From Natronosalvus amylolyticus (GTDB lineage: Archaea > Halobacteriota > Halobacteria > Halobacteriales > Natrialbaceae): DNA of 64,000 nucleotides. The translations under genes were made by a program, and so were the position numbers. The notes under the pieces are model-generated. The model did not search any database, had not been told where the DNA came from, and saw only the letters and a list, made by a program, of their open reading frames with translations. Positions 1 to 64,000 of the stretch are shown here, piece by piece (positions within the stretch are counted from its first letter, which is position 1; every line of letters starts with the position of its first letter). Location of the stretch: contig NZ_CP101156.1 in assembly GCF_024298845.1 (NCBI RefSeq), positions 124,001 to 188,000 on the forward strand. Reading direction: 5' to 3'.

Positions 1-137
1 TCAGGACCGACCTGACGCGGTCGTCCGAACAGGAGCCACCGACGGCGGTCTCGAGCGTAGGCGAGCAACAGCGGGAGGAAATGCCACGCGACGACGACGA
101 ATCGGCGGTACGCGTGAAGTGTCGACAACGATGACAC
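1..137 (-). CDS. AarF/UbiB (ABC1) kinase-like protein, N-terminal fragment
   Basis: Reading leftwards from a GTG at 137 gives an open frame of about 45 codons that leaves the window. Its start includes YRRFVVVAWHFLPLLLAYAR followed by DRRRWLLFGR, which matches from memory the N-terminus of haloarchaeal AarF/UbiB/ABC1 atypical kinases. These act in quinone biosynthesis or membrane lipid metabolism. The GTG lies 7 nt after the stop of the Hsp20 gene and in the same frame, so the two are probably co-transcribed. A TTG at 128 is an alternative start. The kinase core is outside the window, so the call rests on N-terminal similarity alone. Confidence 0.55.
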   Translation of the reverse strand, partial: MSSLSTLHAYRRFVVVAWHFLPLLLAYARDRRRWLLFGRPRQVGP

Positions 138-143
138 CCCGGA

Positions 144-587
144 TTAGCGCTCCTCGTCGGTGGGTGTCGTTTCGTCCGCCGATGCCGTCGACTCGGCGTC
201 ACCGGTTTCGTCGTCGCGTTCTTCGGCCTCCTCCTGATCGAGGACGTCGATTCTCGTCTCTTCGGTTTCCGCTCGTTTCGGAAGTCGTAATTCGAGGACG
301 CCCCGGTCGACCGTTGCAGCGGCCTCTGTCTCGACTGCATCTTTCGGCAGGGGCACGTCGACATCCACGAAGAGCGAACGATTCTCTTCGAGATACTTGA
401 ACTGTCCGGGGAGCGATTTTTCGCGACGGGCTTCGATGCGGATTCGGCCCCCATCGACGGCGACATCGATGGTCTCGGGAGAGACGCCCGGCACGTCGAG
501 AACGAGGAGGTAGGCTTCGTCGCTCTCGAGCAGATCGAAAAACGCGGCGTCGGAGAGATCCCGCAACGCGTCACGGAGCGCAGACAT
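144..587 (-). CDS. Hsp20/alpha-crystallin family small heat-shock protein
   Basis: This 147-aa protein has an alpha-crystallin-type core (about residues 15-115). The pattern is DVPGVSPETIDVAVDGGR followed by a basic strand, then the C-terminal signature GVLELRLPKR. It is expected to be an ATP-independent holdase chaperone in the cytoplasm. The tail (about 115-147) is acidic and low-complexity, as in many halophile proteins. The frame is open for 59 more codons upstream, but the homologous part begins at MSALRDALRD, so this start is preferred. The next gene downstream is the AarF/UbiB-like fragment, 7 nt away. Confidence 0.85.
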   Translation of the reverse strand: MSALRDALRDLSDAAFFDLLESDEAYLLVLDVPGVSPETIDVAVDGGRIRIEARREKSLPGQFKYLEENRSLFVDVDVPLPKDAVETEAAATVDRGVLELRLPKRAETEETRIDVLDQEEAEERDDETGDAESTASADETTPTDEER

Positions 588-924
588 AGCTACACGTTCG
601 AACGCCGATACGAAAAAGGCCGCGGTCGCGGATGTTTCTTCAAACGGTCTGTTGGACCTGTGTGACGGTGATTCCCACACCTGCATGGGTTCCTTTGGTA
701 AGGACGACCCGAGATCGTCTCTGGTCTCGAGGTCTGGATGGCTGTCTCGATCCTTTTGTGCCATCGCTCCTGATGTCCACGGTGCCTACCGTTTCAATAC
801 AGTCTTAATAGTAATTGTCTGTGTCAGGATTTTTGCAGCCTCGTTCACACAGGACGCCACCCTCGGTCCCTCCTCGTCGCTCAAACCCCCGTACGCTTTT
901 GCGCCTGGACACCTGCTTTCAGGT

Positions 925-2214
925 ATGGAGGGTGCCGATCACAGTCGCAAGGAATCCGGCTTCAAACGACGAACCCGCGTCGACGATGCACTGTCGATAC
1001 TCGAGGATACTATCGAAACCCGTGTCGATGGATGCGACACCGAGCGGACCCCACTCGAGCGGGCCGATGGCCGGGTCCTCGCCGAGGCAGTCAGCGCGGC
1101 GGTAGACGTCCCACACTACGAGCGAGCGGCGATGGATGGCTACGCCGTTCGAGCCGAGGATACGTTCGGAGCCAGCGACCGATCGCCGGCAGCCCTTTCA
1201 ATCGATGTCGGAGCGAGCGACAGCAACGCCCCCCTCGAGGCGAACAGTGCCCGCCGGGTCCACACCGGCAGTGCGCTCCCGGCTGGTGCGAACGCGGTGG
1301 TGATGATCGAACACACCGAACGCCTCGAGGCGACCGACGAACTCGAGGTGCTGGGTGCCGTCGGCGAGGGACAGAACGTCGCCCCTGTCGGCGAAGACGT
1401 GACGGCTGGCCAGCACCTGTACGATTCGGGGCATCGCCTTCGGCCCTCGGATCTCGGATTGCTCCGCTCGGCCGGCATCCAACGGCCACTGGTCGCTCAC
1501 CGGCCGACGGTGGGCGTCGTGCCGACTGGCGAGGAACTGGTCAGCGGGGACCCCGAACCGGGTGAAGTCATCGAGACGAACGGGCTCACGGTATCGCGAC
1601 TGGTCGAACGCTGGGGTGGCGAAGCAACCTATCGGAACGTCGTGACCGACGACCCCGACGCGCTCAGAGTCGCCATCCAGCGTGACCTGACCAAAGACGT
1701 CGTCGTCACCAGTGGTGGCTCCTCGGTCGGGCAACGTGACCTCTTGCCCGAAGTGATAGACGACCTCGGCGAGGTCCTCGTCCACGGCGTGGGACTGAAA
1801 CCCGGACATCCCGTCTGTCTGGGTATCGTCGAGGGAACACCAGTTCTCGCTCTCCCCGGCTACCCGGTCGCGTGCATCATCAACGCCGTCCAGTTTCTCC
1901 GGCCCGTCCTGGCCTGGTTGCAGGGAACCGATCCCTCGCCGCACCCAACGACTATGGCCCGTCTCGAGCGAAAAATCCCGTCCGAACCAGGGACGCGAAC
2001 GTTCGCTCGCGTCAGCCTCGAGTCGCGTGACTCCACAGAAGCGCCTGCGAGCGACGATGAAACCCCACTCGAGTACCGGGCAATGCCGACTCGAGCCAGC
2101 GGGTCGGGCGTGCTCTCGAGCGTGGCGCTCGCTGACGGCTGGGTGGTCGTTCCCGAGGAACGCGAAGGGATTCCCGAGGGTGAAACGGTTGCGGTCGAAC
2201 GCTGGGAATCGTGA
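925..2214 (+). CDS. moeA: Molybdopterin molybdenumtransferase MoeA
   Basis: This 429-aa protein inserts molybdenum into adenylylated molybdopterin, the last step of molybdenum cofactor synthesis. Family marks are MDGYAV (residues 70-75), the MoCF-binding core with VVTSGGSSVGQRD, the GVGLKPGHP stretch, and LPGYPVA before the C-terminal beta domain. Length fits standalone MoeA (about 400 aa). The frame is open far upstream, but the ATG at 925 begins the homologous region (the arginine-rich start, then VDDALSILED). It stands alone, divergent from the Hsp20 gene, with no other moa/mob gene in the window. Confidence 0.93.
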   Translation: MEGADHSRKESGFKRRTRVDDALSILEDTIETRVDGCDTERTPLERADGRVLAEAVSAAVDVPHYERAAMDGYAVRAEDTFGASDRSPAALSIDVGASDSNAPLEANSARRVHTGSALPAGANAVVMIEHTERLEATDELEVLGAVGEGQNVAPVGEDVTAGQHLYDSGHRLRPSDLGLLRSAGIQRPLVAHRPTVGVVPTGEELVSGDPEPGEVIETNGLTVSRLVERWGGEATYRNVVTDDPDALRVAIQRDLTKDVVVTSGGSSVGQRDLLPEVIDDLGEVLVHGVGLKPGHPVCLGIVEGTPVLALPGYPVACIINAVQFLRPVLAWLQGTDPSPHPTTMARLERKIPSEPGTRTFARVSLESRDSTEAPASDDETPLEYRAMPTRASGSGVLSSVALADGWVVVPEEREGIPEGETVAVERWES

Positions 2215-2369
2215 CGGTTGCAGTCAGGTGCTGTAATCCGTACGTCGACGGAGGCGACCGCTGAAACCGGTGTGGTTGGGCGAAGGATGCTGACCTCGAG
2301 GCGATAACACAATTCACTGGGTCGGGGTTCTCGTCCTGCACCGCCTATATAAGTCACTCGAGACGTGCC

Positions 2370-3572
2370 TCAGACGAAAAACACGCCGAGGAGGCCACCA
2401 TCATCTTCTTCGTCGTCGCCATCACCGTCTTCCTCGTCGGCATCGTCGTCCTCTTCGTCAGTTGCATCCCCGTCCGACTCGTCGGTCCCGTCGTCTTGGT
2501 CACCGTCATCGGTCGACGTCTCTCCACCGTCCGTCTCTCCGTCGTCGCCGTATTCGTCTCCGTCGCCGTCTTCACTACTCCCATCGTCCATCCCGTTTCC
2601 GGTGTCACCGTCCTCATCGTTCCCCCAGATGTCCGTTTCGACGGTCTCCTCGTAGGTCATTTCCTCGAGCGGGATGCTGATTGTGACTCCACTTACCAGC
2701 TCGAAATCGGCGGTAAATTCGATTCGAAGATCGGAGACCTCCTCGTTTTCGACGTGGGTCACCCACCAGTCGTCCAGGTTCTGATTTTCGATACGCGTCG
2801 TCGTGTCGACCGTGGTTTCACGACCGGGCTGTAACACGTGCTCGCGGTCGCTTTCACCCTGGCCGATGACGACGTCGTTCATCGTAATCTCGTAGCCCAG
2901 ACGGGTCATCGGGATGGCATAGTCCTGTGGGTTGTACATGTCGAACGCTAACTCGAGTTCGGTGTGACGGTCGTCGACGTCGCCCCACTGGCCACGGGTT
3001 TCGTTGACGTAGAGGAAGGGGTCGTCGACGAGCGCTCTGTTGGCGTCGATTGGCCTCGTTTCGTCGCTATTGAACGATGACAGGAGATCAGTTTCGATAG
3101 TTCGTTCGTCCGAAATCGACGTCGAACGGTCGAGCAGGCCACTCGAGACGGTGGCGTCGATCAGGACGTGTGTCTCCTCGTCGTTTTCGATGTGTGTTAC
3201 CCACCAGTCCGGAATCCGCTCGTTTCGCATCTCGGTTCGGAACGATTCGGTGGAGGTGCCTGGCTCGAGTCGAATCTCGTCGCCACCGCCCTCGGCCATC
3301 TCGACGTCGTTCATATAGACGACGTAGGTCGCGTTGACGTCGGCGGCGGCTGCACCGATGGGGTTCGGATTGGTGACCGTCATCTCGGTCAGGATCTCGG
3401 TGTCCGTCTCGGTGACGTTGCCGAACTCGTTATCGACTGACTCGACGGCAGGAGCACCGATGAAACCGGCCGCATATGCGCCACCGATCAGTACCACGAT
3501 GGCGAGCAAAAGGGACAGCAGTATTCGAATCCCGCTGCCAAACAAGAGCGATTGAAGGCGGTTACGTACCAT
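2370..3572 (-). CDS. Membrane-anchored LEA14/WHy-type protein with two repeats and an acidic tail
   Basis: This 400-aa protein has a single N-terminal membrane segment (about 14-36) and then two tandem beta domains of the water-stress/hypersensitive-response (WHy, LEA14-like) kind. Each carries the NPNPIG- or NPQDYAIP-type turn and a WWVTHVENDE-like segment (about 100-120 and 245-260). A long Asp/Glu/Gly-rich stretch follows (about 330-390), and the end is hydrophobic (GLLGVFFV). WHy domains are associated with desiccation and stress protection; here they are probably outside the membrane. The start at 3572 is chosen because the membrane segment follows at once; a longer frame exists upstream. 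Confidence 0.75.
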   Translation of the reverse strand: MVRNRLQSLLFGSGIRILLSLLLAIVVLIGGAYAAGFIGAPAVESVDNEFGNVTETDTEILTEMTVTNPNPIGAAAADVNATYVVYMNDVEMAEGGGDEIRLEPGTSTESFRTEMRNERIPDWWVTHIENDEETHVLIDATVSSGLLDRSTSISDERTIETDLLSSFNSDETRPIDANRALVDDPFLYVNETRGQWGDVDDRHTELELAFDMYNPQDYAIPMTRLGYEITMNDVVIGQGESDREHVLQPGRETTVDTTTRIENQNLDDWWVTHVENEEVSDLRIEFTADFELVSGVTISIPLEEMTYEETVETDIWGNDEDGDTGNGMDDGSSEDGDGDEYGDDGETDGGETSTDDGDQDDGTDESDGDATDEEDDDADEEDGDGDDEEDDGGLLGVFFV

Positions 3573-3681
3573 ATGGGTATCGTGTTCGGTACCGGTGTAT
3601 GCCCAGCCAAAGCAGTTAGCTCTGTTGGACTGTCGCCACCGAAAGGATGGAATTAAGATACCCGACATGCAACGTCGCCGT

Positions 3682-3867
3682 ATGGCAGACCACACGCAGA
3701 CGACTGACAGGGGGCTTGGACTGGGGTTACTCCTCGGCGCCGTCGCCATCCTCGGCGCACTCGTGATGCTCACCACGGCACCACAGATCGAAGCCGCCTG
3801 GGGATTCGCCGCCGCAATGGTGTTTGGTTCGCTCGCTATCGTTGCAATGCACGTTTACTGGGACTGA
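3682..3867 (+). CDS. Small two-helix membrane protein, unknown function
   Basis: This 61-aa protein has a short hydrophilic start (MADHTQTTDRG) and two membrane segments (about 13-32 and 38-57). I do not recognise a function; small proteins of this shape are common in haloarchaea. An ATG five codons upstream (3667) is an alternative start. It is divergent from the LEA14-type gene, and the intergenic space is about 110 nt. Coding is supported by the membrane-segment pattern and the absence of a better frame. Confidence 0.6.
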   Translation: MADHTQTTDRGLGLGLLLGAVAILGALVMLTTAPQIEAAWGFAAAMVFGSLAIVAMHVYWD

Positions 3868-3988
3868 GACTGTCATCTAATCTCGGTGATTTGTTGAGCC
3901 AGCGTCGAGGCACGGTTCCCCATCTCAAGAAAACGTGAACGACGCTCAAGAGTTAAGACCACAGCGGCCCTATGTCACGGTACGTACG

Positions 3989-4213
3989 ATGACGGACTAC
4001 TCCGAAGAAGAACAGCGAATCATTTCGTATCTTCGAGAGAGTGCTGCTCGCGGTGAGCAGTATTTCAGAGCGAAGAACATCGCGAGTGCAATCGGTCTCT
4101 CATCGAAACAGGTCGGTGTTCGGCTGCCACATCTGGCCGAGAAAACCGACGATATCGACATCGAAAAGTGGGGCCGCGCCCGCTCGACGACCTGGAAGGT
4201 CACGCTCAGCTAA
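3989..4213 (+). CDS. DUF7123-like small winged-helix protein (paralogue 1)
   Basis: This 74-aa protein looks like a compact winged helix: EEQRIISYLRES, then FRAKNIASAIGL, SSKQVGVRLPHL and a C-terminal wing ending STTWKV. A paralogue lies on the other strand at 41891-42124. Both share the QRIxSYLRE start, the x-KEVG/KQVG recognition-like helix and the IEKWGxxxSTTWKV end. The family is what I recall as DUF7123 in haloarchaea, with no known function; DNA binding is an inference from the fold. The ATG at 3989 is preferred over an upstream one at 3935 because homology begins there. Confidence 0.75.
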   Translation: MTDYSEEEQRIISYLRESAARGEQYFRAKNIASAIGLSSKQVGVRLPHLAEKTDDIDIEKWGRARSTTWKVTLS

Positions 4214-4331
4214 CGCGTTTTCGGTACCGTCACCTCTTCGAACAGTCCAACCCTCCCTCGAGCGGCACGAAAGCCGGCAATCCGTTCTCGAAGACGCCGT
4301 CTTTTTAATCGCCTACTCCGCAGGTACCAGT

Positions 4332-4769
4332 ATGACAGTCCGGGTCAACCGTTCGTTCGAGTTAGGAGCCCCACCCGAGCGCGTCTGGGAGTTCATTGCT
4401 GATCCGGAGAAACGCGCCCGGTCAATTAGCGTCGTCACGGGCTACACGACGAACGATTCCGAAGGGATACGGGCAACGTGGGACGTCAAGTTACCGCTGC
4501 CGTTGATCACTCGCACCGTCGAGGTCGATACCGAAGACGTGATTCGACGACCGCCGGAGTACGTAAAATTCGTCGGTCGCTCGAAAATGCTGGACGTCAC
4601 TGGGGAACACAAAATCGTCGAAACGGAGACCGGTTCGCGACTCGAGAACACGTTCGTCGTCGACGGTCACCTTCCCGGCGTCGAGAAGTTTTTCAAGCGG
4701 AACCTCGACGGCGAACTCGAGAATCTCCAACGAGAACTCGAGCGAGATATTCGACGTGATACCATATGA
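4332..4769 (+). CDS. SRPBCC (START/CoxG-like) family protein
   Basis: This 145-aa protein begins with the SRPBCC pattern VNRSFELGAPPERVWEFIAD. An alternating beta pattern follows, and a C-terminal amphipathic helix (LENLQRELERDIRR). The fold makes a deep hydrophobic cavity for lipids or other ligands; the ligand cannot be read from sequence. Its stop overlaps the start of the nitrilase-family gene by ATGA, so the two are translationally coupled and may share a pathway. The ATG at 4332 begins the domain. Confidence 0.85.
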   Translation: MTVRVNRSFELGAPPERVWEFIADPEKRARSISVVTGYTTNDSEGIRATWDVKLPLPLITRTVEVDTEDVIRRPPEYVKFVGRSKMLDVTGEHKIVETETGSRLENTFVVDGHLPGVEKFFKRNLDGELENLQRELERDIRRDTI

Positions 4770-5626
4770 CCCGGACCGAACCCGACCACAGCGACGAACG
4801 AACGGCTGATGGGGATCGGTCGATCACGCTCGGCCTCGCGCAACTGGAGATCGAGGATGGAGACCTCGATGGGAACGTCGACCGTGCGGTTGACGCTGTC
4901 GCCAGCGCCGCCGCCCGCGGCGCTGATCTCGTTGCGCTTCCGGAACTGTTCACGGTGGGTTACTTTGCCTTCGATCTGTACGCGCGCTCGGCTGAACCGC
5001 TCGAGGGCGAAACGATGACAAAAATTCGAACGGCAGCGAGCGACCACGACGTTGCCGTTCTCGCGGGGAGTTTCGTCGAAGACCTTGCGGCCACAGAATC
5101 CGTCGAAACGCCGGCCGATGAGGGCTATGCGAATACGACGGCCCTGTTCTCGGCCGATGGCGATCTCGAACTCGTCTACCGGAAACATCACCTGTTCGGC
5201 TACGATTCGGCCGAAACCGAACTCCTCGTGCCCGGCGAGCGAATCGACACGGCGAACGTCTGCGGGGTCGAAATCGGCGTCAGCACGTGTTACGACCTGC
5301 GATTTCCGGAACTATACCGGATCCTCGTCGATCACGGTGCCGAACTCGTTCTCGTCCCGAGCGCCTGGCCGTATCCCCGCATCGAACACTGGGAAACGCT
5401 GTCTCGAGCACGGGCGATCGAAAATCAGTGTTTCATCGCGACGATCAACGGCGCTGGGACGTTCGACGATGCAACGTTGCTTGGCCGGTCGACGGTGTAC
5501 GATCCGTGGGGAACGGTGCTTGCCTCCAGCGGCGACGAACCAACGCTCGTACTGACGACGATCGATATCGACGACGTCGGGGACGTCCGCAATCGATTCC
5601 CGGCACTTCGGGACCGACGGTTGTGA
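4766..5626 (+). CDS. Carbon-nitrogen hydrolase (nitrilase superfamily)
   Basis: This 286-aa cytoplasmic enzyme hydrolyses a C-N bond of an amide or nitrile. The Glu-Lys-Cys triad is visible: E60 in LPELF, K140 in YRKHH, and C175 in STCYDLRFPEL. Length and motifs fit the omega-amidase/N-carbamoylase/Nit branch; the CYDLRFPEL form with no nitrile-specific marks favours an amidase. It overlaps the SRPBCC gene by 4 nt. The first 18 residues are hydrophilic and precede the conserved core, so a slightly later start cannot be excluded. Confidence 0.92.
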   Translation: MTRTEPDHSDERTADGDRSITLGLAQLEIEDGDLDGNVDRAVDAVASAAARGADLVALPELFTVGYFAFDLYARSAEPLEGETMTKIRTAASDHDVAVLAGSFVEDLAATESVETPADEGYANTTALFSADGDLELVYRKHHLFGYDSAETELLVPGERIDTANVCGVEIGVSTCYDLRFPELYRILVDHGAELVLVPSAWPYPRIEHWETLSRARAIENQCFIATINGAGTFDDATLLGRSTVYDPWGTVLASSGDEPTLVLTTIDIDDVGDVRNRFPALRDRRL

Positions 5627-5850
5627 CGCCACGGACCGCTAATACGCGCTCGAACGCGACCAACTATCGAGTCGGGACACCGATCACTGTCTTTTTATGA
5701 GTTGGGGCCCCACCATCAGTCGCCGGTTACGACGCTTTTCACGTCAGGACCGGCAAAGCGCGTCGCTCGGCCCGTCGTACTCGTTCCCGGGAAACGAGTC
5801 ATCCACTCCACTCACCCCCTCGCCCTCTCCACTCTCGCCTCGCTTTCAGT

Positions 5851-6000
5851 ATGCAAACGATCGAGTCGCAACTCGAGCGTCCGTGGGTTGGTGTGACGGC
5901 GTTCGCCGTGGTGATAGCGCAAGACGACCTCGAGCGGAAAATGCGAGACCGGAAGGTGTGTTCCTCGTACGTTCCCTCCCAAACGTCGACCGGTGCGTGA
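5851..6000 (+). CDS. Doubtful 49-aa ORF in a 425-nt gap
   Basis: The gap from 5627 to 6051 lies between two convergent genes. It contains one short frame that reads like protein at its start (MQTIESQLERPWVG, then a hydrophobic stretch TAFAVVIA, then DDLERKMRDR) and ends in a less protein-like tail. It could be a small membrane-associated protein or the 5' remnant of a broken gene. I see no clear TATA box before it. The rest of the gap holds nothing I can name. Confidence 0.2.
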   Translation: MQTIESQLERPWVGVTAFAVVIAQDDLERKMRDRKVCSSYVPSQTSTGA

Positions 6001-6051
6001 AATCGAACCGCACCGCATGATTTCACCCTTAACTGCAGGTTTGGGAAGGTA

Positions 6052-7587
6052 CTAGTCGTCCTGGGTCTTGATGTCGGCTGAGAGGCCCTGTGCCATCTCG
6101 ATCTCTTTGGAGTTGTTGAGCGTCCAGGCAGTACGCTCGGTGACGGCTTCGATAGCCTCGCGGGCACTTGGATACCCGTTGCCGGACTTTTTCACGCCAC
6201 CGAAGGGCAACTGAACTTCGGCACCGATACACGGCAGGTTGGCGTATGCCAGCCCGAGTTCTGCGTGGTCGCGGAAGTAGTTGATCTGGCGGTAGTCTTC
6301 GGAGATGATCGCACCGGCGAGTCCGTAGGGCGTGTCGTTGTGAATCTCGACGGCATCTTCGATGTCACCCGAGTACTGCATGAGGGCGACGTGCGGGCCG
6401 AAACACTCCTCTTTGATACAGCGCAGGTCGGTGTCGTACTCGATCTCGTAGACGAACGGTCCGACCCAGTGGCCATCCTCGTGGCCGTCCGGAATCTCGT
6501 TCGCCTCGAGTTCGGCGCGGTCGACCAGCACCTCGGCACCTTCCTTTTTCGCGAGTTCGTTGTGCTTGTGGATTTTTTCGACGTGGCCCGGTTCGATAGC
6601 CGGCCCCATGAACGTGTTTTCGTCGAGGGGATCGCCCACGGCGACCGACTCGGCGAGTTCGACGTAGCGTTCTTTGAACTCGTCGTAGACGTCTTCGTGG
6701 ACGATCAGGCGCTCGCTCGAGACACAGCGCTGGCCGGTGGTTTTGAAACTCGACATGACGGCCGAGTGAACGGCGATGTCGAGGTCGGCGTTTTCGGTGA
6801 TGACGATGCCGTTTTTGCCGCCCATCTCACAGGCCGCGAGTTTGCCGGGTTCGCCACCAACCTTGCCAGCGATCTCGTGGCCGACTTCTGCCGAACCAGT
6901 GAAGAGCACGGTGTCGACGCGCGAATCGTCGACGATGGATGCGCCAGCGTCGCCGAAGCCCTGGACCATGTTGAACACGCCGTCGGGAACGCCAGCATCG
7001 TCCATCATTTCGGCGATGATCTGTCCACACCAAGGCGTCTGTTCGGCGGGTTTCCAGACGACCGTGTTCCCTTCGACGAGTGCAATCGCCATGTGCCAGA
7101 ACGGGATGGCGACCGGGAAGTTCCAGGGCGTGATACAGCCGATGACGCCGCGTGGTTTGCGGCGCATGTAGGCGTCTTTGGCCCCGACTTCGGAGGGGAC
7201 GACGTCGCCGTGTGGATGGCGAGCGTTGCCGGCGGCCCACTCGACCATGTGGTAGGCTTCGATGACGTCGGCGCGGCCTTCGCTGATCTCTTTTCCGCAC
7301 TCTTTGGTAACGACCTCGGCGAGTTCCTCGGTTCGTTCACGCAGTTCGTGGTAGATGTCCCAGAGGTACTCCGCGCGGTCGATGTACGAGAGTTCGCGCC
7401 ATTCCTCGAAGGCCTCGTCGGCCGCGGCGAGTGCGACGTCGATGTCGTCTTCAGTGCCGCGCTCGAAGGTCGCCAGTGACTCGCCGGTCGCCGGGTTCTC
7501 GCTCTCGAACGTCGTGTCGCCGCTGCCGTCGGTCCACTCACCGTCGATGTAGTGTCCGTACGTGCCGTCTGCTGGCTGATCGGTCAT
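6052..7587 (-). CDS. NAD(P)-dependent aldehyde dehydrogenase
   Basis: This 511-aa ALDH-superfamily enzyme oxidises an aldehyde to the carboxylate. Key residues are visible: N156 in TPWNFP, E254 in CEMGGKNG, catalytic C288 in GQRCVSSER, the Rossmann-type FTGSAEVG (about 229-236), and the C-terminal PFGGVKKSG. The closest remembered matches are alpha-aminoadipic-semialdehyde/piperideine-carboxylate and 2,5-dioxovalerate type enzymes, but the substrate is not deducible. The start at 7587 is preferred over one three codons upstream. It is a single gene, convergent with the region at 5.6-6.0 kb. Confidence 0.93.
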   Translation of the reverse strand: MTDQPADGTYGHYIDGEWTDGSGDTTFESENPATGESLATFERGTEDDIDVALAAADEAFEEWRELSYIDRAEYLWDIYHELRERTEELAEVVTKECGKEISEGRADVIEAYHMVEWAAGNARHPHGDVVPSEVGAKDAYMRRKPRGVIGCITPWNFPVAIPFWHMAIALVEGNTVVWKPAEQTPWCGQIIAEMMDDAGVPDGVFNMVQGFGDAGASIVDDSRVDTVLFTGSAEVGHEIAGKVGGEPGKLAACEMGGKNGIVITENADLDIAVHSAVMSSFKTTGQRCVSSERLIVHEDVYDEFKERYVELAESVAVGDPLDENTFMGPAIEPGHVEKIHKHNELAKKEGAEVLVDRAELEANEIPDGHEDGHWVGPFVYEIEYDTDLRCIKEECFGPHVALMQYSGDIEDAVEIHNDTPYGLAGAIISEDYRQINYFRDHAELGLAYANLPCIGAEVQLPFGGVKKSGNGYPSAREAIEAVTERTAWTLNNSKEIEMAQGLSADIKTQDD

Positions 7588-7654
7588 ACGTGGCAATATT
7601 TTCGTCGACCCGTATGAAAAAACCTCCTATCCGTCTGCAGTCACGGACTTTCGT

Positions 7655-8464
7655 TCAATTATGGCCAATATCCGCCACCTTTTCAACTTCGCTCCTGAGC
7701 TGGGTGGAGTCGAACTCGTGGTCGGGCCGTACCCTGATAAAGTCGAGAAACGAACGCGCCGTCAACAGCGTTTCCCCATCGTACACCGTGGCCGCAGCAG
7801 CTACTGCAGTTCGGGCACCGATACGAGGCTCGAGGATCGCCAGTGCACACGCGAGGTCGTACGCTGTGGTCTCTTCGACCCGTGAATCGTCGACACTCGT
7901 TGCGTCGATGAAATACAACTCGTCATTACAGAACAGGACGTTCTCCGCTCGCAGGTCACCGTGTGCCAGCCCGTGGTCGTGCAGCGTCGCCAGCATCGAG
8001 AACAGGTCTGTCGCGTAGTCGCTGAGCGTCTCGTCTGAGACTTCTTCGAGGGTTCGAAAGTCCGGCAGGTATTCCAGCACGAGTACACCGAGACCGTTGA
8101 CTTCGAACGCGTCGATCGGTCTGGGGGCGTTCAGTCCGACGGCTCGCATCTTCTGGGTTGCTTCGAACTCGTGTTCGACCATCTGCAGTGGCGTCTCAAA
8201 CCGGTCGAAGAATCCTTCCGCTCCGGAGGAAAACGCGCCAACGTTTCGACCGGTGGTCAGCAGGCCGTGGACGAGCGCGTTCTGTCTGGAGACGATTTTG
8301 ACGAAGTACTCGTCGTCGATGACACAGGGGGTAGAAAGCCAGTTATCCGCCTCGAGAAACTCCACGCGGACGGTATCGCAGTCGTATCGGTCCGCCAGCG
8401 TCCGGATAACACGCTCGATTCGACTCCATTCGACCGTGCCTCGAGCGAGCTGGCGGATGTCCAT
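7655..8464 (-). CDS. RIO/Bud32-like atypical serine kinase
   Basis: This 269-aa protein carries a protein-kinase-like core. K56 in YFVKIV is the likely ATP lysine, HGDLRAEN (168-175) is a catalytic loop in the RIO/Bud32 style, and YFIDAT (D187) replaces DFG. The N-terminal about 45 residues are a separate small domain. It is not canonical Rio1, Rio2 or Bud32; haloarchaea have additional members of unknown target. The ATG at 8464 fits the family start; the frame is open 39 codons further upstream. Confidence 0.8.
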   Translation of the reverse strand: MDIRQLARGTVEWSRIERVIRTLADRYDCDTVRVEFLEADNWLSTPCVIDDEYFVKIVSRQNALVHGLLTTGRNVGAFSSGAEGFFDRFETPLQMVEHEFEATQKMRAVGLNAPRPIDAFEVNGLGVLVLEYLPDFRTLEEVSDETLSDYATDLFSMLATLHDHGLAHGDLRAENVLFCNDELYFIDATSVDDSRVEETTAYDLACALAILEPRIGARTAVAAAATVYDGETLLTARSFLDFIRVRPDHEFDSTQLRSEVEKVADIGHN

Positions 8465-8571
8465 ACCGGCACTACTGAGGCGCGGTTCATAAAGGCGTTC
8501 CGGGAGACGGTGTTTCTCGCACGGAATATATTCCCCGTGATTTATCTCTACTGGCCGACATAGTAGCGACG

Positions 8572-9744
8572 ATGTACGCAATCGACGACCTGAGCGACGC
8601 TATCGATGTCACTCGCAATTTTCTGACTCCGGTCGACATCTGGATGTGGCTCAAACTGGCGATCATCCTCCTCTTCGTCGGGGGTCTCACTTTCGGTGGC
8701 CCGACGGCACCGACTGGTGACCCGACGGGATTCGATACGGGGACGACGACGGAGGGAGACGTCGACAGTCTCGAGGAGTTCCAGGCCGAGTGGGAAGCGG
8801 AGACGGGCGAGGAGTTCCCGGTCGATGACCTCATCGCTGCGATTGTCGTGCTGGCAGCCATTCTCATCGGCATCTGGCTCGTATTTGCATTTATTGGTGC
8901 GATTTTCGAGTTCGTCTTCGTCGAATCGCTCCGTTCCTCGGCGGTCCACGTCCGTCGGTACGCGAACCGTAACTTCGGGCGGGGCGTTCGCCTCTTTGGC
9001 TTCCGAATAGGCTTGCTTCTGATTCTTTCGCTCATCGTGGGCGGTCCTATACTGTGGGCGATTTCGTCAGCCGACGGTGTGAGCGCGACGCTGGCGGTTC
9101 TCGGTGTTGCCTACGTCGGACTCGTCTTCATTTCGGTCCTCGCATACGTCCTCATCAGTCGCTTTACGACCGTATTCGTCACCCAGATTATGTTGGGTGA
9201 AGAACGCGGCGTCTTGAGCGCCTGGAACCGATTCTTGCCGACGCTGCGATCGAATCTCGTCGAGTACGCGGTGTACGTCGTTCTCGTCTGGGTGCTGCAG
9301 TTCGTCGTCTCCATCGGCTACGGCTTTCTCGTTGCCATCGTCCTCGTCGTACTGGCGATACCGTTCGTTATTTTGGCTGTCCTCGCTGCGATGGCCGGTG
9401 GCACAGTCGGTCTGGTGCTTGCCGGTGCCATAGCGGCCGTCGGATTGCTGTGTGGTCTTCTGGTTGTCATGCTGATCCGCGTTCCCATTGACTCGTACTT
9501 CCGGTACTACGGATTCCTCATCCTTGGGGACACGAACCCGGACCTCGACCTCATCCCGAAACAGCGTGCGGCCGTTCGCAGCGACGGCGGCGAACCGGAC
9601 GCTGGCGATGACGGGGACACGGAGTGGGACGACAATGGGGCCGATTCCGGATGGAACAACTCGAGCTGGGACGACGATGGCGACGGTTCCGAGTGGGACG
9701 ACGATTCGACTCGAGACGACGACAACGATCGAGGCGGATGGTAA
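8572..9744 (+). CDS. Polytopic membrane protein with an acidic Trp-rich tail (DUF7544-like)
   Basis: This 390-aa protein has about six to seven membrane segments, from about 25-42 up to about 300. A short extracytoplasmic or loop insert (about 45-85) is Asp/Glu/Thr-rich. The last about 55 residues repeat Asp, Trp, Asn and Ser (for example SEWDDDSTRDDD). I recall the family as a haloarchaeal DUF (possibly DUF7544); the function is unknown. The gene is divergent from the RIO-like kinase and is followed by the acyl-CoA dehydrogenase with its own promoter. Confidence 0.7.
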   Translation: MYAIDDLSDAIDVTRNFLTPVDIWMWLKLAIILLFVGGLTFGGPTAPTGDPTGFDTGTTTEGDVDSLEEFQAEWEAETGEEFPVDDLIAAIVVLAAILIGIWLVFAFIGAIFEFVFVESLRSSAVHVRRYANRNFGRGVRLFGFRIGLLLILSLIVGGPILWAISSADGVSATLAVLGVAYVGLVFISVLAYVLISRFTTVFVTQIMLGEERGVLSAWNRFLPTLRSNLVEYAVYVVLVWVLQFVVSIGYGFLVAIVLVVLAIPFVILAVLAAMAGGTVGLVLAGAIAAVGLLCGLLVVMLIRVPIDSYFRYYGFLILGDTNPDLDLIPKQRAAVRSDGGEPDAGDDGDTEWDDNGADSGWNNSSWDDDGDGSEWDDDSTRDDDNDRGGW

Positions 9745-9800
9745 CAGACGGGTCCGTTCGACGGGGTATTTGCGTTCTCTCCCTGCTCCGTCTTCGGTGA

Positions 9801-9807
9801 ATTTATC
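9801..9807 (+). promoter_or_regulatory. TATA-like box of the acyl-CoA dehydrogenase gene
   Basis: ATTTATC is centred about 27 nt before the ATG at 9831. This spacing puts the transcription start at or next to the start codon, so the mRNA is probably leaderless, as is common in haloarchaea. Confidence 0.5.
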
Positions 9808-9830
9808 TCTCCGCTCGGCAAGTATTGCGC

Positions 9831-10973
9831 ATGGATTTCGATCTGCCCGACGAACATCGGATGACCCGAGACTCTGTCAGGGCTTTTTGTGACGAGGAAA
9901 TCGAGCCGATAGCACAGGAAATCGAAGAAGAACATCGGTTTCCCGAAGACGTCTTCGACCAGTTAGCGGATCTGGACATGATGGGCGTCCCCATCTCCGA
10001 GGAGTATGGGGGACTGGGCGGTGATACCCTGCTGTACGCCGTGGTCGCCGAGGAGCTCGGGCGAGTGTCGGGATCAGTGGCGCTCTCGTACGTCGCTCAC
10101 ACCTCCCTCGCCTCCAAACCGCTCGAGTTGTTCGGAACCCACGAGCAGAAAGATCGCTGGCTCCGTCCGTTGGCCGAAGGCGAGTATCTCGGTGGCTGGG
10201 CGCTCACCGAACCCGGCAGTGGCTCGGACGCCTCCGATATGAACACCACGGCGGTCAAAGACGGCGACGAGTGGGTACTCAACGGCACGAAGCAGTTCAT
10301 TACGAACGCGAACGTCGCAGGTTCGGTCCTGATCAAGGCCGTTACCGACCCCGGTGCGGGCTACGGCGGGATTTCGACGTTCATCGTCGACCCCAACGAG
10401 GATGACGGGTTCGAAGTGACGAACGTCTGGGATAAAATGGGACTCAACGCCTCGCCGACGTGTGAGCTGTCGCTCTCCGACGTCAGGCTGCCCGAAGACC
10501 GCCTCCTCGGCGAGGAAGGCGAGGGCTGGAACCAGACGAAAAAGACCCTCGACGGCGGCCGGATTTCCATCGCCGCTATCTCGACCGGACTCGCCCAGGG
10601 TGCGTACGAACACGCCCACCGCTACAGCAAAGACCGCGAACAGTTCGGGAAACCGATCTGCAAGTTCGACGCCATCCGGGACAAACTCGTCGACATGCAC
10701 CGAAAAACCGAGCGTGCCCGTTTGCTCACCCACAAAGCCGCCCGCCGTTACGACAACGGTCAGTCGGTCACCAAGGAGTCGGCGCTGGCCAAACTCGACG
10801 CCAGCGAGGCCGCACGAAAAGTCGCAGAAGACGCCGTTCAGGTGCTCGGCGGCTACGGCTACACGACGGACTTCGCCCCGCAGCGGTTCTACCGTGACGC
10901 CAAACTCATGGAAATCGGTGAAGGGACGAGCGAAATCCAGCACCTCGTCATCGGTCGTGAACTCGGTCTGTAA
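9831..10973 (+). CDS. Acyl-CoA dehydrogenase
   Basis: This 380-aa flavoenzyme performs the alpha,beta-desaturation of an acyl-CoA. Family motifs include GGWALTEPGSGSDAS for FAD/substrate binding, a middle beta domain, GLAQGAYEHAHRY, the helix with YSKDREQFGKPI, and the C-terminal QVLGGYGYTTDFAPQRFYRD with EGTSEIQ. In this family the base is the Glu just before GTSEIQ, which is present here. Length is typical (about 380). The ATG at 9831 is supported by the promoter spacing. The acyl chain length cannot be read from sequence. Confidence 0.95.
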   Translation: MDFDLPDEHRMTRDSVRAFCDEEIEPIAQEIEEEHRFPEDVFDQLADLDMMGVPISEEYGGLGGDTLLYAVVAEELGRVSGSVALSYVAHTSLASKPLELFGTHEQKDRWLRPLAEGEYLGGWALTEPGSGSDASDMNTTAVKDGDEWVLNGTKQFITNANVAGSVLIKAVTDPGAGYGGISTFIVDPNEDDGFEVTNVWDKMGLNASPTCELSLSDVRLPEDRLLGEEGEGWNQTKKTLDGGRISIAAISTGLAQGAYEHAHRYSKDREQFGKPICKFDAIRDKLVDMHRKTERARLLTHKAARRYDNGQSVTKESALAKLDASEAARKVAEDAVQVLGGYGYTTDFAPQRFYRDAKLMEIGEGTSEIQHLVIGRELGL

Positions 10974-11365
10974 CGCACACACACACTCGGGTCTCGGTCT
11001 GGTGCATTTCATAGAAAGTTTCGCACAGGCTTTGAAAACTATCAGTACAGCACACCTACAGAGCGGTTGTTTCACTCCAAATCCCCTGGTGAGAATCCGT
11101 CCTGATGTGATGAGTTCCTTCGGAAGTTCGCTCACTGGATGCACCGTCGTTCAGATTTCCCAAAACAGCTAAGTGACCGGTCTCGTACTGATGAGTACGA
11201 AATGTATCTGCGTCACGTCTGAGTGGGATTCGCCTCACTCCACGGTGGTCGTTCGCTCACAGCGACGCCACTATTTGGCGAATCTATCCTCCACACCGAC
11301 CAGCGACCGCTCCGGTCGTAACGGGTGTGGCACGACTCGCTTTTGACCACCACAGACACACCACA
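10974..11365 (+). other. 392-nt gap without a convincing gene
   Basis: No frame here has a recognisable product. The base composition is less GC-rich than the flanks. A 27-codon frame from 11140 (MHRRSDFPKQLSDRSR and on) reads slightly like protein but has no support. It may be debris from the event that brought in the erythromycin-esterase homologue next door. Confidence 0.35.
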
Positions 11366-12718
11366 ATGACGAACGATACACCGACGAACGAATCGACTAC
11401 GACCGACCACGCCGGGACCTGCGAACTCGTTGCACAACTCGAGCAAAGTAGTGTCGAACTTGCGACGGCTGACCCGACTGCCAACCACGCCGACCTCGCT
11501 CCGGTAGGCGACGCGCTCGCTGACGCCCGCATTATCGGCCTCGGTGAGGGGACCCACGGAACAAGAGAGTTCTTCCAGCTCAAACACCGCATACTCAGGT
11601 TTCTCGTTGAAGAGCAGGGCTTGCGACTGTTCACAATAGAGGCGAATCTGCCCGAGACGATGGCGCTCGACAACTACGTCGTCCACGGCGAAGGCGACGC
11701 ACTCGAAGCACTCGCCGGGACGTACTTCTGGGTTTGGCGGACCGAAGCCGTGCTCGCGCTCGTGGAGTGGCTCCGCGAGTTTAACGCTGGTCGACCGCTC
11801 GACGACCGAGTTCGGTTCTACGGTATCGATGCTCAATATACGACTGGAGCGGTGGAGCACCTCGACAAGTTCCTCGCCAGCGCCGACCCAGATCTCCAAG
11901 AGGAACTACAGGCGGACTTCGCCGCGACGAACGACGAGGGTAACACCAACGATCAGTACATGAGTGACCACAACCCCGAGGCGACCGAGCGACTGCTCGA
12001 TCGACTCGGAACTGCGTTTGAGGAACGTAGAGAGGCCTTCCTAACGGCGACGAGCGAACGGGAGACCGTGATGGCTCGGCGCTGTCTCCACGTCATCGAG
12101 CAGGCACGGCAGCGCCGCATCGCCCGAGAGACAGATGGGATACAGGCCTCGATGGTTGTCCGAGACGAGGCGATGGCGGAGAACCTCTCGTGGGTGCTGG
12201 AGTACGAGGCCACCGACCGCACCGTGCTTTGGGCGCACGACAGCCACATCTGCCGGACGGTAAACTTCGGTGCGCGAGTGGAGCCCGCCCCGTCGCTGGG
12301 GAGCCATCTCGCTGAACGCTACTGTGACGACTACTTCGCGCTCGGATTCGACTTCCTCAGTGGATCGTTCAGCGCGATTGGCATCGATTTGACCCCTGAA
12401 AGCGAACTCAGCACGTGGTCGCTTGACGGGCCGCCAGCGGACTCCATCACTCGCGTGTTCGCCGCGACCGGGTGCGACCTCGCGTTCCTCGACTTCGACA
12501 CCGCCAGCGAGAACAGCCTACTCGATGAGTGGCTTGCCGAACCGAGGGCAAAGCGGAAGCTTGGAGCCGTCTACTACGGCCCCGACGGTCCCTCAGAAAA
12601 CGAGAGAGATGGACAGGCAGCCCACAACGCAGTTAGGGTCCTTCCCGAGGCGTTCGACGGATTACTGTTCGTCCGGGAGACGATGCCGTCACGGGTGCTT
12701 GAGGACCCGGAGCACTGA
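11366..12718 (+). CDS. Erythromycin esterase family protein
   Basis: This 450-aa protein has the family's N-terminal core IGLGEGTHGTREF (about 55-67), then IEANLPETM and a long helical middle. The later HDSHICR segment (about 290) carries the histidines typical of the fold. Bacterial members (EreA/EreB) hydrolyse the macrolactone ring; many homologues have unknown substrates, and archaea lack the drug's usual target sensitivity, so resistance is not implied. The gene is flanked by two gaps of more than 300 nt and uses somewhat more A/T-ending codons than its neighbours, which suggests horizontal acquisition. Confidence 0.88.
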   Translation: MTNDTPTNESTTTDHAGTCELVAQLEQSSVELATADPTANHADLAPVGDALADARIIGLGEGTHGTREFFQLKHRILRFLVEEQGLRLFTIEANLPETMALDNYVVHGEGDALEALAGTYFWVWRTEAVLALVEWLREFNAGRPLDDRVRFYGIDAQYTTGAVEHLDKFLASADPDLQEELQADFAATNDEGNTNDQYMSDHNPEATERLLDRLGTAFEERREAFLTATSERETVMARRCLHVIEQARQRRIARETDGIQASMVVRDEAMAENLSWVLEYEATDRTVLWAHDSHICRTVNFGARVEPAPSLGSHLAERYCDDYFALGFDFLSGSFSAIGIDLTPESELSTWSLDGPPADSITRVFAATGCDLAFLDFDTASENSLLDEWLAEPRAKRKLGAVYYGPDGPSENERDGQAAHNAVRVLPEAFDGLLFVRETMPSRVLEDPEH

Positions 12719-13045
12719 ATCGGGTGCGGGAAACCTACCCCGGGGACTCTCGATGTATTAGCGTACGTATCGAGGAAGACAGGATAGAGGTCTACCAAGT
12801 ACTCGACTAATTTGCTACGTTCGCATCTCTACCGCTCGTTGCGAACTATGCTATGGCACGCTGGTCTGTAAAGCTGACACTCGAGTCGTGATGTGAGACG
12901 ATTTCTCGAGTTGGCTCAAAACGGAGCGGGTGGGTATATATTTGACGCCTGACCACTTGCTTGCCGTCGGCTATTTTACAGCAATTTCGTTTCCGGACGC
13001 GACGCGAACGAAGCGCTTACGCCCGGTCGGCCGATAGCCGGCCAC
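12719..13045 (+). other. 327-nt gap with a possible upstream promoter
   Basis: No gene is seen. GTATATATTT at 12934-12943 is the strongest TATA-like sequence. If used, the ABC transporter mRNA would have a leader of about 75 nt. GGCCGATAGCCGGCC, close to the ATG at 13046, is an imperfect palindrome. Confidence 0.35.
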
Positions 13046-14104
13046 ATGAACGCTGGCGAGGACACTGATGGTGGGCCACTCGAGTCCGTCGTCGACGCCC
13101 AAGGACTCGAGAAGACCTACGGCGAGACCGTTGCGCTCTCGAGTGTCGCGCTGTCAGTCGACCGGGGGAGCGTGTTCGGGTTGTTGGGCCCGAACGGGGC
13201 CGGGAAGACCACACTCGTCCGTGCCCTGACGGGGACGACCGAGCTCGATAGCGGCTCGGTTCGCATTCTCGGCAGCGAACCACGTACCGTCGACCGGAAC
13301 CGGATTAGCGTCCTCCCGCAGGCGTTTTCGCCCCCCGATAGGCTCACCGCTCGCGAGCTACTGACCTACTATGCGAGCCTCTACGACGAGGCTCGCGACC
13401 CGGAGCGCGTCCTCGCTGACGTCGGTCTTGCCGACGACGGCGAGACGTGGTACGAAAATCTCTCGGGTGGGCAACAGCGTCGCGTGTGTGTCGGTGCCGC
13501 AATCATCAACGACCCCGACTTGCTCTTTCTGGACGAGCCAACGACAGGTATCGACCCCGCGGGTCGCCGTACCGTCTGGGGCCTGCTCGAGGGGCTCGCT
13601 GAGCGCGGGACGACGATCATCCTGACGACCCACGATATGGCCGAAGCCGAACACCTCGCAGACCGCGTTGGACTGCTCGCCGACGGTCGACTCGTCGCCA
13701 CCGGTACCCCATCGGCACTCATCGCCGAACACGGCGGATCGAGTCGACTGACGATCGACCTCGAGGCAGAGACCGAAGGCGGACACTCCGCGACTGCGAG
13801 TCGTGTGGACGACCCGGTTTCGGAGCCCCCTTCCCTCGAGCGAGCCAGAGAGGCGGTTGCCGACCTCGAGTATACGACGACTCGCGAGAAGGGAGCACTC
13901 GTGATACACGACCTTCCACCTGCACGCATCGGTGCTGTCGTCGACGCGCTCGATGACGCCAAGGTCGCGTACAACGGGCTCTCGTGGGCGGAACCCGACC
14001 TCGAGGACGTCTATCTCGCTGTGGCTGGAGACACCGAACGGCGCGCAACGACTCACTCAGCGACTCTCGAAGGGGGGCCGTCGACAGCGGGTGATGTCCG
14101 ATGA
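13046..14104 (+). CDS. ABC-2 type transporter ATP-binding protein
   Basis: This 352-aa ATPase has Walker A GPNGAGKTT (about 49-57), the signature LSGGQQRRV (about 139-147), Walker B LLFLDEPTTGID and the switch His in TTHDM. The C-terminal about 100 residues are the extension found in DrrA/CcmA-like exporters. It energises the membrane protein encoded just downstream (ATGA overlap). The substrate is unknown; related pairs export lipids, drugs or polysaccharide, or act in respiratory or copper systems. Confidence 0.95.
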   Translation: MNAGEDTDGGPLESVVDAQGLEKTYGETVALSSVALSVDRGSVFGLLGPNGAGKTTLVRALTGTTELDSGSVRILGSEPRTVDRNRISVLPQAFSPPDRLTARELLTYYASLYDEARDPERVLADVGLADDGETWYENLSGGQQRRVCVGAAIINDPDLLFLDEPTTGIDPAGRRTVWGLLEGLAERGTTIILTTHDMAEAEHLADRVGLLADGRLVATGTPSALIAEHGGSSRLTIDLEAETEGGHSATASRVDDPVSEPPSLERAREAVADLEYTTTREKGALVIHDLPPARIGAVVDALDDAKVAYNGLSWAEPDLEDVYLAVAGDTERRATTHSATLEGGPSTAGDVR

Positions 14105-14880
14105 GTCGATTTGGACGCATTCGAGGACAGGTGAACGCGGATTGGCGGTCGTTCGTCCGACGGCGCACGGCCGTCTTCTTCACGTTCTTTTTCCCCGTTA
14201 TCCTGATCGTCATCTTCGGCGCGCTGGTTCGGACGGACCCAACCGGCGGCGGGCTGTTCGCCGAACAACCGGCGTTTTACGTGCCGGCGTATCTCGCCGT
14301 CGTCGTGCTGTTCACCCCCTTCTCACGCCTGGGAAGTGAAGTTGCACGACACCGCGAAGGGAACCGGTTCGAAAAGCTGGCGACGACGCCGCTCTCTCGT
14401 CGGGAGTGGCTGCTCGCCCAGACGCTGGTCAACGCGCTCATCATCGGCCTCGCGAGCGTGTTGATTCTCGCCCTGGTCGTGGCACTGACGGGGGCGGAAA
14501 TCGTGTATCATCCAATCGTCGTCGCCTACATCTTCGTCGGCGTGGTCTGTTTCTGTGGCATCGGCGCGATGCTCGGGAGCTACGCAGATTCACAGGACGG
14601 GGCAATCGCCGCGAGTAACGCGCTCGGCCTGCCGCTGCTCTTTCTGTCGGAAACGTTCGTCTCGCTCGAGCAACTGCCCGGCTGGTTCGAGCCCCTGGTG
14701 AACCTCTCGCCGTTGACGTACTTCGCTCGAGGCGTCAGGGCAGCGACGTATCCGGAGGCGACGACCGGCACTACTGGTGTCGCTGGATTCGACCCCATCG
14801 TGGCGAATCTCGTGGTCCTCGCGCTGCTCGGAGTCGTGACGTTTCTGCTCGGCGCGCGGTCGATACCGCGAACAGATTAA
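14101..14880 (+). CDS. ABC-2 type transporter permease
   Basis: This 259-aa integral membrane protein has six predicted segments with the ABC-2 layout. A first helix (about 18-40) is followed by a loop with the DPTGGG insert. The typical amphipathic stretch REGNRFEKLATTPLSRREW sits before the third helix, and FVSLEQLPGWFEPLVNLSPLTY precedes the last pair. It overlaps the ATPase gene by 4 nt, so the two make one exporter, probably as a homodimer of each. Confidence 0.92.
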   Translation: MSRFGRIRGQVNADWRSFVRRRTAVFFTFFFPVILIVIFGALVRTDPTGGGLFAEQPAFYVPAYLAVVVLFTPFSRLGSEVARHREGNRFEKLATTPLSRREWLLAQTLVNALIIGLASVLILALVVALTGAEIVYHPIVVAYIFVGVVCFCGIGAMLGSYADSQDGAIAASNALGLPLLFLSETFVSLEQLPGWFEPLVNLSPLTYFARGVRAATYPEATTGTTGVAGFDPIVANLVVLALLGVVTFLLGARSIPRTD

Positions 14881-14973
14881 GGGGACTCGACTCGCCTGAT
14901 TCAACCGATATGGGGACTTCTCCGTCCGGAAGGCAGTCAGCTTTGTGATTGAACGAGTAGCGTGTCTCGAGAA

Positions 14974-15055
14974 ATAGTAGCCATTGAAACGGTTTACACA
15001 CCTACCGCGATGCCGTCTTGCGATAGGGTATGCAATGACTTTCAATGGCTACTAT
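14974..15055. repeat. 82-bp inverted-repeat element (MITE-like or structured RNA)
   Basis: Perfect 16-bp arms at 14974-14989 (ATAGTAGCCATTGAAA) and 15040-15055 bound a core that has its own near-perfect stem, CCTACCGC with GCGATAGG. The element sits between the ABC permease and a membrane-protein gene. I see no target-site duplication and no second copy in this window. A miniature inverted-repeat element, a cruciform, or a structured RNA are all possible. Confidence 0.6.
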
Positions 15056-15066
15056 AGCCCTCAAGG

Positions 15067-15080
15067 TTACCCCCAGGTAA
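15067..15080. promoter_or_regulatory. Possible operator dyad
   Basis: TTACC and GGTAA are separated by 4 nt, and a related half-site AAGTTACC follows at about 15087. They lie 60-75 nt before the ATG at 15143 and just upstream of a T-rich box (CTTTTTACC, near 15112) that has leaderless spacing. Operator function is inferred from position only. Confidence 0.25.
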
Positions 15081-15142
15081 GTTTCAAGTTACCTCGAGGA
15101 AAGTATCAAAGCTTTTTACCTACAAATTAATTGTACGTCGAT

Positions 15143-16123
15143 ATGGTATTACACTTCGGTAAAGCAACTGGCATCTATTTCAAAACGATGCCGTTCGTGT
15201 TACTGCGGATGGGAATTGGCGTCCTGCTTGGCCTCGCTACAGTCCTGTATTTCGGGATTCTGGGATTTCTGGCATACACATTCTTTAGCGAGAGTATCTC
15301 CGGCGTTATCGCCATTATCGGCCTGCTGATCGCTCTGTTCATCTTCATCAAAGCCTGGAACCTCTTTGCCAGATACGTCCTCTACCTCGTGAAAGCGGGA
15401 CACATCGCGGTGATCGCACACATCATCGATACTGGAGAGGTGCCGTCGAATCAGATTTCCTACGGAACGGGGCAGGTCAAAGAACACTTCAAAGAGGCGA
15501 GCGCGCTCTTTGCCGTCGATATGGTCGTCAAAGCGGTCATCAAGCAGTTCAACAAACGCGTGGTCTCTTTTGCCGACCTCGTCTCGTTCGTCCCGAACCT
15601 GAAACAGATCATCCAGATCATCGCCAAAGCGATCACGATCGCGGCTTCCTACATCGACGAAGCGATCATCGCCTACATGTTCATCAGCGAGGAAGACAAC
15701 CGCTGGAAATCGGCCGGTGACGGCCTGGTGTTGTACGCCAAAACCTGGAAATCCGTTCTCGGGTCGACACTCCTGATCGTGCTCGGAATGTACGCGGTCG
15801 CGCTGGTTCTACTTCTGGCACTGAGCCCCGTCGCTGCGCTGCTCGGCGGTCTCTCGACGACGTTCGAACTCATCGGCTGGGTCGTCATCGCCGGCATATT
15901 TTTGACCATCTACTCCGGCTTCCTCAAACCGTGGGTCAAAACCGTCGTCATCACTACCTTCCTCATCGAGGCACAGGACGAAACGCCCGATTCACAGACC
16001 CGACAGTACATCGAAGAGCGTTCGGACAAGTTCAAAGAACTCCTCGAGCGCGGTGAACAAGAAGAGACCGAAACCTCCACGGAAAAACAGCCCAACGACG
16101 GCGGCCCGGCGACTCCTGCCTGA
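15143..16123 (+). CDS. Polytopic membrane protein, unknown function
   Basis: This 326-aa protein has about six hydrophobic segments (about 18-45, 55-90, 160-185, 215-240, 250-275) and a charged C-terminal tail (about 285-326) with ERSDKFKELLERGEQEE. The loops are richer in Lys than is usual for this genome. I do not recognise the family; the general layout recalls choline-transporter-like proteins, which is only a resemblance. The first ATG after the T-rich promoter is used; a TTG lies four codons upstream. Confidence 0.6.
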   Translation: MVLHFGKATGIYFKTMPFVLLRMGIGVLLGLATVLYFGILGFLAYTFFSESISGVIAIIGLLIALFIFIKAWNLFARYVLYLVKAGHIAVIAHIIDTGEVPSNQISYGTGQVKEHFKEASALFAVDMVVKAVIKQFNKRVVSFADLVSFVPNLKQIIQIIAKAITIAASYIDEAIIAYMFISEEDNRWKSAGDGLVLYAKTWKSVLGSTLLIVLGMYAVALVLLLALSPVAALLGGLSTTFELIGWVVIAGIFLTIYSGFLKPWVKTVVITTFLIEAQDETPDSQTRQYIEERSDKFKELLERGEQEETETSTEKQPNDGGPATPA

Positions 16124-16311
16124 TACTGTCGAACAAAACGGTTCACACACCGACCCCACTCGACCAGCCTTTTTCGCTGTCAATCGACCGGGATGAGCAC
16201 AGCTGGCGTGCTCGCTCGAGGTCGGAACGCTTTTAGCGCTTACGAGGTAGTGGCTAGTGGGAAGCGCACGGCCGCAAATCTGACTGTGTCATCGTTCGAT
16301 GGCTTGGGATT

Positions 16312-16353
16312 GCGGAAGTGCAACCCGGTATAGCCGGGTATGCGATTGTCCGC
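16312..16353 (+). promoter_or_regulatory. Structured leader before rps15
   Basis: A perfect 6-bp stem ACCCGG/CCGGGT (16323-16328 and 16334-16339) with a 5-nt loop is enclosed by a second stem, GCGGA/TCCGC (16312-16316 and 16349-16353). It lies 28-69 nt before the S15 start. Autoregulatory leaders are known for bacterial S15; a similar role here is a guess. Confidence 0.35.
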
Positions 16354-16380
16354 GGTCAGTGCGATTCCTATCCTCAATAC

Positions 16381-16848
16381 ATGGCACGAATGCACACCCG
16401 CCGCCGCGGATCGTCCGGTTCGGACAAACCGGCGGCAGACGAACCCCCGGAGTGGAGCGACGTCGACACAGACAAAATCGAGTCACGAGTCGTCGAACTG
16501 GCAGAACAGGGCTACGACCCGAGCCAGATCGGCCTCAAACTTCGTGACGAAGGCGTCACCGGTACGCCAGTCCCTGACATCAAACTGGCCACTGGCAAGA
16601 AAGTGACCGAGATTCTCGAGGAACACGACGCGAAAGCCGATGTTCCCGAGGACCTCCGAAACCTGATGGAGCGAGCGATTCGACTCCGCCGACACGCCGA
16701 GCGTCACCCACAGGACTTCCAGAACAAGCGGTCGCTGCAGAACACGGAGTCGAAAGTCCGTCGCCTCGTCACCTACTATCGCGGTGACGAGATCGACCCC
16801 GACTTCACCTACTCCTACGACGCCGCCGTTGACCTCCTGGAGGAATAG
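16381..16848 (+). CDS. rps15: 30S ribosomal protein S15
   Basis: This 155-aa archaeal/eukaryal-type S15 starts MARMHTRRRGSSGSDKP. It carries the archaeal N-terminal extension (about 1-85, with GYDPSQIGLKLRDE) before the four-helix S15 core with the segment LRNLMERAIRLRRHAERH. It binds 16S rRNA helices 20-22 early in small-subunit assembly. It leads an operon with a RecJ-like gene (starting directly after its stop), pcc1 and S1e, a known haloarchaeal arrangement. An in-frame upstream GTG is rejected because MARMHTRR is the conserved start. Confidence 0.97.
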   Translation: MARMHTRRRGSSGSDKPAADEPPEWSDVDTDKIESRVVELAEQGYDPSQIGLKLRDEGVTGTPVPDIKLATGKKVTEILEEHDAKADVPEDLRNLMERAIRLRRHAERHPQDFQNKRSLQNTESKVRRLVTYYRGDEIDPDFTYSYDAAVDLLEE

Positions 16849-18096
16849 ATGGCAACGGAGCGTCGCGCCACGGACAGTCACGCCGCCGCCTCGGTACTCG
16901 AGAGTGCCGACTTCGTCCGCATCGTCACGCGGGCGGACGGCGATGGACTGGCCGCGGCCGGCCTCCTTGCACGCGAACTATCACGTCGAGAGACGCCATT
17001 CCAGGTTACCGTTGGGACGACAGTTGCCGACCGCACGGCACGCGTACAGGGCGGTACCGCTACGGACGACCAGTCAGTCACGGTCGCTATCGGTGCGCTC
17101 GAGTCGACTGGAGACGCGGGATCCGGTCCCGCTTCGGACGCTCGCGCCGGCGCCCGAACGATCTCACTCGAGCGAACGGACCGCCCGGCAACCCTCGAGA
17201 CCGCCGAACTGCTCGGCGATCTCGGCAGCGAACCGGACCTGCAACTCACCCTTGCAGGAACGACTGCTGCCGGTATCGAACCGGGTGCCGGTGGAACCGA
17301 GTGGCTGCTCGAGCGCGCGCTCGAAGAAGACGTTCTCGAACGCCGACCCGGTGTTGCAGTACCGACGACCGATCCGATCGACGGCCTCGCCCATTCGACG
17401 GCGTGTCTGGCACCGTGGTCCGGCGATCTCGACGCGACGGAAGCGGCACTCGAGAGCGTTCCGACCGCGCTCGAGCACCCGGCCGAACTCTCGGTCGACG
17501 ACCACCGGGCAATCGGCTCGCTGGTCGCGCTGGACGCCGTCGGTCACGACGGAGCCGTCGACGCCGCTGGAACTGCCATCGGCCGATTCCTCCGACCATA
17601 CGCACTACCCGACGGACCGTTCGCGACCCTCGGTGGGTTTGCGGAGGTCCTCGAGGCCACTGCGCAGGTCGAACCGGGAACGGGCATTGCCCTCGCGATG
17701 GGACACACCACTCGAGAACCGGCGCTGGAAACCTGGCGTGCGTGTGGCCAGCAGGTCCACGACGCCATCGATTCGGCGACGACCAGCCGCTACGGCGGCC
17801 TGTTCGCTCTCGATTGTGCGGACCACGCCAGCACCGAGCGAGGCCTACCGCTTCGCTCGATTGCGCGAGTCGTCGCTGCCTACCGATCGCCCGAGCAGGC
17901 GGTTCTCGCCGTCGGTCCCGACAGCGCGGCCCTCGCCGTCCGCGAGTCGCAACCGCTCGAGGGAAGGATCGACGCGATTGCAACTCACCTCGGGGCTGGA
18001 GCCCAGTACGACCTCGGTCGACAGTGGTGTTCGCTCCGATTCGACGCGCAGACAGATACCGAACGCGTTATCGACACCGTGAGGGACCAGCTATGA
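16849..18096 (+). CDS. RecJ-like DHH-family protein (probably GINS-associated type)
   Basis: This 415-aa protein sits between S15 and Pcc1, where haloarchaea encode a RecJ-like protein. It has a motif-I-like stretch, TRADGDGLAAAGLLAREL (about 25-42), corresponding to the DxDG region. The DHH triad of active RecJ nucleases is not intact; the nearest candidate is DDHR (about 213-216). A DHHA1-like C-terminal region is suggested by YGGLFALDCADH. Haloarchaeal RecJ paralogues bind GINS in the replicative helicase; loss of the triad would make this a structural member. It follows rps15 without a gap and overlaps pcc1 by 4 nt. Confidence 0.8.
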   Translation: MATERRATDSHAAASVLESADFVRIVTRADGDGLAAAGLLARELSRRETPFQVTVGTTVADRTARVQGGTATDDQSVTVAIGALESTGDAGSGPASDARAGARTISLERTDRPATLETAELLGDLGSEPDLQLTLAGTTAAGIEPGAGGTEWLLERALEEDVLERRPGVAVPTTDPIDGLAHSTACLAPWSGDLDATEAALESVPTALEHPAELSVDDHRAIGSLVALDAVGHDGAVDAAGTAIGRFLRPYALPDGPFATLGGFAEVLEATAQVEPGTGIALAMGHTTREPALETWRACGQQVHDAIDSATTSRYGGLFALDCADHASTERGLPLRSIARVVAAYRSPEQAVLAVGPDSAALAVRESQPLEGRIDAIATHLGAGAQYDLGRQWCSLRFDAQTDTERVIDTVRDQL

Positions 18097-18491
18097 CACC
18101 GCCACTTCGCCGTGCGACAATCCGGACTGCGTTCCCCGACGCGGAGTCCGCATCGGTCGTCGCCGCGGCGTTGTCCCCCGATAACACCGAGGAGATGTCG
18201 ACGCGTGTCGAGCCCTCGAGTACGGGAGACGACAGTGATGCGGCCGTCGTCACCACCATCGAACGCGAAACCACCGGTGGCCTGCAGGCGACCGTCGACG
18301 ACTACGTCGTCAACCTCGACGTGGCACACACCGTTGCACAGCACGGACGAACGACAGCGAGACCGGGCGTGTCGAACTCGGCTGCGGCCGAAAAGGACAC
18401 GCTCGAGTCAGCCCCGGATTCGTCGTCGAACGAGGTGTCTCGTTCGACCTCGACATCCGACAGCAGATCAGATACACAACACTATGAGTGA
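18093..18491 (+). CDS. pcc1: KEOPS complex subunit Pcc1
   Basis: The first about 80 residues give the small alpha/beta Pcc1 fold: RRATIRTAFPDAESASVVAAAL, strands around TTIERETTGGLQATVDDYV, and a helix with VVNLDVAHTVAQ. Pcc1 dimerises and bridges Kae1 in the KEOPS complex, which makes the t6A37 modification of tRNA. The last about 45 residues are a Ser/Asp-rich tail without structure. It starts inside the RecJ-like stop (ATGA) and ends inside the S1e start (8-nt overlap), so all four genes of this operon are coupled. Confidence 0.85.
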   Translation: MTPPLRRATIRTAFPDAESASVVAAALSPDNTEEMSTRVEPSSTGDDSDAAVVTTIERETTGGLQATVDDYVVNLDVAHTVAQHGRTTARPGVSNSAAAEKDTLESAPDSSSNEVSRSTSTSDSRSDTQHYE

Positions 18492-19125
18492 ACGATCAGT
18501 TTCACGCGCGAAACAGGAAAAGCGGTGGTACACCGTCTTCGCCCCGGAGCAGTTCGACCGGGAAGAACTCGGCGAGACCCCCGCTGACGAACCGGAACAG
18601 GTCTACGACCGAACCATCGAAACGACGCTTGGCGAACTGACGAACAACGCCAGCGAGAACAACACGAAACTCACCTTCCAGGTGAACGATGTCGGCAGCG
18701 ACGCCGCCTACACGGAGTTCAAAGAACACTCGCTCTCGCGAGATTACCTCCGCTCGCTGGTCCGTCGCGGTGCCTCGAAAATCGAGGCCTACGTCACCGT
18801 CCTGACAACGGACGACTACCGCGTCCAGATTCAGCCGGTTGCCTTCACGACCAAGAAAGCCGACGCCAGCCAGGAGAAAGCCATCCGCAAGCAGATGGTC
18901 GAAATGGTCGAGGACGCCGCCGCCGAACGAACCTTCGAAGAAGTCATCGACGGCATCGTCGAAGGCCGACTCTCCTCGGCAATCTACGGCGAGTGCAAGA
19001 CGATTTACCCGCTCCGCCGCGTCGAGATCCAGAAGACTACCCTCGAGGCCCACCCCGAGGAAGTCGCCGAAGAGGAAGCGACGTCCGTCAGTGTCGACGA
19101 AGACGACGTCGCCGTCGACAACTAA
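18484..19125 (+). CDS. rps1e: 30S ribosomal protein S1e (S3Ae)
   Basis: This 213-aa protein of the archaeal/eukaryal S1e/S3Ae family starts MSERSVSRAKQEKRWYTVFA. It continues with GRTIETTL-like and KLTFQVNDVG segments, DYLRSLVRRGASKIEAYVTV, and IYPLRRVEIQKTTL near the end. It is a core small-subunit protein near the platform and mRNA exit. It is the last gene of the rps15 operon, and the acidic end (EEEATSVSVDEDDV) is a halophile feature. Confidence 0.96.
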   Translation: MSERSVSRAKQEKRWYTVFAPEQFDREELGETPADEPEQVYDRTIETTLGELTNNASENNTKLTFQVNDVGSDAAYTEFKEHSLSRDYLRSLVRRGASKIEAYVTVLTTDDYRVQIQPVAFTTKKADASQEKAIRKQMVEMVEDAAAERTFEEVIDGIVEGRLSSAIYGECKTIYPLRRVEIQKTTLEAHPEEVAEEEATSVSVDEDDVAVDN

Positions 19126-19301
19126 ACCAACCCGTATTTTCGAACGGAGCGTCCGATTTTTGGTTGCCAAACTCGAGTGACAGCTCGGTTTTGTCTCGAG
19201 GACTCAGTGCTCGAGTGCTGCATGAGTCCGTCGGTTTGGGCGCTCACTCGAGACGGCACAGTCATGCGATGTCCTAGCGCCCGTGCACCAAATTCGAGGG
19301 G

Positions 19302-19310
19302 TTTATCTAT
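19302..19310 (+). promoter_or_regulatory. TATA-like box of the tRNA-Ala gene
   Basis: TTTATCTAT lies about 34 nt before the mature tRNA 5' end, consistent with a short 5' leader removed by RNase P. Confidence 0.45.
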
Positions 19311-19339
19311 GCCCACCGGAAAGCAATGGATGCGTAAGC

Positions 19340-19411
19340 GGGCTCGTAGATCAGTGGTAGATCACTCCCTTGGCATGGGAGAGGCCCCGGGTTCAAATCC
19401 CGGCGAGTCCA
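19340..19411 (+). tRNA. tRNA-Ala(GGC)
   Basis: All four arms fold. The acceptor is GGGCTCG with CGAGTCC (one G-U), the D stem is GATC/GATC, the anticodon stem is CTCCC/GGGAG with loop TTGGCAT (anticodon GGC), and the T arm is CCGGG-TTCAAAT-CCCGG. The discriminator is A; CCA is not encoded. There is no intron. No integrase or repeated 3' end is seen nearby, so it is not serving as a visible attachment site in this window. Confidence 0.97.
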
Positions 19412-19568
19412 CTTTCTTCTCTCGCTTCGCTTGAGCCAGTCCTCGCCTATTCGTTGGATCTAAACCGCACTCGAAGCACCTCACACCGGCAGAAGACGAC
19501 TATCGCCTCCAGATTACAGGCATCACTACCCAAACATCGACCAAACAGTCTGACACCCGCCCGCAAAA

Positions 19569-19973
19569 CTACTCGTTGAGATGGCCCCGGTACCCTTTCG
19601 GCTCGAAGCCTCGTCGACAGATCACGTGTTTGCGGCCGACGGTAATCGCACTGACCTGGTTGTCGTCTTCCATCTCGGAAACGACGCTCGAGAGATGCTC
19701 TTCCGTCCAGCCGGTTTCCTCGAGAATCGTCGTTTCGTCGACGCGGCCGCCCCGTTTGACCAGTAGCCGGAGAATCTGGTCTTCGTCGGAAATCTCGCGC
19801 TCGTCGACGCCGTACTCGACCTGGTCGGCGTAACTGAGGGTTTCGTCTTCGCGACTCGAACGGGACCCGTCAGCGTGCCCGGTTGGCGCGCGCGATTCTC
19901 CAGCGTGCTCGTCTTCGGCGGTGTCCGTTCCCCAGAGGGATGAGAGGCGGTCTCGGAGTGAATTGAATACCAT
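19569..19973 (-). CDS. Winged helix-turn-helix protein
   Basis: This 134-aa protein has a disordered acidic N-terminal half. A C-terminal winged helix (about 68-125) follows: SDEDQILRLLVKRGGRVDETTILEETGWTEEHLSSVVSEMEDD, then a wing VSAITVGRKHVICRRG. It is likely a DNA-binding regulator with haloarchaeal relatives of unknown target. The ATG at 19973 (MVFNSLRDRL) is chosen over one six codons upstream because the amphipathic start is typical. The N-terminal helix could be a dimerisation or membrane-association segment. Confidence 0.65.
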   Translation of the reverse strand: MVFNSLRDRLSSLWGTDTAEDEHAGESRAPTGHADGSRSSREDETLSYADQVEYGVDEREISDEDQILRLLVKRGGRVDETTILEETGWTEEHLSSVVSEMEDDNQVSAITVGRKHVICRRGFEPKGYRGHLNE

Positions 19974-20106
19974 GTTGTGATCACCAACCACGGTCGCTAC
20001 CGGGAATAGGAGGTGCTCCTACCTTGTTCTTATGCTCGCAGGGTTATATGTGTCTGGCGTCGATTCCCCGGTTACGAAACGGGTCAGCAGTGGTGACTGT
20101 CCTGGG

Positions 20107-20337
20107 CTACAGTTGCTTTCGAACACGGCGAACGATGTCGTCGACATCGAACTCGTCGTCGGCGATGTCGAACACGGGCTGACCGTCGACGCGAACGGCG
20201 AAGACACCGTGATCGCCAACGGTGAGCGTAGCCGACTCGAGTTCCGTCCCGAACTGTCTGAGGACGGCTTCCTGGACGGCAACTGCTCGCTTGAGGTAGC
20301 CACAGGGATGGCAGTATTCGATATGGAGTGTCGTCAT
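20107..20337 (-). CDS. Rdx/SelW-like thioredoxin-fold protein
   Basis: This 76-aa protein of the SelW/SelT/SelH (Rdx) family has the start IEYCHPCGYLKRA, with the CxxC redox pair where animal SelW has CxxU. The later strands are TLTVGDHGVFAVRVDGQPVFD. A thiol redox role is likely but not assigned. It lies 7 nt after the surE stop and is probably co-transcribed with it. Confidence 0.82.
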   Translation of the reverse strand: MTTLHIEYCHPCGYLKRAVAVQEAVLRQFGTELESATLTVGDHGVFAVRVDGQPVFDIADDEFDVDDIVRRVRKQL

Positions 20338-20344
20338 GCCAGGA

Positions 20345-21175
20345 TCAGTCCTCGGGCTGAATCAGCCGGGCGTTCGCCTCGTCACTCGAGCCGAAGTCGT
20401 CGATGAGGTCCGAGAGGACGTCGGTGTCGACGACGTTCTGTGGGGCATTCAGGGGCGAAACGCTGACGCGCCCTTCGGCGACTGCGCGGCGGTCGGTCCC
20501 GTCGGGGTCGGGAAGCGTTTTGGGGTCCATCTCCTTCCAGAGGTTGTCGTGGAGGACGATGGACTGGCCGTCACGGCTGGCATCCATCGCGTACCGGCTG
20601 GAAGGCCGGGTGAACTCGAGTGGGGCGATCTCGATCGAATCGTTCGCAAAGGGGGCGTTGACGTTCAGGTAGGCGGCGCGGTCGAAGAGATCACTCCTGA
20701 GAGCGCGATCGACGAGGTATTTCGTCGCGTCTATTGCGTGGGCGTAGTCCTCAGGGGTCGTCTGGACTTCGTGGAACGGAGTGTCGTCCACGGGGACGTA
20801 CATCGATGTCGCGATGGCGGGAATCTCGTGAAACGCGGCCTCGACGGCGGCGCTAACGGTGCCAGAGCGGCCGAGAACGTACTCACCGAGGTTGGCACCT
20901 TTGTTACAACCGGAGACGACGATATCCGGGCAGTCGCTGGGACAGAGTTCGGAGAGGCCGGCGACGACACAGTCGGCGGGGGTCCCGTGGACGGCGTAGC
21001 CGAGTTCGTGTTCGGTGACGTCGACTTCGTATGAGAGTGCCCGGCCGATAGCGCTCTGGTCGGTGGCCGGGGCGACGACGGTGACGTTGCCCAGCTCCGA
21101 CAGCCCCTGGTACAGGGCGCGAATGCCGGGGCTGTCGATCCCGTCGTCGTTCGTGAGGAGGATCTCGAGGCTCAT
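20345..21175 (-). CDS. surE: 5'/3'-nucleotidase SurE
   Basis: This 276-aa metal-dependent nucleoside monophosphatase starts with the SurE signature ILLTNDDGIDSPGIRAL. It contains GTPADCV (about 79-85) and SGCNKGANLGE (about 105-115), which with the first Asp pair build the metal site. SurE dephosphorylates nucleotides and some polyphosphates under stress. Start at 21175 (MSLEILLTNDDG) is the conserved one; 19 additional upstream codons in frame are ignored. The Rdx gene follows. Confidence 0.95.
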   Translation of the reverse strand: MSLEILLTNDDGIDSPGIRALYQGLSELGNVTVVAPATDQSAIGRALSYEVDVTEHELGYAVHGTPADCVVAGLSELCPSDCPDIVVSGCNKGANLGEYVLGRSGTVSAAVEAAFHEIPAIATSMYVPVDDTPFHEVQTTPEDYAHAIDATKYLVDRALRSDLFDRAAYLNVNAPFANDSIEIAPLEFTRPSSRYAMDASRDGQSIVLHDNLWKEMDPKTLPDPDGTDRRAVAEGRVSVSPLNAPQNVVDTDVLSDLIDDFGSSDEANARLIQPED

Positions 21176-21265
21176 AGTACGTTCTTGGGCGGCGTCTCGA
21201 AAAGGCCACCGCTTTTCTCCGTCGTTTGCCACGACCGTGGGGCGGAGTCACGATGGAACCCCTTA

Positions 21266-22831
21266 CTATCCAACTCGGTCGACGACGGTTTCCTCGTCGA
21301 CGACGAGATTGTACGCGCCCTCGTCGTCGTTCCAGAGGACGAGAACGTTTTCGAAGGCCAGTAACTCGCCGTAGTCAGCCTCGAGCAAGCCGCGATTGAG
21401 CGAGGTTTCTCGAGTGAGGACGGCGTAGTGGTCGACCGACTCGCTGCCGTCGCTGATCTTGAACAGCGGATTGGGGGTCCTTCCTCGCGGACCCGCGTCG
21501 CCGTCTTCGGCCAGCGAGTGGCTGAGTTTGGCTGCTGTCAGGTCGATCCGGTTCGTGACGTGACGGCCCATGTCGGCCATCTTCGCTCGAGCGGAGCCTT
21601 CGAGGGTCCCCTGGTGACGGCGTTGGCCGTCGAGCCGGAATATGGTGTGTGAAAACTGGACGTCGACGTTGATGAACTCGTCCGTCCGAGCCGTGTTGGT
21701 GTCCTGGTCGTCTCCCATACCTCCGGCGTCGCTATCAGTCTCGTCGACGTCGGTCGACGTTCCTGCGCCGTCTTGCAGTCGCCGCTGGAAAGGGGGTACC
21801 TCGAGGTCCGGTTTGACGTCGAAACTCCAGCCGCGGTCGCTCGGCGACTCGCCGGGCCAGAGTCTGACAGTCGGCCCGTAGACGGTGACAGGGCGGGTGC
21901 CATTATCGTGGCTTTCGCCGCCGAAAACCGGCTTAATCTGGTCCCCTTCGACCGTACGCTCGAGTTCTCGTAACTCGATGCTGGCGTTTTTGTCGGCCGG
22001 AGCCATCGCGAGGAGGCTGCCGTCCGGCTCGAGCCATCCGAGGGCGCGACGAAGCGTCCGTTCTGGGTTCTCGAGTTCGCTAAGGACGTTACAGACGAGG
22101 ATCAGGTCGAATCCTCGCTCGTCGATAGGTGGCTCGAACGATTCGATGGGCTCTTGGTGTATCGTCGGATGGACGTTTCGTCCAGTTTCTTCGAGGAACC
22201 CTTCGAGGATGTCTGCTCCAGCGCCGGGTTCGACGGCGTGGTACTCGAGCAATCCGTCTGCGGGGAGCACGTCACAGAGGCCGAGCGCGGGGCCGCCGGT
22301 TCCGGCACCGATATCGAGGACGCGAAGCTGTCTGTCGAGCAGTCCCCGCTCGAGCAGGTCGTCGAGGGCGTACTGTATTGCAGCGTAGTATCCGGGAAGG
22401 TGATACAGCGCGTAGCCGGCAGCGACGTCGTCGTCGTAGGTGACCGCCTGACGCTCGAGATACTGGGCCTTGAATCGTCGAATCGTCGATCGGAGCAGGT
22501 CACCGGACGGCCCCTCGTGCCAGTTGACGCCGTAGCGTTCGACGAGCAGGTTCTCGAGTCGGTTACTGTATCGGTCCGGTAATCGCTCGACGGCTTTCCG
22601 GTCGCCTATCCCTGGTGAGCGCGGCGGTATGGGCTTCTCGCTCGCTGGGACAAAGGTCCCGTCATCGCGTTCGATCAGCCCCAGATCGAGGGCTTCCTCG
22701 CGCAGCAGTTGGCGGACCACAGCAGGGTGTGGCTCCCCCTCGATGTAGGTGCAGATTTCTTCGGGGTCGATGGGGCGCACGTTGTGCAAGTATTTCGCGT
22801 TCGAGCGAACCGCTTCGCGCTGGCTAGTCAC
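21266..22831 (-). CDS. Rsm22-like class I SAM methyltransferase
   Basis: This 521-aa protein has an N-terminal helical region and then YALYHLPGYYAAIQ (141-154), like the conserved YxxxRxPxxYxA of Rsm22. The SAM motif is VLDIGAGTGG (171-180), with LILVCNVLSEL further on. A C-terminal beta-rich region follows, with an Asp-rich insert of about 30 residues. Rsm22/METTL17 proteins act in small-subunit rRNA methylation or assembly; the Cys cluster for a 4Fe-4S site is not evident here. Its stop side faces SurE, and its start overlaps the prephenate dehydrogenase stop (ATGA), so the two are coupled. Confidence 0.75.
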   Translation of the reverse strand: MTSQREAVRSNAKYLHNVRPIDPEEICTYIEGEPHPAVVRQLLREEALDLGLIERDDGTFVPASEKPIPPRSPGIGDRKAVERLPDRYSNRLENLLVERYGVNWHEGPSGDLLRSTIRRFKAQYLERQAVTYDDDVAAGYALYHLPGYYAAIQYALDDLLERGLLDRQLRVLDIGAGTGGPALGLCDVLPADGLLEYHAVEPGAGADILEGFLEETGRNVHPTIHQEPIESFEPPIDERGFDLILVCNVLSELENPERTLRRALGWLEPDGSLLAMAPADKNASIELRELERTVEGDQIKPVFGGESHDNGTRPVTVYGPTVRLWPGESPSDRGWSFDVKPDLEVPPFQRRLQDGAGTSTDVDETDSDAGGMGDDQDTNTARTDEFINVDVQFSHTIFRLDGQRRHQGTLEGSARAKMADMGRHVTNRIDLTAAKLSHSLAEDGDAGPRGRTPNPLFKISDGSESVDHYAVLTRETSLNRGLLEADYGELLAFENVLVLWNDDEGAYNLVVDEETVVDRVG

Positions 22832-23652
22832 TCCTGATCACCTCGAGCGTCCGCGTTCGAGTCCCCTGGCGACGTGGATGGGGCGGCTTCGTCCGCTTTC
22901 GCCCATTTGCGTGCTGCTCGTTCGTGGAGTGCTTCGAACCCTTTCGAGTCCGCTTCGGCAATCGCCTGTGCGGCCTCGGCGACGTCGTGGGCTCCCTCGA
23001 ACGTATGCTGAATGTCGGCGTACACGCGCGGCGTCCCGCCAGTGACGTACTCGACGAGCGTCCGTAACTCGTCGTAAATCGGCGTTTCGAACCCCTCCGG
23101 GACCGGGTCGGCTGCGAGAGCAAACGCGAGGACAGCGGCGTGAGCAGCGGACTGTACCGATTCCATCGCCCGGTCGTGTTCGTCGGCCGTCGTCTCGACG
23201 AGTCGGTTTCCGGCGTCCTCGAGGCCCGCTAGCAGCGAATCGCTGTATGGGCCGGAGGCTGCACAGACGACGGCAATCGAACCGGGTGCGCGCTCGGGGG
23301 CAAACAGCGGGTGCAGACTGACTCGTTCAGCGTCCGGCGCGACCGTCACCATTGCCTCGAGCGGGCCTTCCATGACGCCGGCGACGTCGACGAGTGCGTG
23401 CTCGGCGCGGTCGCCATACGCCCTGATCGTGTCCCCGGCGTACTCGAGTGGGACGGCGATACAGACGAGGTCGTATCGGGCGTCAGAGTCCGGCGACTCG
23501 ACGTCAGCTCCCTCGATAGACGCTGCGGCGCGTTCGGCCTGTGATCGGTCGACGTCGACGAACGTCACCGACGCCTCGAGCGATTTCGCGTCGGCTATCG
23601 TCTTCCCAAACCACGTCCCCATCGCGCCAGCGCCGACGATCAGAACCTCCAT
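22828..23652 (-). CDS. Prephenate dehydrogenase (TyrA-type)
   Basis: This 274-aa NAD(P) enzyme has Rossmann start VLIVGAGAMGTWFGKTIAD (3-21), IAVPLEY (about 65-71), DVAGVMEGPLEA and SLHPLFAPERAPG, the last like the conserved HPM(F/Y) region of prephenate dehydrogenases. It would convert prephenate to hydroxyphenylpyruvate in tyrosine synthesis. It is coupled by ATGA overlap to the Rsm22-like gene. Related haloarchaeal proteins are annotated the same way; imine-reductase-like functions are a weaker alternative. Confidence 0.85.
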   Translation of the reverse strand: MEVLIVGAGAMGTWFGKTIADAKSLEASVTFVDVDRSQAERAAASIEGADVESPDSDARYDLVCIAVPLEYAGDTIRAYGDRAEHALVDVAGVMEGPLEAMVTVAPDAERVSLHPLFAPERAPGSIAVVCAASGPYSDSLLAGLEDAGNRLVETTADEHDRAMESVQSAAHAAVLAFALAADPVPEGFETPIYDELRTLVEYVTGGTPRVYADIQHTFEGAHDVAEAAQAIAEADSKGFEALHERAARKWAKADEAAPSTSPGDSNADARGDQE

Positions 23653-23753
23653 TGGAAGGTAGTATCGCGGCCGCTTGCAAAAACCGTTCGATGGTCCGCC
23701 CTCGAGATCCGGTCGGCGACGTAAAAAGCACGAACCAGGGAGACCGAAGACGG

Positions 23754-24953
23754 TTACTCGTCTTCGACGCGAGCGCTCGGCTCGAGGGCGATCGGATAGT
23801 CGGTCAGATTGTCGTAGCCGTCTTCGGTGACGACCACCAGGTCCTCGATTCGAACGCCGCCAACGGGGGGGTCGTAGAGGCCGGGTTCGATGGTAATGAC
23901 GTGTCCGGCCTCGAGTTCCTCGCCGACTGGTGACACGCTCGGCGCTTCGTGGACGTCCAGTCCGATACCGTGGCCGGTACTGTGGATGAACCCGGTATCC
24001 GTCGTGGGGTCACTCCGGAGGGTCGCGTAGCCGGCGTCTTCGTACACGTCACAGACGGCGTCGTGGACCGCCTTTCCGGTTACCCCGGCTTCGACGGCGT
24101 CGAGGGCGGCTTCGAACGCCTCGTACGTGCACTCGTATCGACGAACCATTTCGTCACTTGGCTCCCCACGGCAGAACGTCCGGGTCATATCGCCGTTGTA
24201 CTTCGTTTCTTTATCCTGTGGGAAGATGTCGATAACGATCAGTTCGTTCGCCTCGAGCGGGCCGCTGCCACGGTCGTGCGGATCCGCGCCGTGTTCGCCA
24301 CAGGCGACGATGGTTTCGTCGAGCGAACAGCCGTGTCTGAGCAGTGTGATCTCGATCTCCTGGGTGACGCGCTCGCTGGTCAGTGGCTCGCCCCCGTAGA
24401 CGAGCGTGCCATCGGCGTCGATTTCGGCGGTTGCGATCATGGTCTCCGCGACGGCCATCGCCTGCTGATTCGCCTGCTGGGCCCGGTGAATGTGTTCGAC
24501 CTCTTCGTCGTGTTTGACCGCGCGAATGTCGCTGACGATCCCCTCGCTTTCGACCGTCACGTCGAGGCCGTGTTCGCGCAACCCGTCTGCGGTGCCCGCC
24601 GGAAAATTTCGCGGGACGGCGATCGATTCGACGCCGTGGTCGGCGAGGAATCGGCTCGTGACGCGGAGGCCACCCTCGTACCGGCCGTGTTCGGCTGCCA
24701 GCGCCTGTGCGTCGTAGTCGGCAGTTCGGGTCACGGTGTCCGCGCCCGCTTCTTTGACCGCACGGCCATACTCGAGGCCCGAGACGAGGAGATGGACCGC
24801 GCCGTCAGGCGTCACGAGTGTCTGGTAGGCATCCGGTGCCGAAAACCGCGAAACGTATCGCTGGTCGGCGTCGCTCGAATCGTCGTCGATAAGATAGCCA
24901 TCCAGATCGTGCTCCGCGAGGTAGTCGGCCAGTGGTGATAGATCGATGTCCAT
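23754..24953 (-). CDS. M24 family Xaa-Pro aminopeptidase
   Basis: This 399-aa metallopeptidase has the creatinase N-terminal domain (about 1-150) and a pita-bread catalytic domain. Metal ligands are visible: Asp in VIDIFPQ, Asp in YNGDMTRTF, His in STGHGIGLDVHE, Glu in ITIEPGLYD, and Glu in GVRIEDLVVV. It likely removes residues preceding proline from peptides in the cytoplasm. The start at MDIDLSPLADYL is preferred; 25 in-frame codons lie upstream but read as intergenic sequence. Confidence 0.92.
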   Translation of the reverse strand: MDIDLSPLADYLAEHDLDGYLIDDDSSDADQRYVSRFSAPDAYQTLVTPDGAVHLLVSGLEYGRAVKEAGADTVTRTADYDAQALAAEHGRYEGGLRVTSRFLADHGVESIAVPRNFPAGTADGLREHGLDVTVESEGIVSDIRAVKHDEEVEHIHRAQQANQQAMAVAETMIATAEIDADGTLVYGGEPLTSERVTQEIEITLLRHGCSLDETIVACGEHGADPHDRGSGPLEANELIVIDIFPQDKETKYNGDMTRTFCRGEPSDEMVRRYECTYEAFEAALDAVEAGVTGKAVHDAVCDVYEDAGYATLRSDPTTDTGFIHSTGHGIGLDVHEAPSVSPVGEELEAGHVITIEPGLYDPPVGGVRIEDLVVVTEDGYDNLTDYPIALEPSARVEDE

Positions 24954-25074
24954 GCCAGCAACTGGGTGAGGGGACCTAATAATCGTCAGGAAAGCGGAAC
25001 GGTGACTCGCGGTGTGGCCACCTGACATTACGGAGGGCCAAGTGTTATTCGCGCAGGCCCCCTCTAGCTATCCA

Positions 25075-26178
25075 ATGAACAGCCTCCTGCAATCACCCTT
25101 GCAAGTTTTCGACGTGGCACTCGCCGTCGGCCTTCTCGTCGTGATCGTCGCCGGCGTCACCGTCTGGCAGATGGTGACGTTCATCGACGCCTATGACAGG
25201 GGTGCGCTCACCGTCTTCGGAGAGTACCGAAAGCTGCTCGAACCGGGACTGAACATCGTCCCGCCGTTCGTTTCGCGGGTCCACCGGTTCGATATGCGTA
25301 CCCAGACGCTCGACGTCCCTCGACAGGAAGCGATTACGCGCGACAACTCGCCGGTGACCGCCGACGCCGTCGTCTACATCAGGGTCATGGACGCCAAACG
25401 CGCGTTTCTCGAGGTCGATAACTACCGGAACGCCGTCTCGAACCTCGCCCAGACGACCCTCCGTGCCGTCCTGGGTGACATGGAACTCGACGATACGCTC
25501 AGCCGACGCGAGCAGATCAATGCCCGAATTCGGGCGGAACTCGACGAACCAACCGACGAGTGGGGAATTCGAATTGAAGCCGTCGAGGTACGAGAGGTTA
25601 CACCGTCTCGTGAGGTGAAAGCTGCGATGGAGCAACAGACCTCCGCCGAGCGAAAACGCCGTGCCATGATTCTCGAGGCACAGGGTGAACGCCGCAGTGC
25701 CGTCGAGCGGGCGGAGGGTGACAAACAATCGAACATCATCCGCGCGCAGGGTGAAAAACAGAGCCAGATCCTGGAGGCCCAGGGCGACTCCATCTCGACG
25801 GTTCTGCGCGCCCGCGCGGCAGAATCGATGGGTGAGCGAGCCATCATCGATCAGGGCATGCAGACGCTATCCGAGATTGGTCAGAGTGAATCGACCACGT
25901 TCGTCCTGCCACAGGAGCTGTCCTCGATGATCGGGCGCTACGGCAAACACCTCTCGGGGAGCGACGTGAGAGAGGGTGTCGACCCACTCGAGAGCCTCGA
26001 GTTCGACGACGAAACGCGCACGCTGCTCGGAATGGACGACATCAGCGAGATCCTCGGCGAAATCGACGAGGAAGCGAAAGTCGACCTCGAGGCGATGGAA
26101 CAACAGGCAAAAGCGATTCAGCAGGGGAACGAGATTTCGGTGAACGTCGAACCCGACGAGTCCCAGACGAATGAGTAG
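25075..26178 (+). CDS. SPFH/stomatin-like membrane protein (paralogue A)
   Basis: This 367-aa protein has one N-terminal membrane helix (about 10-32) and an SPFH domain: LTVFGEYRKLLEPGLNIVPP, RQEAITRDNSPVTADAVVYI, then a coiled coil rich in Glu/Arg (AERKRRAMILEAQGERRSAV). Such proteins form membrane microdomain scaffolds and often guard or recruit proteases. A near copy lies at 39702-40865 with an NfeD partner; this copy has no NfeD neighbour. An 84-nt block in the coiled coil is identical in the two genes. ATG at 25075 precedes the helix; a start 21 codons earlier is possible. Confidence 0.9.
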   Translation: MNSLLQSPLQVFDVALAVGLLVVIVAGVTVWQMVTFIDAYDRGALTVFGEYRKLLEPGLNIVPPFVSRVHRFDMRTQTLDVPRQEAITRDNSPVTADAVVYIRVMDAKRAFLEVDNYRNAVSNLAQTTLRAVLGDMELDDTLSRREQINARIRAELDEPTDEWGIRIEAVEVREVTPSREVKAAMEQQTSAERKRRAMILEAQGERRSAVERAEGDKQSNIIRAQGEKQSQILEAQGDSISTVLRARAAESMGERAIIDQGMQTLSEIGQSESTTFVLPQELSSMIGRYGKHLSGSDVREGVDPLESLEFDDETRTLLGMDDISEILGEIDEEAKVDLEAMEQQAKAIQQGNEISVNVEPDESQTNE

Positions 26179-26210
26179 GTAATATCCTCGGTCGACGTTT
26201 GGGAGGGGAC

Positions 26211-27275
26211 TCAGTGGTTCCCGTGAGGATTTTTCGGTAACTGCTCTCGCTGTCTGCGATGTCGTGGATGCTCGTTCGCGTAGACGTGATCGAACATCGA
26301 CTCGGGTTCGGGATCGGTTTCGGTTTCGGCCGTCTGGACGGCAGCCTGCACCCGCTCGCGAGCGCGATCGCGGACGGCTTGCTCGTCCTCGTCGGTCCAG
26401 CCGACCGTCGACTCGAGGTAGGCTCGGGTTCGCTCGAGTGGGTCTTCCCAGTCGTCACCCTCGTCCTCGTCGCGGTAGACCGAGGGGTCGTCGGTCGTCG
26501 TGTGTGGGCCACGCCGGTACGTGACGGCTTCGATCAGCGTCGCACCACCGCCATTGCGTGCACGTTCGAGTGCCTCCTGGACCACATCGTAAACGGCGAT
26601 GACGTCGTTGCCGTCGACGCGCACGCCCTCGATGCCGTAGGCGTTCGCCTTCTGGGCGATAGTGGCACTCGCTGTCTGGCGTTCTCGGGGCACCGAGATG
26701 GCGTAGCCATTGTTCTGACAGAAGAACACGGTGGGTGCGTTGAAGACGCCCGCGAAGTTCAACGCTTCGTGGAAGTCGCCTTCGGAGGTTGCACCGTCCC
26801 CCAATGACGCCATCGCGACGACGTCGTCGCCTTTGTAATTTGCTGCCATGCCGATGCCGACGGCGTGTGGCAGCTGGGTGGCGATGGGAATCGTGATGGG
26901 GAACGTCCGCAAGTCGTCTCCGTCCTGTCTGTCGACGTAGTTGCCACGGCCCATCAGATGACGGATTACCTCGGCCAGCGGCAAGCCACGCGTCAGGTAC
27001 ATTGCGTGGTCGCGGTAGGTCGGGAAGCAGTAGTCGTCGTCTCGAAGCGCCATCGCGGCCCCGATCTGGGCGGCTTCCTGCCCTTGCATCGGTGCGTAGG
27101 TCCCAATCCGACCTTGTCGGTGAAGTGAGATTGCCTTCTCGTCGAATATCCGGGCGAGTACCTGTGTCTCGTACAACTCGAGGAGTGTCTCCTCCGAGCA
27201 CACTGATGGACTTTCGTCCCGGGTAGTCGCAGTCTCCGGCAGCACCCGCACGAGGTCTTCGGCTTGACTTGCCAT
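26211..27275 (-). CDS. 2-oxoacid (pyruvate-type) dehydrogenase E1 alpha subunit, orphan
   Basis: This 354-aa thiamine-diphosphate enzyme subunit contains the TPP motif GDGATSEGDFHEALNF (about 165-180) followed by VFFCQNNGYAIS. It also has the entry segments PMQGQEAAQIG and FPTYRDHA. It needs an E1 beta partner, but no E1 beta, E2 or E3 gene is in this window. Haloarchaea carry several such loci; substrates proposed include branched-chain oxoacids. The start at 27275 (MASQAEDLV) is taken; four more upstream codons are in frame. Confidence 0.9.
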   Translation of the reverse strand: MASQAEDLVRVLPETATTRDESPSVCSEETLLELYETQVLARIFDEKAISLHRQGRIGTYAPMQGQEAAQIGAAMALRDDDYCFPTYRDHAMYLTRGLPLAEVIRHLMGRGNYVDRQDGDDLRTFPITIPIATQLPHAVGIGMAANYKGDDVVAMASLGDGATSEGDFHEALNFAGVFNAPTVFFCQNNGYAISVPRERQTASATIAQKANAYGIEGVRVDGNDVIAVYDVVQEALERARNGGGATLIEAVTYRRGPHTTTDDPSVYRDEDEGDDWEDPLERTRAYLESTVGWTDEDEQAVRDRARERVQAAVQTAETETDPEPESMFDHVYANEHPRHRRQREQLPKNPHGNH

Positions 27276-27498
27276 ATTGGTCACCAACGGTCTATCGAGG
27301 AAAACGGCACCACGCCTAATAAATGATGGCCTTTGGAAGTTTTTGGTGACGCTTTCAAATCGCCTTTAAGGAGGTTGTGAGGAATTATCAGTAACTACAG
27401 CTCGTTGTCGGCAAATATTGACGATCCCTCGAAACACCTACCGGTTCGACCGACCGCTTCCCCAACAGTTAGGCTGCCCCGACGGCCTACCCTTCCCT

Positions 27499-28821
27499 AT
27501 GGCAGACTGGATTGGGACACTTTTCACCAGTGACCGCGGCTGGAACCACCTCGAGACGCTCGTCGATATCGGGAACCGGATGGCTGGCTCACCCGGCGAA
27601 CGGGAGGCCGCCGAGCGAACACGTGACGCCCTCGAGGCGGCCGGTGCACGGAACGCGCGCCTCGAGGAGTTTGACATTCAGGGCTGGGAACGAGGGAGTA
27701 GTGCCGTCGAAGCCGATGGACTGGAACTCGACAGTATTGCACTCCCCCGCAGTCCCGCTGACTCGGTAACTGCACCGCTGGTCGACCTCGGGTACGGTCT
27801 GCCGGAGCAGTTCGAAGGCGCCGACCTCGAGGGCGCGGTCGTCATGGTCCGAAGCGACATTCCGAGTTACTACGATCGATACGTCCACCGGCGAGAAAAG
27901 TACTACCACGCGGTGGAAAACGGGGCTGTAGGTTTCGTCTACCGCAATCACGTCGAAGGCTGTCTCCCGCCGACGGGTAGCGTCGGGACGCCGGAGAACC
28001 CGATCGGCGAGATTCCAGCCGTCGGCGTCTCGAAGGAAGTCGGGTCGGCACTTGCTCGTCGCTTCGAGGACGAACCCGTCTGTATCAGCGTGGAGGCAAC
28101 TATCGAACCGGCCCAGAGCCAGAACGTTCACGCCGAACTCGGCCCAGAGACCGACGAACGCGTTCTCGTCACCAGCCACGTCGACGCACACGACATCGCC
28201 GAAGGGGCAATGGACAACGGTGCGGGCACCGCGATGGTCGTCGAACTTGCGGGCGCACTCGCCGAACGTGAAGCCGACCTCGAGACGCGAGTCGAGTTCG
28301 TCGCCTACGGCGCAGAGGAAGTCGGACTCGTGGGCTCAGACTACCACGCCGACACCGCTTCCCACGACGAAATCAAGGCCATCGTCAACAACGACGGCGT
28401 CGTCAGGGGTCGGACACTCGAGATGACGACCCACGGCTTCGACGCCCTCGAAGAAGCCGCCGAGGACACTGCCGACCGGTTCGGCCACCCGATCGAAACC
28501 ATCCCCCGACTCGGCCCCCACAGCGACCACTGGCCGTTCGTCCAGTGGGGTGTCCCTGGCTACCACGTGATGAGTACGTCCGACGAAGTCGGCCGCGGCT
28601 GGGGTCACACGTTCGCCGACACGCTCGACAAACTCGAGAAACGCGACCTGCTCGAGCAGGCTATCTTGCTGACCGACCTGACGGTTTCTCTCGCCCGTCA
28701 GTCGGTTTCCATCCCACACAAATCGGCAGCCGAGATCATCGACATGCTCGAGTCCCAGGATCTCGCCGAAGGAATGCGAATTACCGGCGACTGGCCGTAC
28801 GATACATCGAACGACCAGTGA
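27499..28821 (+). CDS. M28 family zinc aminopeptidase
   Basis: This 440-aa peptidase has a PA-domain-like insert (about 110-215) inside an M28 catalytic domain. Zinc ligands fit TSHVDAHD (His/Asp), MDNGAGTA (Asp), AYGAEEVGLVGS (Glu pair), NNDG (Asp) and the C-terminal GPHSDHWPF (His). It has no evident signal peptide, so a cytoplasmic aminopeptidase is likely. The frame is open 27 codons upstream; MADWIGTLF at 27499 is taken as start by domain position. Confidence 0.9.
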   Translation: MADWIGTLFTSDRGWNHLETLVDIGNRMAGSPGEREAAERTRDALEAAGARNARLEEFDIQGWERGSSAVEADGLELDSIALPRSPADSVTAPLVDLGYGLPEQFEGADLEGAVVMVRSDIPSYYDRYVHRREKYYHAVENGAVGFVYRNHVEGCLPPTGSVGTPENPIGEIPAVGVSKEVGSALARRFEDEPVCISVEATIEPAQSQNVHAELGPETDERVLVTSHVDAHDIAEGAMDNGAGTAMVVELAGALAEREADLETRVEFVAYGAEEVGLVGSDYHADTASHDEIKAIVNNDGVVRGRTLEMTTHGFDALEEAAEDTADRFGHPIETIPRLGPHSDHWPFVQWGVPGYHVMSTSDEVGRGWGHTFADTLDKLEKRDLLEQAILLTDLTVSLARQSVSIPHKSAAEIIDMLESQDLAEGMRITGDWPYDTSNDQ

Positions 28822-28904
28822 AGCGACCTGCCGGCCTGAGCAAACGCTGACGACGCAGTCGGTGGACCCACACGTTTTTCATCGCTTCACGGGAAGGACA
28901 CGGT

Positions 28905-29792
28905 ATGGAAAGCACCGGGTGGGAACTACCGGAGTCACCGGTAATCGGTATCGTTCACGAAGCCAGCGAGACGGGGTTACACCCCCCTACAGCGAAATCG
29001 CCTGCCACCCAGTGGACCGAGTTCCCAGCGTCCGAGGAGTTGTCAGCGTCGGAAGAGTTGCCAGCGTCCGATCTCGAGGCACACCCGGAACTTTCGCGAC
29101 TAGTTACCGCATTCGAATCGTCCACCGATTCCGTGCGATTTGTCGCCGATACGCCCGAACGCGTCCTTGCTCGGAACCCAGACCTCGTCGCTGCGTTCGG
29201 TAACCGCGCTGTGACTGCTCTCGCTCGAGCGACCGACTCACCACCGGCCATCCTCCCCATCGCAACCACGCCCGGTCTCGCACCGAGTTCGACCGATGAC
29301 CTGGAGGCCTCGGTCGAGGCGTTGTCTGCCAGCCAGTGTCGGCTCGTGGGACAGCCGGTGATGGCCGTCTCCTCAGCATCGTCGACCGCTCGAGCGGTCT
29401 TCGACGTCACGCTCGTCGCTGACGAGCCGGCACACATTTCGGAGTACAGCGTTCACGTCGGTGACCGCTCAGTTGGCCAGTTCCGGGCCGATGGCGTCGT
29501 CGCCGCGACACCCGCAGGCAGTCACGGGTATGCAGCCGCCGCATCCGGTCCGACGCTCGTCCGTGGGACGGATGCCCTGGCAGTCGTTCCAATCGCTCCC
29601 TTTGCCGTTCGAACCCGACACTGGGTAGTCCCGAACGACGCGCTCACCCTGACCGTCGAGCGGGACGATGACGTGGTCCTCTGTGTGGATGAACGACCAC
29701 TCGAGACGATCGGACCTGATTCACCGGTTTCCATCCGTCTCGATCCCGACTGTGGTCTGCGAACCCTCGAAACCCCTGAAAACACCGGATAG
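28905..29792 (+). CDS. NAD-kinase-like protein without the GGDGT motif
   Basis: This 295-aa protein matches NAD kinase in its C-terminal half. ADGVVAATPAGSHGYAAAASG corresponds to the TPTGSTAY region, then VVPIAPFAVRTRHWVVP, VLCVDER and a final strand pair. The N-terminal half is Ala/Ser/Asp-rich and lacks the GGDGT phosphate-donor motif, so kinase activity is doubtful. It may be a ligand-binding paralogue. It precedes the DUF7313-like membrane protein at the start of the respiratory region, with which it may share regulation. Confidence 0.7.
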   Translation: MESTGWELPESPVIGIVHEASETGLHPPTAKSPATQWTEFPASEELSASEELPASDLEAHPELSRLVTAFESSTDSVRFVADTPERVLARNPDLVAAFGNRAVTALARATDSPPAILPIATTPGLAPSSTDDLEASVEALSASQCRLVGQPVMAVSSASSTARAVFDVTLVADEPAHISEYSVHVGDRSVGQFRADGVVAATPAGSHGYAAAASGPTLVRGTDALAVVPIAPFAVRTRHWVVPNDALTLTVERDDDVVLCVDERPLETIGPDSPVSIRLDPDCGLRTLETPENTG

Positions 29793-29878
29793 TCCGTATG
29801 AACGCTCCCATTCTCCGATGGACACCCCGACAGGCGACATTGGAAAAATTCTAATGCTCGAACCTCTGTGATACACAT

Positions 29879-30331
29879 ATGCTTTCACCAGCGCTGCTCG
29901 GACCGATCGACGTCCTCGGCGAAACCGTCGTCGCAGGCGTCACGATCATCGAGTTCGTTTTGCTCGCACTCGTCGTGGTCAACCTGATCGTGCGCGCCGT
30001 CGCACACCGCTCGTACGTCGCCGCCGCCAAAGACGGAGCCGAAACCCTCTCGCGAAACGTTGCTCTCGACGTCACGAACGTCTTGATCGTCCTCGGTGGC
30101 TTCTACTACATCACCGTCCACGTTCACGGTGGCGTCGTCTTCACTACGCTCGCGCTCGGACTGCTGTTGACCGACTTCTTCGAGTTCGAGTCCCGAATGG
30201 TCGAACTCCGCCAGGAGATGCCACTCGAGCGGCCGAAAGCCGCACTCGTCGCCTCGACGTTCGTCTTCCTCTACATCGCCTACCAGTCGCTGTTCTTCCT
30301 GATCCAGCCGCTCTGGGACTCCGTCGTCTGA
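29879..30331 (+). CDS. DUF7313-like membrane protein
   Basis: This 150-aa protein has four hydrophobic segments (about 18-40, 60-78, 82-100, 118-140). It is a haloarchaeal family I recall as DUF7313, seen beside the cytochrome bc locus. Function is unknown; a role as an accessory to the bc complex is inferred from position. The ATG at 29879 is the only sensible start. Confidence 0.75.
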   Translation: MLSPALLGPIDVLGETVVAGVTIIEFVLLALVVVNLIVRAVAHRSYVAAAKDGAETLSRNVALDVTNVLIVLGGFYYITVHVHGGVVFTTLALGLLLTDFFEFESRMVELRQEMPLERPKAALVASTFVFLYIAYQSLFFLIQPLWDSVV

Positions 30332-30384
30332 AGGGGTCTCGAGCGCTCCGGTGTCGTACATCTGATAAAATTCGCCCGCTCAAT

Positions 30385-30436
30385 CCAGCATCTTGCTGGT
30401 ATTGCACCCGTCGTGGAACCCGGCGTTCACGCCGGG
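30385..30436 (+). other. Twin hairpins resembling an IS200/IS605-type right end
   Basis: Two perfect hairpins lie 19 nt apart: CCAGCA-tct-TGCTGG (30385-30399) and CCCGGCG-ttca-CGCCGGG (30419-30436). The second is preceded by GTCGTGGAA and followed by CGAGAATGTCAC, a context I remember from the 3' ends of haloarchaeal tnpB-containing elements. No transposase is present. This is a possible orphan end or RNA relic in the gap between 30332 and 30797. Confidence 0.4.
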
Positions 30437-30553
30437 CGAGAATGTCACTGAGCCCGACTGCGTCGAAGTCGACCGGCAATATTCGATTTCTCTGTCCTCG
30501 ACAAAGCCCGCTCTTTTCGACCTCGCTTACCGAAGCAGTGAGTCTCGAACCAC

Positions 30554-30769
30554 GTGACCTCGGAGGTGGCACCACTACGTACCAGATGCGTCGATTACGG
30601 TCAGCCATTGCACCGCGCTAAGACAGAGCGCAAGTGTGGTTGTCGCGCCTTCCCTACATCTCGCTCTCTCGAGTCGTTCCAGCATGGGCAGTGGGAAAAA
30701 CGCGGCCGTTGTTTGAGAGAACGTTGTCCGACTGTGCGGGCGCGTGCCAACTCTGTGGGTGGTTCGTGA
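30554..30769 (+). pseudogene. Possible decayed zinc-ribbon ORF
   Basis: A 71-codon frame reads RCVDYGQPLHRAKTERKCGC early on. That looks like a zinc ribbon in which a CxxC has lost its second Cys to Tyr (TAC for TGC). The remainder is Arg-rich and not protein-like. It could be a remnant or a chance frame; I could not identify a relative. Confidence 0.2.
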
Positions 30770-30797
30770 CGACAGGAAACCGGTGGAATCAGCCGGT

Positions 30798-31058
30798 CTA
30801 TCGGCTCGCGTAGTAGCTACGCGTCCGACGTCCCGCCGGGATGAGGACCCAGAACGTCAGCGCACCAAGCAGTGCGAAGTACAGTGCCGCGTCTTTGACG
30901 ACCAGTGCCATAGCCGTATACGTTCCCGGATCTTCGGGATTCGGTGCGACGAGCTGGGTGCTGTAAAACGACTCCGTGTTGTACCAACCCGCAAACGTCA
31001 TCCACACCAACAGCCCTGCGGTGAAGATGGCGAACCCCTTCATGAATTCGTCAGCCAT
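30798..31058 (-). CDS. DUF7314-like small membrane protein of the bc locus
   Basis: This 86-aa protein has two membrane segments (about 8-25 and 48-72) and an Arg-rich end. I recall the family as DUF7314. It is the last gene of the bc operon and overlaps the preceding gene by 8 nt. An accessory or assembly role in the respiratory complex is inferred from the conserved position only. The longer frame upstream is ignored because MADEFMKGF is the natural start. Confidence 0.8.
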   Translation of the reverse strand: MADEFMKGFAIFTAGLLVWMTFAGWYNTESFYSTQLVAPNPEDPGTYTAMALVVKDAALYFALLGALTFWVLIPAGRRTRSYYASR

Positions 31059-31380
31059 TATCTGAACCTTTGTCGGCGTCGTCTTTAGCGTTTCCCATTC
31101 CTTCGCTTTGAAACCGTGTCGAGAAGGCGTACGTTGCGGCCCCGCCTGCAATCAGGACGACACCCAGTAGCGCCAGTCCAATGCTGACGTCCGACGCCGC
31201 TGCTTGCGTTCTGTCGGTCGCCACGTCGAGCAGAATAAACCCGCCGAGCACGCCGACGACTGCGAGTAACGTCGAAAACACTGTTATCGTCTTGTACAGC
31301 CGCATCGGGACAATTATCTCTCGCTTCCCCGAGGCAGTCACTCGAGGCCCATCACTCTCTGTCGTCTCTGAGTCGCTCAT
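31051..31380 (-). CDS. DUF7315-like two-helix membrane protein of the bc locus
   Basis: This 109-aa protein has a hydrophilic start (MSDSETTESDG) and then two membrane segments (about 32-52 and 65-87). I recall it as DUF7315. It sits between the second cytochrome b gene and the DUF7314-like gene and overlaps the latter. No cofactor-binding residues are seen. It may be a small structural subunit of the complex. Confidence 0.8.
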   Translation of the reverse strand: MSDSETTESDGPRVTASGKREIIVPMRLYKTITVFSTLLAVVGVLGGFILLDVATDRTQAAASDVSIGLALLGVVLIAGGAATYAFSTRFQSEGMGNAKDDADKGSDNG

Positions 31381-31524
31381 AGTTAGTGCTTGGGGATGGA
31401 ACGAAATGAGTTCTGTGTCTGATCGCTCTGTACACCGTCCTCCTCGAGTGAGACTTCGAACGATGCTTCGACAACTCGAGTCAGGCGACGGGACGAAAAG
31501 GAATAGCTCAAACCGGGGTCTGAA

Positions 31525-32286
31525 TTACTGTGGCGGCCGCAACCGATAGTACCGCTTGTTCAGGTCGTACATGTAGCCTTCTCGCATCGTTTTCAGGACG
31601 GCGTAGGTAATTGCCGCCGACACGATGGGTAACAGGAACGCCAGATCGAACGTGATGGCGACCTCCCACGGGAACATGTCCTGGATCGGGAGGATGCTCA
31701 TGGTGAACGCGAAGACGACACCACCGACACCGACCGCGGCCCAGAAGGGCTCTTCGACGGGACGGCGTGCGCTCCCTTTGTTCAGGAAGGGCACGATTGC
31801 GATGGCTCCAACGGCGACTACGTTAGCGAGGACGCCGTACAGCTCGTCGGACATGATCTTCTCGCCACCAGCGATGGCCAACTCTGGGTTGAGCGGATCG
31901 AGGTGGAGCAGCCCGAACGACCAGTACAGATACCAGTCCGGCAGGATCACTGACGGGGTCTCGGCCGGGTTGGCCGGGTCGCCAAGGTGGGGTGGTAACA
32001 TCGCCGCCAGGAAGAGCAACATCCCGGTGAAGAAACTCGCCAGTGCGATGTTTCGAATCGTCTCGTGGGGCCAGGTCGGGAAGCCAAGTACGTCACGTTC
32101 GACGTAACTGGATTCCTGTCGAAGATCCTGGTCTTCACGGCGTGCGCGCTCGAAATATTCGTAGGTGAGCCTCGAGAGGCCCGTCGTCCGTTCTTTGCGC
32201 TCACGCCAGGTCGGCACTTCGTCATCCGGGGCCACGATGCCCGGACCGCTTCCATCCGTTCGTGGTTCGTTGTTTGAATCGCTCAT
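31525..32286 (-). CDS. Cytochrome b C-terminal domain subunit (subunit-IV-like)
   Basis: This 253-aa protein corresponds to the C-terminal part of cytochrome b or subunit IV of b6f complexes. About four membrane segments include FFTGMLLFLAAMLPPHLGDPANPAETPSVILPDWYLYWSFG; the PDWYLYW part matches the PEWY Qo-site motif with D for E. The hydrophilic N-terminal about 70 residues are longer than in b6f subunit IV. It is encoded directly after the heme-bearing N-terminal subunit, so cytochrome b is split as in b6f complexes. It contributes to quinol oxidation at the membrane. Confidence 0.9.
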   Translation of the reverse strand: MSDSNNEPRTDGSGPGIVAPDDEVPTWRERKERTTGLSRLTYEYFERARREDQDLRQESSYVERDVLGFPTWPHETIRNIALASFFTGMLLFLAAMLPPHLGDPANPAETPSVILPDWYLYWSFGLLHLDPLNPELAIAGGEKIMSDELYGVLANVVAVGAIAIVPFLNKGSARRPVEEPFWAAVGVGGVVFAFTMSILPIQDMFPWEVAITFDLAFLLPIVSAAITYAVLKTMREGYMYDLNKRYYRLRPPQ

Positions 32287-32290
32287 GGTA

Positions 32291-33085
32291 CTAGTGTGGT
32301 TCCGCAATTCCTTGCATCCAGACGATGCCGATGTGTAAGGCTATCAGCCCTGTCACGACAAATGGCAGGACGAACACGTGCAGGATGTACATCCGCTGGA
32401 GCGTCGGTTGTCCGAGGCTGAAGCCACCGAACAACAGCTGTGCTGTCCACTCACCAACGATGGGGACGGCCAGCGACATCTCGACACCGATCTGCCCGGC
32501 CCAGAAAGCCAGCTGGTTCCACGGGAGCAGGTAGCCGGTGTATCCGAACACCATCGTCAGGCTGAGCAGGATGATGCCGATCAGCCAGTTGAGTTCGCGT
32601 GGCTCTTTGTACGACCCGGTGAAGTACACACGGAGCATGTGCAAGAACACCGCTGCCGTCATCACCTGTGCAGACCAGCGATGGATACTTCGGAGCATGA
32701 ATCCGAAGTTGAGGTCTTTCATGATCGCGACGATGGTCTGGTAGGCTTCCGGTGTCTCGCCAGCTGTGGATGGCGCGTAATAGAACCCCAGCAATGCACC
32801 ACTTACGGCGGCGACGATGTACGCGATTACCGAGAACGAACCCAGAGCGTACAACGGATACCAGTACCAGAACTTGTTGTCGAGATTGTACTGTTCGGTG
32901 TGGCTCTTTGGCATCTGGAGGTTGATTTTGTAGTACATGTCCTCCAGTAACTCGAGGTAGTCGACGATTCGTAGTCGACGGTCGAGCCAGATCAGCGTCA
33001 TCAGATACGTCTTTTCGATGACGGAGAGGTCCTTCGTGGCGAGCCACGCGCCGTGGTCGTGTTCGTCTTTTCGCTCGAGACTCAT
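32291..33085 (-). CDS. Cytochrome b, heme-bearing N-terminal subunit
   Basis: This 264-aa protein has four membrane helices with the two His pairs that hold the b hemes: RSIHRWSAQVM with VFLHMLRVY on helix 2, and LHVFVLPFV with LIALHIGIV on helix 4. GYLLPWNQLAFW lies between them. It transfers electrons from quinol across the membrane. A hydrophilic N-terminal about 70 residues precedes helix 1. The start overlaps the Rieske stop (TAATG). Confidence 0.95.
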   Translation of the reverse strand: MSLERKDEHDHGAWLATKDLSVIEKTYLMTLIWLDRRLRIVDYLELLEDMYYKINLQMPKSHTEQYNLDNKFWYWYPLYALGSFSVIAYIVAAVSGALLGFYYAPSTAGETPEAYQTIVAIMKDLNFGFMLRSIHRWSAQVMTAAVFLHMLRVYFTGSYKEPRELNWLIGIILLSLTMVFGYTGYLLPWNQLAFWAGQIGVEMSLAVPIVGEWTAQLLFGGFSLGQPTLQRMYILHVFVLPFVVTGLIALHIGIVWMQGIAEPH

Positions 33086-33957
33086 TAGTTACCCTCCGGT
33101 CGTGGGAGCGACACGAACTGGTCTTCGGTTGGATTAAACGGTTCGTATACCGAGTTGTGGCAGTTACAGTAGATTTTGTTGTCTGCCCCGAAGTCGGGTG
33201 CGCCGCCGAGATTTCTGTATCCTGGGACACAACAGAAGTGTGTACACTTGTTCACGTACGCGATGTACCGGCCACCATCGTCATCCTCGGGACAGGACGC
33301 TTCGATCCAGTTCTGTGTGCGTTCGTCCATCCCGTCCAGATCGAGTTGATCGGTCTTGATGACCAGGATCGGAACGGTCTGTTCCGGCGGAACGTTCTGT
33401 GACCGCCAGGTGCCAGTGGCGGGCTTTCCCTGTCCAGGGTCGCCGATAGCAGTATCGAACTCGTCGTAATCTTCGAAGTGCTCGGTCAGCATCGCCTCGC
33501 CCTGGCTAACGTCGTCCATCCAGTCGTAGCCACCTGCGTCGTATCGGAACAGCGCGTCTTCACCGTCTGCATCCGGGACGACGCCATCGAACGTCTGGAG
33601 GCCACAGTACTGGTACCATTCGGTGGTGTACTCGACACCGCCGATTTCGGACGCCGAGCGGACGTACTCCGAACCGTCAGCTAGCGTTTCACTTTCCGGC
33701 TCGGGCCAAACACCGAGGAGTTCACCGTCGTCGTTGATCTCCATCGGAATCTGTGGAAGGCCACGGGGGGCCGGCCCGAGCGTTCTGTTCGCCCCGAAAT
33801 AGTTCATAATCCCACCACCGCCGCCGGTGGGGTTGGTTGCACTCGAGACGGTCACGGCGCCCGTCGCCAGCACGCCCGAAAGGACAGAGCCGCCGACGAC
33901 GCCTTTCACGAACCGTCGTCGATCTGATTCGACCGGGTATTTATCATCGTTAGCCAT
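33085..33957 (-). CDS. Rieske 2Fe-2S protein, Tat-dependent
   Basis: This 290-aa subunit carries a Tat-type start, DRRRFVKGVVGG, and a hydrophobic anchor (about 15-37). The cluster motifs are CTHFCCVPG and, 17 residues later, CNCHNSVYE. These give two Cys and two His ligands plus the extra Cys pair that forms a disulfide. HNS replaces the usual HGS. It accepts electrons from quinol and passes them to a carrier, here most likely halocyanin. Overlaps the cytochrome b gene by one nucleotide. Confidence 0.93.
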   Translation of the reverse strand: MANDDKYPVESDRRRFVKGVVGGSVLSGVLATGAVTVSSATNPTGGGGGIMNYFGANRTLGPAPRGLPQIPMEINDDGELLGVWPEPESETLADGSEYVRSASEIGGVEYTTEWYQYCGLQTFDGVVPDADGEDALFRYDAGGYDWMDDVSQGEAMLTEHFEDYDEFDTAIGDPGQGKPATGTWRSQNVPPEQTVPILVIKTDQLDLDGMDERTQNWIEASCPEDDDGGRYIAYVNKCTHFCCVPGYRNLGGAPDFGADNKIYCNCHNSVYEPFNPTEDQFVSLPRPEGN

Positions 33958-33959
33958 GG

Positions 33960-34364
33960 TTATCGTTTGTAGTATGGGTAGATTGCTCGTTTCACGGTAT
34001 CCCACGCGCCAGCGCTATCGACGAGCGTGGTCCCCTCGACGTCCTCTTCGTTGATGTAGAGGTCCTCCCATTTGCGTCGTCGCTTTTTGACGATCATGAC
34101 GTCGGGGAGAAACTCCTTCCGATACAACAGCAAGATGAATCCGAGGTTGATGAAAATCGCCGAGAGGAGGAATCCGAGCAGGATGTTTCCGTCACCGCCG
34201 TCGAGACCAGCGATCGCCCAGTTCGCTGCAAGTCCGTACACGAACAGTGAGACGAACACGATCTGGACGAACGTCAACAGGACGATTGCAATCGCTGCTG
34301 CGGTACTCTCACGCGGGGGCTCGTATCGGTGGATATCGCCGTACGTGGATCCTGACGATGACAT
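33960..34364 (-). CDS. DUF7318-like membrane protein of the bc locus
   Basis: This 134-aa protein has two membrane segments (about 20-45 and 60-82). A basic stretch follows the second (VKKRRRKWEDL), which points to a cytoplasmic tail, then YINEEDVEGTT and a final Tyr/Lys/Arg end. I recall it as DUF7318. It lies between the halocyanin and Rieske genes with only 2 nt on either side, so it is surely in the same operon; no cofactor site is visible. Confidence 0.82.
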   Translation of the reverse strand: MSSSGSTYGDIHRYEPPRESTAAAIAIVLLTFVQIVFVSLFVYGLAANWAIAGLDGGDGNILLGFLLSAIFINLGFILLLYRKEFLPDVMIVKKRRRKWEDLYINEEDVEGTTLVDSAGAWDTVKRAIYPYYKR

Positions 34365-34366
34365 GA

Positions 34367-35032
34367 TTATTTCCTCCCTGGACTACTGGTGTGTGCCGAT
34401 TCGCCGTATTTCAACAGGTAGAACGTAAAGACGAACGAGACGAAAATCGCGAGGAACGAAGCGATACCGACGAAGTGTTTCTGGATCGGAATCCCGAGTT
34501 CGTCGATGTCGACATCGGCGACTGCGGCTGCTTCGTCGGCATCGGTGGTCACTTCGATCGAACCGACCATCCCGACACCAACGTGGGGGTCACAGACGTA
34601 GTCGTACGTGCCTTCTTCGGTGAACGTGTACTCGTAGTCGCCGTCGGCTTTGAGGTCCGGGTGTCCTTCCCAGTCAGCGCCTTCGGGCTGCTCACTCGGG
34701 TTGATGTTGTGGTCGGCTACGCCGACCCACTCCCAGACGACCGTCGTTCCGGGTTCGATGGTCAGTTCGTCGGGCTCGAAGTAGTTGTCCCCGACCTCGA
34801 CGAACTCGGTGCCACCACCGGTGGCGGCTGCGCCGTTCCCGTTGGTTTCTTCGTCGCCGTTTTCGCCATCGGCGCCGTTTTCGCCCTCGGCTCCGTTTTC
34901 GGCGTCATCACCGTTTGCTTCGGTGCCGTCACCGTTCTCATCTTCTTGCGCCGCGACGGGTGTCGCAGCAGTCGCGGCTACGGCACCCCCGGTCACACCG
35001 CTTGCCGCTACCATAAACTCCCGCCTCTTCAT
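34367..35032 (-). CDS. Halocyanin (blue copper protein) with membrane anchor
   Basis: This 221-aa protein has a Tat signal (MKRREFMVAASGVTGG) and a Gly/Asn/Glu-rich linker (about 29-74). A plastocyanin-like domain carries copper ligands H108 (VADHNI), C147, H150 (YVCDPH) and M155 (GVGMVG). A C-terminal membrane helix (about 188-210) is unusual, since many halocyanins are N-terminal lipoproteins. Encoded inside the bc operon, it is the likely electron acceptor from the Rieske protein on the outer face, in the place of cytochrome c. Confidence 0.93.
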   Translation of the reverse strand: MKRREFMVAASGVTGGAVAATAATPVAAQEDENGDGTEANGDDAENGAEGENGADGENGDEETNGNGAAATGGGTEFVEVGDNYFEPDELTIEPGTTVVWEWVGVADHNINPSEQPEGADWEGHPDLKADGDYEYTFTEEGTYDYVCDPHVGVGMVGSIEVTTDADEAAAVADVDIDELGIPIQKHFVGIASFLAIFVSFVFTFYLLKYGESAHTSSPGRK

Positions 35033-35129
35033 ACGTGATGTTCTCAGGAACGGGTTTGCTTAAACCCACCGATGAGCGACCCACGGGCGGCCGTCGAGTC
35101 GCTTCGAAATGGCTAACTACCGGCGACTC

Positions 35130-35996
35130 TCAGCTTCCATCTTCGAGCGCGTCTCGAGGCGGTGCAGGCTCGTCGAATGCTTCGTCTTCGAGTGGCAGGA
35201 ACGACGGCCGTTCACCGGAACCGATCGAGCGGAGCCGCTGTTCGTACTGTTCGGAACGGAACCGTTCTGAGAGGCGGGCGTTTGCGACGACCAGAAAGAG
35301 CACGAGCCCGACCACGATGAAGACGGCACCGAAGACGCCGAGAATGAGCTGGGCTCGGAGGCCGCCGGTTATCCAGAGAGCAATTGCGGCCAGCCCAATC
35401 AAAATTTGTGAGCCAGCAAGGAGCTGTAACATCCAGTTACCGAGCTCGCTACTCTCCTCCGGCATCGACGCTGGCTCGGGAAGGTGCCAGTTCTCCGGCG
35501 GTTCCGCCACGTCGTAACTGTCCATCGAACACAGCGCAACCGTCGGTTTCACGTCGCGAACGACGGTTCCTCGACCTTCGACGGTTCCGTTCGGGAACAC
35601 GATAGCGTAATCGGTATCCGAGTACGCGACCAGACACCGCGTTCCGTCTACCGTCGCGTACTCGAGGGTGGCGAACACGTCCCGTTCGCTGATCTTCGTC
35701 TTGAGTTCGTTCTCGACGCGCTCGAGCAATTCAGGGCCAGTAATCCACGTCTCAGCATCGAAAGCAACGTCCCACTCTTCGGCCGTCATCTCGGCCATAT
35801 CTCTGGACGTGAAGTTATCGAAGTCGTACTTTTCTTCGACTTGTTTCCGGAGCGCCTCGAGGTCGGCATCCTCGGTGTGTCCTCCTTCGTCGCTGGCCTC
35901 GCCGTCCTGAGATGTCCCGCCGTTCGCCGGCGGGTCACCATCGCTTTCGTCGGCGAGAGCGTGCTCCTCGGCCTCGCTCTCTGAGGCGTCGCTCAT
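35130..35996 (-). CDS. DUF7319-like protein, first gene of the bc operon
   Basis: This 288-aa protein begins with an acidic disordered region (about 1-55). A soluble domain (about 60-185) follows, with FDAETWITGPELLERVE and CLVAYSDTDYAIVFPNG. Two membrane segments (about 195-245) and a charged tail complete it. I recall it as DUF7319. The soluble domain is unlike known redox folds. It may be a regulator or assembly factor of the complex; this is inferred from its fixed place upstream of halocyanin. The start 19 codons further upstream is less likely. Confidence 0.78.
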   Translation of the reverse strand: MSDASESEAEEHALADESDGDPPANGGTSQDGEASDEGGHTEDADLEALRKQVEEKYDFDNFTSRDMAEMTAEEWDVAFDAETWITGPELLERVENELKTKISERDVFATLEYATVDGTRCLVAYSDTDYAIVFPNGTVEGRGTVVRDVKPTVALCSMDSYDVAEPPENWHLPEPASMPEESSELGNWMLQLLAGSQILIGLAAIALWITGGLRAQLILGVFGAVFIVVGLVLFLVVANARLSERFRSEQYEQRLRSIGSGERPSFLPLEDEAFDEPAPPRDALEDGS

Positions 35997-36112
35997 GGGT
36001 TCCCCTTCGTGTCGTGGCATCCTTAGCGTGACGGTTGGCAACGGTTCGTCCACCGAACCGGTTCGGGTATTCGTGTGCGGTGGCGCTGCACGGACGTTCC
36101 GCTTTCGCTTCG

Positions 36113-36118
36113 TTTATT
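36113..36118 (+). promoter_or_regulatory. TATA-like box of the DUF7321-like gene
   Basis: TTTATT is centred about 27 nt before the ATG at 36143, which fits a leaderless transcript. It lies in the divergent region between this gene and the bc operon. Confidence 0.45.
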
Positions 36119-36142
36119 CGTCACGCTTGCTGACTCTCGGGT

Positions 36143-36637
36143 ATGGTCTCGGAGCTGGCTATCGCAACTGCGGCGCTCGTAATGGTGACAGCCAGCTTCC
36201 CGTTCTATCTGTGGGGTGCGTGGATCATGATCGATGCGGACATCGTCACCTGGGGCGTACTCAGCTACCATCTGAAGGTCATCGCCGTCGGACTAACGCT
36301 GAACACGCTTCCGGTTCTGGTCTGGATGATTCCTCGAGCTGCAGATCAGATCGGGGGGCTCGTCGCTGTCCACGCTTTTTTCGGCTTGCAAGCGTACGCG
36401 ATGTTACTCGTTGGATTGACTGGCATCGTGCGCATTCTGCAGGTCAAGCTCGCTCACGACCTCTATGGAAACCCTACGCAGGACGTCGATCTCAACGATC
36501 TGCACGAACACATGGGTGCCTGGCGACGTCGGTTGCGGATCGGCGTGTTCGGTTACGTCTTCTTCTGGTTGCTTGCGTATGCCCTCGGTATCGTTCGGTA
36601 TCTCTTGCGCTATCCAGTCATCGCCGGACTGTCGTGA
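36143..36637 (+). CDS. DUF7321-like membrane protein with conserved-type histidines
   Basis: This 164-aa protein has four membrane segments (about 5-30, 42-62, 75-98, 130-155). Histidines lie in or near them: SYHLK (about 43), VAVHAFFG (about 77) and LHEHMGAWRRR (about 118). The DUF420/cytochrome b561-like layout suggests a possible heme or metal site, but I cannot show it. I recall it as DUF7321. It is divergent from the bc operon and precedes pyruvate kinase by 40 nt. Confidence 0.75.
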   Translation: MVSELAIATAALVMVTASFPFYLWGAWIMIDADIVTWGVLSYHLKVIAVGLTLNTLPVLVWMIPRAADQIGGLVAVHAFFGLQAYAMLLVGLTGIVRILQVKLAHDLYGNPTQDVDLNDLHEHMGAWRRRLRIGVFGYVFFWLLAYALGIVRYLLRYPVIAGLS

Positions 36638-36677
36638 CGACAGTACCTTTTTGCGTACCCCTCTGCAACGGGCGCTT

Positions 36678-38435
36678 ATGAGAAACGCTAAAATCGTCTG
36701 TACACTCGGTCCGGCGACGAATAGCCGTTCAGCGATCCGTAATCTTTCTGCAGCTGGAATGGCTGTTGCACGGCTGAACGCGAGCCACGGCACGCTCGAG
36801 GATCGGGCCGAACTGATCGATCGCGTTCGGTCAGTGGACGAAAAGACATCGAGCCCAGTCGCGGTCATGCTCGACACCCAGGGGCCTGAGATTCGAACGG
36901 CGCCACTTTCCGATGGGGAAACGGTCACGCTCGAGACGGGGTCAGAGATTACATTTCTCGAGGGGGATGACGTTTCTTCGGACAGGGTTGGGCTGTCGGT
37001 CTCGATCCAGTCGGTCGAGCCGGGGGACCGAATTCTCCTCGATGACGGCCTCATCGAAACCACCGTGCGCGAGGTCTACGGAGACGAAATCACGGCGTTC
37101 GTCGAAACCGGTGGCGAACTCGGCGGTCGGAAAGGTGTCAACCTCCCCGGTGTCGATCTGGACCTCAACGTCGTTACCGAGAAAGACAGGCAGGACCTCA
37201 AACTGGCTGCCCAAAAGGAGGTCGACTTCGTCGCTGCGAGTTTCGTCAGGGATGCCGAAGACGTCTACGAAGTCAGCGAGACGCTCGAGGAGTTCGGCGC
37301 GGACATTCCAATCATTTCGAAGATCGAACGCGCGGGGGCAGTGGACAACCTCGAGGAGATCATCGATGCCTCCTACGGTGTGATGGTCGCCCGCGGCGAT
37401 CTCGGCGTCGAGTGTCCGATGGAAGACGTACCGATGATTCAAAAGCGGATTATTCGACGGGCGAAAAACGCCGGCTCACCGGTGATCACGGCCACGGAGA
37501 TGCTCGACTCGATGGTCCATTCTCGGCGGCCAACTCGCGCTGAAGCGTCTGACGTGGCAAACGCCGTCCTCGATGGCACCGATGCGGTCATGCTCTCGGC
37601 CGAGACGGCCGTCGGCGACCACCCAACGGCCGTCGTCGAGGCGATGGACAGCATCATCACACAGGTGGAAGGGTCAGAAGAGTACCACGAACTCCTCGAG
37701 CAACGGGTCCCGGCGGCGGGCGATGCACGGACGGACGCCCTCGCGCGCTCGGCTCGGTATCTCGCTCGAGACATCGGCGCGGATGCGATCGTTGCGGCGA
37801 CCGAATCCGGTTACACCGCGCGCAAAGTGGCCACCTATCGGCCAGGGGTCCCGATCGTCGCCTCGACACAGAGTCACGATGTCAGGCGCCGACTTGCCCT
37901 GTCGTGGGGTGTTTCGCCCGTGTACGCACGGGTCTCTGATCAAGGTGCCGACGCCGTCGTTTCCAAAGCGGTCCAGTCTGCCCTCGAAGAGGGAATCGCA
38001 CAGAGCGGGGACACCGTCGTCGTCCTCTGTGGGATGATGACCGAACTCGAGGGGGCCAAAACCACGAACATGATGAAAGTCCACGTCGCTGCGGAGGCGC
38101 TGGAGACGGGTCGGGTCGTCGTCGATGGGCGAGCAACCGGACCGATCGCACGGCTCACCGATGGCGATCTCTCGGAACTTCCGGACGGTGCTATTCTGGC
38201 GCTTGGACCGGATTTCGACGCCGAATTCGACGGTGAACTCGAGCGGATCGGCGGCATTATCGATGCTCGCCCCGGTATGACCGGTTATCCGGCGCTGATC
38301 GCTCGAGAGATCGGCGTTCCAATGGTTTCCGATGCTGACCTGACCGGACTGGAAGACGGCCGGACGGTTACCATCGATGGCGAACGCGGTGTCGTCTACG
38401 ATGGTGACGTGCGCGGAAAGCGAACCCGAGACTGA
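36678..38435 (+). CDS. pyk: Pyruvate kinase with C-terminal PEP-mobile-like domain
   Basis: This 585-aa enzyme converts PEP and ADP to pyruvate and ATP. It starts MRNAKIVCTLGPATNS and has the catalytic ISKIERAGAVDNLEEI (Lys in SKIE), GDLGVECPMEDVPMIQK, and ATEMLDSMVHSRRPTRAEASDVANAVLDGTDA. A PK C-terminal domain spans about 340-465. About 480-585 is an extra domain like the phosphohistidine domain of PEP synthase. Its active His is missing (MTGYPALIAREIG where T-S-H-A-A is expected), so it is probably regulatory or structural. A T-rich box about 30 nt upstream suggests a leaderless mRNA. Confidence 0.95.
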   Translation: MRNAKIVCTLGPATNSRSAIRNLSAAGMAVARLNASHGTLEDRAELIDRVRSVDEKTSSPVAVMLDTQGPEIRTAPLSDGETVTLETGSEITFLEGDDVSSDRVGLSVSIQSVEPGDRILLDDGLIETTVREVYGDEITAFVETGGELGGRKGVNLPGVDLDLNVVTEKDRQDLKLAAQKEVDFVAASFVRDAEDVYEVSETLEEFGADIPIISKIERAGAVDNLEEIIDASYGVMVARGDLGVECPMEDVPMIQKRIIRRAKNAGSPVITATEMLDSMVHSRRPTRAEASDVANAVLDGTDAVMLSAETAVGDHPTAVVEAMDSIITQVEGSEEYHELLEQRVPAAGDARTDALARSARYLARDIGADAIVAATESGYTARKVATYRPGVPIVASTQSHDVRRRLALSWGVSPVYARVSDQGADAVVSKAVQSALEEGIAQSGDTVVVLCGMMTELEGAKTTNMMKVHVAAEALETGRVVVDGRATGPIARLTDGDLSELPDGAILALGPDFDAEFDGELERIGGIIDARPGMTGYPALIAREIGVPMVSDADLTGLEDGRTVTIDGERGVVYDGDVRGKRTRD

Positions 38436-38490
38436 TACGGAGTTATCTACCGGTCAACCACGGACCGGGGTGATTGCTGAACAGAAAGAG

Positions 38491-38550
38491 ACTGCAACTC
38501 TCTATAGGCGATACAGGACGAGAACCCCGATCCTTGCGGTCGGGGTTGTT
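38491..38550 (+). other. Hairpin segment resembling a tnpB-element 3' end
   Basis: ACTGCAACTCTCTATAGG, a short spacer, then the hairpin AACCCCGA (38523-38530)/TCGGGGTT (38540-38547) with a 9-nt loop, and TGTTGAC directly after. The order and wording resemble the right ends or omegaRNA scaffolds of haloarchaeal IS200/IS605 (IS1341-type) elements as I remember them. No tnpA or tnpB is nearby. It lies just after pyk. Confidence 0.4.
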
Positions 38551-38635
38551 GACGAGCTATCTTTTCGTGAAAGAGTTGACCGGATACGATTGCCGGACCA
38601 GCGGACTTTTGCCGCCAGCCCGATACTGTTCAGCC

Positions 38636-38989
38636 ATGAGTGACGATGGGGCCGGCGAGACACCTGCTGACGGCTCGAACGGGGACTCCGGGGTAGGGGG
38701 AGGGAACGAGAGCCGTACTCACGAGCGAGGCCAGCAGGTTGATCGGACCACCGAACCTGTCGAACCGGACCGCATTCCGGTTGCGACAGCTGATGAGCGA
38801 AATCGATATACTGAATCGGCACAATCTGCGGCCGAAACCGGTACTGCGTCCGAGGAGTTCGGTCCAGAGCCAAGCGATCGGATTATCGAACCCGAATCGC
38901 CCTCGCTCGAAAACGCGATTTTCGTCCTTCTCGGCGCCGTTTTGATGATCCTAATCATGTTTCGGCTCCAATCTGTCGTCGGCTTCTGA
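38636..38989 (+). CDS. DUF7312-like tail-anchored small protein
   Basis: This 117-aa protein is disordered and acidic for about 90 residues and ends with a single membrane helix (about 94-112, FVLLGAVLMILIMF). I recall a DUF7312 domain at the C-terminus. The cytoplasmic acidic arm and tail anchor suggest a membrane adaptor; nothing more is visible. It belongs to the set of small membrane proteins clustered around the bc locus. The frame is open upstream but overlaps the hairpin segment, so the ATG at 38636 is used. Confidence 0.7.
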   Translation: MSDDGAGETPADGSNGDSGVGGGNESRTHERGQQVDRTTEPVEPDRIPVATADERNRYTESAQSAAETGTASEEFGPEPSDRIIEPESPSLENAIFVLLGAVLMILIMFRLQSVVGF

Positions 38990-39029
38990 CCGGTAAACCT
39001 TTAATCGGGCTGAGACCCAACCTCAATAC

Positions 39030-39629
39030 ATGCTCGAACTCCTCGTCGATAATCTTCCGGTAGTGTTGCTGGCTGCCGGACTGGTGCTGATGGTGCTCGA
39101 GGCCCTCTCTCCAGGTGCACATCTCATCGTCATCGGTGTCGCGTTAGTCGGTGCTGGCCTCGTCGGTGTCTTGCTCCCAATCGCCCTGAGCCCCTTCGTT
39201 CTCGCGGCGATCACGCTGGTGATCGGTATCGCTGCGGCGTACGTCTATCACGAGTTCGATTTCTACGGCGGGAAAGGGACCGCACAGACCAAAGATTCCG
39301 ACTCGCTGTCCGGAACGACGGGCTACGTGGCCAAGACCGTCACCAGCCGTGGTGGCGAAGTCAAACTCAATCAGGGCGGGTTCGCCCCCTATTACAGTGC
39401 TCGTGCGTACGAAGGAACTATCGAGGAAGGTGAAGAAATCATCGTCCTCGACCCGGGTGGCGGCAACGTCCTGACTGTCGAATCCCTCGATGCAATCGAA
39501 AGTGACGGCATCGACCGGGAGCTCGCACGCGAAGCCGCCGCGAATGAAGAGGATGTCGCGAGTGAAAATACTACCACCTCCGCCGAGAACGAGACGGCTG
39601 AACCTGAGACGGAAACCGATAAATCCTGA
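39030..39629 (+). CDS. NfeD-like membrane protein
   Basis: This 199-aa protein has four hydrophobic segments (about 8-75), then a soluble OB-fold NfeD domain (about 90-150: TGYVAKTVTSRGGEVKLNQGG, EGTIEEGEEIIVLD) and an acidic tail. NfeD proteins pair with SPFH/stomatin proteins in membrane microdomains; the partner gene follows after 72 nt. This is the short form without the N-terminal ClpP-like protease domain. TTTAATC about 28 nt before the ATG is a fitting promoter. Confidence 0.9.
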   Translation: MLELLVDNLPVVLLAAGLVLMVLEALSPGAHLIVIGVALVGAGLVGVLLPIALSPFVLAAITLVIGIAAAYVYHEFDFYGGKGTAQTKDSDSLSGTTGYVAKTVTSRGGEVKLNQGGFAPYYSARAYEGTIEEGEEIIVLDPGGGNVLTVESLDAIESDGIDRELAREAAANEEDVASENTTTSAENETAEPETETDKS

Positions 39630-39672
39630 TGACCGACAGTGTCAGGAATATGTTGATAAAATAAGGGAACCC

Positions 39673-39679
39673 TTTTTAC
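39673..39679 (+). promoter_or_regulatory. TATA-like box of SPFH paralogue B
   Basis: TTTTTAC is centred about 26 nt before the ATG at 39702. The SPFH gene can thus be transcribed separately from nfeD, probably leaderless. Confidence 0.45.
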
Positions 39680-39701
39680 TCCACCGCCGTAAGGCTCTCT
39701 C

Positions 39702-40865
39702 ATGGTTCCGGAGCTGATACTCACACAAGCGGCAACGTTCGGGCTCTTTCTCGGAGCTCTCGTACTCGTCGTCGTGCTCGCGGCCCTCCTCAGTGCCATC
39801 GAGATCGTCAATGCGTACGAAAAGCGGGCACTGACGGTCTTCGGTGAATATCGGAAGCTCCTCGAGCCCGGTATCAACATCGTCCCGCCGTTCGTCTCGA
39901 AGACGTACGCGTTCGATATGCGTACCCAGACGCTCGACGTCCCTCGCCAGGAAGCGATCACGCGAGACAACTCGCCAGTGACCGCCGACGCCGTCGTCTA
40001 CATCAAAGTGATGGATGCGAAAAAGGCGTTCCTCGAGGTCGAGGAGTACCGAACAGCGGTCTCGAACCTCGCTCAGACGACCCTTCGTGCTGTACTGGGT
40101 GACATGGAACTCGACGACACGCTGAACAAGCGTCAAGAAATCAACGCGCGCATCCGCACGGAACTCGACGAACCCACCGACGAGTGGGGTATTCGTGTCG
40201 AGAGCGTCGAGGTCCGGGAGGTCAACCCATCCAAAGACGTCCAGCGCGCGATGGAGCAACAGACCTCCGCCGAGCGAAAACGCCGTGCCATGATTCTCGA
40301 GGCACAGGGTGAACGCCGCAGTGCCGTCGAGAAGGCAGAAGGTGACAAACAGAGCCAGATCATCCGTGCACAGGGTGAAAAACAGAGCCAGATCCTGGAG
40401 GCCCAGGGTGACTCCATTTCGACAGTCCTGCGTGCTCGGTCGGCCGAATCGATGGGCGAGCGCGCCATCATCGACCAGGGCATGCAGACGCTCTCGGAGA
40501 TTGGCCAGAGCGAATCGACCACGTTCGTTCTCCCACAGGAACTGTCCTCGATGATCGGTCGCTACGGCAAACACCTCTCGGGGAGCGACGTCAAAGACGG
40601 CGAAGCGACCCTCGAGAGTCTCGAGTTCGACGACGAAACTCGAGAACTCATCGGGCTGGACGACATCAGCGAGATCATCGGCGAAATCGACGAGGAAGCC
40701 GAGATGGACCTCGAAGCGATGGAGCAACAGGCCCAGGCCATCAAAGAAGGCAAAGACACCACCAGCATATCGAATTCGGACGACGTCATCGAAGAGATGG
40801 GCCAGGACTTCGATGGCGGCTCCGGCGACGGGCAGGTGACGACTGGCGACGATACGAAGAACTGA
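39702..40865 (+). CDS. SPFH/stomatin-like membrane protein (paralogue B)
   Basis: This 387-aa protein is a close paralogue of the protein at 25075-26178. It shares the SPFH core (VNAYEKRALTVFGEYRKLLE, TRDNSPVTADAVVYIKVMDA), the coiled coil with repeated AQGEKQSQ units, and LPQELSSMIGRYGKHLSG. The N-terminal helix (about 12-35) and the C-terminal tail differ between the two. Paired with NfeD, it likely forms a membrane scaffold. Parts of the coiled coil are identical to paralogue A at the DNA level, including synonymous sites. Confidence 0.93.
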   Translation: MVPELILTQAATFGLFLGALVLVVVLAALLSAIEIVNAYEKRALTVFGEYRKLLEPGINIVPPFVSKTYAFDMRTQTLDVPRQEAITRDNSPVTADAVVYIKVMDAKKAFLEVEEYRTAVSNLAQTTLRAVLGDMELDDTLNKRQEINARIRTELDEPTDEWGIRVESVEVREVNPSKDVQRAMEQQTSAERKRRAMILEAQGERRSAVEKAEGDKQSQIIRAQGEKQSQILEAQGDSISTVLRARSAESMGERAIIDQGMQTLSEIGQSESTTFVLPQELSSMIGRYGKHLSGSDVKDGEATLESLEFDDETRELIGLDDISEIIGEIDEEAEMDLEAMEQQAQAIKEGKDTTSISNSDDVIEEMGQDFDGGSGDGQVTTGDDTKN

Positions 40866-41170
40866 GGGGTTCGCCCCGCCTGCACGGGTGAATCGACCCC
40901 ATCTGTTCGGCTCAGACGTCGACTCGTGACTGCGTACTGAACGACTCGTCCGCGATTTTTGTCTCGTTTCGCCACCCTCGTGTGCGTAGTTGGCGTCCCT
41001 CGTCTTACTGTGAGTCTCGTTGCTCGAGGGAGCGACTCGGTATAGCCGATTAACTGCGGACGGTGGGAGCCGTTCCCCAACGCTTACACACTCGTGAGTT
41101 TCCGCTCGCAGTGTACGAACTGGAGCGAAACGCGTTTTACCCCCGGACTCTTTTATCTCGTAGGAACAGC
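40866..41170 (+). other. 305-nt gap with a short hairpin after the SPFH stop
   Basis: GGGG-TTCG-CCCC directly follows the SPFH stop codon; the UUCG-type tetraloop makes a stable small hairpin that may mark the 3' end. The rest has no gene. CTTTTATC at about 41148 is a likely TATA box for the next gene with leaderless spacing. Confidence 0.4.
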
Positions 41171-41788
41171 ATGACAGGCTCCGAGGAAGTAGACGAGACG
41201 AAGCGAGCGACCTTACGACGGTTTGCGGCCGTCGGTGCAGCGTCGCCACTGGCTCGTTTTTCGGAGTCTGCACAGGCTGATACGGGTGAAAGCGATGCTC
41301 GAGACGCAATCGCTGGGTACCTGTCGACGACTCCCGGTGCCCACTTTTCGAAAATCCGTGACGATCTTCGTCTGGGCACGGGGGAAACCCAACACCACCT
41401 TCGTCGACTCGAGGAACTCGACGTCGTTGAATCGTACAGCGATGGCGATTACAAGCGGTTCGTCCCGGCGGACCGATTCGATTCGTTCGAGAAAAACGCC
41501 CTCGGGTATCTCCGTCGGAGTACCCCACGCGGAATGCTCGTCGAACTGCTTCGGAACCCGTCTTCGAGCGCCTCAGACCTGGCGAGCGTACTCGAGGTAT
41601 CGGCCCCGACCGTGAGTAAGTACGCCGGACAACTCGAGGACGCCGGTCTCCTCTCGAGAACGGATGGCTATGCCGTCGAACGGCCCGAAACGGTGTTGTT
41701 GTTGCTCGTTCGCTATGCCGATTCGTTCGACGAACGAACGGCATCGCTGGCTCGAGAGGCGGACAAACTCATCAGTTATCACGGATAG
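41171..41788 (+). CDS. Double winged-helix regulator with a Tat-like N-terminus
   Basis: This 205-aa protein has two winged-helix units. The first is about 40-95 (IAGYLSTTPGAHFSKIRDDL, ETQHHLRRLEELDVVE) and the second about 115-170 (GMLVELLRNPSSSASDLASVL, SAPTVSKYAGQLEDAGLL). The start, ATLRRFAAVGAASPLARF, looks like a twin-arginine leader, odd for a DNA-binding protein. It may instead be a membrane-associating or vestigial segment. Likely a transcription regulator of unknown target. The ATG at 41171 is supported by promoter spacing. Confidence 0.75.
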   Translation: MTGSEEVDETKRATLRRFAAVGAASPLARFSESAQADTGESDARDAIAGYLSTTPGAHFSKIRDDLRLGTGETQHHLRRLEELDVVESYSDGDYKRFVPADRFDSFEKNALGYLRRSTPRGMLVELLRNPSSSASDLASVLEVSAPTVSKYAGQLEDAGLLSRTDGYAVERPETVLLLLVRYADSFDERTASLAREADKLISYHG

Positions 41789-41890
41789 CACTCGAAGAGT
41801 TTTTGTTTGCCTACTCACGGAGCGTAGTCGCAGAGCTTTGACGAGGAAGCCCACGAGTTTCAGTCGCGGGTCGATAGCAAAAACCCGTTA

Positions 41891-42124
41891 TCAGACGACG
41901 ACCTTCCAGGTGGTGCTCGAGGAGTAGCCCCACTTTTCGATCTCGATATCGTACTCTGCGTGCTGGAGGGCGGTGATATTCGCGCCGACTTCTTTGGCCG
42001 TCATTCCGAGTTCCTCACCGATGAGACGGGATTTGAAGTAGGTCTTGGTCACGGCGTTTTCACGAAGATAGCTGAGGATCTGGCGTTGCTTCGTCGTGAG
42101 GTCAGGTGCCGTTGCAGTACTCAT
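41891..42124 (-). CDS. DUF7123-like small winged-helix protein (paralogue 2)
   Basis: This 77-aa paralogue of the protein at 3989-4213 reads QRQILSYLRENAVTKTYFKS, LIGEELGMTAKEVGANI, and ends IEKWGYSSSTTWKVVV. The compact winged-helix pattern suggests DNA binding. Direct repeats about 35-50 and 115-130 nt before its start could be its operator. The in-frame upstream extension covers those repeats and is not protein-like, so the ATG at 42124 is used. Confidence 0.75.
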   Translation of the reverse strand: MSTATAPDLTTKQRQILSYLRENAVTKTYFKSRLIGEELGMTAKEVGANITALQHAEYDIEIEKWGYSSSTTWKVVV

Positions 42125-42158
42125 ACCTGTTCCATCGAGAGACGCCGACTTAGGGGGT

Positions 42159-42255
42159 TTGGTACAGGCGGTTAACCCTCCGACTGCTATCGGTTTTGTC
42201 GGTCGAAGGCCACCGGTCGGGGATACCCGAGGGAGAGGTTGGTACAGCTGGTTAA
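42159..42255. promoter_or_regulatory. Pair of direct repeats upstream of the DUF7123-like gene
   Basis: TTGGTACAGGCGGTTAA (42159-42175) and TTGGTACAGCTGGTTAA (42239-42255) differ at two positions and lie 80 nt apart. The first overlaps the expected promoter of the leftward gene starting at 42124. This looks like a regulator-binding site pair; the regulator is unknown. A small hairpin ACAGGC/GCCTGT (42355-42368) lies further up in the same 304-nt gap, which otherwise holds nothing. Confidence 0.45.
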
Positions 42256-42428
42256 TTCGATGCTGCTGGCGACTTTCATCCATCCATGACGGTTGTGGGG
42301 AACGGGTCGTTCGAGGTAATCTGCTGTTTCTTCGACTAACAGGTTATTACCGTCACAGGCTCGCCTGTAACATTTACTCGTGCTTTCCCAGAACGTCGGC
42401 ACTCACCGAGTAGCGGTTCAGAGTGCGT

Positions 42429-42941
42429 CTACCGGTCGTACTCGTTCGTCACGAACGGGCCAAATGCACAGGCGACTGCCCCTGCAAGCGCCTCTTCACG
42501 GTCGATTAATCCATCAGTAAACGCGCCAGCGGCACCGCCGGCGCGGGCAATGTCGTCAGTTCCTAGCAGATCGTCTACCACCGGACCGAGCTCCCGTCCC
42601 GCCTCGAGATGGGCGCTTACGACCTCCGGGAGTCGAAGTGAGGGGCCCGACCCACAGCCGATCCGTTCGCCATCAGTGATTGCAGCCCACATGATCAGAT
42701 ACAGCTCACCGTCGAAGCGTGCAACGCCACCCTCGAGGCCGACGCCGTAGTCCCCTTTCTCAGCTGCAAACGCTCGTTTTGCCCGGGTTTTGGCCCCGGA
42801 TATCGTCTCTTCGACAGTGCTCGGCTGTTCGCTCACCCCCGAATCAACTGCCACGGACCTGATAGTCGGCTGGTATCGGTCGAGAGCGGTTTCGACGGCG
42901 GCAGCTTTGACGGGATTTTGGCTCCCGACGACGAATTTCAT
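42429..42941 (-). CDS. Non-canonical purine NTP phosphatase (YjjX/DUF84 family)
   Basis: This 170-aa protein matches inosine/xanthosine triphosphatase: start KFVVGSQNPVKAAAVETAL, VDSGVSEQPSTVEETISGAKTRAKRAF, GVGLEGGVA, and the end GVDALTDG-like AGAFTDGLIDREEALAGAVACAFGPF. It removes deaminated purine nucleotides (ITP, XTP) from the pool. The family is of normal length (about 170-180). The ATG at 42941 begins the conserved strand; nine more codons upstream are in frame. Confidence 0.9.
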   Translation of the reverse strand: MKFVVGSQNPVKAAAVETALDRYQPTIRSVAVDSGVSEQPSTVEETISGAKTRAKRAFAAEKGDYGVGLEGGVARFDGELYLIMWAAITDGERIGCGSGPSLRLPEVVSAHLEAGRELGPVVDDLLGTDDIARAGGAAGAFTDGLIDREEALAGAVACAFGPFVTNEYDR

Positions 42942-42996
42942 ACCTTGTGGTGCTGGGTAGATACACATATATTCGATGTATTGGCTCGGCCCTCCC

Positions 42997-43107
42997 TCAG
43001 GCGCGAACGTCTAGCGTGCCCTCCCAACCGTCGACCTCTGGGTGGATCCGGATACCAGAGATCGGTTTCGCCCACCAGTCAGGTTTGGGAGCGTTGAGCC
43101 GAATCGA
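42997..43107 (-). pseudogene. Possible C-terminal remnant of an unknown gene
   Basis: In a 443-nt gap, a leftward frame between two stops reads very like protein: IRLNAPKPDWWAKPISGIRI, then HPEVDGWEGTLDVRA and a stop. There is no start codon after the preceding in-frame TGA at 43108-43110. The frame before that TGA also reads plausibly and ends RLYED. It may be the tail of a broken gene upstream of the NTP phosphatase gene; I do not recognise the family. Confidence 0.3.
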
Positions 43108-43301
43108 TCAGTCTTCGTACAGGCGTGACGAACCACTCTGAGAGCCGGTTATTGGACTGTCTGCCTTCTGCGCAGCTGGGTTCGAGAGGTGCACAACCCA
43201 TGTCAGGCCGACTCATGATCGCACTTTAATGTTTGGATTGTTAATGCCAAATCGGACGAATTCCAACTTTCTGAGGGATATCATGGTCTATCTTCGAAAC
43301 C

Positions 43302-43310
43302 TTTATATAT
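43302..43310 (+). promoter_or_regulatory. Strong TATA box of the TFB gene
   Basis: TTTATATAT is a near-ideal archaeal TATA box. The ATG at 43385 is about 80 nt away, so unlike many neighbours this mRNA has a leader of about 50 nt. Confidence 0.6.
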
Positions 43311-43384
43311 CGGTCCTATGAACACGGAAGGTAACGAATCCGTCCGAACGTACATCTTGGCTCGGGCGGGAGGAAGTTGTCATC

Positions 43385-44359
43385 ATGTCGAATTCACGAC
43401 TATCCACGAGAGCCCGACGCACCGAAACCGAAGAAGAAACCACCGAACAGGAAGGTAGCGACCTCGCGTGTCCGGAGTGTACCGGCCAGCTCGTCGTCGA
43501 CGACGAACACGGCGAAACTATCTGTGAAGATTGTGGCCTCGTCGTCGAGGAAGATTCCGTCGACCGCGGCCCCGAATGGCGAGCGTTCGACTCCGCTGAA
43601 AAGAACAAAAAGTCCCGCGTCGGCGCACCGACGACGAACACGATGCACGACAAAGGGCTGTCGACGAACATCGACTGGCGGAACAAAGACGCCTACGGTA
43701 ACTCCCTCGGCAGCCGCCAGCGCGAGAAAATGCAGCGTCTGCGCAAGTGGAACGAGCGATTCCGCACTCGCGACAGCAAAGAGCGCAACCTGAAACAGGC
43801 CCTCGGCGAGATCGACCGCATGGCTTCCGCACTCGGCCTCCCGAACAACGTCCGGGAGACGGCCAGCGTCATCTACCGGCGCGCACTCAACGAAGACCTG
43901 CTTCCCGGCCGTTCCATCGAGGGTGTCTCAACTTCGTGTGTCTACGCCGCCGCCCGACAGGCCGGCGTCCCCCGCAGCCTCGACGAGATCGCCGACGTCA
44001 GCCGCGTCGAGAAGAACGAAATTGCCCGCACCTACCGCTACGTCGTCCGCGAACTCGGCCTCGAGGTTCAGCCCGCCGACCCCGAAAGCTACGTGCCCCG
44101 GTTTGCGAGCGGACTCGAACTCTCCGACGAGGCCGAACACCGCGCTCGAGCGCTGCTTCGAAACGCGAAAGAAAAGGGCGTCCACAGCGGCAAATCCCCG
44201 GTTGGCCTCGCCGCCGCAGCCGTCTACGCCGCCGCGTTGCTCACCAACGAGAAGACCACGCAGGCCGCCGTCAGCGACGTCGCCGACATCTCCGAAGTGA
44301 CGATCCGAAACCGCTATCACGAACTGCTCGAGGCCGAGGAAACCCTCGGTCTGGCCTGA
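43385..44359 (+). CDS. tfb: Transcription initiation factor IIB (TFB)
   Basis: This 324-aa basal factor bridges TBP-DNA and RNA polymerase. It has a zinc ribbon with C29, C32, C47 and C50 (CPEC...CEDC), a B-finger/reader stretch GPEWRAFDSAEK, and two cyclin repeats (about 125-210 and 220-310) with VSTSCVYAAARQAG and GLAAAAVYAAALLTNE. The last helix has the recognition part SEVTIRNRYHELL. Haloarchaea have several TFB paralogues; which one this is cannot be told. The N-terminal acidic extension of about 25 residues is usual for the group. Confidence 0.97.
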   Translation: MSNSRLSTRARRTETEEETTEQEGSDLACPECTGQLVVDDEHGETICEDCGLVVEEDSVDRGPEWRAFDSAEKNKKSRVGAPTTNTMHDKGLSTNIDWRNKDAYGNSLGSRQREKMQRLRKWNERFRTRDSKERNLKQALGEIDRMASALGLPNNVRETASVIYRRALNEDLLPGRSIEGVSTSCVYAAARQAGVPRSLDEIADVSRVEKNEIARTYRYVVRELGLEVQPADPESYVPRFASGLELSDEAEHRARALLRNAKEKGVHSGKSPVGLAAAAVYAAALLTNEKTTQAAVSDVADISEVTIRNRYHELLEAEETLGLA

Positions 44360-44448
44360 TTCGGAACGGTCGATCTCTGGCGGTCTTTCCCGTCCGATAA
44401 TACCACCGTCGACGCGTCTTTTTTGCCGCTCGACTTCGAGTCAACGGT

Positions 44449-45117
44449 ATGGACTTCGATTCGTTTACGCTTGCCGCCTCGACAGCCGATCTCACCGAGG
44501 AGCCACAGGCTCGAGCCCACGCTGACTGCCTCGAGTTTCGGATGGACCTGGCCGAAGATCCACTGGCGGCGCTCGAGGACTACGCGGGCGAGTTGCCGAT
44601 TCTGGCGACCAACCGGGCCGAGTGGGAGGGTGGGGAGGCTCCGGATGCAGGACGGTTCGAGGCGCTCGCCGAAGCCGCCCGAATCGATGCCGTGGAAGCG
44701 ATCGACGTCGAACTCCACTCGATCCTCGAGGGGGATGCCGACGGGGTGCTCGCGGTGGCCGACGAAACGGATGTGGCGGTGATCGCCTCGAGTCACGACT
44801 TCGAGGGGACACCCTCGCGACCCGAGCTGGTGCGGACGCTAACTGAGGCCGGGAAGTACGCCGACGTCGCGAAACTGGCCGTTACGGCCGAATCGAAAGC
44901 CGACACGCTTGCGGTGCTGTCGGCTACCGAACAACTGACTGTACACGGAGACCGGGTGGCGACGATGGCGATGGGCGAAGTGGGGCGACACACTCGAGCG
45001 GTGGCGCCCATCTACGGATCGAAAATCGGCTACGCGCCCGTCGACCCGGCGAATGCGACCGCGCCCGGACAGTACGACCTCGAGACGTTGGCTGGGTTGG
45101 TAGCGAGTCTCGAGTGA
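44449..45117 (+). CDS. aroD: 3-dehydroquinate dehydratase, type I
   Basis: This 222-aa TIM-barrel enzyme dehydrates 3-dehydroquinate in the shikimate pathway by Schiff-base chemistry. The catalytic His is H116 in ASSHDFEGTP, and the Schiff-base lysine is K142 in VAKLAVTAES. GEVGRHTRAVAPIYGSKIGYA is the C-terminal substrate-binding region. It is near the lower end of type I lengths (about 220-250). Its pathway partner, 3-dehydroquinate synthase II, is about 10 kb downstream at 55469. Confidence 0.95.
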   Translation: MDFDSFTLAASTADLTEEPQARAHADCLEFRMDLAEDPLAALEDYAGELPILATNRAEWEGGEAPDAGRFEALAEAARIDAVEAIDVELHSILEGDADGVLAVADETDVAVIASSHDFEGTPSRPELVRTLTEAGKYADVAKLAVTAESKADTLAVLSATEQLTVHGDRVATMAMGEVGRHTRAVAPIYGSKIGYAPVDPANATAPGQYDLETLAGLVASLE

Positions 45118-45183
45118 CTGAATTTCGTAGGTGTGCTACTGGCGTGACAGTCAGTCACTCGAGACAGTAACGAATCCATACCA

Positions 45184-46014
45184 ATGGCACGTGTCGATGA
45201 TGGTGTGGGTATGGACGCGTCCGTGCGAAATACGCTCGAGTCGTTTCGACAACCCGAATACACCGGCGAGAATCGGTGTCTGCCCTGTACCGTGATCAAT
45301 ACGATACTTGCGGTGATACTGGCTGTCGCTGGCTGGTTGCTCGCATCCTGGTACGTCGGGCTTTTTGTGCTGGCACTTTCCGTCCTGTTGATCGGCGCTC
45401 GAGGCTATCTCGTTCCTGGGACACCGGAGTTGACGAAACGGTATCTTCCCGAGCGTGTGCATCGACTGTTTGGGACCCATCACGACGAACCGCAATCCGA
45501 ACACGATGAAGCGTTCGACCTGGAAACGTTTCTCCGTGAGAGCGAGATTGCCGTCGAGTGTCCCGACGAAGACGACCTCTGTCTCGAGCCCTCGTTTCAA
45601 AATCGGTGGCAAGAGGAGCGCTCGAGCGTCGACACTCTCGAGGACCGACTCGAGCGCCTGGCCGCCCGGCTCGAAGTGGACCCTGCGGACCTGGCCCTCG
45701 AGGACTCGATGGGTGGGTACGCTGCGACGTACGAAGGCGAACGAATCGGATTGTGGCCCTCGGAGGCCGCGTTTTTGGCCGACCTCACCGTCGTTCCCGT
45801 CCTCGAGGAACGCTGTCCCGAATGGACCGAACTGAGTTCCGACGAGCAGGGTGCGTTGATCACGGCACTGCGTGTCTTCCTCGAGGAGTGTCCGTCGTGC
45901 CAGGGGCAGTTGACTGGCACGAGCAAGACGGTCGAATCGTGCTGTTCGACCCGGACGAGGGAGTCACTCGAGTGTGAAGCGTGTGGTGACCAGCTACTCA
46001 GCCAGGTTTCGTGA
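45184..46014 (+). CDS. Membrane protein with C-terminal zinc-ribbon-like motif, unknown function
   Basis: This 276-aa protein has two close membrane segments (about 35-80), a soluble Asp/Glu-rich domain with a coiled region (about 115-230), and paired Cys at the end (CPSCQG about 241 and CEACGD about 265). The Cys pairs may bind zinc. I do not recognise the family beyond haloarchaeal hypotheticals. An ATG nine codons downstream (45211, MDASVRNTLESF) could be the true start. Confidence 0.65.
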   Translation: MARVDDGVGMDASVRNTLESFRQPEYTGENRCLPCTVINTILAVILAVAGWLLASWYVGLFVLALSVLLIGARGYLVPGTPELTKRYLPERVHRLFGTHHDEPQSEHDEAFDLETFLRESEIAVECPDEDDLCLEPSFQNRWQEERSSVDTLEDRLERLAARLEVDPADLALEDSMGGYAATYEGERIGLWPSEAAFLADLTVVPVLEERCPEWTELSSDEQGALITALRVFLEECPSCQGQLTGTSKTVESCCSTRTRESLECEACGDQLLSQVS

Positions 46015-46071
46015 AGGTAGTGTCTTCGTAGTGGCTACAAAAGGCGTATAATAATTAGCTGAAGCGCCTTT

Positions 46072-47064
46072 TCAGTCGTTTTCTGGGGTGAACCCGGTGT
46101 CAGCAAACCATTCGAACTTGACACCAGAGAACCCATCTCCACAGGGTGTACTTTCAGAAATTTCCAGGTCATCTAACTGATCTTGGTCATCAGGCTGTTC
46201 ATATGCATCTGCGTCTTCTCCTTCCATTTCGACGAACCCGGATGTTTGAGCTGGGTCGAAGTTGTACACGTACCACTCCTGCCCACCCTTGAGCACGATT
46301 CTATCGATCGGGACGTCGCCAGAATCCCAACTGAACCCTACCGGCTCGAGTTCGTCGTTGGTCTTGAAGACGATGTTGGAGATGGTGATATTATCTGCCG
46401 TTGGAGTGGGGGGAGTGCTTGAACAGAACGCGGCGAAGCTAATCGCCGTTCGTCCATTATCGACGATTTCGGAATCACATTCGGCATCCGCATCGGCGTT
46501 GATGACGATCTCGTCGTCCTCGAGTAACTGGTCGCCTGCGTCGAGGCCCTTCGTGACGGTGGCAATACCGACACAGATACACTCCCCGACGGGGAGCAAA
46601 ATGCCGTTTTCTTCGCCGACGAGTGACTGCTCGCGGTTCCCACCGAGGTAGAAGTCGACGATGTCTTCGTCTTCGTAGTCTTCGTCCTGTTTCTTCTGGA
46701 TCGCCTCGCGAACCGTGGCATCGATCCAGACACAGACATCCTGCTTCCCCTGGTTACAGATCTGGAAGACGTTGTCGAACCAGGTGAAGGAATCGGAGTT
46801 GATCCCACTACCGAGGTCGTTATCCGAATTTTCGTTCTCGGGCGACATCTCGACGGCGAGATGTCCCGAGTCGTCGATTTCGGTGTAACTCGAGTTGTCG
46901 CTATCTGGACAGCCGTCCAGCCCCAAATAAGCGTCCGGGTCCTCGGCTACTTCGATCTTTACGCGTCGCTGCGACTCGATTCTGGTGAATGCGCCGGAGC
47001 CAATGATGGCACTCGCACCGAGACTGCTGCCACCGACCCCGATCAAGAATTTTCGTCGTTCCAT
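46072..47064 (-). CDS. Tat-exported TasA-like/DUF1102-type surface protein (two-module form)
   Basis: This 330-aa protein starts MERRKFLIGVGGSSLGAS with twin-Arg, then GSGAFTRIESQRRVKIEVA. That form, common in haloarchaea, resembles the SipW-type leaders of TasA/camelysin. An N-terminal module (about 35-200) has YLGLDGCPDS, SDSFTWFDNVFQICNQGKQ and GECICVGIATVTKGL. A second module (about 205-330) resembles the whole of the small protein at 47358. The mature protein is very acidic and beta-rich, as expected for a secreted fibre or matrix subunit. Its function is inferred from leader, family and neighbours. Confidence 0.75.
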   Translation of the reverse strand: MERRKFLIGVGGSSLGASAIIGSGAFTRIESQRRVKIEVAEDPDAYLGLDGCPDSDNSSYTEIDDSGHLAVEMSPENENSDNDLGSGINSDSFTWFDNVFQICNQGKQDVCVWIDATVREAIQKKQDEDYEDEDIVDFYLGGNREQSLVGEENGILLPVGECICVGIATVTKGLDAGDQLLEDDEIVINADADAECDSEIVDNGRTAISFAAFCSSTPPTPTADNITISNIVFKTNDELEPVGFSWDSGDVPIDRIVLKGGQEWYVYNFDPAQTSGFVEMEGEDADAYEQPDDQDQLDDLEISESTPCGDGFSGVKFEWFADTGFTPEND

Positions 47065-47114
47065 TGTTTCACGAGCAGTGTCGTGTCGCTGCTCGAGTGA
47101 GGCGATGTGATTGT

Positions 47115-47128
47115 GGGGTTTTTATATA
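47115..47128 (-). promoter_or_regulatory. Promoter of the two-module surface protein
   Basis: Read leftwards: TATATAAAAACCCC. The box is about 59 nt before the ATG at 47064, giving a leader of about 30-35 nt. The same box plus CCCC arrangement recurs before two other genes of this cluster. Confidence 0.55.
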
Positions 47129-47357
47129 GAGTTCATGTCGTCTCGACAGGGCCTCTAAGACGATTTTCAGGGAGTCCGTACCCTTGGGCAAATAGTAATT
47201 TCCAATTCTCAAGAATCTAAATGGGGAGCGCGCTGCTTGCCTCAAGAGCGTAGGAGAATCAAAGCGTTTTGAACCACTTGACTCGAGGTGGTTTACCAGC
47301 GTGTGTTTTGAGATGTGGTTCCTTCAATAGCCCATAGTGGTCCACAACCCATCTTGG

Positions 47358-47864
47358 TTAGTCTTCGAAGCAATCATCTTGTCCAGGATCCCACTCGAAC
47401 GATTCACCGTCCCAATTAAATTTGACGCTACAGAACCCGTCATCGAATCCACACGGTGTTTGTGGGCTCTGGTCGTTACCTTCCTCTCCATCTCCACGGT
47501 TACCAACGATGTTTGTTCCAGAAGTGCTCCCTGAAACGTCGAAATTGAAGAACTCAGGTCCGGTTTTCAGGACAACGGTCTGGACGGGAATCTCTCCAGA
47601 ATCCCATTCGATACCAACGAGATCATCATTTTCGAACTCGTCTGGCGTGATAGTGAAATCTTCGTGAGTATCTCCCTCCTCGAGGTCTTCGATTGCAATA
47701 CAGAACGCAACGAAGCTGATCTCTCGTCGATCAATCTCTTCACCATCCACCTCGAGTTTCACCCGACGCTGTGATCGAATCGTATCGTAGCTTCCGGTGC
47801 CGACCAGTGCACCAGTACCGACGCTTCCAGCCCCAATTGCGGTGAGGAATCGACGTCGTTTCAT
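47358..47864 (-). CDS. Tat-exported small surface protein (single-module form)
   Basis: This 168-aa protein has leader MKRRRFLTAIGAGSVGTG and then GSYDTIRSQRRVKLEV, a variant of the GAFT type. The mature part matches the C-terminal module of the protein at 46072: SFVAFC, GIEWDSGEIPVQTVVLK, FFNFD and TPCGFDDGFCSVKFNW. It has no CNQGK motif. Its A+T content is higher than its neighbours. Probably a secreted partner or minor subunit of the same system. Confidence 0.7.
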   Translation of the reverse strand: MKRRRFLTAIGAGSVGTGALVGTGSYDTIRSQRRVKLEVDGEEIDRREISFVAFCIAIEDLEEGDTHEDFTITPDEFENDDLVGIEWDSGEIPVQTVVLKTGPEFFNFDVSGSTSGTNIVGNRGDGEEGNDQSPQTPCGFDDGFCSVKFNWDGESFEWDPGQDDCFED

Positions 47865-47945
47865 CGGCTCATCACCCAGTTTGTGCTCGAGCGAGCCGTC
47901 CAGGCACTCGAGTGACGTACTACCATGCTCGAGGAGACACCCTTC

Positions 47946-47960
47946 GGGGTTTTTTATATG
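47946..47960 (-). promoter_or_regulatory. Promoter of the small surface protein
   Basis: Read leftwards: CATATAAAAAACCCC, about 85-95 nt before the ATG at 47864, giving a leader of about 60 nt. It shares the TATA plus CCCC layout with the boxes at 47115 and 53926. Confidence 0.55.
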
Positions 47961-48090
47961 CAGTCCGTGTCACGACGGTAGCCGCTCACAGTAGTTGGGT
48001 AACTGGCACATACCAGATGGACAACCGTACCGGTCGCGACGAACGTTCTGACTGACTCACTGCAGGGACTGGGTGTAGAGACTGCTGGCA

Positions 48091-48106
48091 GTGTATACAC
48101 AAGGGG
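48091..48106 (+). promoter_or_regulatory. Possible promoter of the third surface protein
   Basis: GTGTATACACAAGGGG lies about 100 nt before the ATG at 48200. It resembles the other three boxes except that GGGG replaces CCCC. GTGTATACAC is itself a perfect palindrome. Confidence 0.35.
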
Positions 48107-48199
48107 TGGTCCGATGTTCACTCGAGTGACGCGTTCGGGCCTCACGGAACGGCAGTCTGTCGGGCAGTGGGGGAACGGACGCGAATACACGTGATACAC

Positions 48200-49219
48200 A
48201 TGGAACGACGCAAATTCCTCGTTGGGGTCGGCGGCTCCGCCATCGGTGGCGGTGCCCTGCTGGGCTCCGGCGCGTTTACGAGAATTCAGTCGCAGCGACG
48301 CGTAAAGATCGAAGTGGCAAAGGATCCGGATGCCTATCTCGGTTTGGACGGGTGTCCGGATAGTCCGAACTCGAGTTATACGAATATCGACGACTCGGGC
48401 CACCTCGAGATCGACATGTCTCCGGAGAACGCTACTGACGCGGGAGGTCAAGGGGTAAACTCGGATTCGTTCACCTACTTCGACGATGTCTTCCAGATCT
48501 GCAACCAGGGCAAGCAGAAAGTCGGGATCTGGATTGATGATGAAGACTGGCCGATGGTCGATGATGATAACCTGGAGGGCGATTACTCCGACTACGATGG
48601 CATGCCTCGAGTCGATTTCTACATCGACGGCAACGAGGAAGACTCGATCGTCGGCGCCGAGAACGCCTTCCCGCTTGGGGTGGGGCAGTGTGTTTGTATC
48701 GGCCTTCGAACCCTAACGAAAGGACTCGAGGAAGGCGACCAGCTTCTCTCCGATATCGGTGACGAAATCGTCATCAACGCCGATGCGGACAACCTTGGCG
48801 ACCTTGGAGACCGTGTCGAACCCGACTCGATGTCCGTCACGGGAATGTGCTCGATGGAGGTGGACGAGCAGGAATACTACCTCTGGCGCGTCTACAACGA
48901 AAACAACTTCCCGGTCAACACGCGGTGGGAGTGCGTTGGTCACGAGGCCGAAGGCGCATTGAACGTGTGTGCTAACGCCACGAGAGGCGACGGCGACGAA
49001 CCGTGGATTCCAGGCTACTACTTCCTGACTGAGGAGCAGTGTAACCCGATTATCCTCTCCACGAACGGAACGGAAGTGGGAAGTAGCGGTATCGATCCGG
49101 GCAAGGAATGTGAGGAGTTCGAGATGAATCTCATCAACTACCTCGTTGAACAGGAGAACATCGGTAACACTGGCGTGTGTGTTGAAGACGAAGACGACGT
49201 GCCCACGACTGCGTATTGA
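48200..49219 (+). CDS. Tat-exported TasA-like/DUF1102-type surface protein (alternative C-module)
   Basis: This 339-aa protein has a leader and N-terminal module nearly identical to those at 46072: MERRKFLVGVGGSAIGG, GSGAFTRIQSQRRVKIEVA, SDSFTYFDDVFQICNQGKQ, GQCVCIGLRTLTKGLEEGDQ. Its C-terminal about 130 residues are a different Cys-containing module with YYLWRVYNENNFPVNTRWEC. Probably a secreted structural subunit. The ATG at 48200 is the Tat start; eleven upstream in-frame codons are ignored. Confidence 0.75.
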   Translation: MERRKFLVGVGGSAIGGGALLGSGAFTRIQSQRRVKIEVAKDPDAYLGLDGCPDSPNSSYTNIDDSGHLEIDMSPENATDAGGQGVNSDSFTYFDDVFQICNQGKQKVGIWIDDEDWPMVDDDNLEGDYSDYDGMPRVDFYIDGNEEDSIVGAENAFPLGVGQCVCIGLRTLTKGLEEGDQLLSDIGDEIVINADADNLGDLGDRVEPDSMSVTGMCSMEVDEQEYYLWRVYNENNFPVNTRWECVGHEAEGALNVCANATRGDGDEPWIPGYYFLTEEQCNPIILSTNGTEVGSSGIDPGKECEEFEMNLINYLVEQENIGNTGVCVEDEDDVPTTAY

Positions 49220-49454
49220 GAAAGGATCGTCCCATTCCAATCCGGTTTTTGACCGGCGTCGAGGCTCGTTCTGGCCACGGAAGCGGTTCGATACGTCTGG
49301 TTACAAAGGCGTTCCAGGGTCAGGGATCGACCTGCGGTAACACACTCCGGGAAACGGTTTTTATTTTCCAAGATTTGTCCTCAACGGCCGCGTATTTCTC
49401 GAGCATCACGTATTGCACCTCAAGCGTTAGAGACGGGGGACGACGAACAGTGAA

Positions 49455-49655
49455 CGGTTTGATAGGTTCGACGTCGAGGGCCGCCCGAACTCGCCGAACT
49501 CGAGTGTAACTGTCGTCGACCGCAAGGGCCACTCCAGGTCGACATTCCGCTCTCGAACCCGACCCTCGGCAATGGAAAGAGCACATGTACTCGTGGCCAG
49601 CTCGGAATCGTTCACCTAATTCGACAGCGTCTTTGAGCTCTGAAACTGGGAGATG
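49455..49655 (+). pseudogene. Relic of another surface-protein paralogue
   Basis: The stretch 49601-49650 aligns without gaps to the gene at 48200 (39 of 50 bases by eye). It translates SESFT-stop-FDSVFEL-stop-NWE against SDSFTYFDDVFQICNQG: TAC became TAA and TGC became TGA. Further upstream, CCGAACTCGAGT (49494-49505) and GGCCACTCCAGGTCGACAT (49527-49545) match the preceding part of the same module. The leader and C-terminal half are gone. TTTTTATTTT at 49358-49367 may be its old promoter. It occupies most of the 507-nt gap after 49219. Confidence 0.75.
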
Positions 49656-49726
49656 CCTCGTAACCCTAGGAACCGATACAACGGCTCGAAAACCAGGTAA
49701 CGGTTGAGAGGGTAAATCGGATTCGA

Positions 49727-50935
49727 TCAGTCGTCTTCCTGTGAGACCGACTCTTCCTCTGCATTCCCGAGAACGGCCGCCTCCGAAGAGTCGAGCCCTG
49801 CTGTTTCGTCAGCGTCGTCGAATTTATCTCGGTCATCCTCGGCCCCTTCAACCTCCTCCACCACCGACTCGACGGGCTCGTACACGTACAACACGCCATC
49901 GTCGACGATCCAGTACGACGGACCGTCCTCGGTCTGCTCTTCGATCACGCGTTTGTCACAGTCGATGGCGACGTCGACCAGCCCCTCGAGCGAGTCCACA
50001 CTCACTCGCGGCTTCGTGAACACCTCGTCCGGGAGGACGCCGCGGGTGATCCAGTCGTCGAACTGTTCGCGTTCGTGCTCGCGCTGGACGGCCTCGACTT
50101 CGGCCTGGGATGGGGCGAGCGAGCCGCGGTATTTTTTCGTCGTCAGGACGCCGAGTGCGACGAGAGAAGTGAGCAAGACGACGATACCCCCGGCGGCATC
50201 GGTTGGCTCGAACCCTGCGGCCACGTCGTCGTCATCGACGGTTTCGGTGCGCTCTTCGGCGTAGCGTTCGTTCATCGGCCCGTCGACGCTGTAGGTGTCG
50301 CCGTCGGGTTCGACGAGCAGTTCGTATCGATCCCGGTGCTCGACCGACTCGCCGTCGATGGTTCCCGAAACGGTGACTCGAGCGACGAGCACCGTCTCGA
50401 TGTCACCCGGTGTACTCCCCAGGCTGGATTCGATTCGGTCCGTCTCGTTGGCGACCCCGGGCACGTCGACGGTGAAATCGGCTGACTGTGCGTCACCGGG
50501 CTCGAGCCCCTCGACGCGCTCCTGGGCGACTGGCTCCGTGACTGACCAGTACTCGTTCCCGTCGCTATCGACGGATCGCACTTCCTGCTCGAGGGTCGTC
50601 TGCACGTCGACGTCACCGTCAGCCCCATCGTATCGGTAGGTGAATTCGCCCTCGAGTTCGGGCATGAGTCGCGTGTAGTACAGTTGCTGGTTCGTCAGTT
50701 CTTCACCCACCTCGAACACCGGATTCGGTGTCTGGACGGTAGCACTGTGCTGGTACCCACCCGTCGTCGACCAGACCTCCACGGTTCGCTGGTCGGCGGG
50801 TTCGGGCTCGGCAGCGTAGGCCGAGTAGGTCATCCAGCCGCCGAAGGCACTCAGGGCGAGTAACACGACGACGACGAGGACGAACCACTGATCGAGCGCG
50901 GCCCGTGCTCTAATCCCTGCACGGTCGCTGTTCAT
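49727..50935 (-). CDS. DUF5305-type membrane protein
   Basis: This 402-aa protein has an N-terminal membrane helix (about 18-40), a large outside domain (about 45-240) and a second helix (about 243-265). A cytoplasmic region (about 270-402) starts with KKYRGSL and ends acidic. The outside part has paired strands with YTRLMPELEGEFTYRYDG and RVTVSGTIDGESVEHRDRY. I recall this layout as DUF5305, often encoded next to a signal peptidase I in haloarchaea. It may help assemble or process the secreted proteins of the cluster. The signal peptidase gene lies 49 nt upstream in the same direction. Confidence 0.8.
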   Translation of the reverse strand: MNSDRAGIRARAALDQWFVLVVVVLLALSAFGGWMTYSAYAAEPEPADQRTVEVWSTTGGYQHSATVQTPNPVFEVGEELTNQQLYYTRLMPELEGEFTYRYDGADGDVDVQTTLEQEVRSVDSDGNEYWSVTEPVAQERVEGLEPGDAQSADFTVDVPGVANETDRIESSLGSTPGDIETVLVARVTVSGTIDGESVEHRDRYELLVEPDGDTYSVDGPMNERYAEERTETVDDDDVAAGFEPTDAAGGIVVLLTSLVALGVLTTKKYRGSLAPSQAEVEAVQREHEREQFDDWITRGVLPDEVFTKPRVSVDSLEGLVDVAIDCDKRVIEEQTEDGPSYWIVDDGVLYVYEPVESVVEEVEGAEDDRDKFDDADETAGLDSSEAAVLGNAEEESVSQEDD

Positions 50936-50984
50936 AGCCAATACCCCCCGAATCGATGTTTCGAAGTTATCGTGTACATTGGAG

Positions 50985-52130
50985 TCACCTCAGGAAGCCG
51001 GTGGGACTCGAGCGTCGCCGCTCTCTGGTTCGAATCGCGCCGGTCCCGATCAGCAGCGCGAACGGCAGGACGAAAATTCCGACAGTGACGGTTGTAACGG
51101 CGGCCGCCGCGAGCCATGGATGGATGCCGTGGAGGCCGACGATGACCGGCGTCGGCAACACCGCGAAGTAGCGGTACTCTGCGAACGAGCGCAGGTAGTA
51201 GCCGGTTTCGGGCGGGGCCGTCACGCTCACTGTTGCGTTGAATCCCTCACCTCGCTCGAGGCGAGTCGGCTCAGCGTCGACGCCGATCCCGTCGCTTGCG
51301 GGCTCGACGACGGTGACCACGGGGACGGGTCCGTTGTGAGCAATTTCGTAGGTCCTGTCGTCCGTTTCACCGGCAGGGATCACGTGTGACGCGCCGGAGT
51401 CGTACTCGCTACTGACGAACCCGATCTCGGTCGAGCCGGACATGGCGATCATCGTTCCCACTGTGACCAGACAGAGCACGAGTCCCATGGCGAGGACGAC
51501 CCGTTTGGCGTTGAAGACGTCCTGGCGTGATCGGCGGCGGCTTCGGGAGCGAGTGGCCACTCCTGAGCGGTCGAGGAGTGCCGAGACGGCCAGGACGGCG
51601 ATTCCGAAGCCAAAGAGGAGGTACGAGGTGCCGAACGAGCCAAGGAGTGCGCCGGTACCGAGAGTCGATGCTAGCCGGAACTGTAGCGATTCGACCCCGG
51701 ACTCGACGCCCATAACGGCCGTTCCCAGGTGTGGGATGGTGACGACCTGGCCGTTGACCTGCCAGGCTTTGGCGACCACCTGTCCGTCGGTGACTGGTGG
51801 CTCGCCACTGTCCTGATCGGTGACCATGTTCGCGTCACCTCTCGTGACGTAGCCGCCAGATGAGCTACTGACAACCCGATGGGTCGTCAGTCCACCGCCG
51901 TCGATCTCCTGGGCGTCGTAAACGACGACGTCGCCCGACTCGACCGGACCGGCGACAGCCGTCGGGATGGCGATGAAACCATCTCCCTCGTCGATTGTCG
52001 GCTCCATACTCCCCGTCTCGACGAAGGACAACAGGATCGGCTGCCCGAGTATCGAGCCAAACACCAGCAACGAGACGATGACCACGGCAAGTGCCGTTCC
52101 GCACAGTGTGAGCAGCCGGCGCCCGTCCAT
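50985..52130 (-). CDS. Signal peptidase I, Ser/His (SipW/archaeal) type, with a long C-terminal extension
   Basis: This 381-aa membrane protease has an N-terminal helix (about 12-34), catalytic S41 in TGSMEPTI, H84 in TTHRVVSS (where bacterial P-type enzymes have Lys) and D99 in TRGDANMV. This is the S26B/SipW catalytic set. About 200 residues follow the catalytic domain, with further membrane segments (about 160-190, 215-240, 340-365) and a beta-rich outside domain between them. In Bacillus, SipW processes TasA and TapA; here the clustered TasA-like leaders are the obvious candidates. A possible small gene ends in the start codon (TGATG). Confidence 0.9.
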   Translation of the reverse strand: MDGRRLLTLCGTALAVVIVSLLVFGSILGQPILLSFVETGSMEPTIDEGDGFIAIPTAVAGPVESGDVVVYDAQEIDGGGLTTHRVVSSSSGGYVTRGDANMVTDQDSGEPPVTDGQVVAKAWQVNGQVVTIPHLGTAVMGVESGVESLQFRLASTLGTGALLGSFGTSYLLFGFGIAVLAVSALLDRSGVATRSRSRRRSRQDVFNAKRVVLAMGLVLCLVTVGTMIAMSGSTEIGFVSSEYDSGASHVIPAGETDDRTYEIAHNGPVPVVTVVEPASDGIGVDAEPTRLERGEGFNATVSVTAPPETGYYLRSFAEYRYFAVLPTPVIVGLHGIHPWLAAAAVTTVTVGIFVLPFALLIGTGAIRTRERRRSSPTGFLR

Positions 52131-52378
52131 CAGCGCCACCTCTCGAGACCCAACCACGTGTCCACTGTTTCACACTCTCCATTCGAGTCACGTCGGCGGT
52201 TTCGACCGCTGTCAGGTGGTCCACGTGACGAGTGTCCAGTGGGCGTAGTAACTGACTCGCCAGGTTTGCTGGCGGCGCTCCCATACTGACTCGCGTGTGC
52301 ACGGACGGAGCTGACACTCATCTCATCGAATCGCTGTAACTCGAGAAGCGAGACACTCGAGTCCGCTACGATAGCCAT
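52130..52378 (-). CDS. Possible small gene coupled to the signal peptidase
   Basis: An 82-codon frame from the ATG at 52378 (or 63 codons from 52321, MSVSSVRAHASQ) ends with TGA overlapping the signal peptidase ATG by one base, the spacing of coupled genes. The product is Ser/Arg-rich and hydrophilic and ends WLGLERWR. No family is recognised, and codon use is only moderately GC3-rich, so it may be a chance frame. Confidence 0.3.
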   Translation of the reverse strand: MAIVADSSVSLLELQRFDEMSVSSVRAHASQYGSAASKPGESVTTPTGHSSRGPPDSGRNRRRDSNGECETVDTWLGLERWR

Positions 52379-52687
52379 CGGTTTCACAGTCGAGCGAGTC
52401 ACACTCGAGGTCGGGTCGGCTACCGACCTTAGTAATGAGTGACTGTCAACAGGTAGTGACTGTCTTCGAAGCCGAATCGTTTTGAAAAGGAGAGCGGAAA
52501 CAGTTTCGCACGGTTTTCTCTGGCCGGAGCCCAATGCCGCCCACCACGCCATCCACACGGGTGACCGATTCGGTAACGGAACGACGAGGGAATCCTCGAT
52601 GCACGAGAGTGCGGGTTTCTGTCGTCACTGAGTATTGGTGAGTACCGATCCAGTAGTGGCTCACCAGGGAGAGGCCAGTGAATCTTA
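52379..52687. other. 309-nt gap within the surface-protein cluster
   Basis: It lies between the leftward gene ending at 52688 and the signal peptidase unit. CGAGTGTGACTCGCTCGAC-like sequence near 52391-52411 is an imperfect palindrome. I see no gene, no relic of the family and no clear TATA box in it. Confidence 0.3.
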
Positions 52688-53236
52688 TTAGCTCTCGCGT
52701 TCGCTTCGGACGTACACCTCCTCGAGCAATGTGGTCTCCCCCGAAATCCCCATCGTTCTGGTCATGATGCCGACGGTCAGGCAGCTATCGGGCTCGAGAG
52801 TCGTGGCCTGTTTGGGGCTATCTATCGGATTACCCAGGTCGCCATCGGTATAGAACCGAACGGCTGGTTCGCCACGGTCGTTCGTCGGCGGGTCGGCGTC
52901 GATCCAGACGGTCGCGGCCTCTTTCCCCCGGTTACAGACGAAAAAGCCGTCGTGGCGGAACGAGACAGAATTCGAGTTGAAGCGCTCGAGGTCACCTTTC
53001 GGCATCGAGATTTCAATTGCGGTCTGTTTGGGTTCGGTTTCACCCGGGGGTGGCGATTCGCTTTCGTCGCCGCGAATGTCATAGAGCGACATATCGTCGT
53101 CGTCCGTCTGCACTGTCGGCGCGGAGCTGTCGGACCACCCGGCCATCGCCCCGAGCCCGACGACGCCGAGTCCGAGGCCGACGCCACCGAGCGTGGCGAG
53201 CAGCTGTCGGCGAGTGAGCGGGGTTTCCTCGGTCAT
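52688..53236 (-). CDS. Tat-exported DUF1102-like protein, short form
   Basis: This 182-aa protein has a Tat leader (TRRQLLATLGGVGLGLG) without the GAFT end. Its mature part keeps the core motif as SFRHDGFFVCNRGKEAATVWIDA, then VRFYTDGDLG and SCLTVGIMTRTMGI, parallel to the CNQGK and GLRTLTKGL segments of its relatives. It starts within the stop of the neighbouring paralogue (ATGA overlap), so the two are made together. A secreted subunit or adaptor is likely. Confidence 0.72.
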   Translation of the reverse strand: MTEETPLTRRQLLATLGGVGLGLGVVGLGAMAGWSDSSAPTVQTDDDDMSLYDIRGDESESPPPGETEPKQTAIEISMPKGDLERFNSNSVSFRHDGFFVCNRGKEAATVWIDADPPTNDRGEPAVRFYTDGDLGNPIDSPKQATTLEPDSCLTVGIMTRTMGISGETTLLEEVYVRSERES

Positions 53237-53850
53237 GGTCCGTTCAACACCCAGTCGTCGGGATCTTTATCGGTCAACTCGACCGACTCGAGCAGCTTTT
53301 TCGGGCGGGTCTCTTTCCCGAACGCGCTCTTGGCCACGGCGATGATGATGACGTGATCGAGCAACCGTTGTGGTGCTTTGATGCTCTTCGTGTGCGTGAA
53401 CAGTCCGACCTCGAGACACTCGCTCACCTCCAGGGTCTGTCCCCCGATAATCTCGTAGCCAGTGTCGTGGCCACCATGATAGAACGTGACGCGATCAGGT
53501 TCGGGCCCGGACTTCAGGATGAAGATTTTCGCGGCTTCTTTCCCCTGGTTACAGATGTGAAAGAGGTTATCGAACCAGGAGGTCGAATCTGAGTTGACGC
53601 CGACACCGCCACCCTCCGTTGGATTCTTTCGGTCCATGCGGATTCGAAGGTGGTTTTTTCGGTCGTAATCGACGAAGCTCCGATTCGGTCCATCGCTCCG
53701 TTTGAGGCCGAGATAGGCGTCCCGGTCGTGTGCGACGCTGATCTTTGCTGAGCGTTTCGAGACGACACCGGTGAACGCACCGGTGCCGATGAGCGCTGTC
53801 GCCCCGATGGCCGCGCTCCCAGAGCCGAGCAGGAAGTGTCTTCGGTTCAT
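53233..53850 (-). CDS. Tat-exported TasA-like/DUF1102-type surface protein
   Basis: This 205-aa protein starts MNRRHFLLGSGSAAIGATA followed by GTGAFTGVVSKRSAKISVA. The mature part has RDAYLGLKRSDGPN, then SDSTSWFDNLFHICNQGKE and ECLEVGLFTHTKSI, with no second module. It is less acidic and richer in Lys/Arg than the other copies, an unusual trait for a secreted halophile protein. It heads the pair with the gene at 52688. The long upstream in-frame extension crosses the promoter and is ignored. Confidence 0.75.
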   Translation of the reverse strand: MNRRHFLLGSGSAAIGATALIGTGAFTGVVSKRSAKISVAHDRDAYLGLKRSDGPNRSFVDYDRKNHLRIRMDRKNPTEGGGVGVNSDSTSWFDNLFHICNQGKEAAKIFILKSGPEPDRVTFYHGGHDTGYEIIGGQTLEVSECLEVGLFTHTKSIKAPQRLLDHVIIIAVAKSAFGKETRPKKLLESVELTDKDPDDWVLNGP

Positions 53851-54263
53851 GAGTGGATGGCACGTTGTCGGACGACCGACGCAGTCCTCGGTCGCCAACA
53901 CGCTTGCGCTCATCCACATCGTTTTGGGGTTTGTGTATGCGCCCCGAGCAATATCGTCAGCAGTTGCCTGATACGCATGTGTCCGAAAATGACAGGTCGA
54001 AGGCGGCCATTTCTCGACTCTCGAGGGTTGCCCGAGCGGCTTCTCGAGGTTCGCTGCAGATTCTGTTCTCGTGTACGAAAAAGAGGGATATCGCGCCTCT
54101 CGGCCCCTCAAACCCGATTTTTAGCTATGCGCCTTTTGGCGTACTCGATACACGAACGGGTATGGATACCCTGTTTCCGGTTCGGTACCGCGTTACGGTT
54201 CCTACGCCCTGATTACTTAATGGCGGTATTCGTGACGTTCCAGGCAGGGGATACGCGGATCAT
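53851..54263. other. 413-nt divergent region, no gene
   Basis: It holds the leftward promoter at 53926-53939 and upstream sequence of the DUF7344-type regulator (TTACTTAA at 54213-54220). Several short frames cross it, but none reads as protein. Confidence 0.35.
53926..53939 (-). promoter_or_regulatory. Promoter of the paralogue pair
   Basis: Read leftwards: CATACACAAACCCC, about 75-90 nt before the ATG at 53850. It has the same box plus CCCC order as the promoters at 47115 and 47946, which suggests shared control. Confidence 0.5.
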
Positions 54264-54851
54264 ATGAATACAGTAGCCAATACAGTGCCGTCCGGGTCGG
54301 AGGGCGAGGGGGGTCTCTCTCGAGATGAGGTGTTTACGATGTTGAGCAACCGGCGACGGCGCTGGGTGCTCTACTATCTCAAACGCCACGAGGGGAATCG
54401 TGTCGATTTACGAACGCTCGTGGATACGATTTCAGCGTGGGAGTACGGAACCTCGGTCGAGGCACTCTCCTGGAAACAACGGAAACGAGTGTATACGGCG
54501 CTGCGACAGTCACACCTGCCAAAACTGGACGACGCAGGCATCGTCAAATATGACCAGTCTCGCGGCACCGTCGAACTGACGGATTCCGCACACGAGGTGC
54601 AACTGTACCTCGAGTACGTCCCGGCACACGATATTCCGTGGAGCCAGTACTATCTCGGTTTGACGCTCGTTGGTACGGCCCTGGTCGTCCTCGCCTGGGG
54701 ACCGATCTACCCCTTCGACGGACTTTCGGGCCTCGTACTCGCGTCGATGGTCCTCGTTATGTTCGGGATCTCGGCACTCGTCCACCACTATCACCTCCGA
54801 CAGCACAAACTGGGTGCCAGAGACGTGCCACCAGAGATCTCCAACGCTTGA
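54264..54851 (+). CDS. Membrane-anchored winged-helix regulator (DUF7344-like)
   Basis: This 195-aa protein has an N-terminal winged helix (about 18-105): SRDEVFTMLSNRRRRWVLYYLKRHEG, then RKRVYTALRQSHLPKLDDAGIV and a wing. Two membrane helices follow (about 128-150 and 155-175). I recall the DNA-binding part as DUF7344, frequent in haloarchaea. It is divergent from the surface-protein genes and is the best candidate for their regulator. Membrane anchoring suggests it senses something at the envelope. Confidence 0.8.
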   Translation: MNTVANTVPSGSEGEGGLSRDEVFTMLSNRRRRWVLYYLKRHEGNRVDLRTLVDTISAWEYGTSVEALSWKQRKRVYTALRQSHLPKLDDAGIVKYDQSRGTVELTDSAHEVQLYLEYVPAHDIPWSQYYLGLTLVGTALVVLAWGPIYPFDGLSGLVLASMVLVMFGISALVHHYHLRQHKLGARDVPPEISNA

Positions 54852-54950
54852 TAGCCGCTCGCCGTTTCTGTGACGTGAAGTGTTTCCAAAACTGAATAGT
54901 CACGCGGAACCGCAACGTTAACACCGACGGTCACCAACGATGGGACAGGT

Positions 54951-55361
54951 ATGACTATGGTCCGCGTTCTGATCGCTGCCGGACTCTCGTTGCTCTGGCC
55001 GGGTGTCGGCCACGCGATGATCCGCGAGTGGATTCGCGCGCTCTTCTTTTCTGGCCTGTTCATCACGGCGATGGCGCTCTCGTTTACCACCGAACAGATT
55101 ACTGCCGTCTCCTCGCTCGGCGAACTGGTGGCGCTGTTTACCCAGGAAGCCAGCACTATCGACCAGATCGCGCTCTCGTTTCTCGCTGTGCTCGCCGCGA
55201 CTGACACGCTGTTCCGTGGCGTCGCTGCGTCCGGACCGAGTGCTGACCAGGATGGTCCGGCGTGCCCCCAGTGTGGTCGGCCACTCGATGAGGACCTCGA
55301 GTTCTGTCACTGGTGTACGACGCGACTCGAACCGGTCGAAGACGAGACGCCATCGCCGTAA
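54951..55361 (+). CDS. Membrane protein with C-terminal zinc ribbon (DUF7575-like)
   Basis: This 136-aa protein has two to three hydrophobic segments (about 5-22, 30-48, 70-90). A typical zinc ribbon follows, with CPQCGRPLDEDLEFCHWC (about 103-120). I recall the ribbon as DUF7575. Function unknown. The family is common in haloarchaea, often as a single gene. Start could also be two codons later (54957). Confidence 0.75.
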   Translation: MTMVRVLIAAGLSLLWPGVGHAMIREWIRALFFSGLFITAMALSFTTEQITAVSSLGELVALFTQEASTIDQIALSFLAVLAATDTLFRGVAASGPSADQDGPACPQCGRPLDEDLEFCHWCTTRLEPVEDETPSP

Positions 55362-55468
55362 CAGCTTCCCGGCTAGAGGAACTGACATCTACTGAATTTG
55401 CCGTGACACGGCCCCAGGAGTCCCTCTCGAGTGAAAAAATCAGTTTCGGGCTCGTTGAAACCCGCGGC

Positions 55469-56647
55469 TTACTTTTCGATAATACTCTCTTCGACTGGTT
55501 CGCCGAAGTGACGAGCCGTCTCTTCGTAATAAAGCAGCAGTTCGTCCCCTGGTGAGAGGCTCGTCACGGCCTTGCGTCCGTCTCTGGTGGCAACCTTGAT
55601 CGTCTCGGCGTTCTGGAGCAGGGTTTCGATACGGTCGCCGCTTTCGGTCTCGAGCGCGACCCGAAACATCGGTCGTTTTTCGATTTTGACGCGACCGACG
55701 ATGGCTTCGCGCGTGTGGCCGGCGGTGTCGACGACCTGCACTTCGTCCCCGCTCGTGAGTTCCGAGAGGTACTTGGTCCCGCCATCGGGTGTCCGGACGT
55801 AGGCGTGAACGGCACCGGCGTTGACCCGGAAGGGGCGGGAGGCGACGTACGGTGACTCCGCGGTTTCGGCGTGGACGAACACGAGGCCGCGAGACATCGA
55901 GCCGACGAGCATCCCCTCGTCGTGTTCGAACAGGTTGCCCGTATCGACACAGACGCGGTCGGCCGAGCCGATGGCTTCGATTTCGACGAGCGTTCCCCAC
56001 TCGAGATCGAGCGTTTCGCGTTCGGCTTCGTCGCGAACCTCGACCGTGCGCCGGATTTCGTCGGGGTCGTCACTGTCGAGTAATACCGCGTCGGCGCCGA
56101 TCTCGAGGGTCTCGAACGCCGTTTTGGCCTCTGCTGCACTCGTCACACCTGCGACCAGGTCGGTTTCGGCACCGATACGGGCGATCAGATTCTCGAGTGG
56201 GATAATCGTCCAGTCTTCGCCGATAACGAGCGTGTATTCGGCTTCCTCGGCGGCTGCCTCCGCGAAGGCCTCGTAGTCTTTCGAGAGGATGCGAACGTAC
56301 GCACCGTTATCGTGGTCGGTGTTCCGACGAAGTGTCGAGAGGTCGGCCGAACCGGAAAAGTCGTTCGGCAGATCGATCGTTCCGTCGCCTTCGCCTTCTT
56401 TGCCGATGACGTAGGCATCGGGCTGTGCGGTCGGTGGTTCGTCTTCGGCATCGTCGATGAGCGTGACGTCGCCATCGGTCCGGAACGCGGCGACCGAAAT
56501 GTCACCGAGTTCGCGGACGCGCTCGACGTCCTCCTCGTCGACCAGTACCCAGTCGGCTCCCGCCTCGAGGGCGGTCGTGATCCGTGCGCGGCGGGCATCC
56601 CAGTCACCGACGGCATCGTCGGCTTTCACCCAGACTGCTCTCGTCAT
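55469..56647 (-). CDS. 3-dehydroquinate synthase II (archaeal)
   Basis: This 392-aa enzyme of the archaeal shikimate entry route converts 2-amino-3,7-dideoxy-D-threo-hept-6-ulosonate to 3-dehydroquinate with NAD. Family features are the start TRAVWVKADDAVGDWD, GTLVEIEAIGSADRVCVDTG (about 238-257), LVGSMSRGLVFVHAE, RPFRVNAGAVHAYV, and the end LLLYYEETARHFGEPVEESIIEK. It replaces bacterial AroB. Its successor enzyme, AroD, is encoded at 44449. The start at 56647 is the family start; upstream codons are ignored. Confidence 0.95.
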   Translation of the reverse strand: MTRAVWVKADDAVGDWDARRARITTALEAGADWVLVDEEDVERVRELGDISVAAFRTDGDVTLIDDAEDEPPTAQPDAYVIGKEGEGDGTIDLPNDFSGSADLSTLRRNTDHDNGAYVRILSKDYEAFAEAAAEEAEYTLVIGEDWTIIPLENLIARIGAETDLVAGVTSAAEAKTAFETLEIGADAVLLDSDDPDEIRRTVEVRDEAERETLDLEWGTLVEIEAIGSADRVCVDTGNLFEHDEGMLVGSMSRGLVFVHAETAESPYVASRPFRVNAGAVHAYVRTPDGGTKYLSELTSGDEVQVVDTAGHTREAIVGRVKIEKRPMFRVALETESGDRIETLLQNAETIKVATRDGRKAVTSLSPGDELLLYYEETARHFGEPVEESIIEK

Positions 56648-56853
56648 GCTTCGACTCTCGAAGGGGACTGGCTTGAACGTGGCGAATTCGTCAGTCATCG
56701 CCACGGTTTCTTCCGGCCGGGTGTTCGTGACACTACCGTCGCCATTGGAAACCATTGCATTTGCTATCACAAGGCGGCGCCACGGGAGTTGTGTAACTCG
56801 TTTCCCTGGTTCCGATAGTCGATGGGTCCTACAGCGGACTAATCCCCCATTCA

Positions 56854-56890
56854 GTTACGTTAGTAACGATAGTTATGATGGTTATGTTAC
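56854..56890. promoter_or_regulatory. Cluster of GTTA half-sites upstream of the TFB-like gene
   Basis: GTTACG, GTTAG/GTAAC, GTTATG (56872), GTTATG (56881) and GTTAC follow one another within 37 nt, some inverted, with spacing near 9 and 18 nt. The block ends about 44 nt before the ATG at 56934, just upstream of the expected promoter. A protein-binding array is suggested by position and repetition only. Confidence 0.35.
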
Positions 56891-56933
56891 TTTCGTATTT
56901 ACCAATAAGATACTCCCGAACCAATCTATAACC

Positions 56934-57491
56934 ATGTCACATCACAGGATTCCATCCCCTGGTGCGGTCTCGAGTGTCGAAGACGCTGCCGAGCAACTGG
57001 GTTGCTCGGCCGTCACCGACGTCGCTCGAGCAGCAGCGCGACACGCGGCCCGTCAACTGGGCGACGAGTACACCGACGACGTACTGGCTGCGGCCGCGCT
57101 ACGACTGGCCACCGCTCGAGGTCGCCACCAGGCAGTTCCCATAGACGCCGTCTGTCAACAGTTCGACGTCGACCAGTCGGCCGTCGCAGCCGTCGAGTCG
57201 GTACTCGTCGACACTCTCCAGCCACCGGCGTCCTCAGAGACGATCAGACAGCTTCGCCGGACGGTGATCACGGTCCGTGAACTGCTCGCGGCGCTCGAGT
57301 CCGACCGCTCGTGTGCACCGTACCGTCCGGGGTCTGCGCTCGAGGGACTGGACCCTGCTGTCGCCAGCTTGCTCGAGCAGCCACTCGACCGACTCGATGA
57401 ACCCGAACTGCGGGCGCACCTCGAGCGGTTGGAAGCGGATCTGCAGATGGCGAAACTGGGCGTCGACCTGTATCTGCTCGTCCACGAGTAG
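56934..57491 (+). CDS. TFB-like protein with a single cyclin-type repeat
   Basis: This 185-aa protein lacks a zinc ribbon. It has one cyclin-like helical repeat (about 12-90): VTDVARAAARHAARQLGDEY, VLAAAALRLATARGRHQAVP, VCQQFDVDQSAVAAVESVLV. A helical C-terminal region (about 95-185) ends LGVDLYLLVHE. It may compete with or modulate TFB, or bind DNA alone. ATG at 56934 lies after the GTTA array. Divergent from the 3-dehydroquinate synthase gene. Confidence 0.6.
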   Translation: MSHHRIPSPGAVSSVEDAAEQLGCSAVTDVARAAARHAARQLGDEYTDDVLAAAALRLATARGRHQAVPIDAVCQQFDVDQSAVAAVESVLVDTLQPPASSETIRQLRRTVITVRELLAALESDRSCAPYRPGSALEGLDPAVASLLEQPLDRLDEPELRAHLERLEADLQMAKLGVDLYLLVHE

Positions 57492-57580
57492 CGTCGGTCA
57501 GTCCGCTGTGGGCTTCGAATGAAGGCAAATCTGCCGATTCGATCTCTCGGTAAAAAGACGAGATATATTGGAAAGCTACC

Positions 57581-57588
57581 ATTTATAT
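57581..57588 (+). promoter_or_regulatory. TATA-like box of the lipoprotein gene
   Basis: ATTTATAT is centred about 26 nt before the ATG at 57611, giving a leaderless mRNA. A second box, GATATATT, lies 20 nt further upstream. Confidence 0.5.
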
Positions 57589-57610
57589 CGAGGCCTTGTG
57601 ATGAGGGGAC

Positions 57611-57988
57611 ATGCAACGGAGAGGATTTCTCGTCGGTTGTGGGTTGGCAACTGGGATCGCGTGCGCCGGCTGTCTCGATGCTCTGGACCGGGCCGAACCG
57701 GATATCGAGGAGACCGTTCGCTCGGAGTCCGAAATTACGTTCACCGCCGAACCGGGTGACACGATCACGATTGCGGTCGATACGGAGGCCGAAATCAGTG
57801 GCTTCACGTACGTCACGTTTCGTAACCCAGCCGACGGAACGCTGTACGACAATCACGTCTCGAGTGGCGGACCTCTAAGGGAGAGTTTCACGGCTGAACA
57901 TGACGGAACCTACCAGCTAATAATTCGCACCGACGAACGAGAGACTCACGCCGAAGTGGCTGTCACCATCGATACCGGCGAGGAGTAA
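57611..57988 (+). CDS. Tat-exported lipoprotein, unknown function
   Basis: This 125-aa protein starts MQRRGFLVGCGLATGIACAG and has a lipobox-like AGC with the Cys at about 21, so it is probably a Tat-dependent lipoprotein anchored outside. The mature part is a small beta domain (TFTAEPGDTITIAVDTEAE, SFTAEHDGTYQLIIRTDE) like carbohydrate-binding or emp24/GOLD-like sandwich folds. Function unknown. Confidence 0.7.
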   Translation: MQRRGFLVGCGLATGIACAGCLDALDRAEPDIEETVRSESEITFTAEPGDTITIAVDTEAEISGFTYVTFRNPADGTLYDNHVSSGGPLRESFTAEHDGTYQLIIRTDERETHAEVAVTIDTGEE

Positions 57989-58024
57989 AGCCAGTAATAA
58001 AACGAGAGCGGATCGATTGGGCGA

Positions 58025-58837
58025 TCAATCGTCTCGGTATGCGTCGGCGTACTCGAGTTTGTGTCGAAACGCTCGATAGGCATTTTCGCCCTGTTCGGTG
58101 AGATGAATCACGCGACGGCGGCCAACTGATTCGATTTCGACGTAGCCGTCTCGCTCGAGGGGGTCGAGGATCCGACTGTCGAGGACGCGGAACGCGCCCT
58201 TATCCTCGCCGCCGGGATGGGCTTCGGGCGGAGCACGGTCAGCCATAAAGGTTAGGCCGGCGTCTCGGGCATACTCGATACAGTCTTTCTTTTTCGGTGG
58301 TGTGGTTCGTGCGTCGTGGTACCCGTCCCAGCTATCGGGGTCGGCCAGAAACTCCATCATCGCGATCTGATCGGGCGTCGGAGAGTCGATGGGATAGGTC
58401 GGGAGGCTGTAGACCGCCGAGGCTCCGGTCGAAAGTGGCTCACCGACCATATCGTGGTTGTATTCGTCGGGTTCGACGTAGTATGCCGACGCGTCGGTCG
58501 AGACGTCCATACAGGCCATCGTCGCGCCGATAGCCGCAATGGTTCCACCACCCGAGACGTTGACGTACACGTTGTCGTCGGCGTGTTCATCAGCGAGCGT
58601 CGTGATGACGCCGAGGACGCCATAGATATCTTTCAGGTTACACGCACGACGTTCGACCGTCGCAATTTCCTCGAGTGCGTGAACGAGGTCGTCGTGATAG
58701 GCTGGCACGCCTTGGTCTTCGAAACCATCGTGTTCGAGCAGATAGACGAGATCGGCCCGCGTATCACGAATCGGCTCGAGAATTCGGTCGAACTCGTTGC
58801 CGAGTGGCACGATGTGTACACGCTTGACGACATCCAT
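58025..58837 (-). CDS. CARF-like plus winged-helix regulator (HFX_2341/DUF6293 type)
   Basis: This 270-aa protein has an N-terminal Rossmann-like sensor domain (about 1-140): VKRVHIVPLG, LVYLLEHDG, and YVNVSGGGTIAAIGATMACMD, the last similar to the CARF nucleotide-binding loop. A winged helix follows (about 190-265) with LDPLERDGYVEIESVGRRRVIHLTEQGE. I recall this as the HFX_2341 family. There is no CRISPR locus in the window, so the ligand and targets are open. The ATG at 58837 (MDVVKRVHI) is the natural start. Confidence 0.78.
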   Translation of the reverse strand: MDVVKRVHIVPLGNEFDRILEPIRDTRADLVYLLEHDGFEDQGVPAYHDDLVHALEEIATVERRACNLKDIYGVLGVITTLADEHADDNVYVNVSGGGTIAAIGATMACMDVSTDASAYYVEPDEYNHDMVGEPLSTGASAVYSLPTYPIDSPTPDQIAMMEFLADPDSWDGYHDARTTPPKKKDCIEYARDAGLTFMADRAPPEAHPGGEDKGAFRVLDSRILDPLERDGYVEIESVGRRRVIHLTEQGENAYRAFRHKLEYADAYRDD

Positions 58838-58924
58838 ACGTGCAGGGGCCGCGGCATCGATATAATGGTTCAGGGTTCGTCCGTGGCTCGAGTGAGTCAC
58901 TCCCCGAAGCACCGACGTATCGAG

Positions 58925-59587
58925 TCACCACCGGTCACCGAGTGCGGCTTTCACCCCGCCGTACCCGCTCGAGCACGACCAGGTCCGCCCGCTGTCGGTG
59001 TGTTCGACTTCGTAATCTGCGCCACAGGAGCCACACCGATAGCACTCGGGCGTCGTGACGGGTTTCGACGCACGGTGTCTGCTGGCTTCCCACTCACACC
59101 CCTGGTTTTGACAGCGAAGTCGATACCGTGGCTCGGTAAACGACGGACAGTGCCTGGGTGCCTCGAGACTACTCGCCATCCGACGAAACCGTTCGCCGTG
59201 TCCCGACTCGCCAAAGTGCTGGAACTCCCAGGCGTGGACCAGTTCGTGGCGGACGACTTCGGCAAATGTCTCCCAGTCGTAGACCCGATACGCCCGGCGG
59301 GAGAGGACGATTGTGGCGACTTCGCGCTCTCGATTCCACCGACAGGCGCCAGCACGACGTTTCGCGCGACTCGAGACGGCCCACTCGAGACGTTCCCACT
59401 CGACATCGATTTCGACCTGTCGCGCGTGAATTCGGGCGCGGGCAATGAGTTCGTCGTCGATAGTGAGCGTCTCGTCACCGACGGGCTGTGTATCGCCCGG
59501 AGAGTCGTCGTTGCGTGCCAGGGGCTCCCCCTGGTGTGCGTTCGATGAGATCGGTCCGTCGTCGGTCACAGCTATACCTGGGCTCAT
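58925..59587 (-). CDS. SprT-like zinc metalloprotease
   Basis: This 220-aa protein has an acidic start and then the SprT core (about 45-150) with [20 protein letters not shown], carrying the HExxH and a third His in the GHG part. C-terminal zinc-ribbon Cys follow: LRCQNQGC and YRCGSCG. Eukaryal relatives (Spartan) digest DNA-protein crosslinks; archaeal members may do the same. The start at 59587 is chosen; the first about 45 residues are disordered and the true start could be slightly later. Confidence 0.85.
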
Positions 59588-59699
59588 GCGGGCGCTCGAG
59601 GTAGCCGTTTTGGTTCCGCAAAGAGAGCGGTACTCCCCCACATATCGACACAGCGCGCGTTTCGCAGGGCTTTTGCCACGTACCGAGAAACGGGACGGT

Positions 59700-60401
59700 A
59701 TGACCGCGCCCTGGGACGACTGGAATCACATTCTCAAACTCGACCCTGACAAGGAGCTCCCGGAGGGAGTTACCTACGGAGACCTCTGTGCGACGGGAAC
59801 CGATGCCATCGAAGTGGGTGGAACGATGGGGATGACCGAAGAAAACATGACGGCCGTTATCGAGGCCTGTGCCGAACACGACGTTCCCCTGTATCAGGAG
59901 CCATCGAATCCCAGCGTGGTCGTCGACAACGCGGCACTCGAGGGCTATCTCATCCCGACGGTGTTCAACGCCGGCTCCCCGTTCTGGATAACGGGCGCAC
60001 ACAAAGAGTGGGTCCGTCTGGAAGGCAGCCTCGAGTGGGACCGAACGTACATGGAAGCCTACATCGTGATGAACCCGGAGGCTGACGTGGCGACGCTGAC
60101 CGAAGCCGACTGCGACCTCGGTGCTGACGACGTCGCCTCGTATGCGACCATCGCCGAGAAGATGTTCGGACAGGAAATCGTCTACGTCGAATACTCGGGC
60201 ACGTATGGCGACCCCGAAATCGTCGAAGCAGCCAGCGGAGCGCTCGAGGACTCCACGCTGTTCTACGGTGGCGGCATCCACGACTACGAGTCGGCGTACA
60301 CGATGGCCGAGCACGCAGACGTGATCGTGGTCGGCAACCTCGCACACGACGCCGGTGTCGATGCGGTTCGAGAAACCGTCAAAGCGGCTAACGACGCGTA
60401 A
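59700..60401 (+). CDS. Geranylgeranylglyceryl phosphate synthase
   Basis: This 233-aa TIM-barrel enzyme joins geranylgeranyl diphosphate to sn-glycerol-1-phosphate, the first committed step of archaeal ether lipid synthesis. Visible features are [46 protein letters not shown] (Tyr/Glu of the active site), [12 protein letters not shown] and [10 protein letters not shown], the last two binding the phosphate. Length is usual for the group I archaeal form. The start [10 protein letters not shown] is preferred. Divergent from the SprT gene. Confidence 0.95.
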
Positions 60402-60431
60402 GCACGGCTTACACGGCCGAACGGAGGTCTC

Positions 60432-60439
60432 ATTATATG
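60432..60439 (+). promoter_or_regulatory. TATA box of the universal stress gene
   Basis: ATTATATG is centred about 28 nt before the ATG at 60463. This spacing supports that start over the ATG three codons upstream and predicts a leaderless mRNA. Confidence 0.55.
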
Positions 60440-60462
60440 TCGTTTGATGCTGGATGTTGTCT

Positions 60463-60891
60463 ATGGCAAACACGATTCTCGTGCCGGTCGACGGCTCGGA
60501 ACATTCCCGCGAGGCGCTCTCGGTTGCCATCGAGGAGTTCGCCGATGCCGAACTGATCGTCCTTCACGTGATCGAACCGTACAACGTGTTCTCGGTGACC
60601 GAAAACGCGGCCAGAGACGACGAGGTACTCGAGGAGCGTCGGGCGGAGCGCGCGGCACTCCTCGAGGAGAGTCGCGAATTCGCCGCTGACAGGGGCGCCA
60701 CCGTTCGAACTGAACTGATGTTAGGCTCGCCGTCTCGGGCGATCGTCGACGCCTGCGATGAGTTCGACGTCGACCACGTCGTGATGGGGAGTCGAGGCCG
60801 AACCGGCCTCTCTCGGTTAGTTCTCGGAAGCGTCGCCGACACTGTGGTCAAGCGCGCGCCGACCACGGTCACGGTCGTCCGTTCTCCCTGA
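60463..60891 (+). CDS. Universal stress protein (UspA family)
   Basis: This 142-aa protein has the Usp fold: start ANTILVPVDGSEHSREAL, VLHVIEPY, and the ATP loop VMGSRGRTGLSRLVLGSVAD near the end, with TVTVVRSP as the last strand. The G-2x-G-9x-G(S) motif indicates the ATP-binding class. Haloarchaeal genomes hold dozens of these, mostly of unknown partner. Confidence 0.93.
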   Translation: MANTILVPVDGSEHSREALSVAIEEFADAELIVLHVIEPYNVFSVTENAARDDEVLEERRAERAALLEESREFAADRGATVRTELMLGSPSRAIVDACDEFDVDHVVMGSRGRTGLSRLVLGSVADTVVKRAPTTVTVVRSP

Positions 60892-61019
60892 CTGACGAAG
60901 ATCCGGCAGACAGATGACTGAGGCCTGGAAAAGGGAGTACTGAGACCCGGTCGACGAATGACAAAGGGATCCCCTTCCAACCTCTCCGATTCCCCTCCGG
61001 ACACCGCTTCGACAATCGC

Positions 61020-61910
61020 CTACACAGATTCGACCAGATCGGCCAGCCGCGGGAGTATCGCGGTGACGTCCGCTCGGTACACCCTCGAGGCGTGGCGGTC
61101 GAGCGGCGTCGCCTCGAGATTTACAATCGCGACGGTCGCCCCGTTACGGGCGGCCACTCGAGGGAGCGACGCGGCCGGCTCGACGACGAGCGAGGAACCG
61201 ATTGCGAGAAAGACGTCGCTCTCACGGGCCAGGGTTCTGGCTTGCTGGAGTAGTGGCTCCGAGAGCTGCTGACCGAACAGGACGACGTCAGGCTTGTAGA
61301 GTCCGCCACAGTCACACCGTGGTGGCACGTCCTCCGCATCGACGCGGTCGAAGATCGGATCGGCCCGCGTTCGGGAGCCACAGCCGACGCATACGACGCG
61401 GTGGGCGTTGCCATGCAACTCGAGGATCGACGCACCGGTGGCGTTCTGCGGGCCCGTTGGCTCCGTTTCATCACTTTCTGCAGGGTCCGTGTTTTTGGTC
61501 CGGCCAGGTGCCTCGCTGTACTCTCTGTTGCGGTCGCCGTCCACGCTCTGATTCACACCGTTCTCGCTTGGCGAATCGGCCGCTCGCTCGTGTAACCCGT
61601 CGGTGTTCTGGGTGATGATCGCCTCGAGATGCCCTGCCCGCCCCAATCGCGCGAGCGCCTCGTGGGCCACGTTCGGCGCGTAACTCGAGCCGAACAGTGC
61701 CCGCTGTAACTCGAGCCGATCACGCCAGAAACCGGCGGGGTCGCGCTGGAATCGGCCGTAGGTGAACTGCCCCTCGTCGAAGCGGTCCCAGACGCCGTCG
61801 GCTCCGCGAAATGTGGGCACACCGGAGGGCGCAGAGATGCCGGAGCCTGTCAGCGCGACGACGCAGGCCGCCTCGCGGATGTCGCGGGCCAGGTACTCGA
61901 GGTCGTCCAT
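61020..61910 (-). CDS. Sir2-type NAD-dependent protein deacylase with an inserted loop
   Basis: This 296-aa sirtuin has VALTGSGISAPSGVPTFRG (about 18-36), TQNTDGLHE, the catalytic His in LELHGNAHRVVC, a zinc module (CVGC, then CDCG), and AIGSSLVVEPAASLP. About 50 hydrophilic residues (from after GLHERA to before SILELHG, about 118-170) are inserted in the position that normally has only a few. The insert is Ser/Asn/Asp/Glu-rich and probably a surface loop. It likely deacetylates proteins such as chromatin or acetyl-CoA synthetase. The start at 61910 (MDDLEYLARD) is the family start. Confidence 0.9.
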   Translation of the reverse strand: MDDLEYLARDIREAACVVALTGSGISAPSGVPTFRGADGVWDRFDEGQFTYGRFQRDPAGFWRDRLELQRALFGSSYAPNVAHEALARLGRAGHLEAIITQNTDGLHERAADSPSENGVNQSVDGDRNREYSEAPGRTKNTDPAESDETEPTGPQNATGASILELHGNAHRVVCVGCGSRTRADPIFDRVDAEDVPPRCDCGGLYKPDVVLFGQQLSEPLLQQARTLARESDVFLAIGSSLVVEPAASLPRVAARNGATVAIVNLEATPLDRHASRVYRADVTAILPRLADLVESV

Positions 61911-62012
61911 ACCAGTGTCACGGTACGCCTCCTCAAAAGCGAGACGATCGCTGGCTGGCGTCCTCGTCACTACCCGGAGACGACGATAACCGGCTAAGCA
62001 ACTCGAGGACGA

Positions 62013-62699
62013 TCACCGGCTACTCCCGTTGTGGGCGTGGGCGCGTGCGAATTTGGCCTCGATGTGTCTGAGATGTTCGCCGACGGTGCCTGTCGCGATA
62101 TCGAGCGCCGCCGCCACTTCCGCCTGCGTGGTCTCTCGGGGAATCTCGTAGTAGCCCAGGCGAGTGGCAACGTCGAACACCTCCTGTTGTCGCTCGGTGA
62201 GGCCGGCGTCGTGCGGTCTCGGGGTGAGGTCGTACTCACCGATTCGCTGGACCTCGAGGGTGATCTCTTCGGGGAGGATGGCGGCGGCCTGTTGAATCGC
62301 GTCGCCCGTCCCGATGACGGTCAACTCGAACCCCCGGACACCGTGGGCCACCTCATCCCGGTAGCGGATCGGCCAGTCGAGCACGATGTCGTGGTCTTGA
62401 AGGATCGACAACAGGTCGGCGACCAGTCCGACGTTGCGACACGTCACGTAAGCGACGCCGCGTTGGCCGCCCTCGTCACCGCTGACCCCGTATTCGAGGG
62501 CGTGGCTCGAGTCTGCCAGTCGGTCTCGAACTCGATCCGGGTCGCCGCGGAACGTCAGCAGTTCGATGTACTCGCCGTCCCGAATTGGACTGAGGTAGCG
62601 GATCGATTCCATCGAAACGTCGTCGATGCTGGCAAACAGTTCGTCGAGGGGGTGAATCGAGCCCGTTTTCCAGGTTAGCGTGACCGTAGCATATCGCAT
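62013..62699 (-). CDS. Bat-type HTH-10 transcription regulator
   Basis: This 228-aa protein has an N-terminal sensor-like domain (about 1-160). A bacterio-opsin-activator type helix-turn-helix is at the C-terminus (about 165-220): LTERQQEVFDVATRLGYYEI, ETTQAEVAAALDIATGTVGEHL, RHIEAKFA. Such regulators are numerous in haloarchaea. It is divergent from the cytochrome P450 gene, which it may control. The start at 62699 (MRYATVTLTW) matches family usage. Confidence 0.9.
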   Translation of the reverse strand: MRYATVTLTWKTGSIHPLDELFASIDDVSMESIRYLSPIRDGEYIELLTFRGDPDRVRDRLADSSHALEYGVSGDEGGQRGVAYVTCRNVGLVADLLSILQDHDIVLDWPIRYRDEVAHGVRGFELTVIGTGDAIQQAAAILPEEITLEVQRIGEYDLTPRPHDAGLTERQQEVFDVATRLGYYEIPRETTQAEVAAALDIATGTVGEHLRHIEAKFARAHAHNGSSR

Positions 62700-62814
62700 C
62701 GTGTACTCGCCTCGCGCCAGGTTGGTCGCGTTGCACGCTATTTGATATCTGCACATAAGAATCCCGAGGATGCTCGGGAACAGGGATAGCGGCGTTCCGG
62801 TTGTCATAGTGGGT

Positions 62815-64000
62815 ATGCGACTGACGCGTTCGACAGAGTCACGGCCACCCGGGCCCGACGGGTTGCCGCTCGTCGGTACCCAACTCTCGTTTCTTCGGGA
62901 TCCCTACGGCTTCATGACCGAGACCGCCCGTGAATACGGCGACATCGTCTCCTGGAAGGATCCTGGAGGCTACGTCTATCAGCTGAATCACCCCGAGTAC
63001 ATCGAACAGGTTCTCGTCCAGAACAACCAGCACTACGTCAAAGGTGATCTGTTTCAGAACACGCTTCGGCCGATCACTGGCAACGGAATTTTGAACAGCG
63101 AAGGTGAGGTCTGGCGACGCAATCGGCATCTGATTCAACCGGCGTTCCATCCCGAACGAATCCGGGAGTACGCGACGATGATGACGGACTTTACCACCGA
63201 GACGATCGAGACGTGGGTCGACGGCGAGACCCGCCCGTTCCACGAGGAGATGTCGACGCTGACCTTAAAAATCGTGGCTCGAGCCCTCTTCGGCGTCGGT
63301 ATCGACGACCACGTCGACACGGTTGCGGCGGCCCTCGACGACTTCATGCTGGCCTCGGAGACGCTCTCGCACTACGTGCTGCCGCCGGGGATACCGACGC
63401 CGTCCCGTCGGCGAATCGCTCGCGCACGGGAGCGACTCGATGCACTCATATACGACATGATCGAGGATCGGCGGTCGAACCCGACCGATGGCGACGTCAT
63501 TTCGAAACTCCTCGAGGTCAGCGACGAGGGGGGAGCCACCCTCTCGGACGAACAGATCCGCGACGAGGTCGTGACGCTGTTGCTTGCCGGCCACGAGACG
63601 ACGGCGCTCGCCATGACCTTTAGCGCGTACCTGCTCTCGAAGCACTCGGCGGTCGAGGCGCGACTGGTCGAGGAACTCGAGACCGTTCTCGACGGGAGCC
63701 CGCCGACGATGGCCGACCTCGAGGATCTGGAGTACACCGAGCAGGTGGTCAAAGAATCGATGCGGCTGTATCCGCCGGTTCCGGCCATCGTTCGCGAACC
63801 CGTCAAACCGGATCTCATCGGCGGGTACGAGATCCCACCCGGTGTGACCGTGCAGATGCAACAGTGGGTCGTTCATCGCGACCCGCGCTGGTACGACGAC
63901 CCGCTCGCGTTCCGACCGGGACGCTGGACCGACGAGATGGAAGCCGAGTTACCGAAACTAGCGTACTTTCCGTTCGCGGCGGGTCCACGGCGCTGTATTG
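62815..64000 (+). CDS. Cytochrome P450, cut by the window edge
   Basis: At least 395 codons are present from the ATG at 62815, and the frame runs through position 64000. The product starts PPGPDGLPLVGT. It has VWRRNRHLIQPAFH (C-helix), the I-helix LLLAGHETTALAMTF with the AGxET oxygen-activation motif, and EXXR as KESMRL. The heme loop is cut just as it appears: YFPFAAGPRRCI, with the Cys ligand the second-to-last complete residue. It resembles bacterial class-I-like soluble P450s and needs redox partners not in this window. Substrate unknown. Confidence 0.93.
   Translation, partial: MRLTRSTESRPPGPDGLPLVGTQLSFLRDPYGFMTETAREYGDIVSWKDPGGYVYQLNHPEYIEQVLVQNNQHYVKGDLFQNTLRPITGNGILNSEGEVWRRNRHLIQPAFHPERIREYATMMTDFTTETIETWVDGETRPFHEEMSTLTLKIVARALFGVGIDDHVDTVAAALDDFMLASETLSHYVLPPGIPTPSRRRIARARERLDALIYDMIEDRRSNPTDGDVISKLLEVSDEGGATLSDEQIRDEVVTLLLAGHETTALAMTFSAYLLSKHSAVEARLVEELETVLDGSPPTMADLEDLEYTEQVVKESMRLYPPVPAIVREPVKPDLIGGYEIPPGVTVQMQQWVVHRDPRWYDDPLAFRPGRWTDEMEAELPKLAYFPFAAGPRRCI

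Follow-up and report, generated by a model that had tools for sequence, protein, structure and literature searches.

A dispersed family of 82-bp hairpin repeats in haloarchaea, probably mobile and of the small mobile repeat type

Introduction

The REPIN and REP elements of bacteria, which go with RAYT (TnpA-REP), are folded hairpins of ~80 nt that bear GTAG and CTAC near their ends and are moved in trans. MITEs of the ERIC, Correia, and RUP types are palindromic intergenic repeats with TA at the junction, the TA being duplicated. The attC sites of integrons are long imperfect hairpins with an unpaired central spacer and an extrahelical base, in which the letters of the stem are free to vary. 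Finally, the small mobile repeats SMR-A and SMR-B of Haloquadratum walsbyi are described, in the main-text passages of Dyall-Smith et al. (2011, PMC3119063), as short, noncoding sequences with terminal inverted repeats, many copies, and no known transposase, whose "mode of mobilization is enigmatic." According to the same passages, SMR-A is ~110 bp long with a strong preference for IS605/PATE palindromes, and one SMR-B family is 80 bp.

Here we describe a family of 82-bp hairpin repeats, family A, starting from a copy in a 64,000-nt stretch of the Natronosalvus amylolyticus genome (the window). As far as those passages go, family A resembles SMRs in being short, in having terminal inverted repeats, many copies, no coding capacity, and no known transposase, and in being able to insert into other palindromic repeats (4 of 136 family A sites). 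SMRs show no target duplication, and family A may not either: 7 of 12 readable sites are exact, and at four of these seven a TA duplication of an 80-bp unit would read alike. Family A differs from SMR-A in length (82 versus ~110 bp) and apparently in placement, as its copies lie mostly in intergenic DNA and do not seem concentrated in the hairpins of other repeats; it also has a shared internal loop and covariation, neither of which the main-text passages mention. Compared by description rather than by sequence, family A appears SMR-like and distinct from SMR-A. Like REPINs, its copies are folded hairpins of ~80 nt with GTAG and CTAC toward opposite ends, whereas its halves, as read by eye, form no conserved hairpins of their own. 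With ERIC, Correia, and RUP elements it shares a palindromic form, intergenic placement, and TA at the junction; those elements duplicate the TA, whereas family A has three exact empty sites without a central TA. The likeness to attC sites (an imperfect hairpin, an unpaired spacer, an extrahelical base, and free stem letters) is one of analogy only, and no cassette was seen with family A. Five 14- to 16-letter stretches of the elements had no match in the literature text searched, and PMC3733652 has "archaea" at two places, both among its references, and neither "halo" nor "natri" anywhere.

Results

The preliminary description of the window had reported an 82-bp element with perfect 16-bp inverted ends and an inner near-perfect stem, and both its coordinates and its arms are exact. 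The element lies at 14974 to 15055 on the + strand, its orientation being set by the internal loop. The outer stem pairs the perfect 16-nt arms at 14974 to 14989 (element positions 1 to 16) and 15040 to 15055 (67 to 82), and the inner stem, also as described, pairs 14997 to 15009 (24 to 36) with 15019 to 15032 (46 to 59), leaving one bulged base at 15027 (54). Between the stems is an internal loop of 7 by 7 nt, defined with alignments A1 and A4 (see below), with CGGTTTA in the window copy (consensus CGATTTA) at 14990 to 14996 (17 to 23) and CAATGAC at 15033 to 15039 (60 to 66). The apical loop, at 15010 to 15018 (37 to 45), varies in sequence between copies. The element is flanked by AA (14972 to 14973; family consensus CT) and AG (15056 to 15057; family consensus AG). 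It sits between two + strand open reading frames, 94 nt past that at 14101 to 14880, which from its sequence we take to be a putative ABC-2 permease, and 75 nt ahead of that at 15131 to 16123. The predicted fold of a 111-nt stretch has an energy of −36.2 kcal/mol (z = −3.4) on the + strand and −51.1 kcal/mol (z = −7.3) on the − strand, and none of 200 shuffles folded as well on either strand. Perfect 16-mer pairs spaced 30 to 70 nt apart occur once in the window, while 19 of 20 Markov shuffles had none and one had two. Taken alone, this rarity within the window is moderate, and it is repetition in the genome that settles the reality of the element. A second, decayed copy of family A (38.4 bits) lies at 56735 to 56816 on the − strand, where it overlaps the end of a predicted open reading frame, and a copy is present at the matching place in G003, a sister species.

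Further copies were sought and found in abundance. In the window's own genome (G000), one arm with at most one mismatch gave 82 forward and 87 reverse matches, against none for the reversed control, and BLAST gave at least 72 matches (40 of 116 candidates scored); the exact-arm pair occurs at one place, the window copy. The length is nearly constant: of 108 distinct copies collected from the best-matching places, 105 measure 82 bp, which is too short to encode a transposase. Within the genus, family A is present in five of eight genomes and was not found in G001, G002, and G004, where a looser limit gives only short, weak matches. At the Natrialbaceae level of sampling, 85 of 125 genomes, from 22 of 29 genera, carry relatives (E at most 1e-4), and the class as a whole gives 116 carriers among 391 genomes, spread over 31 of 86 genera and four families of one order (E at most 1e-6). 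A stringent pattern matched at least 120 stretches of GTDB contigs, and the 80 loci listed all carry titles naming haloarchaea, which says nothing about absence in other groups. Family A was also found in 28 plasmid records, including those of Natrinema, Natronorubrum, Haloarcula, Halomicrobium, and Halostella. Virus-borne spread was set aside, given 0 matches in phage records (E of 1e-5) and 0 exact pattern matches in viral contigs. Plasmid copies from Halomicrobium and Haloarcula (L226, hits H32 to H36) share 91 to 97% identity over 86 to 90 bp, which suggests that transfer between genera may have been recent. Apparent tandem copies at L095 and L106 (in G105 and G066) are parted by a single N and are probably scaffold joins rather than genuine tandems.

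To describe the conserved fold, we aligned 81 of the 97 distinct 82-bp copies (alignment A1), in which 93.1% of cells are paired. Cells changed on both sides number 115, compared with 41 in shuffles, and covariation scores 0.162, compared with 0.075 for shuffled and at most 0.054 for slid alignments; the count of doubly changed pairs is a weaker control, being attained in 6 of 500 shuffles. Pair 11-72, for example, is seen as C-G, G-C, and T-A, pair 30-52 as T-A and G-C, and pair 29-53 as C-G and T-A. These alignments indicate that compensatory change preserves the stems of family A; paired changes in a palindrome can also arise by template-switch correction without selection. Wobble pairs (G.T versus A.C) are mixed, and neither strand is clearly favored. 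Conservation is at least 93% at 11 of the 14 internal-loop positions and 76 to 82% at the other three (19, 22, and 62), and the window copy carries G at position 19. The apical loop is more variable than the internal loop. As much of the outer stem is conserved as highly as the internal loop within family A, the special conservation of the loop rests on a second family. A k-turn was considered for the internal loop and dropped because the loop is symmetric.

This second hairpin family, family B, has the consensus loop ACGATTTA/AATGACT as in family A, at the same positions, in stems largely unlike those of family A. The pattern GTAACGATTTN{30,46}AATGACTNAC, which is incompatible with the family A consensus, was found in 58 of 125 family genomes and 16 of 29 genera, with 0 reversed-control matches in all of them. 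It gave 0 matches in the window's own genome, and within the genus only G003 was positive, with three. Family B loop letters are conserved by construction, as the search pattern demanded them, whereas those of family A were unselected. Alignment A3 comprises 20 of 32 family B rows (ten were dropped for another core length and two were left out by choice), and its stems covary, with a score of 0.210 compared with 0.120 shuffled and at most 0.052 slid; as weaker controls, the observed count of doubly changed pairs is attained in 18 of 500 shuffles and that of pair types in 65. In a joint alignment of 20 family A rows, 17 family B rows, and one further row (L104, entered reversed), no gap is needed across the 82 columns to align the two families, and their loops coincide. 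In this alignment (A4), pairing holds in 94.0% of cells and double changes occur in 15 of 21 pairs; covariation scores 0.525, compared with 0.204 shuffled and at most 0.122 slid. Family B lies in CT-S-[unit]-S-AG-like sites, and an identical base (G or C) stands on both sides in 25 of 32 loci (L078, L112, and L192 to L221), where 12.4 would be expected, so that family B may duplicate one base at insertion. A few members of the abundant ~81-bp ATACGG...CCGTAT hairpins near family A bear the loop ACGATTTA/AATGACT.

Empty sites were found by comparison with related DNA. The window site in G003 reads CTCGAG-AG-AGCC, with the flanks directly joined, while the window genome has CTCGAG-AA-[82]-AGCC. 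Similarly, Haloarcula hispanica plasmid pHH400 reads cttct-[82]-agacgc, whereas Haloarcula marismortui pNG700 and Haloarcula sinaiiensis pHsi388 read cttct-ggacac. Where G000 and G003 are syntenic, they share some copies, and other sites are filled in one and empty in the other; the rest of the copies compared are shared, have one or both flanks unmatched, or have flanks too diverged or rearranged to read. As read by eye, 12 empty sites could be scored: at 7 the filled site is longer by exactly the length of the element, and at 5 the difference is off by 1 to 4 nt. The exact sites are the window, G000:C5:345031, G003:C12:261665, Haloarcula, L053, L043, and G003:C45:137456, three of the seven having been compared with paralogous, not orthologous, DNA; the inexact ones are G000:C5:261820, G000:C1:1397010, G000:C1:1398703, G003:C45:60179, and L036. 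Among 136 distinct sites, four are inside an ATACGG hairpin, which belongs to another repeat family, and six more have one at most 120 bp away; these counts, taken on the ATACGG hairpins, are our check on an IS605/PATE-like preference. At three of the four insertions inside ATACGG hairpins, taking out the 82 bp restores the junction of intact paralogous copies. Family A is a dispersed family of near-constant length, present or absent at matching sites, and the copies and empty sites together bear out the earlier suggestion of a miniature mobile element.

The junction is also characteristic. Base −1 is T in 93 of 104 copies and base +1 is A in 94 of 104, while −2 is C in 69 and +2 is G in 79; the commonest flank pair is CT|AG (44 copies). 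In 200 kb of G000:C5, CTAG has a density of 0.5 per kb, compared with 3.7 expected from base composition. CT|AG is read at 44 filled sites but at none of the seven exact empty ones. At six of the seven, one of the four flanking bases differs between filled and empty states, and five of these six filled sites match CT|AG, which hints that insertion may change one flanking base, the compared DNA itself having diverged.

At canonical sites, CT[82]AG without duplication and C-TA-[80]-TA-G with TA duplication read identically, and family A could look the same if it were an ordinary MITE, that is, an 80-bp TAGT...ACTA unit moved in double-stranded form by an IS630-kind DDE transposase, with TA duplicated within CTAG and the hairpin a by-product of long terminal inverted repeats. 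The flanking T and A fit this reading, as do the TA on both sides in 77 of 104 copies and the TA at the center of four of the seven exact empty sites. However, TA is missing from the center of the other three exact sites (the window copy, G003:C12:261665, and Haloarcula), which would speak for no target duplication, although later mutation could account for single cases. Moreover, IS630 (PF13358) was found in three of eight congeners, one of which (G004) lacks family A, and was not found in the carriers G005, G006, and G007, so that within the genus it does not track family A. The conserved mismatches of the internal loop, and stems that covary round the same loop, are likewise unexpected of plain terminal repeats. 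We consider an ordinary MITE unlikely, if the best of the alternatives. No longer elements sharing family A ends were noticed among the fetched loci. A 2-bp core of the serine recombinase kind was also weighed, but it would make the net gain 80 rather than 82 and was dropped.

Candidate mobilizing enzymes were sought beside and beyond the copies. Within 1.5 kb on each side of 50 loci, no recurrent protein was found among open reading frames of at least 80 amino acids, save at one place that had been fetched twice. IS200-type Y1 (PF01797) is present in 93 of 125 family genomes and in all three congeners without family A, while of the 32 family genomes that lack it (E of 1e-5), at least 12 carry family A (12 among the 20 listed). 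Its presence does not track family A, and it was rejected as mobilizer; in this family A differs from the REPIN/RAYT system, as it does in that no such gene recurs beside the copies. IS110 (PF01548), found in one of eight congeners, was rejected on the same ground within the genus.

Family A copies are mostly intergenic and without orientation bias, and the junction preference is CT|AG-like. Across 864 kb, 34 of 39 copies are intergenic, though 81 to 87% of this DNA is predicted as coding; the 39 include orthologues in two genomes and some decayed copies, and genes were called with a purpose-made hexamer model, not taken from annotation. The intergenic copies fall in 11 convergent, 11 divergent, and 12 tandem gaps, with neither orientation dominant, which fits insertion tolerated between genes. 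These counts bear on two readings of the hairpin as RNA. In the first, which the preliminary description raised in the form of a small structured RNA, a transcript of the hairpin would be what acts or moves, whether as a small RNA or through an RNA intermediate. Stems that covary are typical of RNA, as is an internal loop that is mostly invariant and could form G.A/A.G pairs on the + strand, but an Rfam search gave no family at the gathering score and orientation is unbiased relative to neighboring predicted genes, and we find this reading decidedly doubtful. The single sub-threshold Rfam match over the element, STnc450 (E of 1.3), was taken as chance. In the second, the element would be a transcription terminator or other cis-regulatory hairpin, as its strong stem and intergenic placement might imply; this is largely refuted by equal numbers of divergent and convergent gaps, by the occurrence of both orientations, and by empty sites in relatives, is highly improbable, and was rejected, in agreement with the earlier view that the element is more than a simple terminator.

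Other hairpin repeats occur in the same DNA. A third hairpin family of 86 bp, TAGTGGCTTCCC...GGGTACTA, at times directly adjoins family A (L050, L057, L077, and G000:C5:89306-89391) and was detected in 24 of 125 genomes, among them all three congeners that lack family A. The ~81-bp ATACGG...CCGTAT hairpins are abundant in G000 and G003 (for example, G003:C45:152050-152130) and have the same two-level architecture, with a loop in these genomes mostly like ACTTTTTA/TAAGAGACG. With an E limit of 0.1, a model of them gives 88 matches in the DNA retrieved, including some at overlapping loci, and it matches the window weakly at 52619 to 52678 (E of 0.001) and 38442 to 38498 (E of 0.009), which are perhaps decayed copies. 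On the PL100 plasmid of Haloquadratum walsbyi, a 113-bp inverted-repeat unit with CTATAG near one end (L177:30509-30621) is possibly one of the published small mobile repeats.

Discussion

Our analysis favors, with a probability of about 0.6, family A being a non-autonomous mobile hairpin repeat of the "small mobile repeat" type. Under this reading, the element would be moved in trans by an enzyme encoded elsewhere than beside it. This enzyme would read the folded hairpin of a single strand by way of the internal loop, and the strand would most likely be single-stranded DNA during replication, which we prefer over an RNA form because the copies are unrelated to the direction of transcription. 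The base of the hairpin would then be joined into a short palindromic target without duplicating it. As the fold is kept while many letters change, it may be the fold that the mobilizer reads.

A broader proposal, which we put forward only tentatively and think considerably less likely to hold than to fail, is that families A and B belong to a haloarchaeal superfamily of mobile DNA whose substrate is a folded single strand. The signal would be the fixed loop ACGATTTA/AATGACT within freely varying, covarying stems, and a candidate archaeal recombinase would join it, without duplication, into short palindromes, including the loops of other hairpins. A loop common to families with largely different stems is a concrete candidate for the recognition signal, and the hypothesis is testable by separate mutation of loop and stems. 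Within one genus, carriers stand beside noncarriers, which makes the mobilizer findable. If true, such a superfamily would give archaea a counterpart to the attC recombination of integrons.
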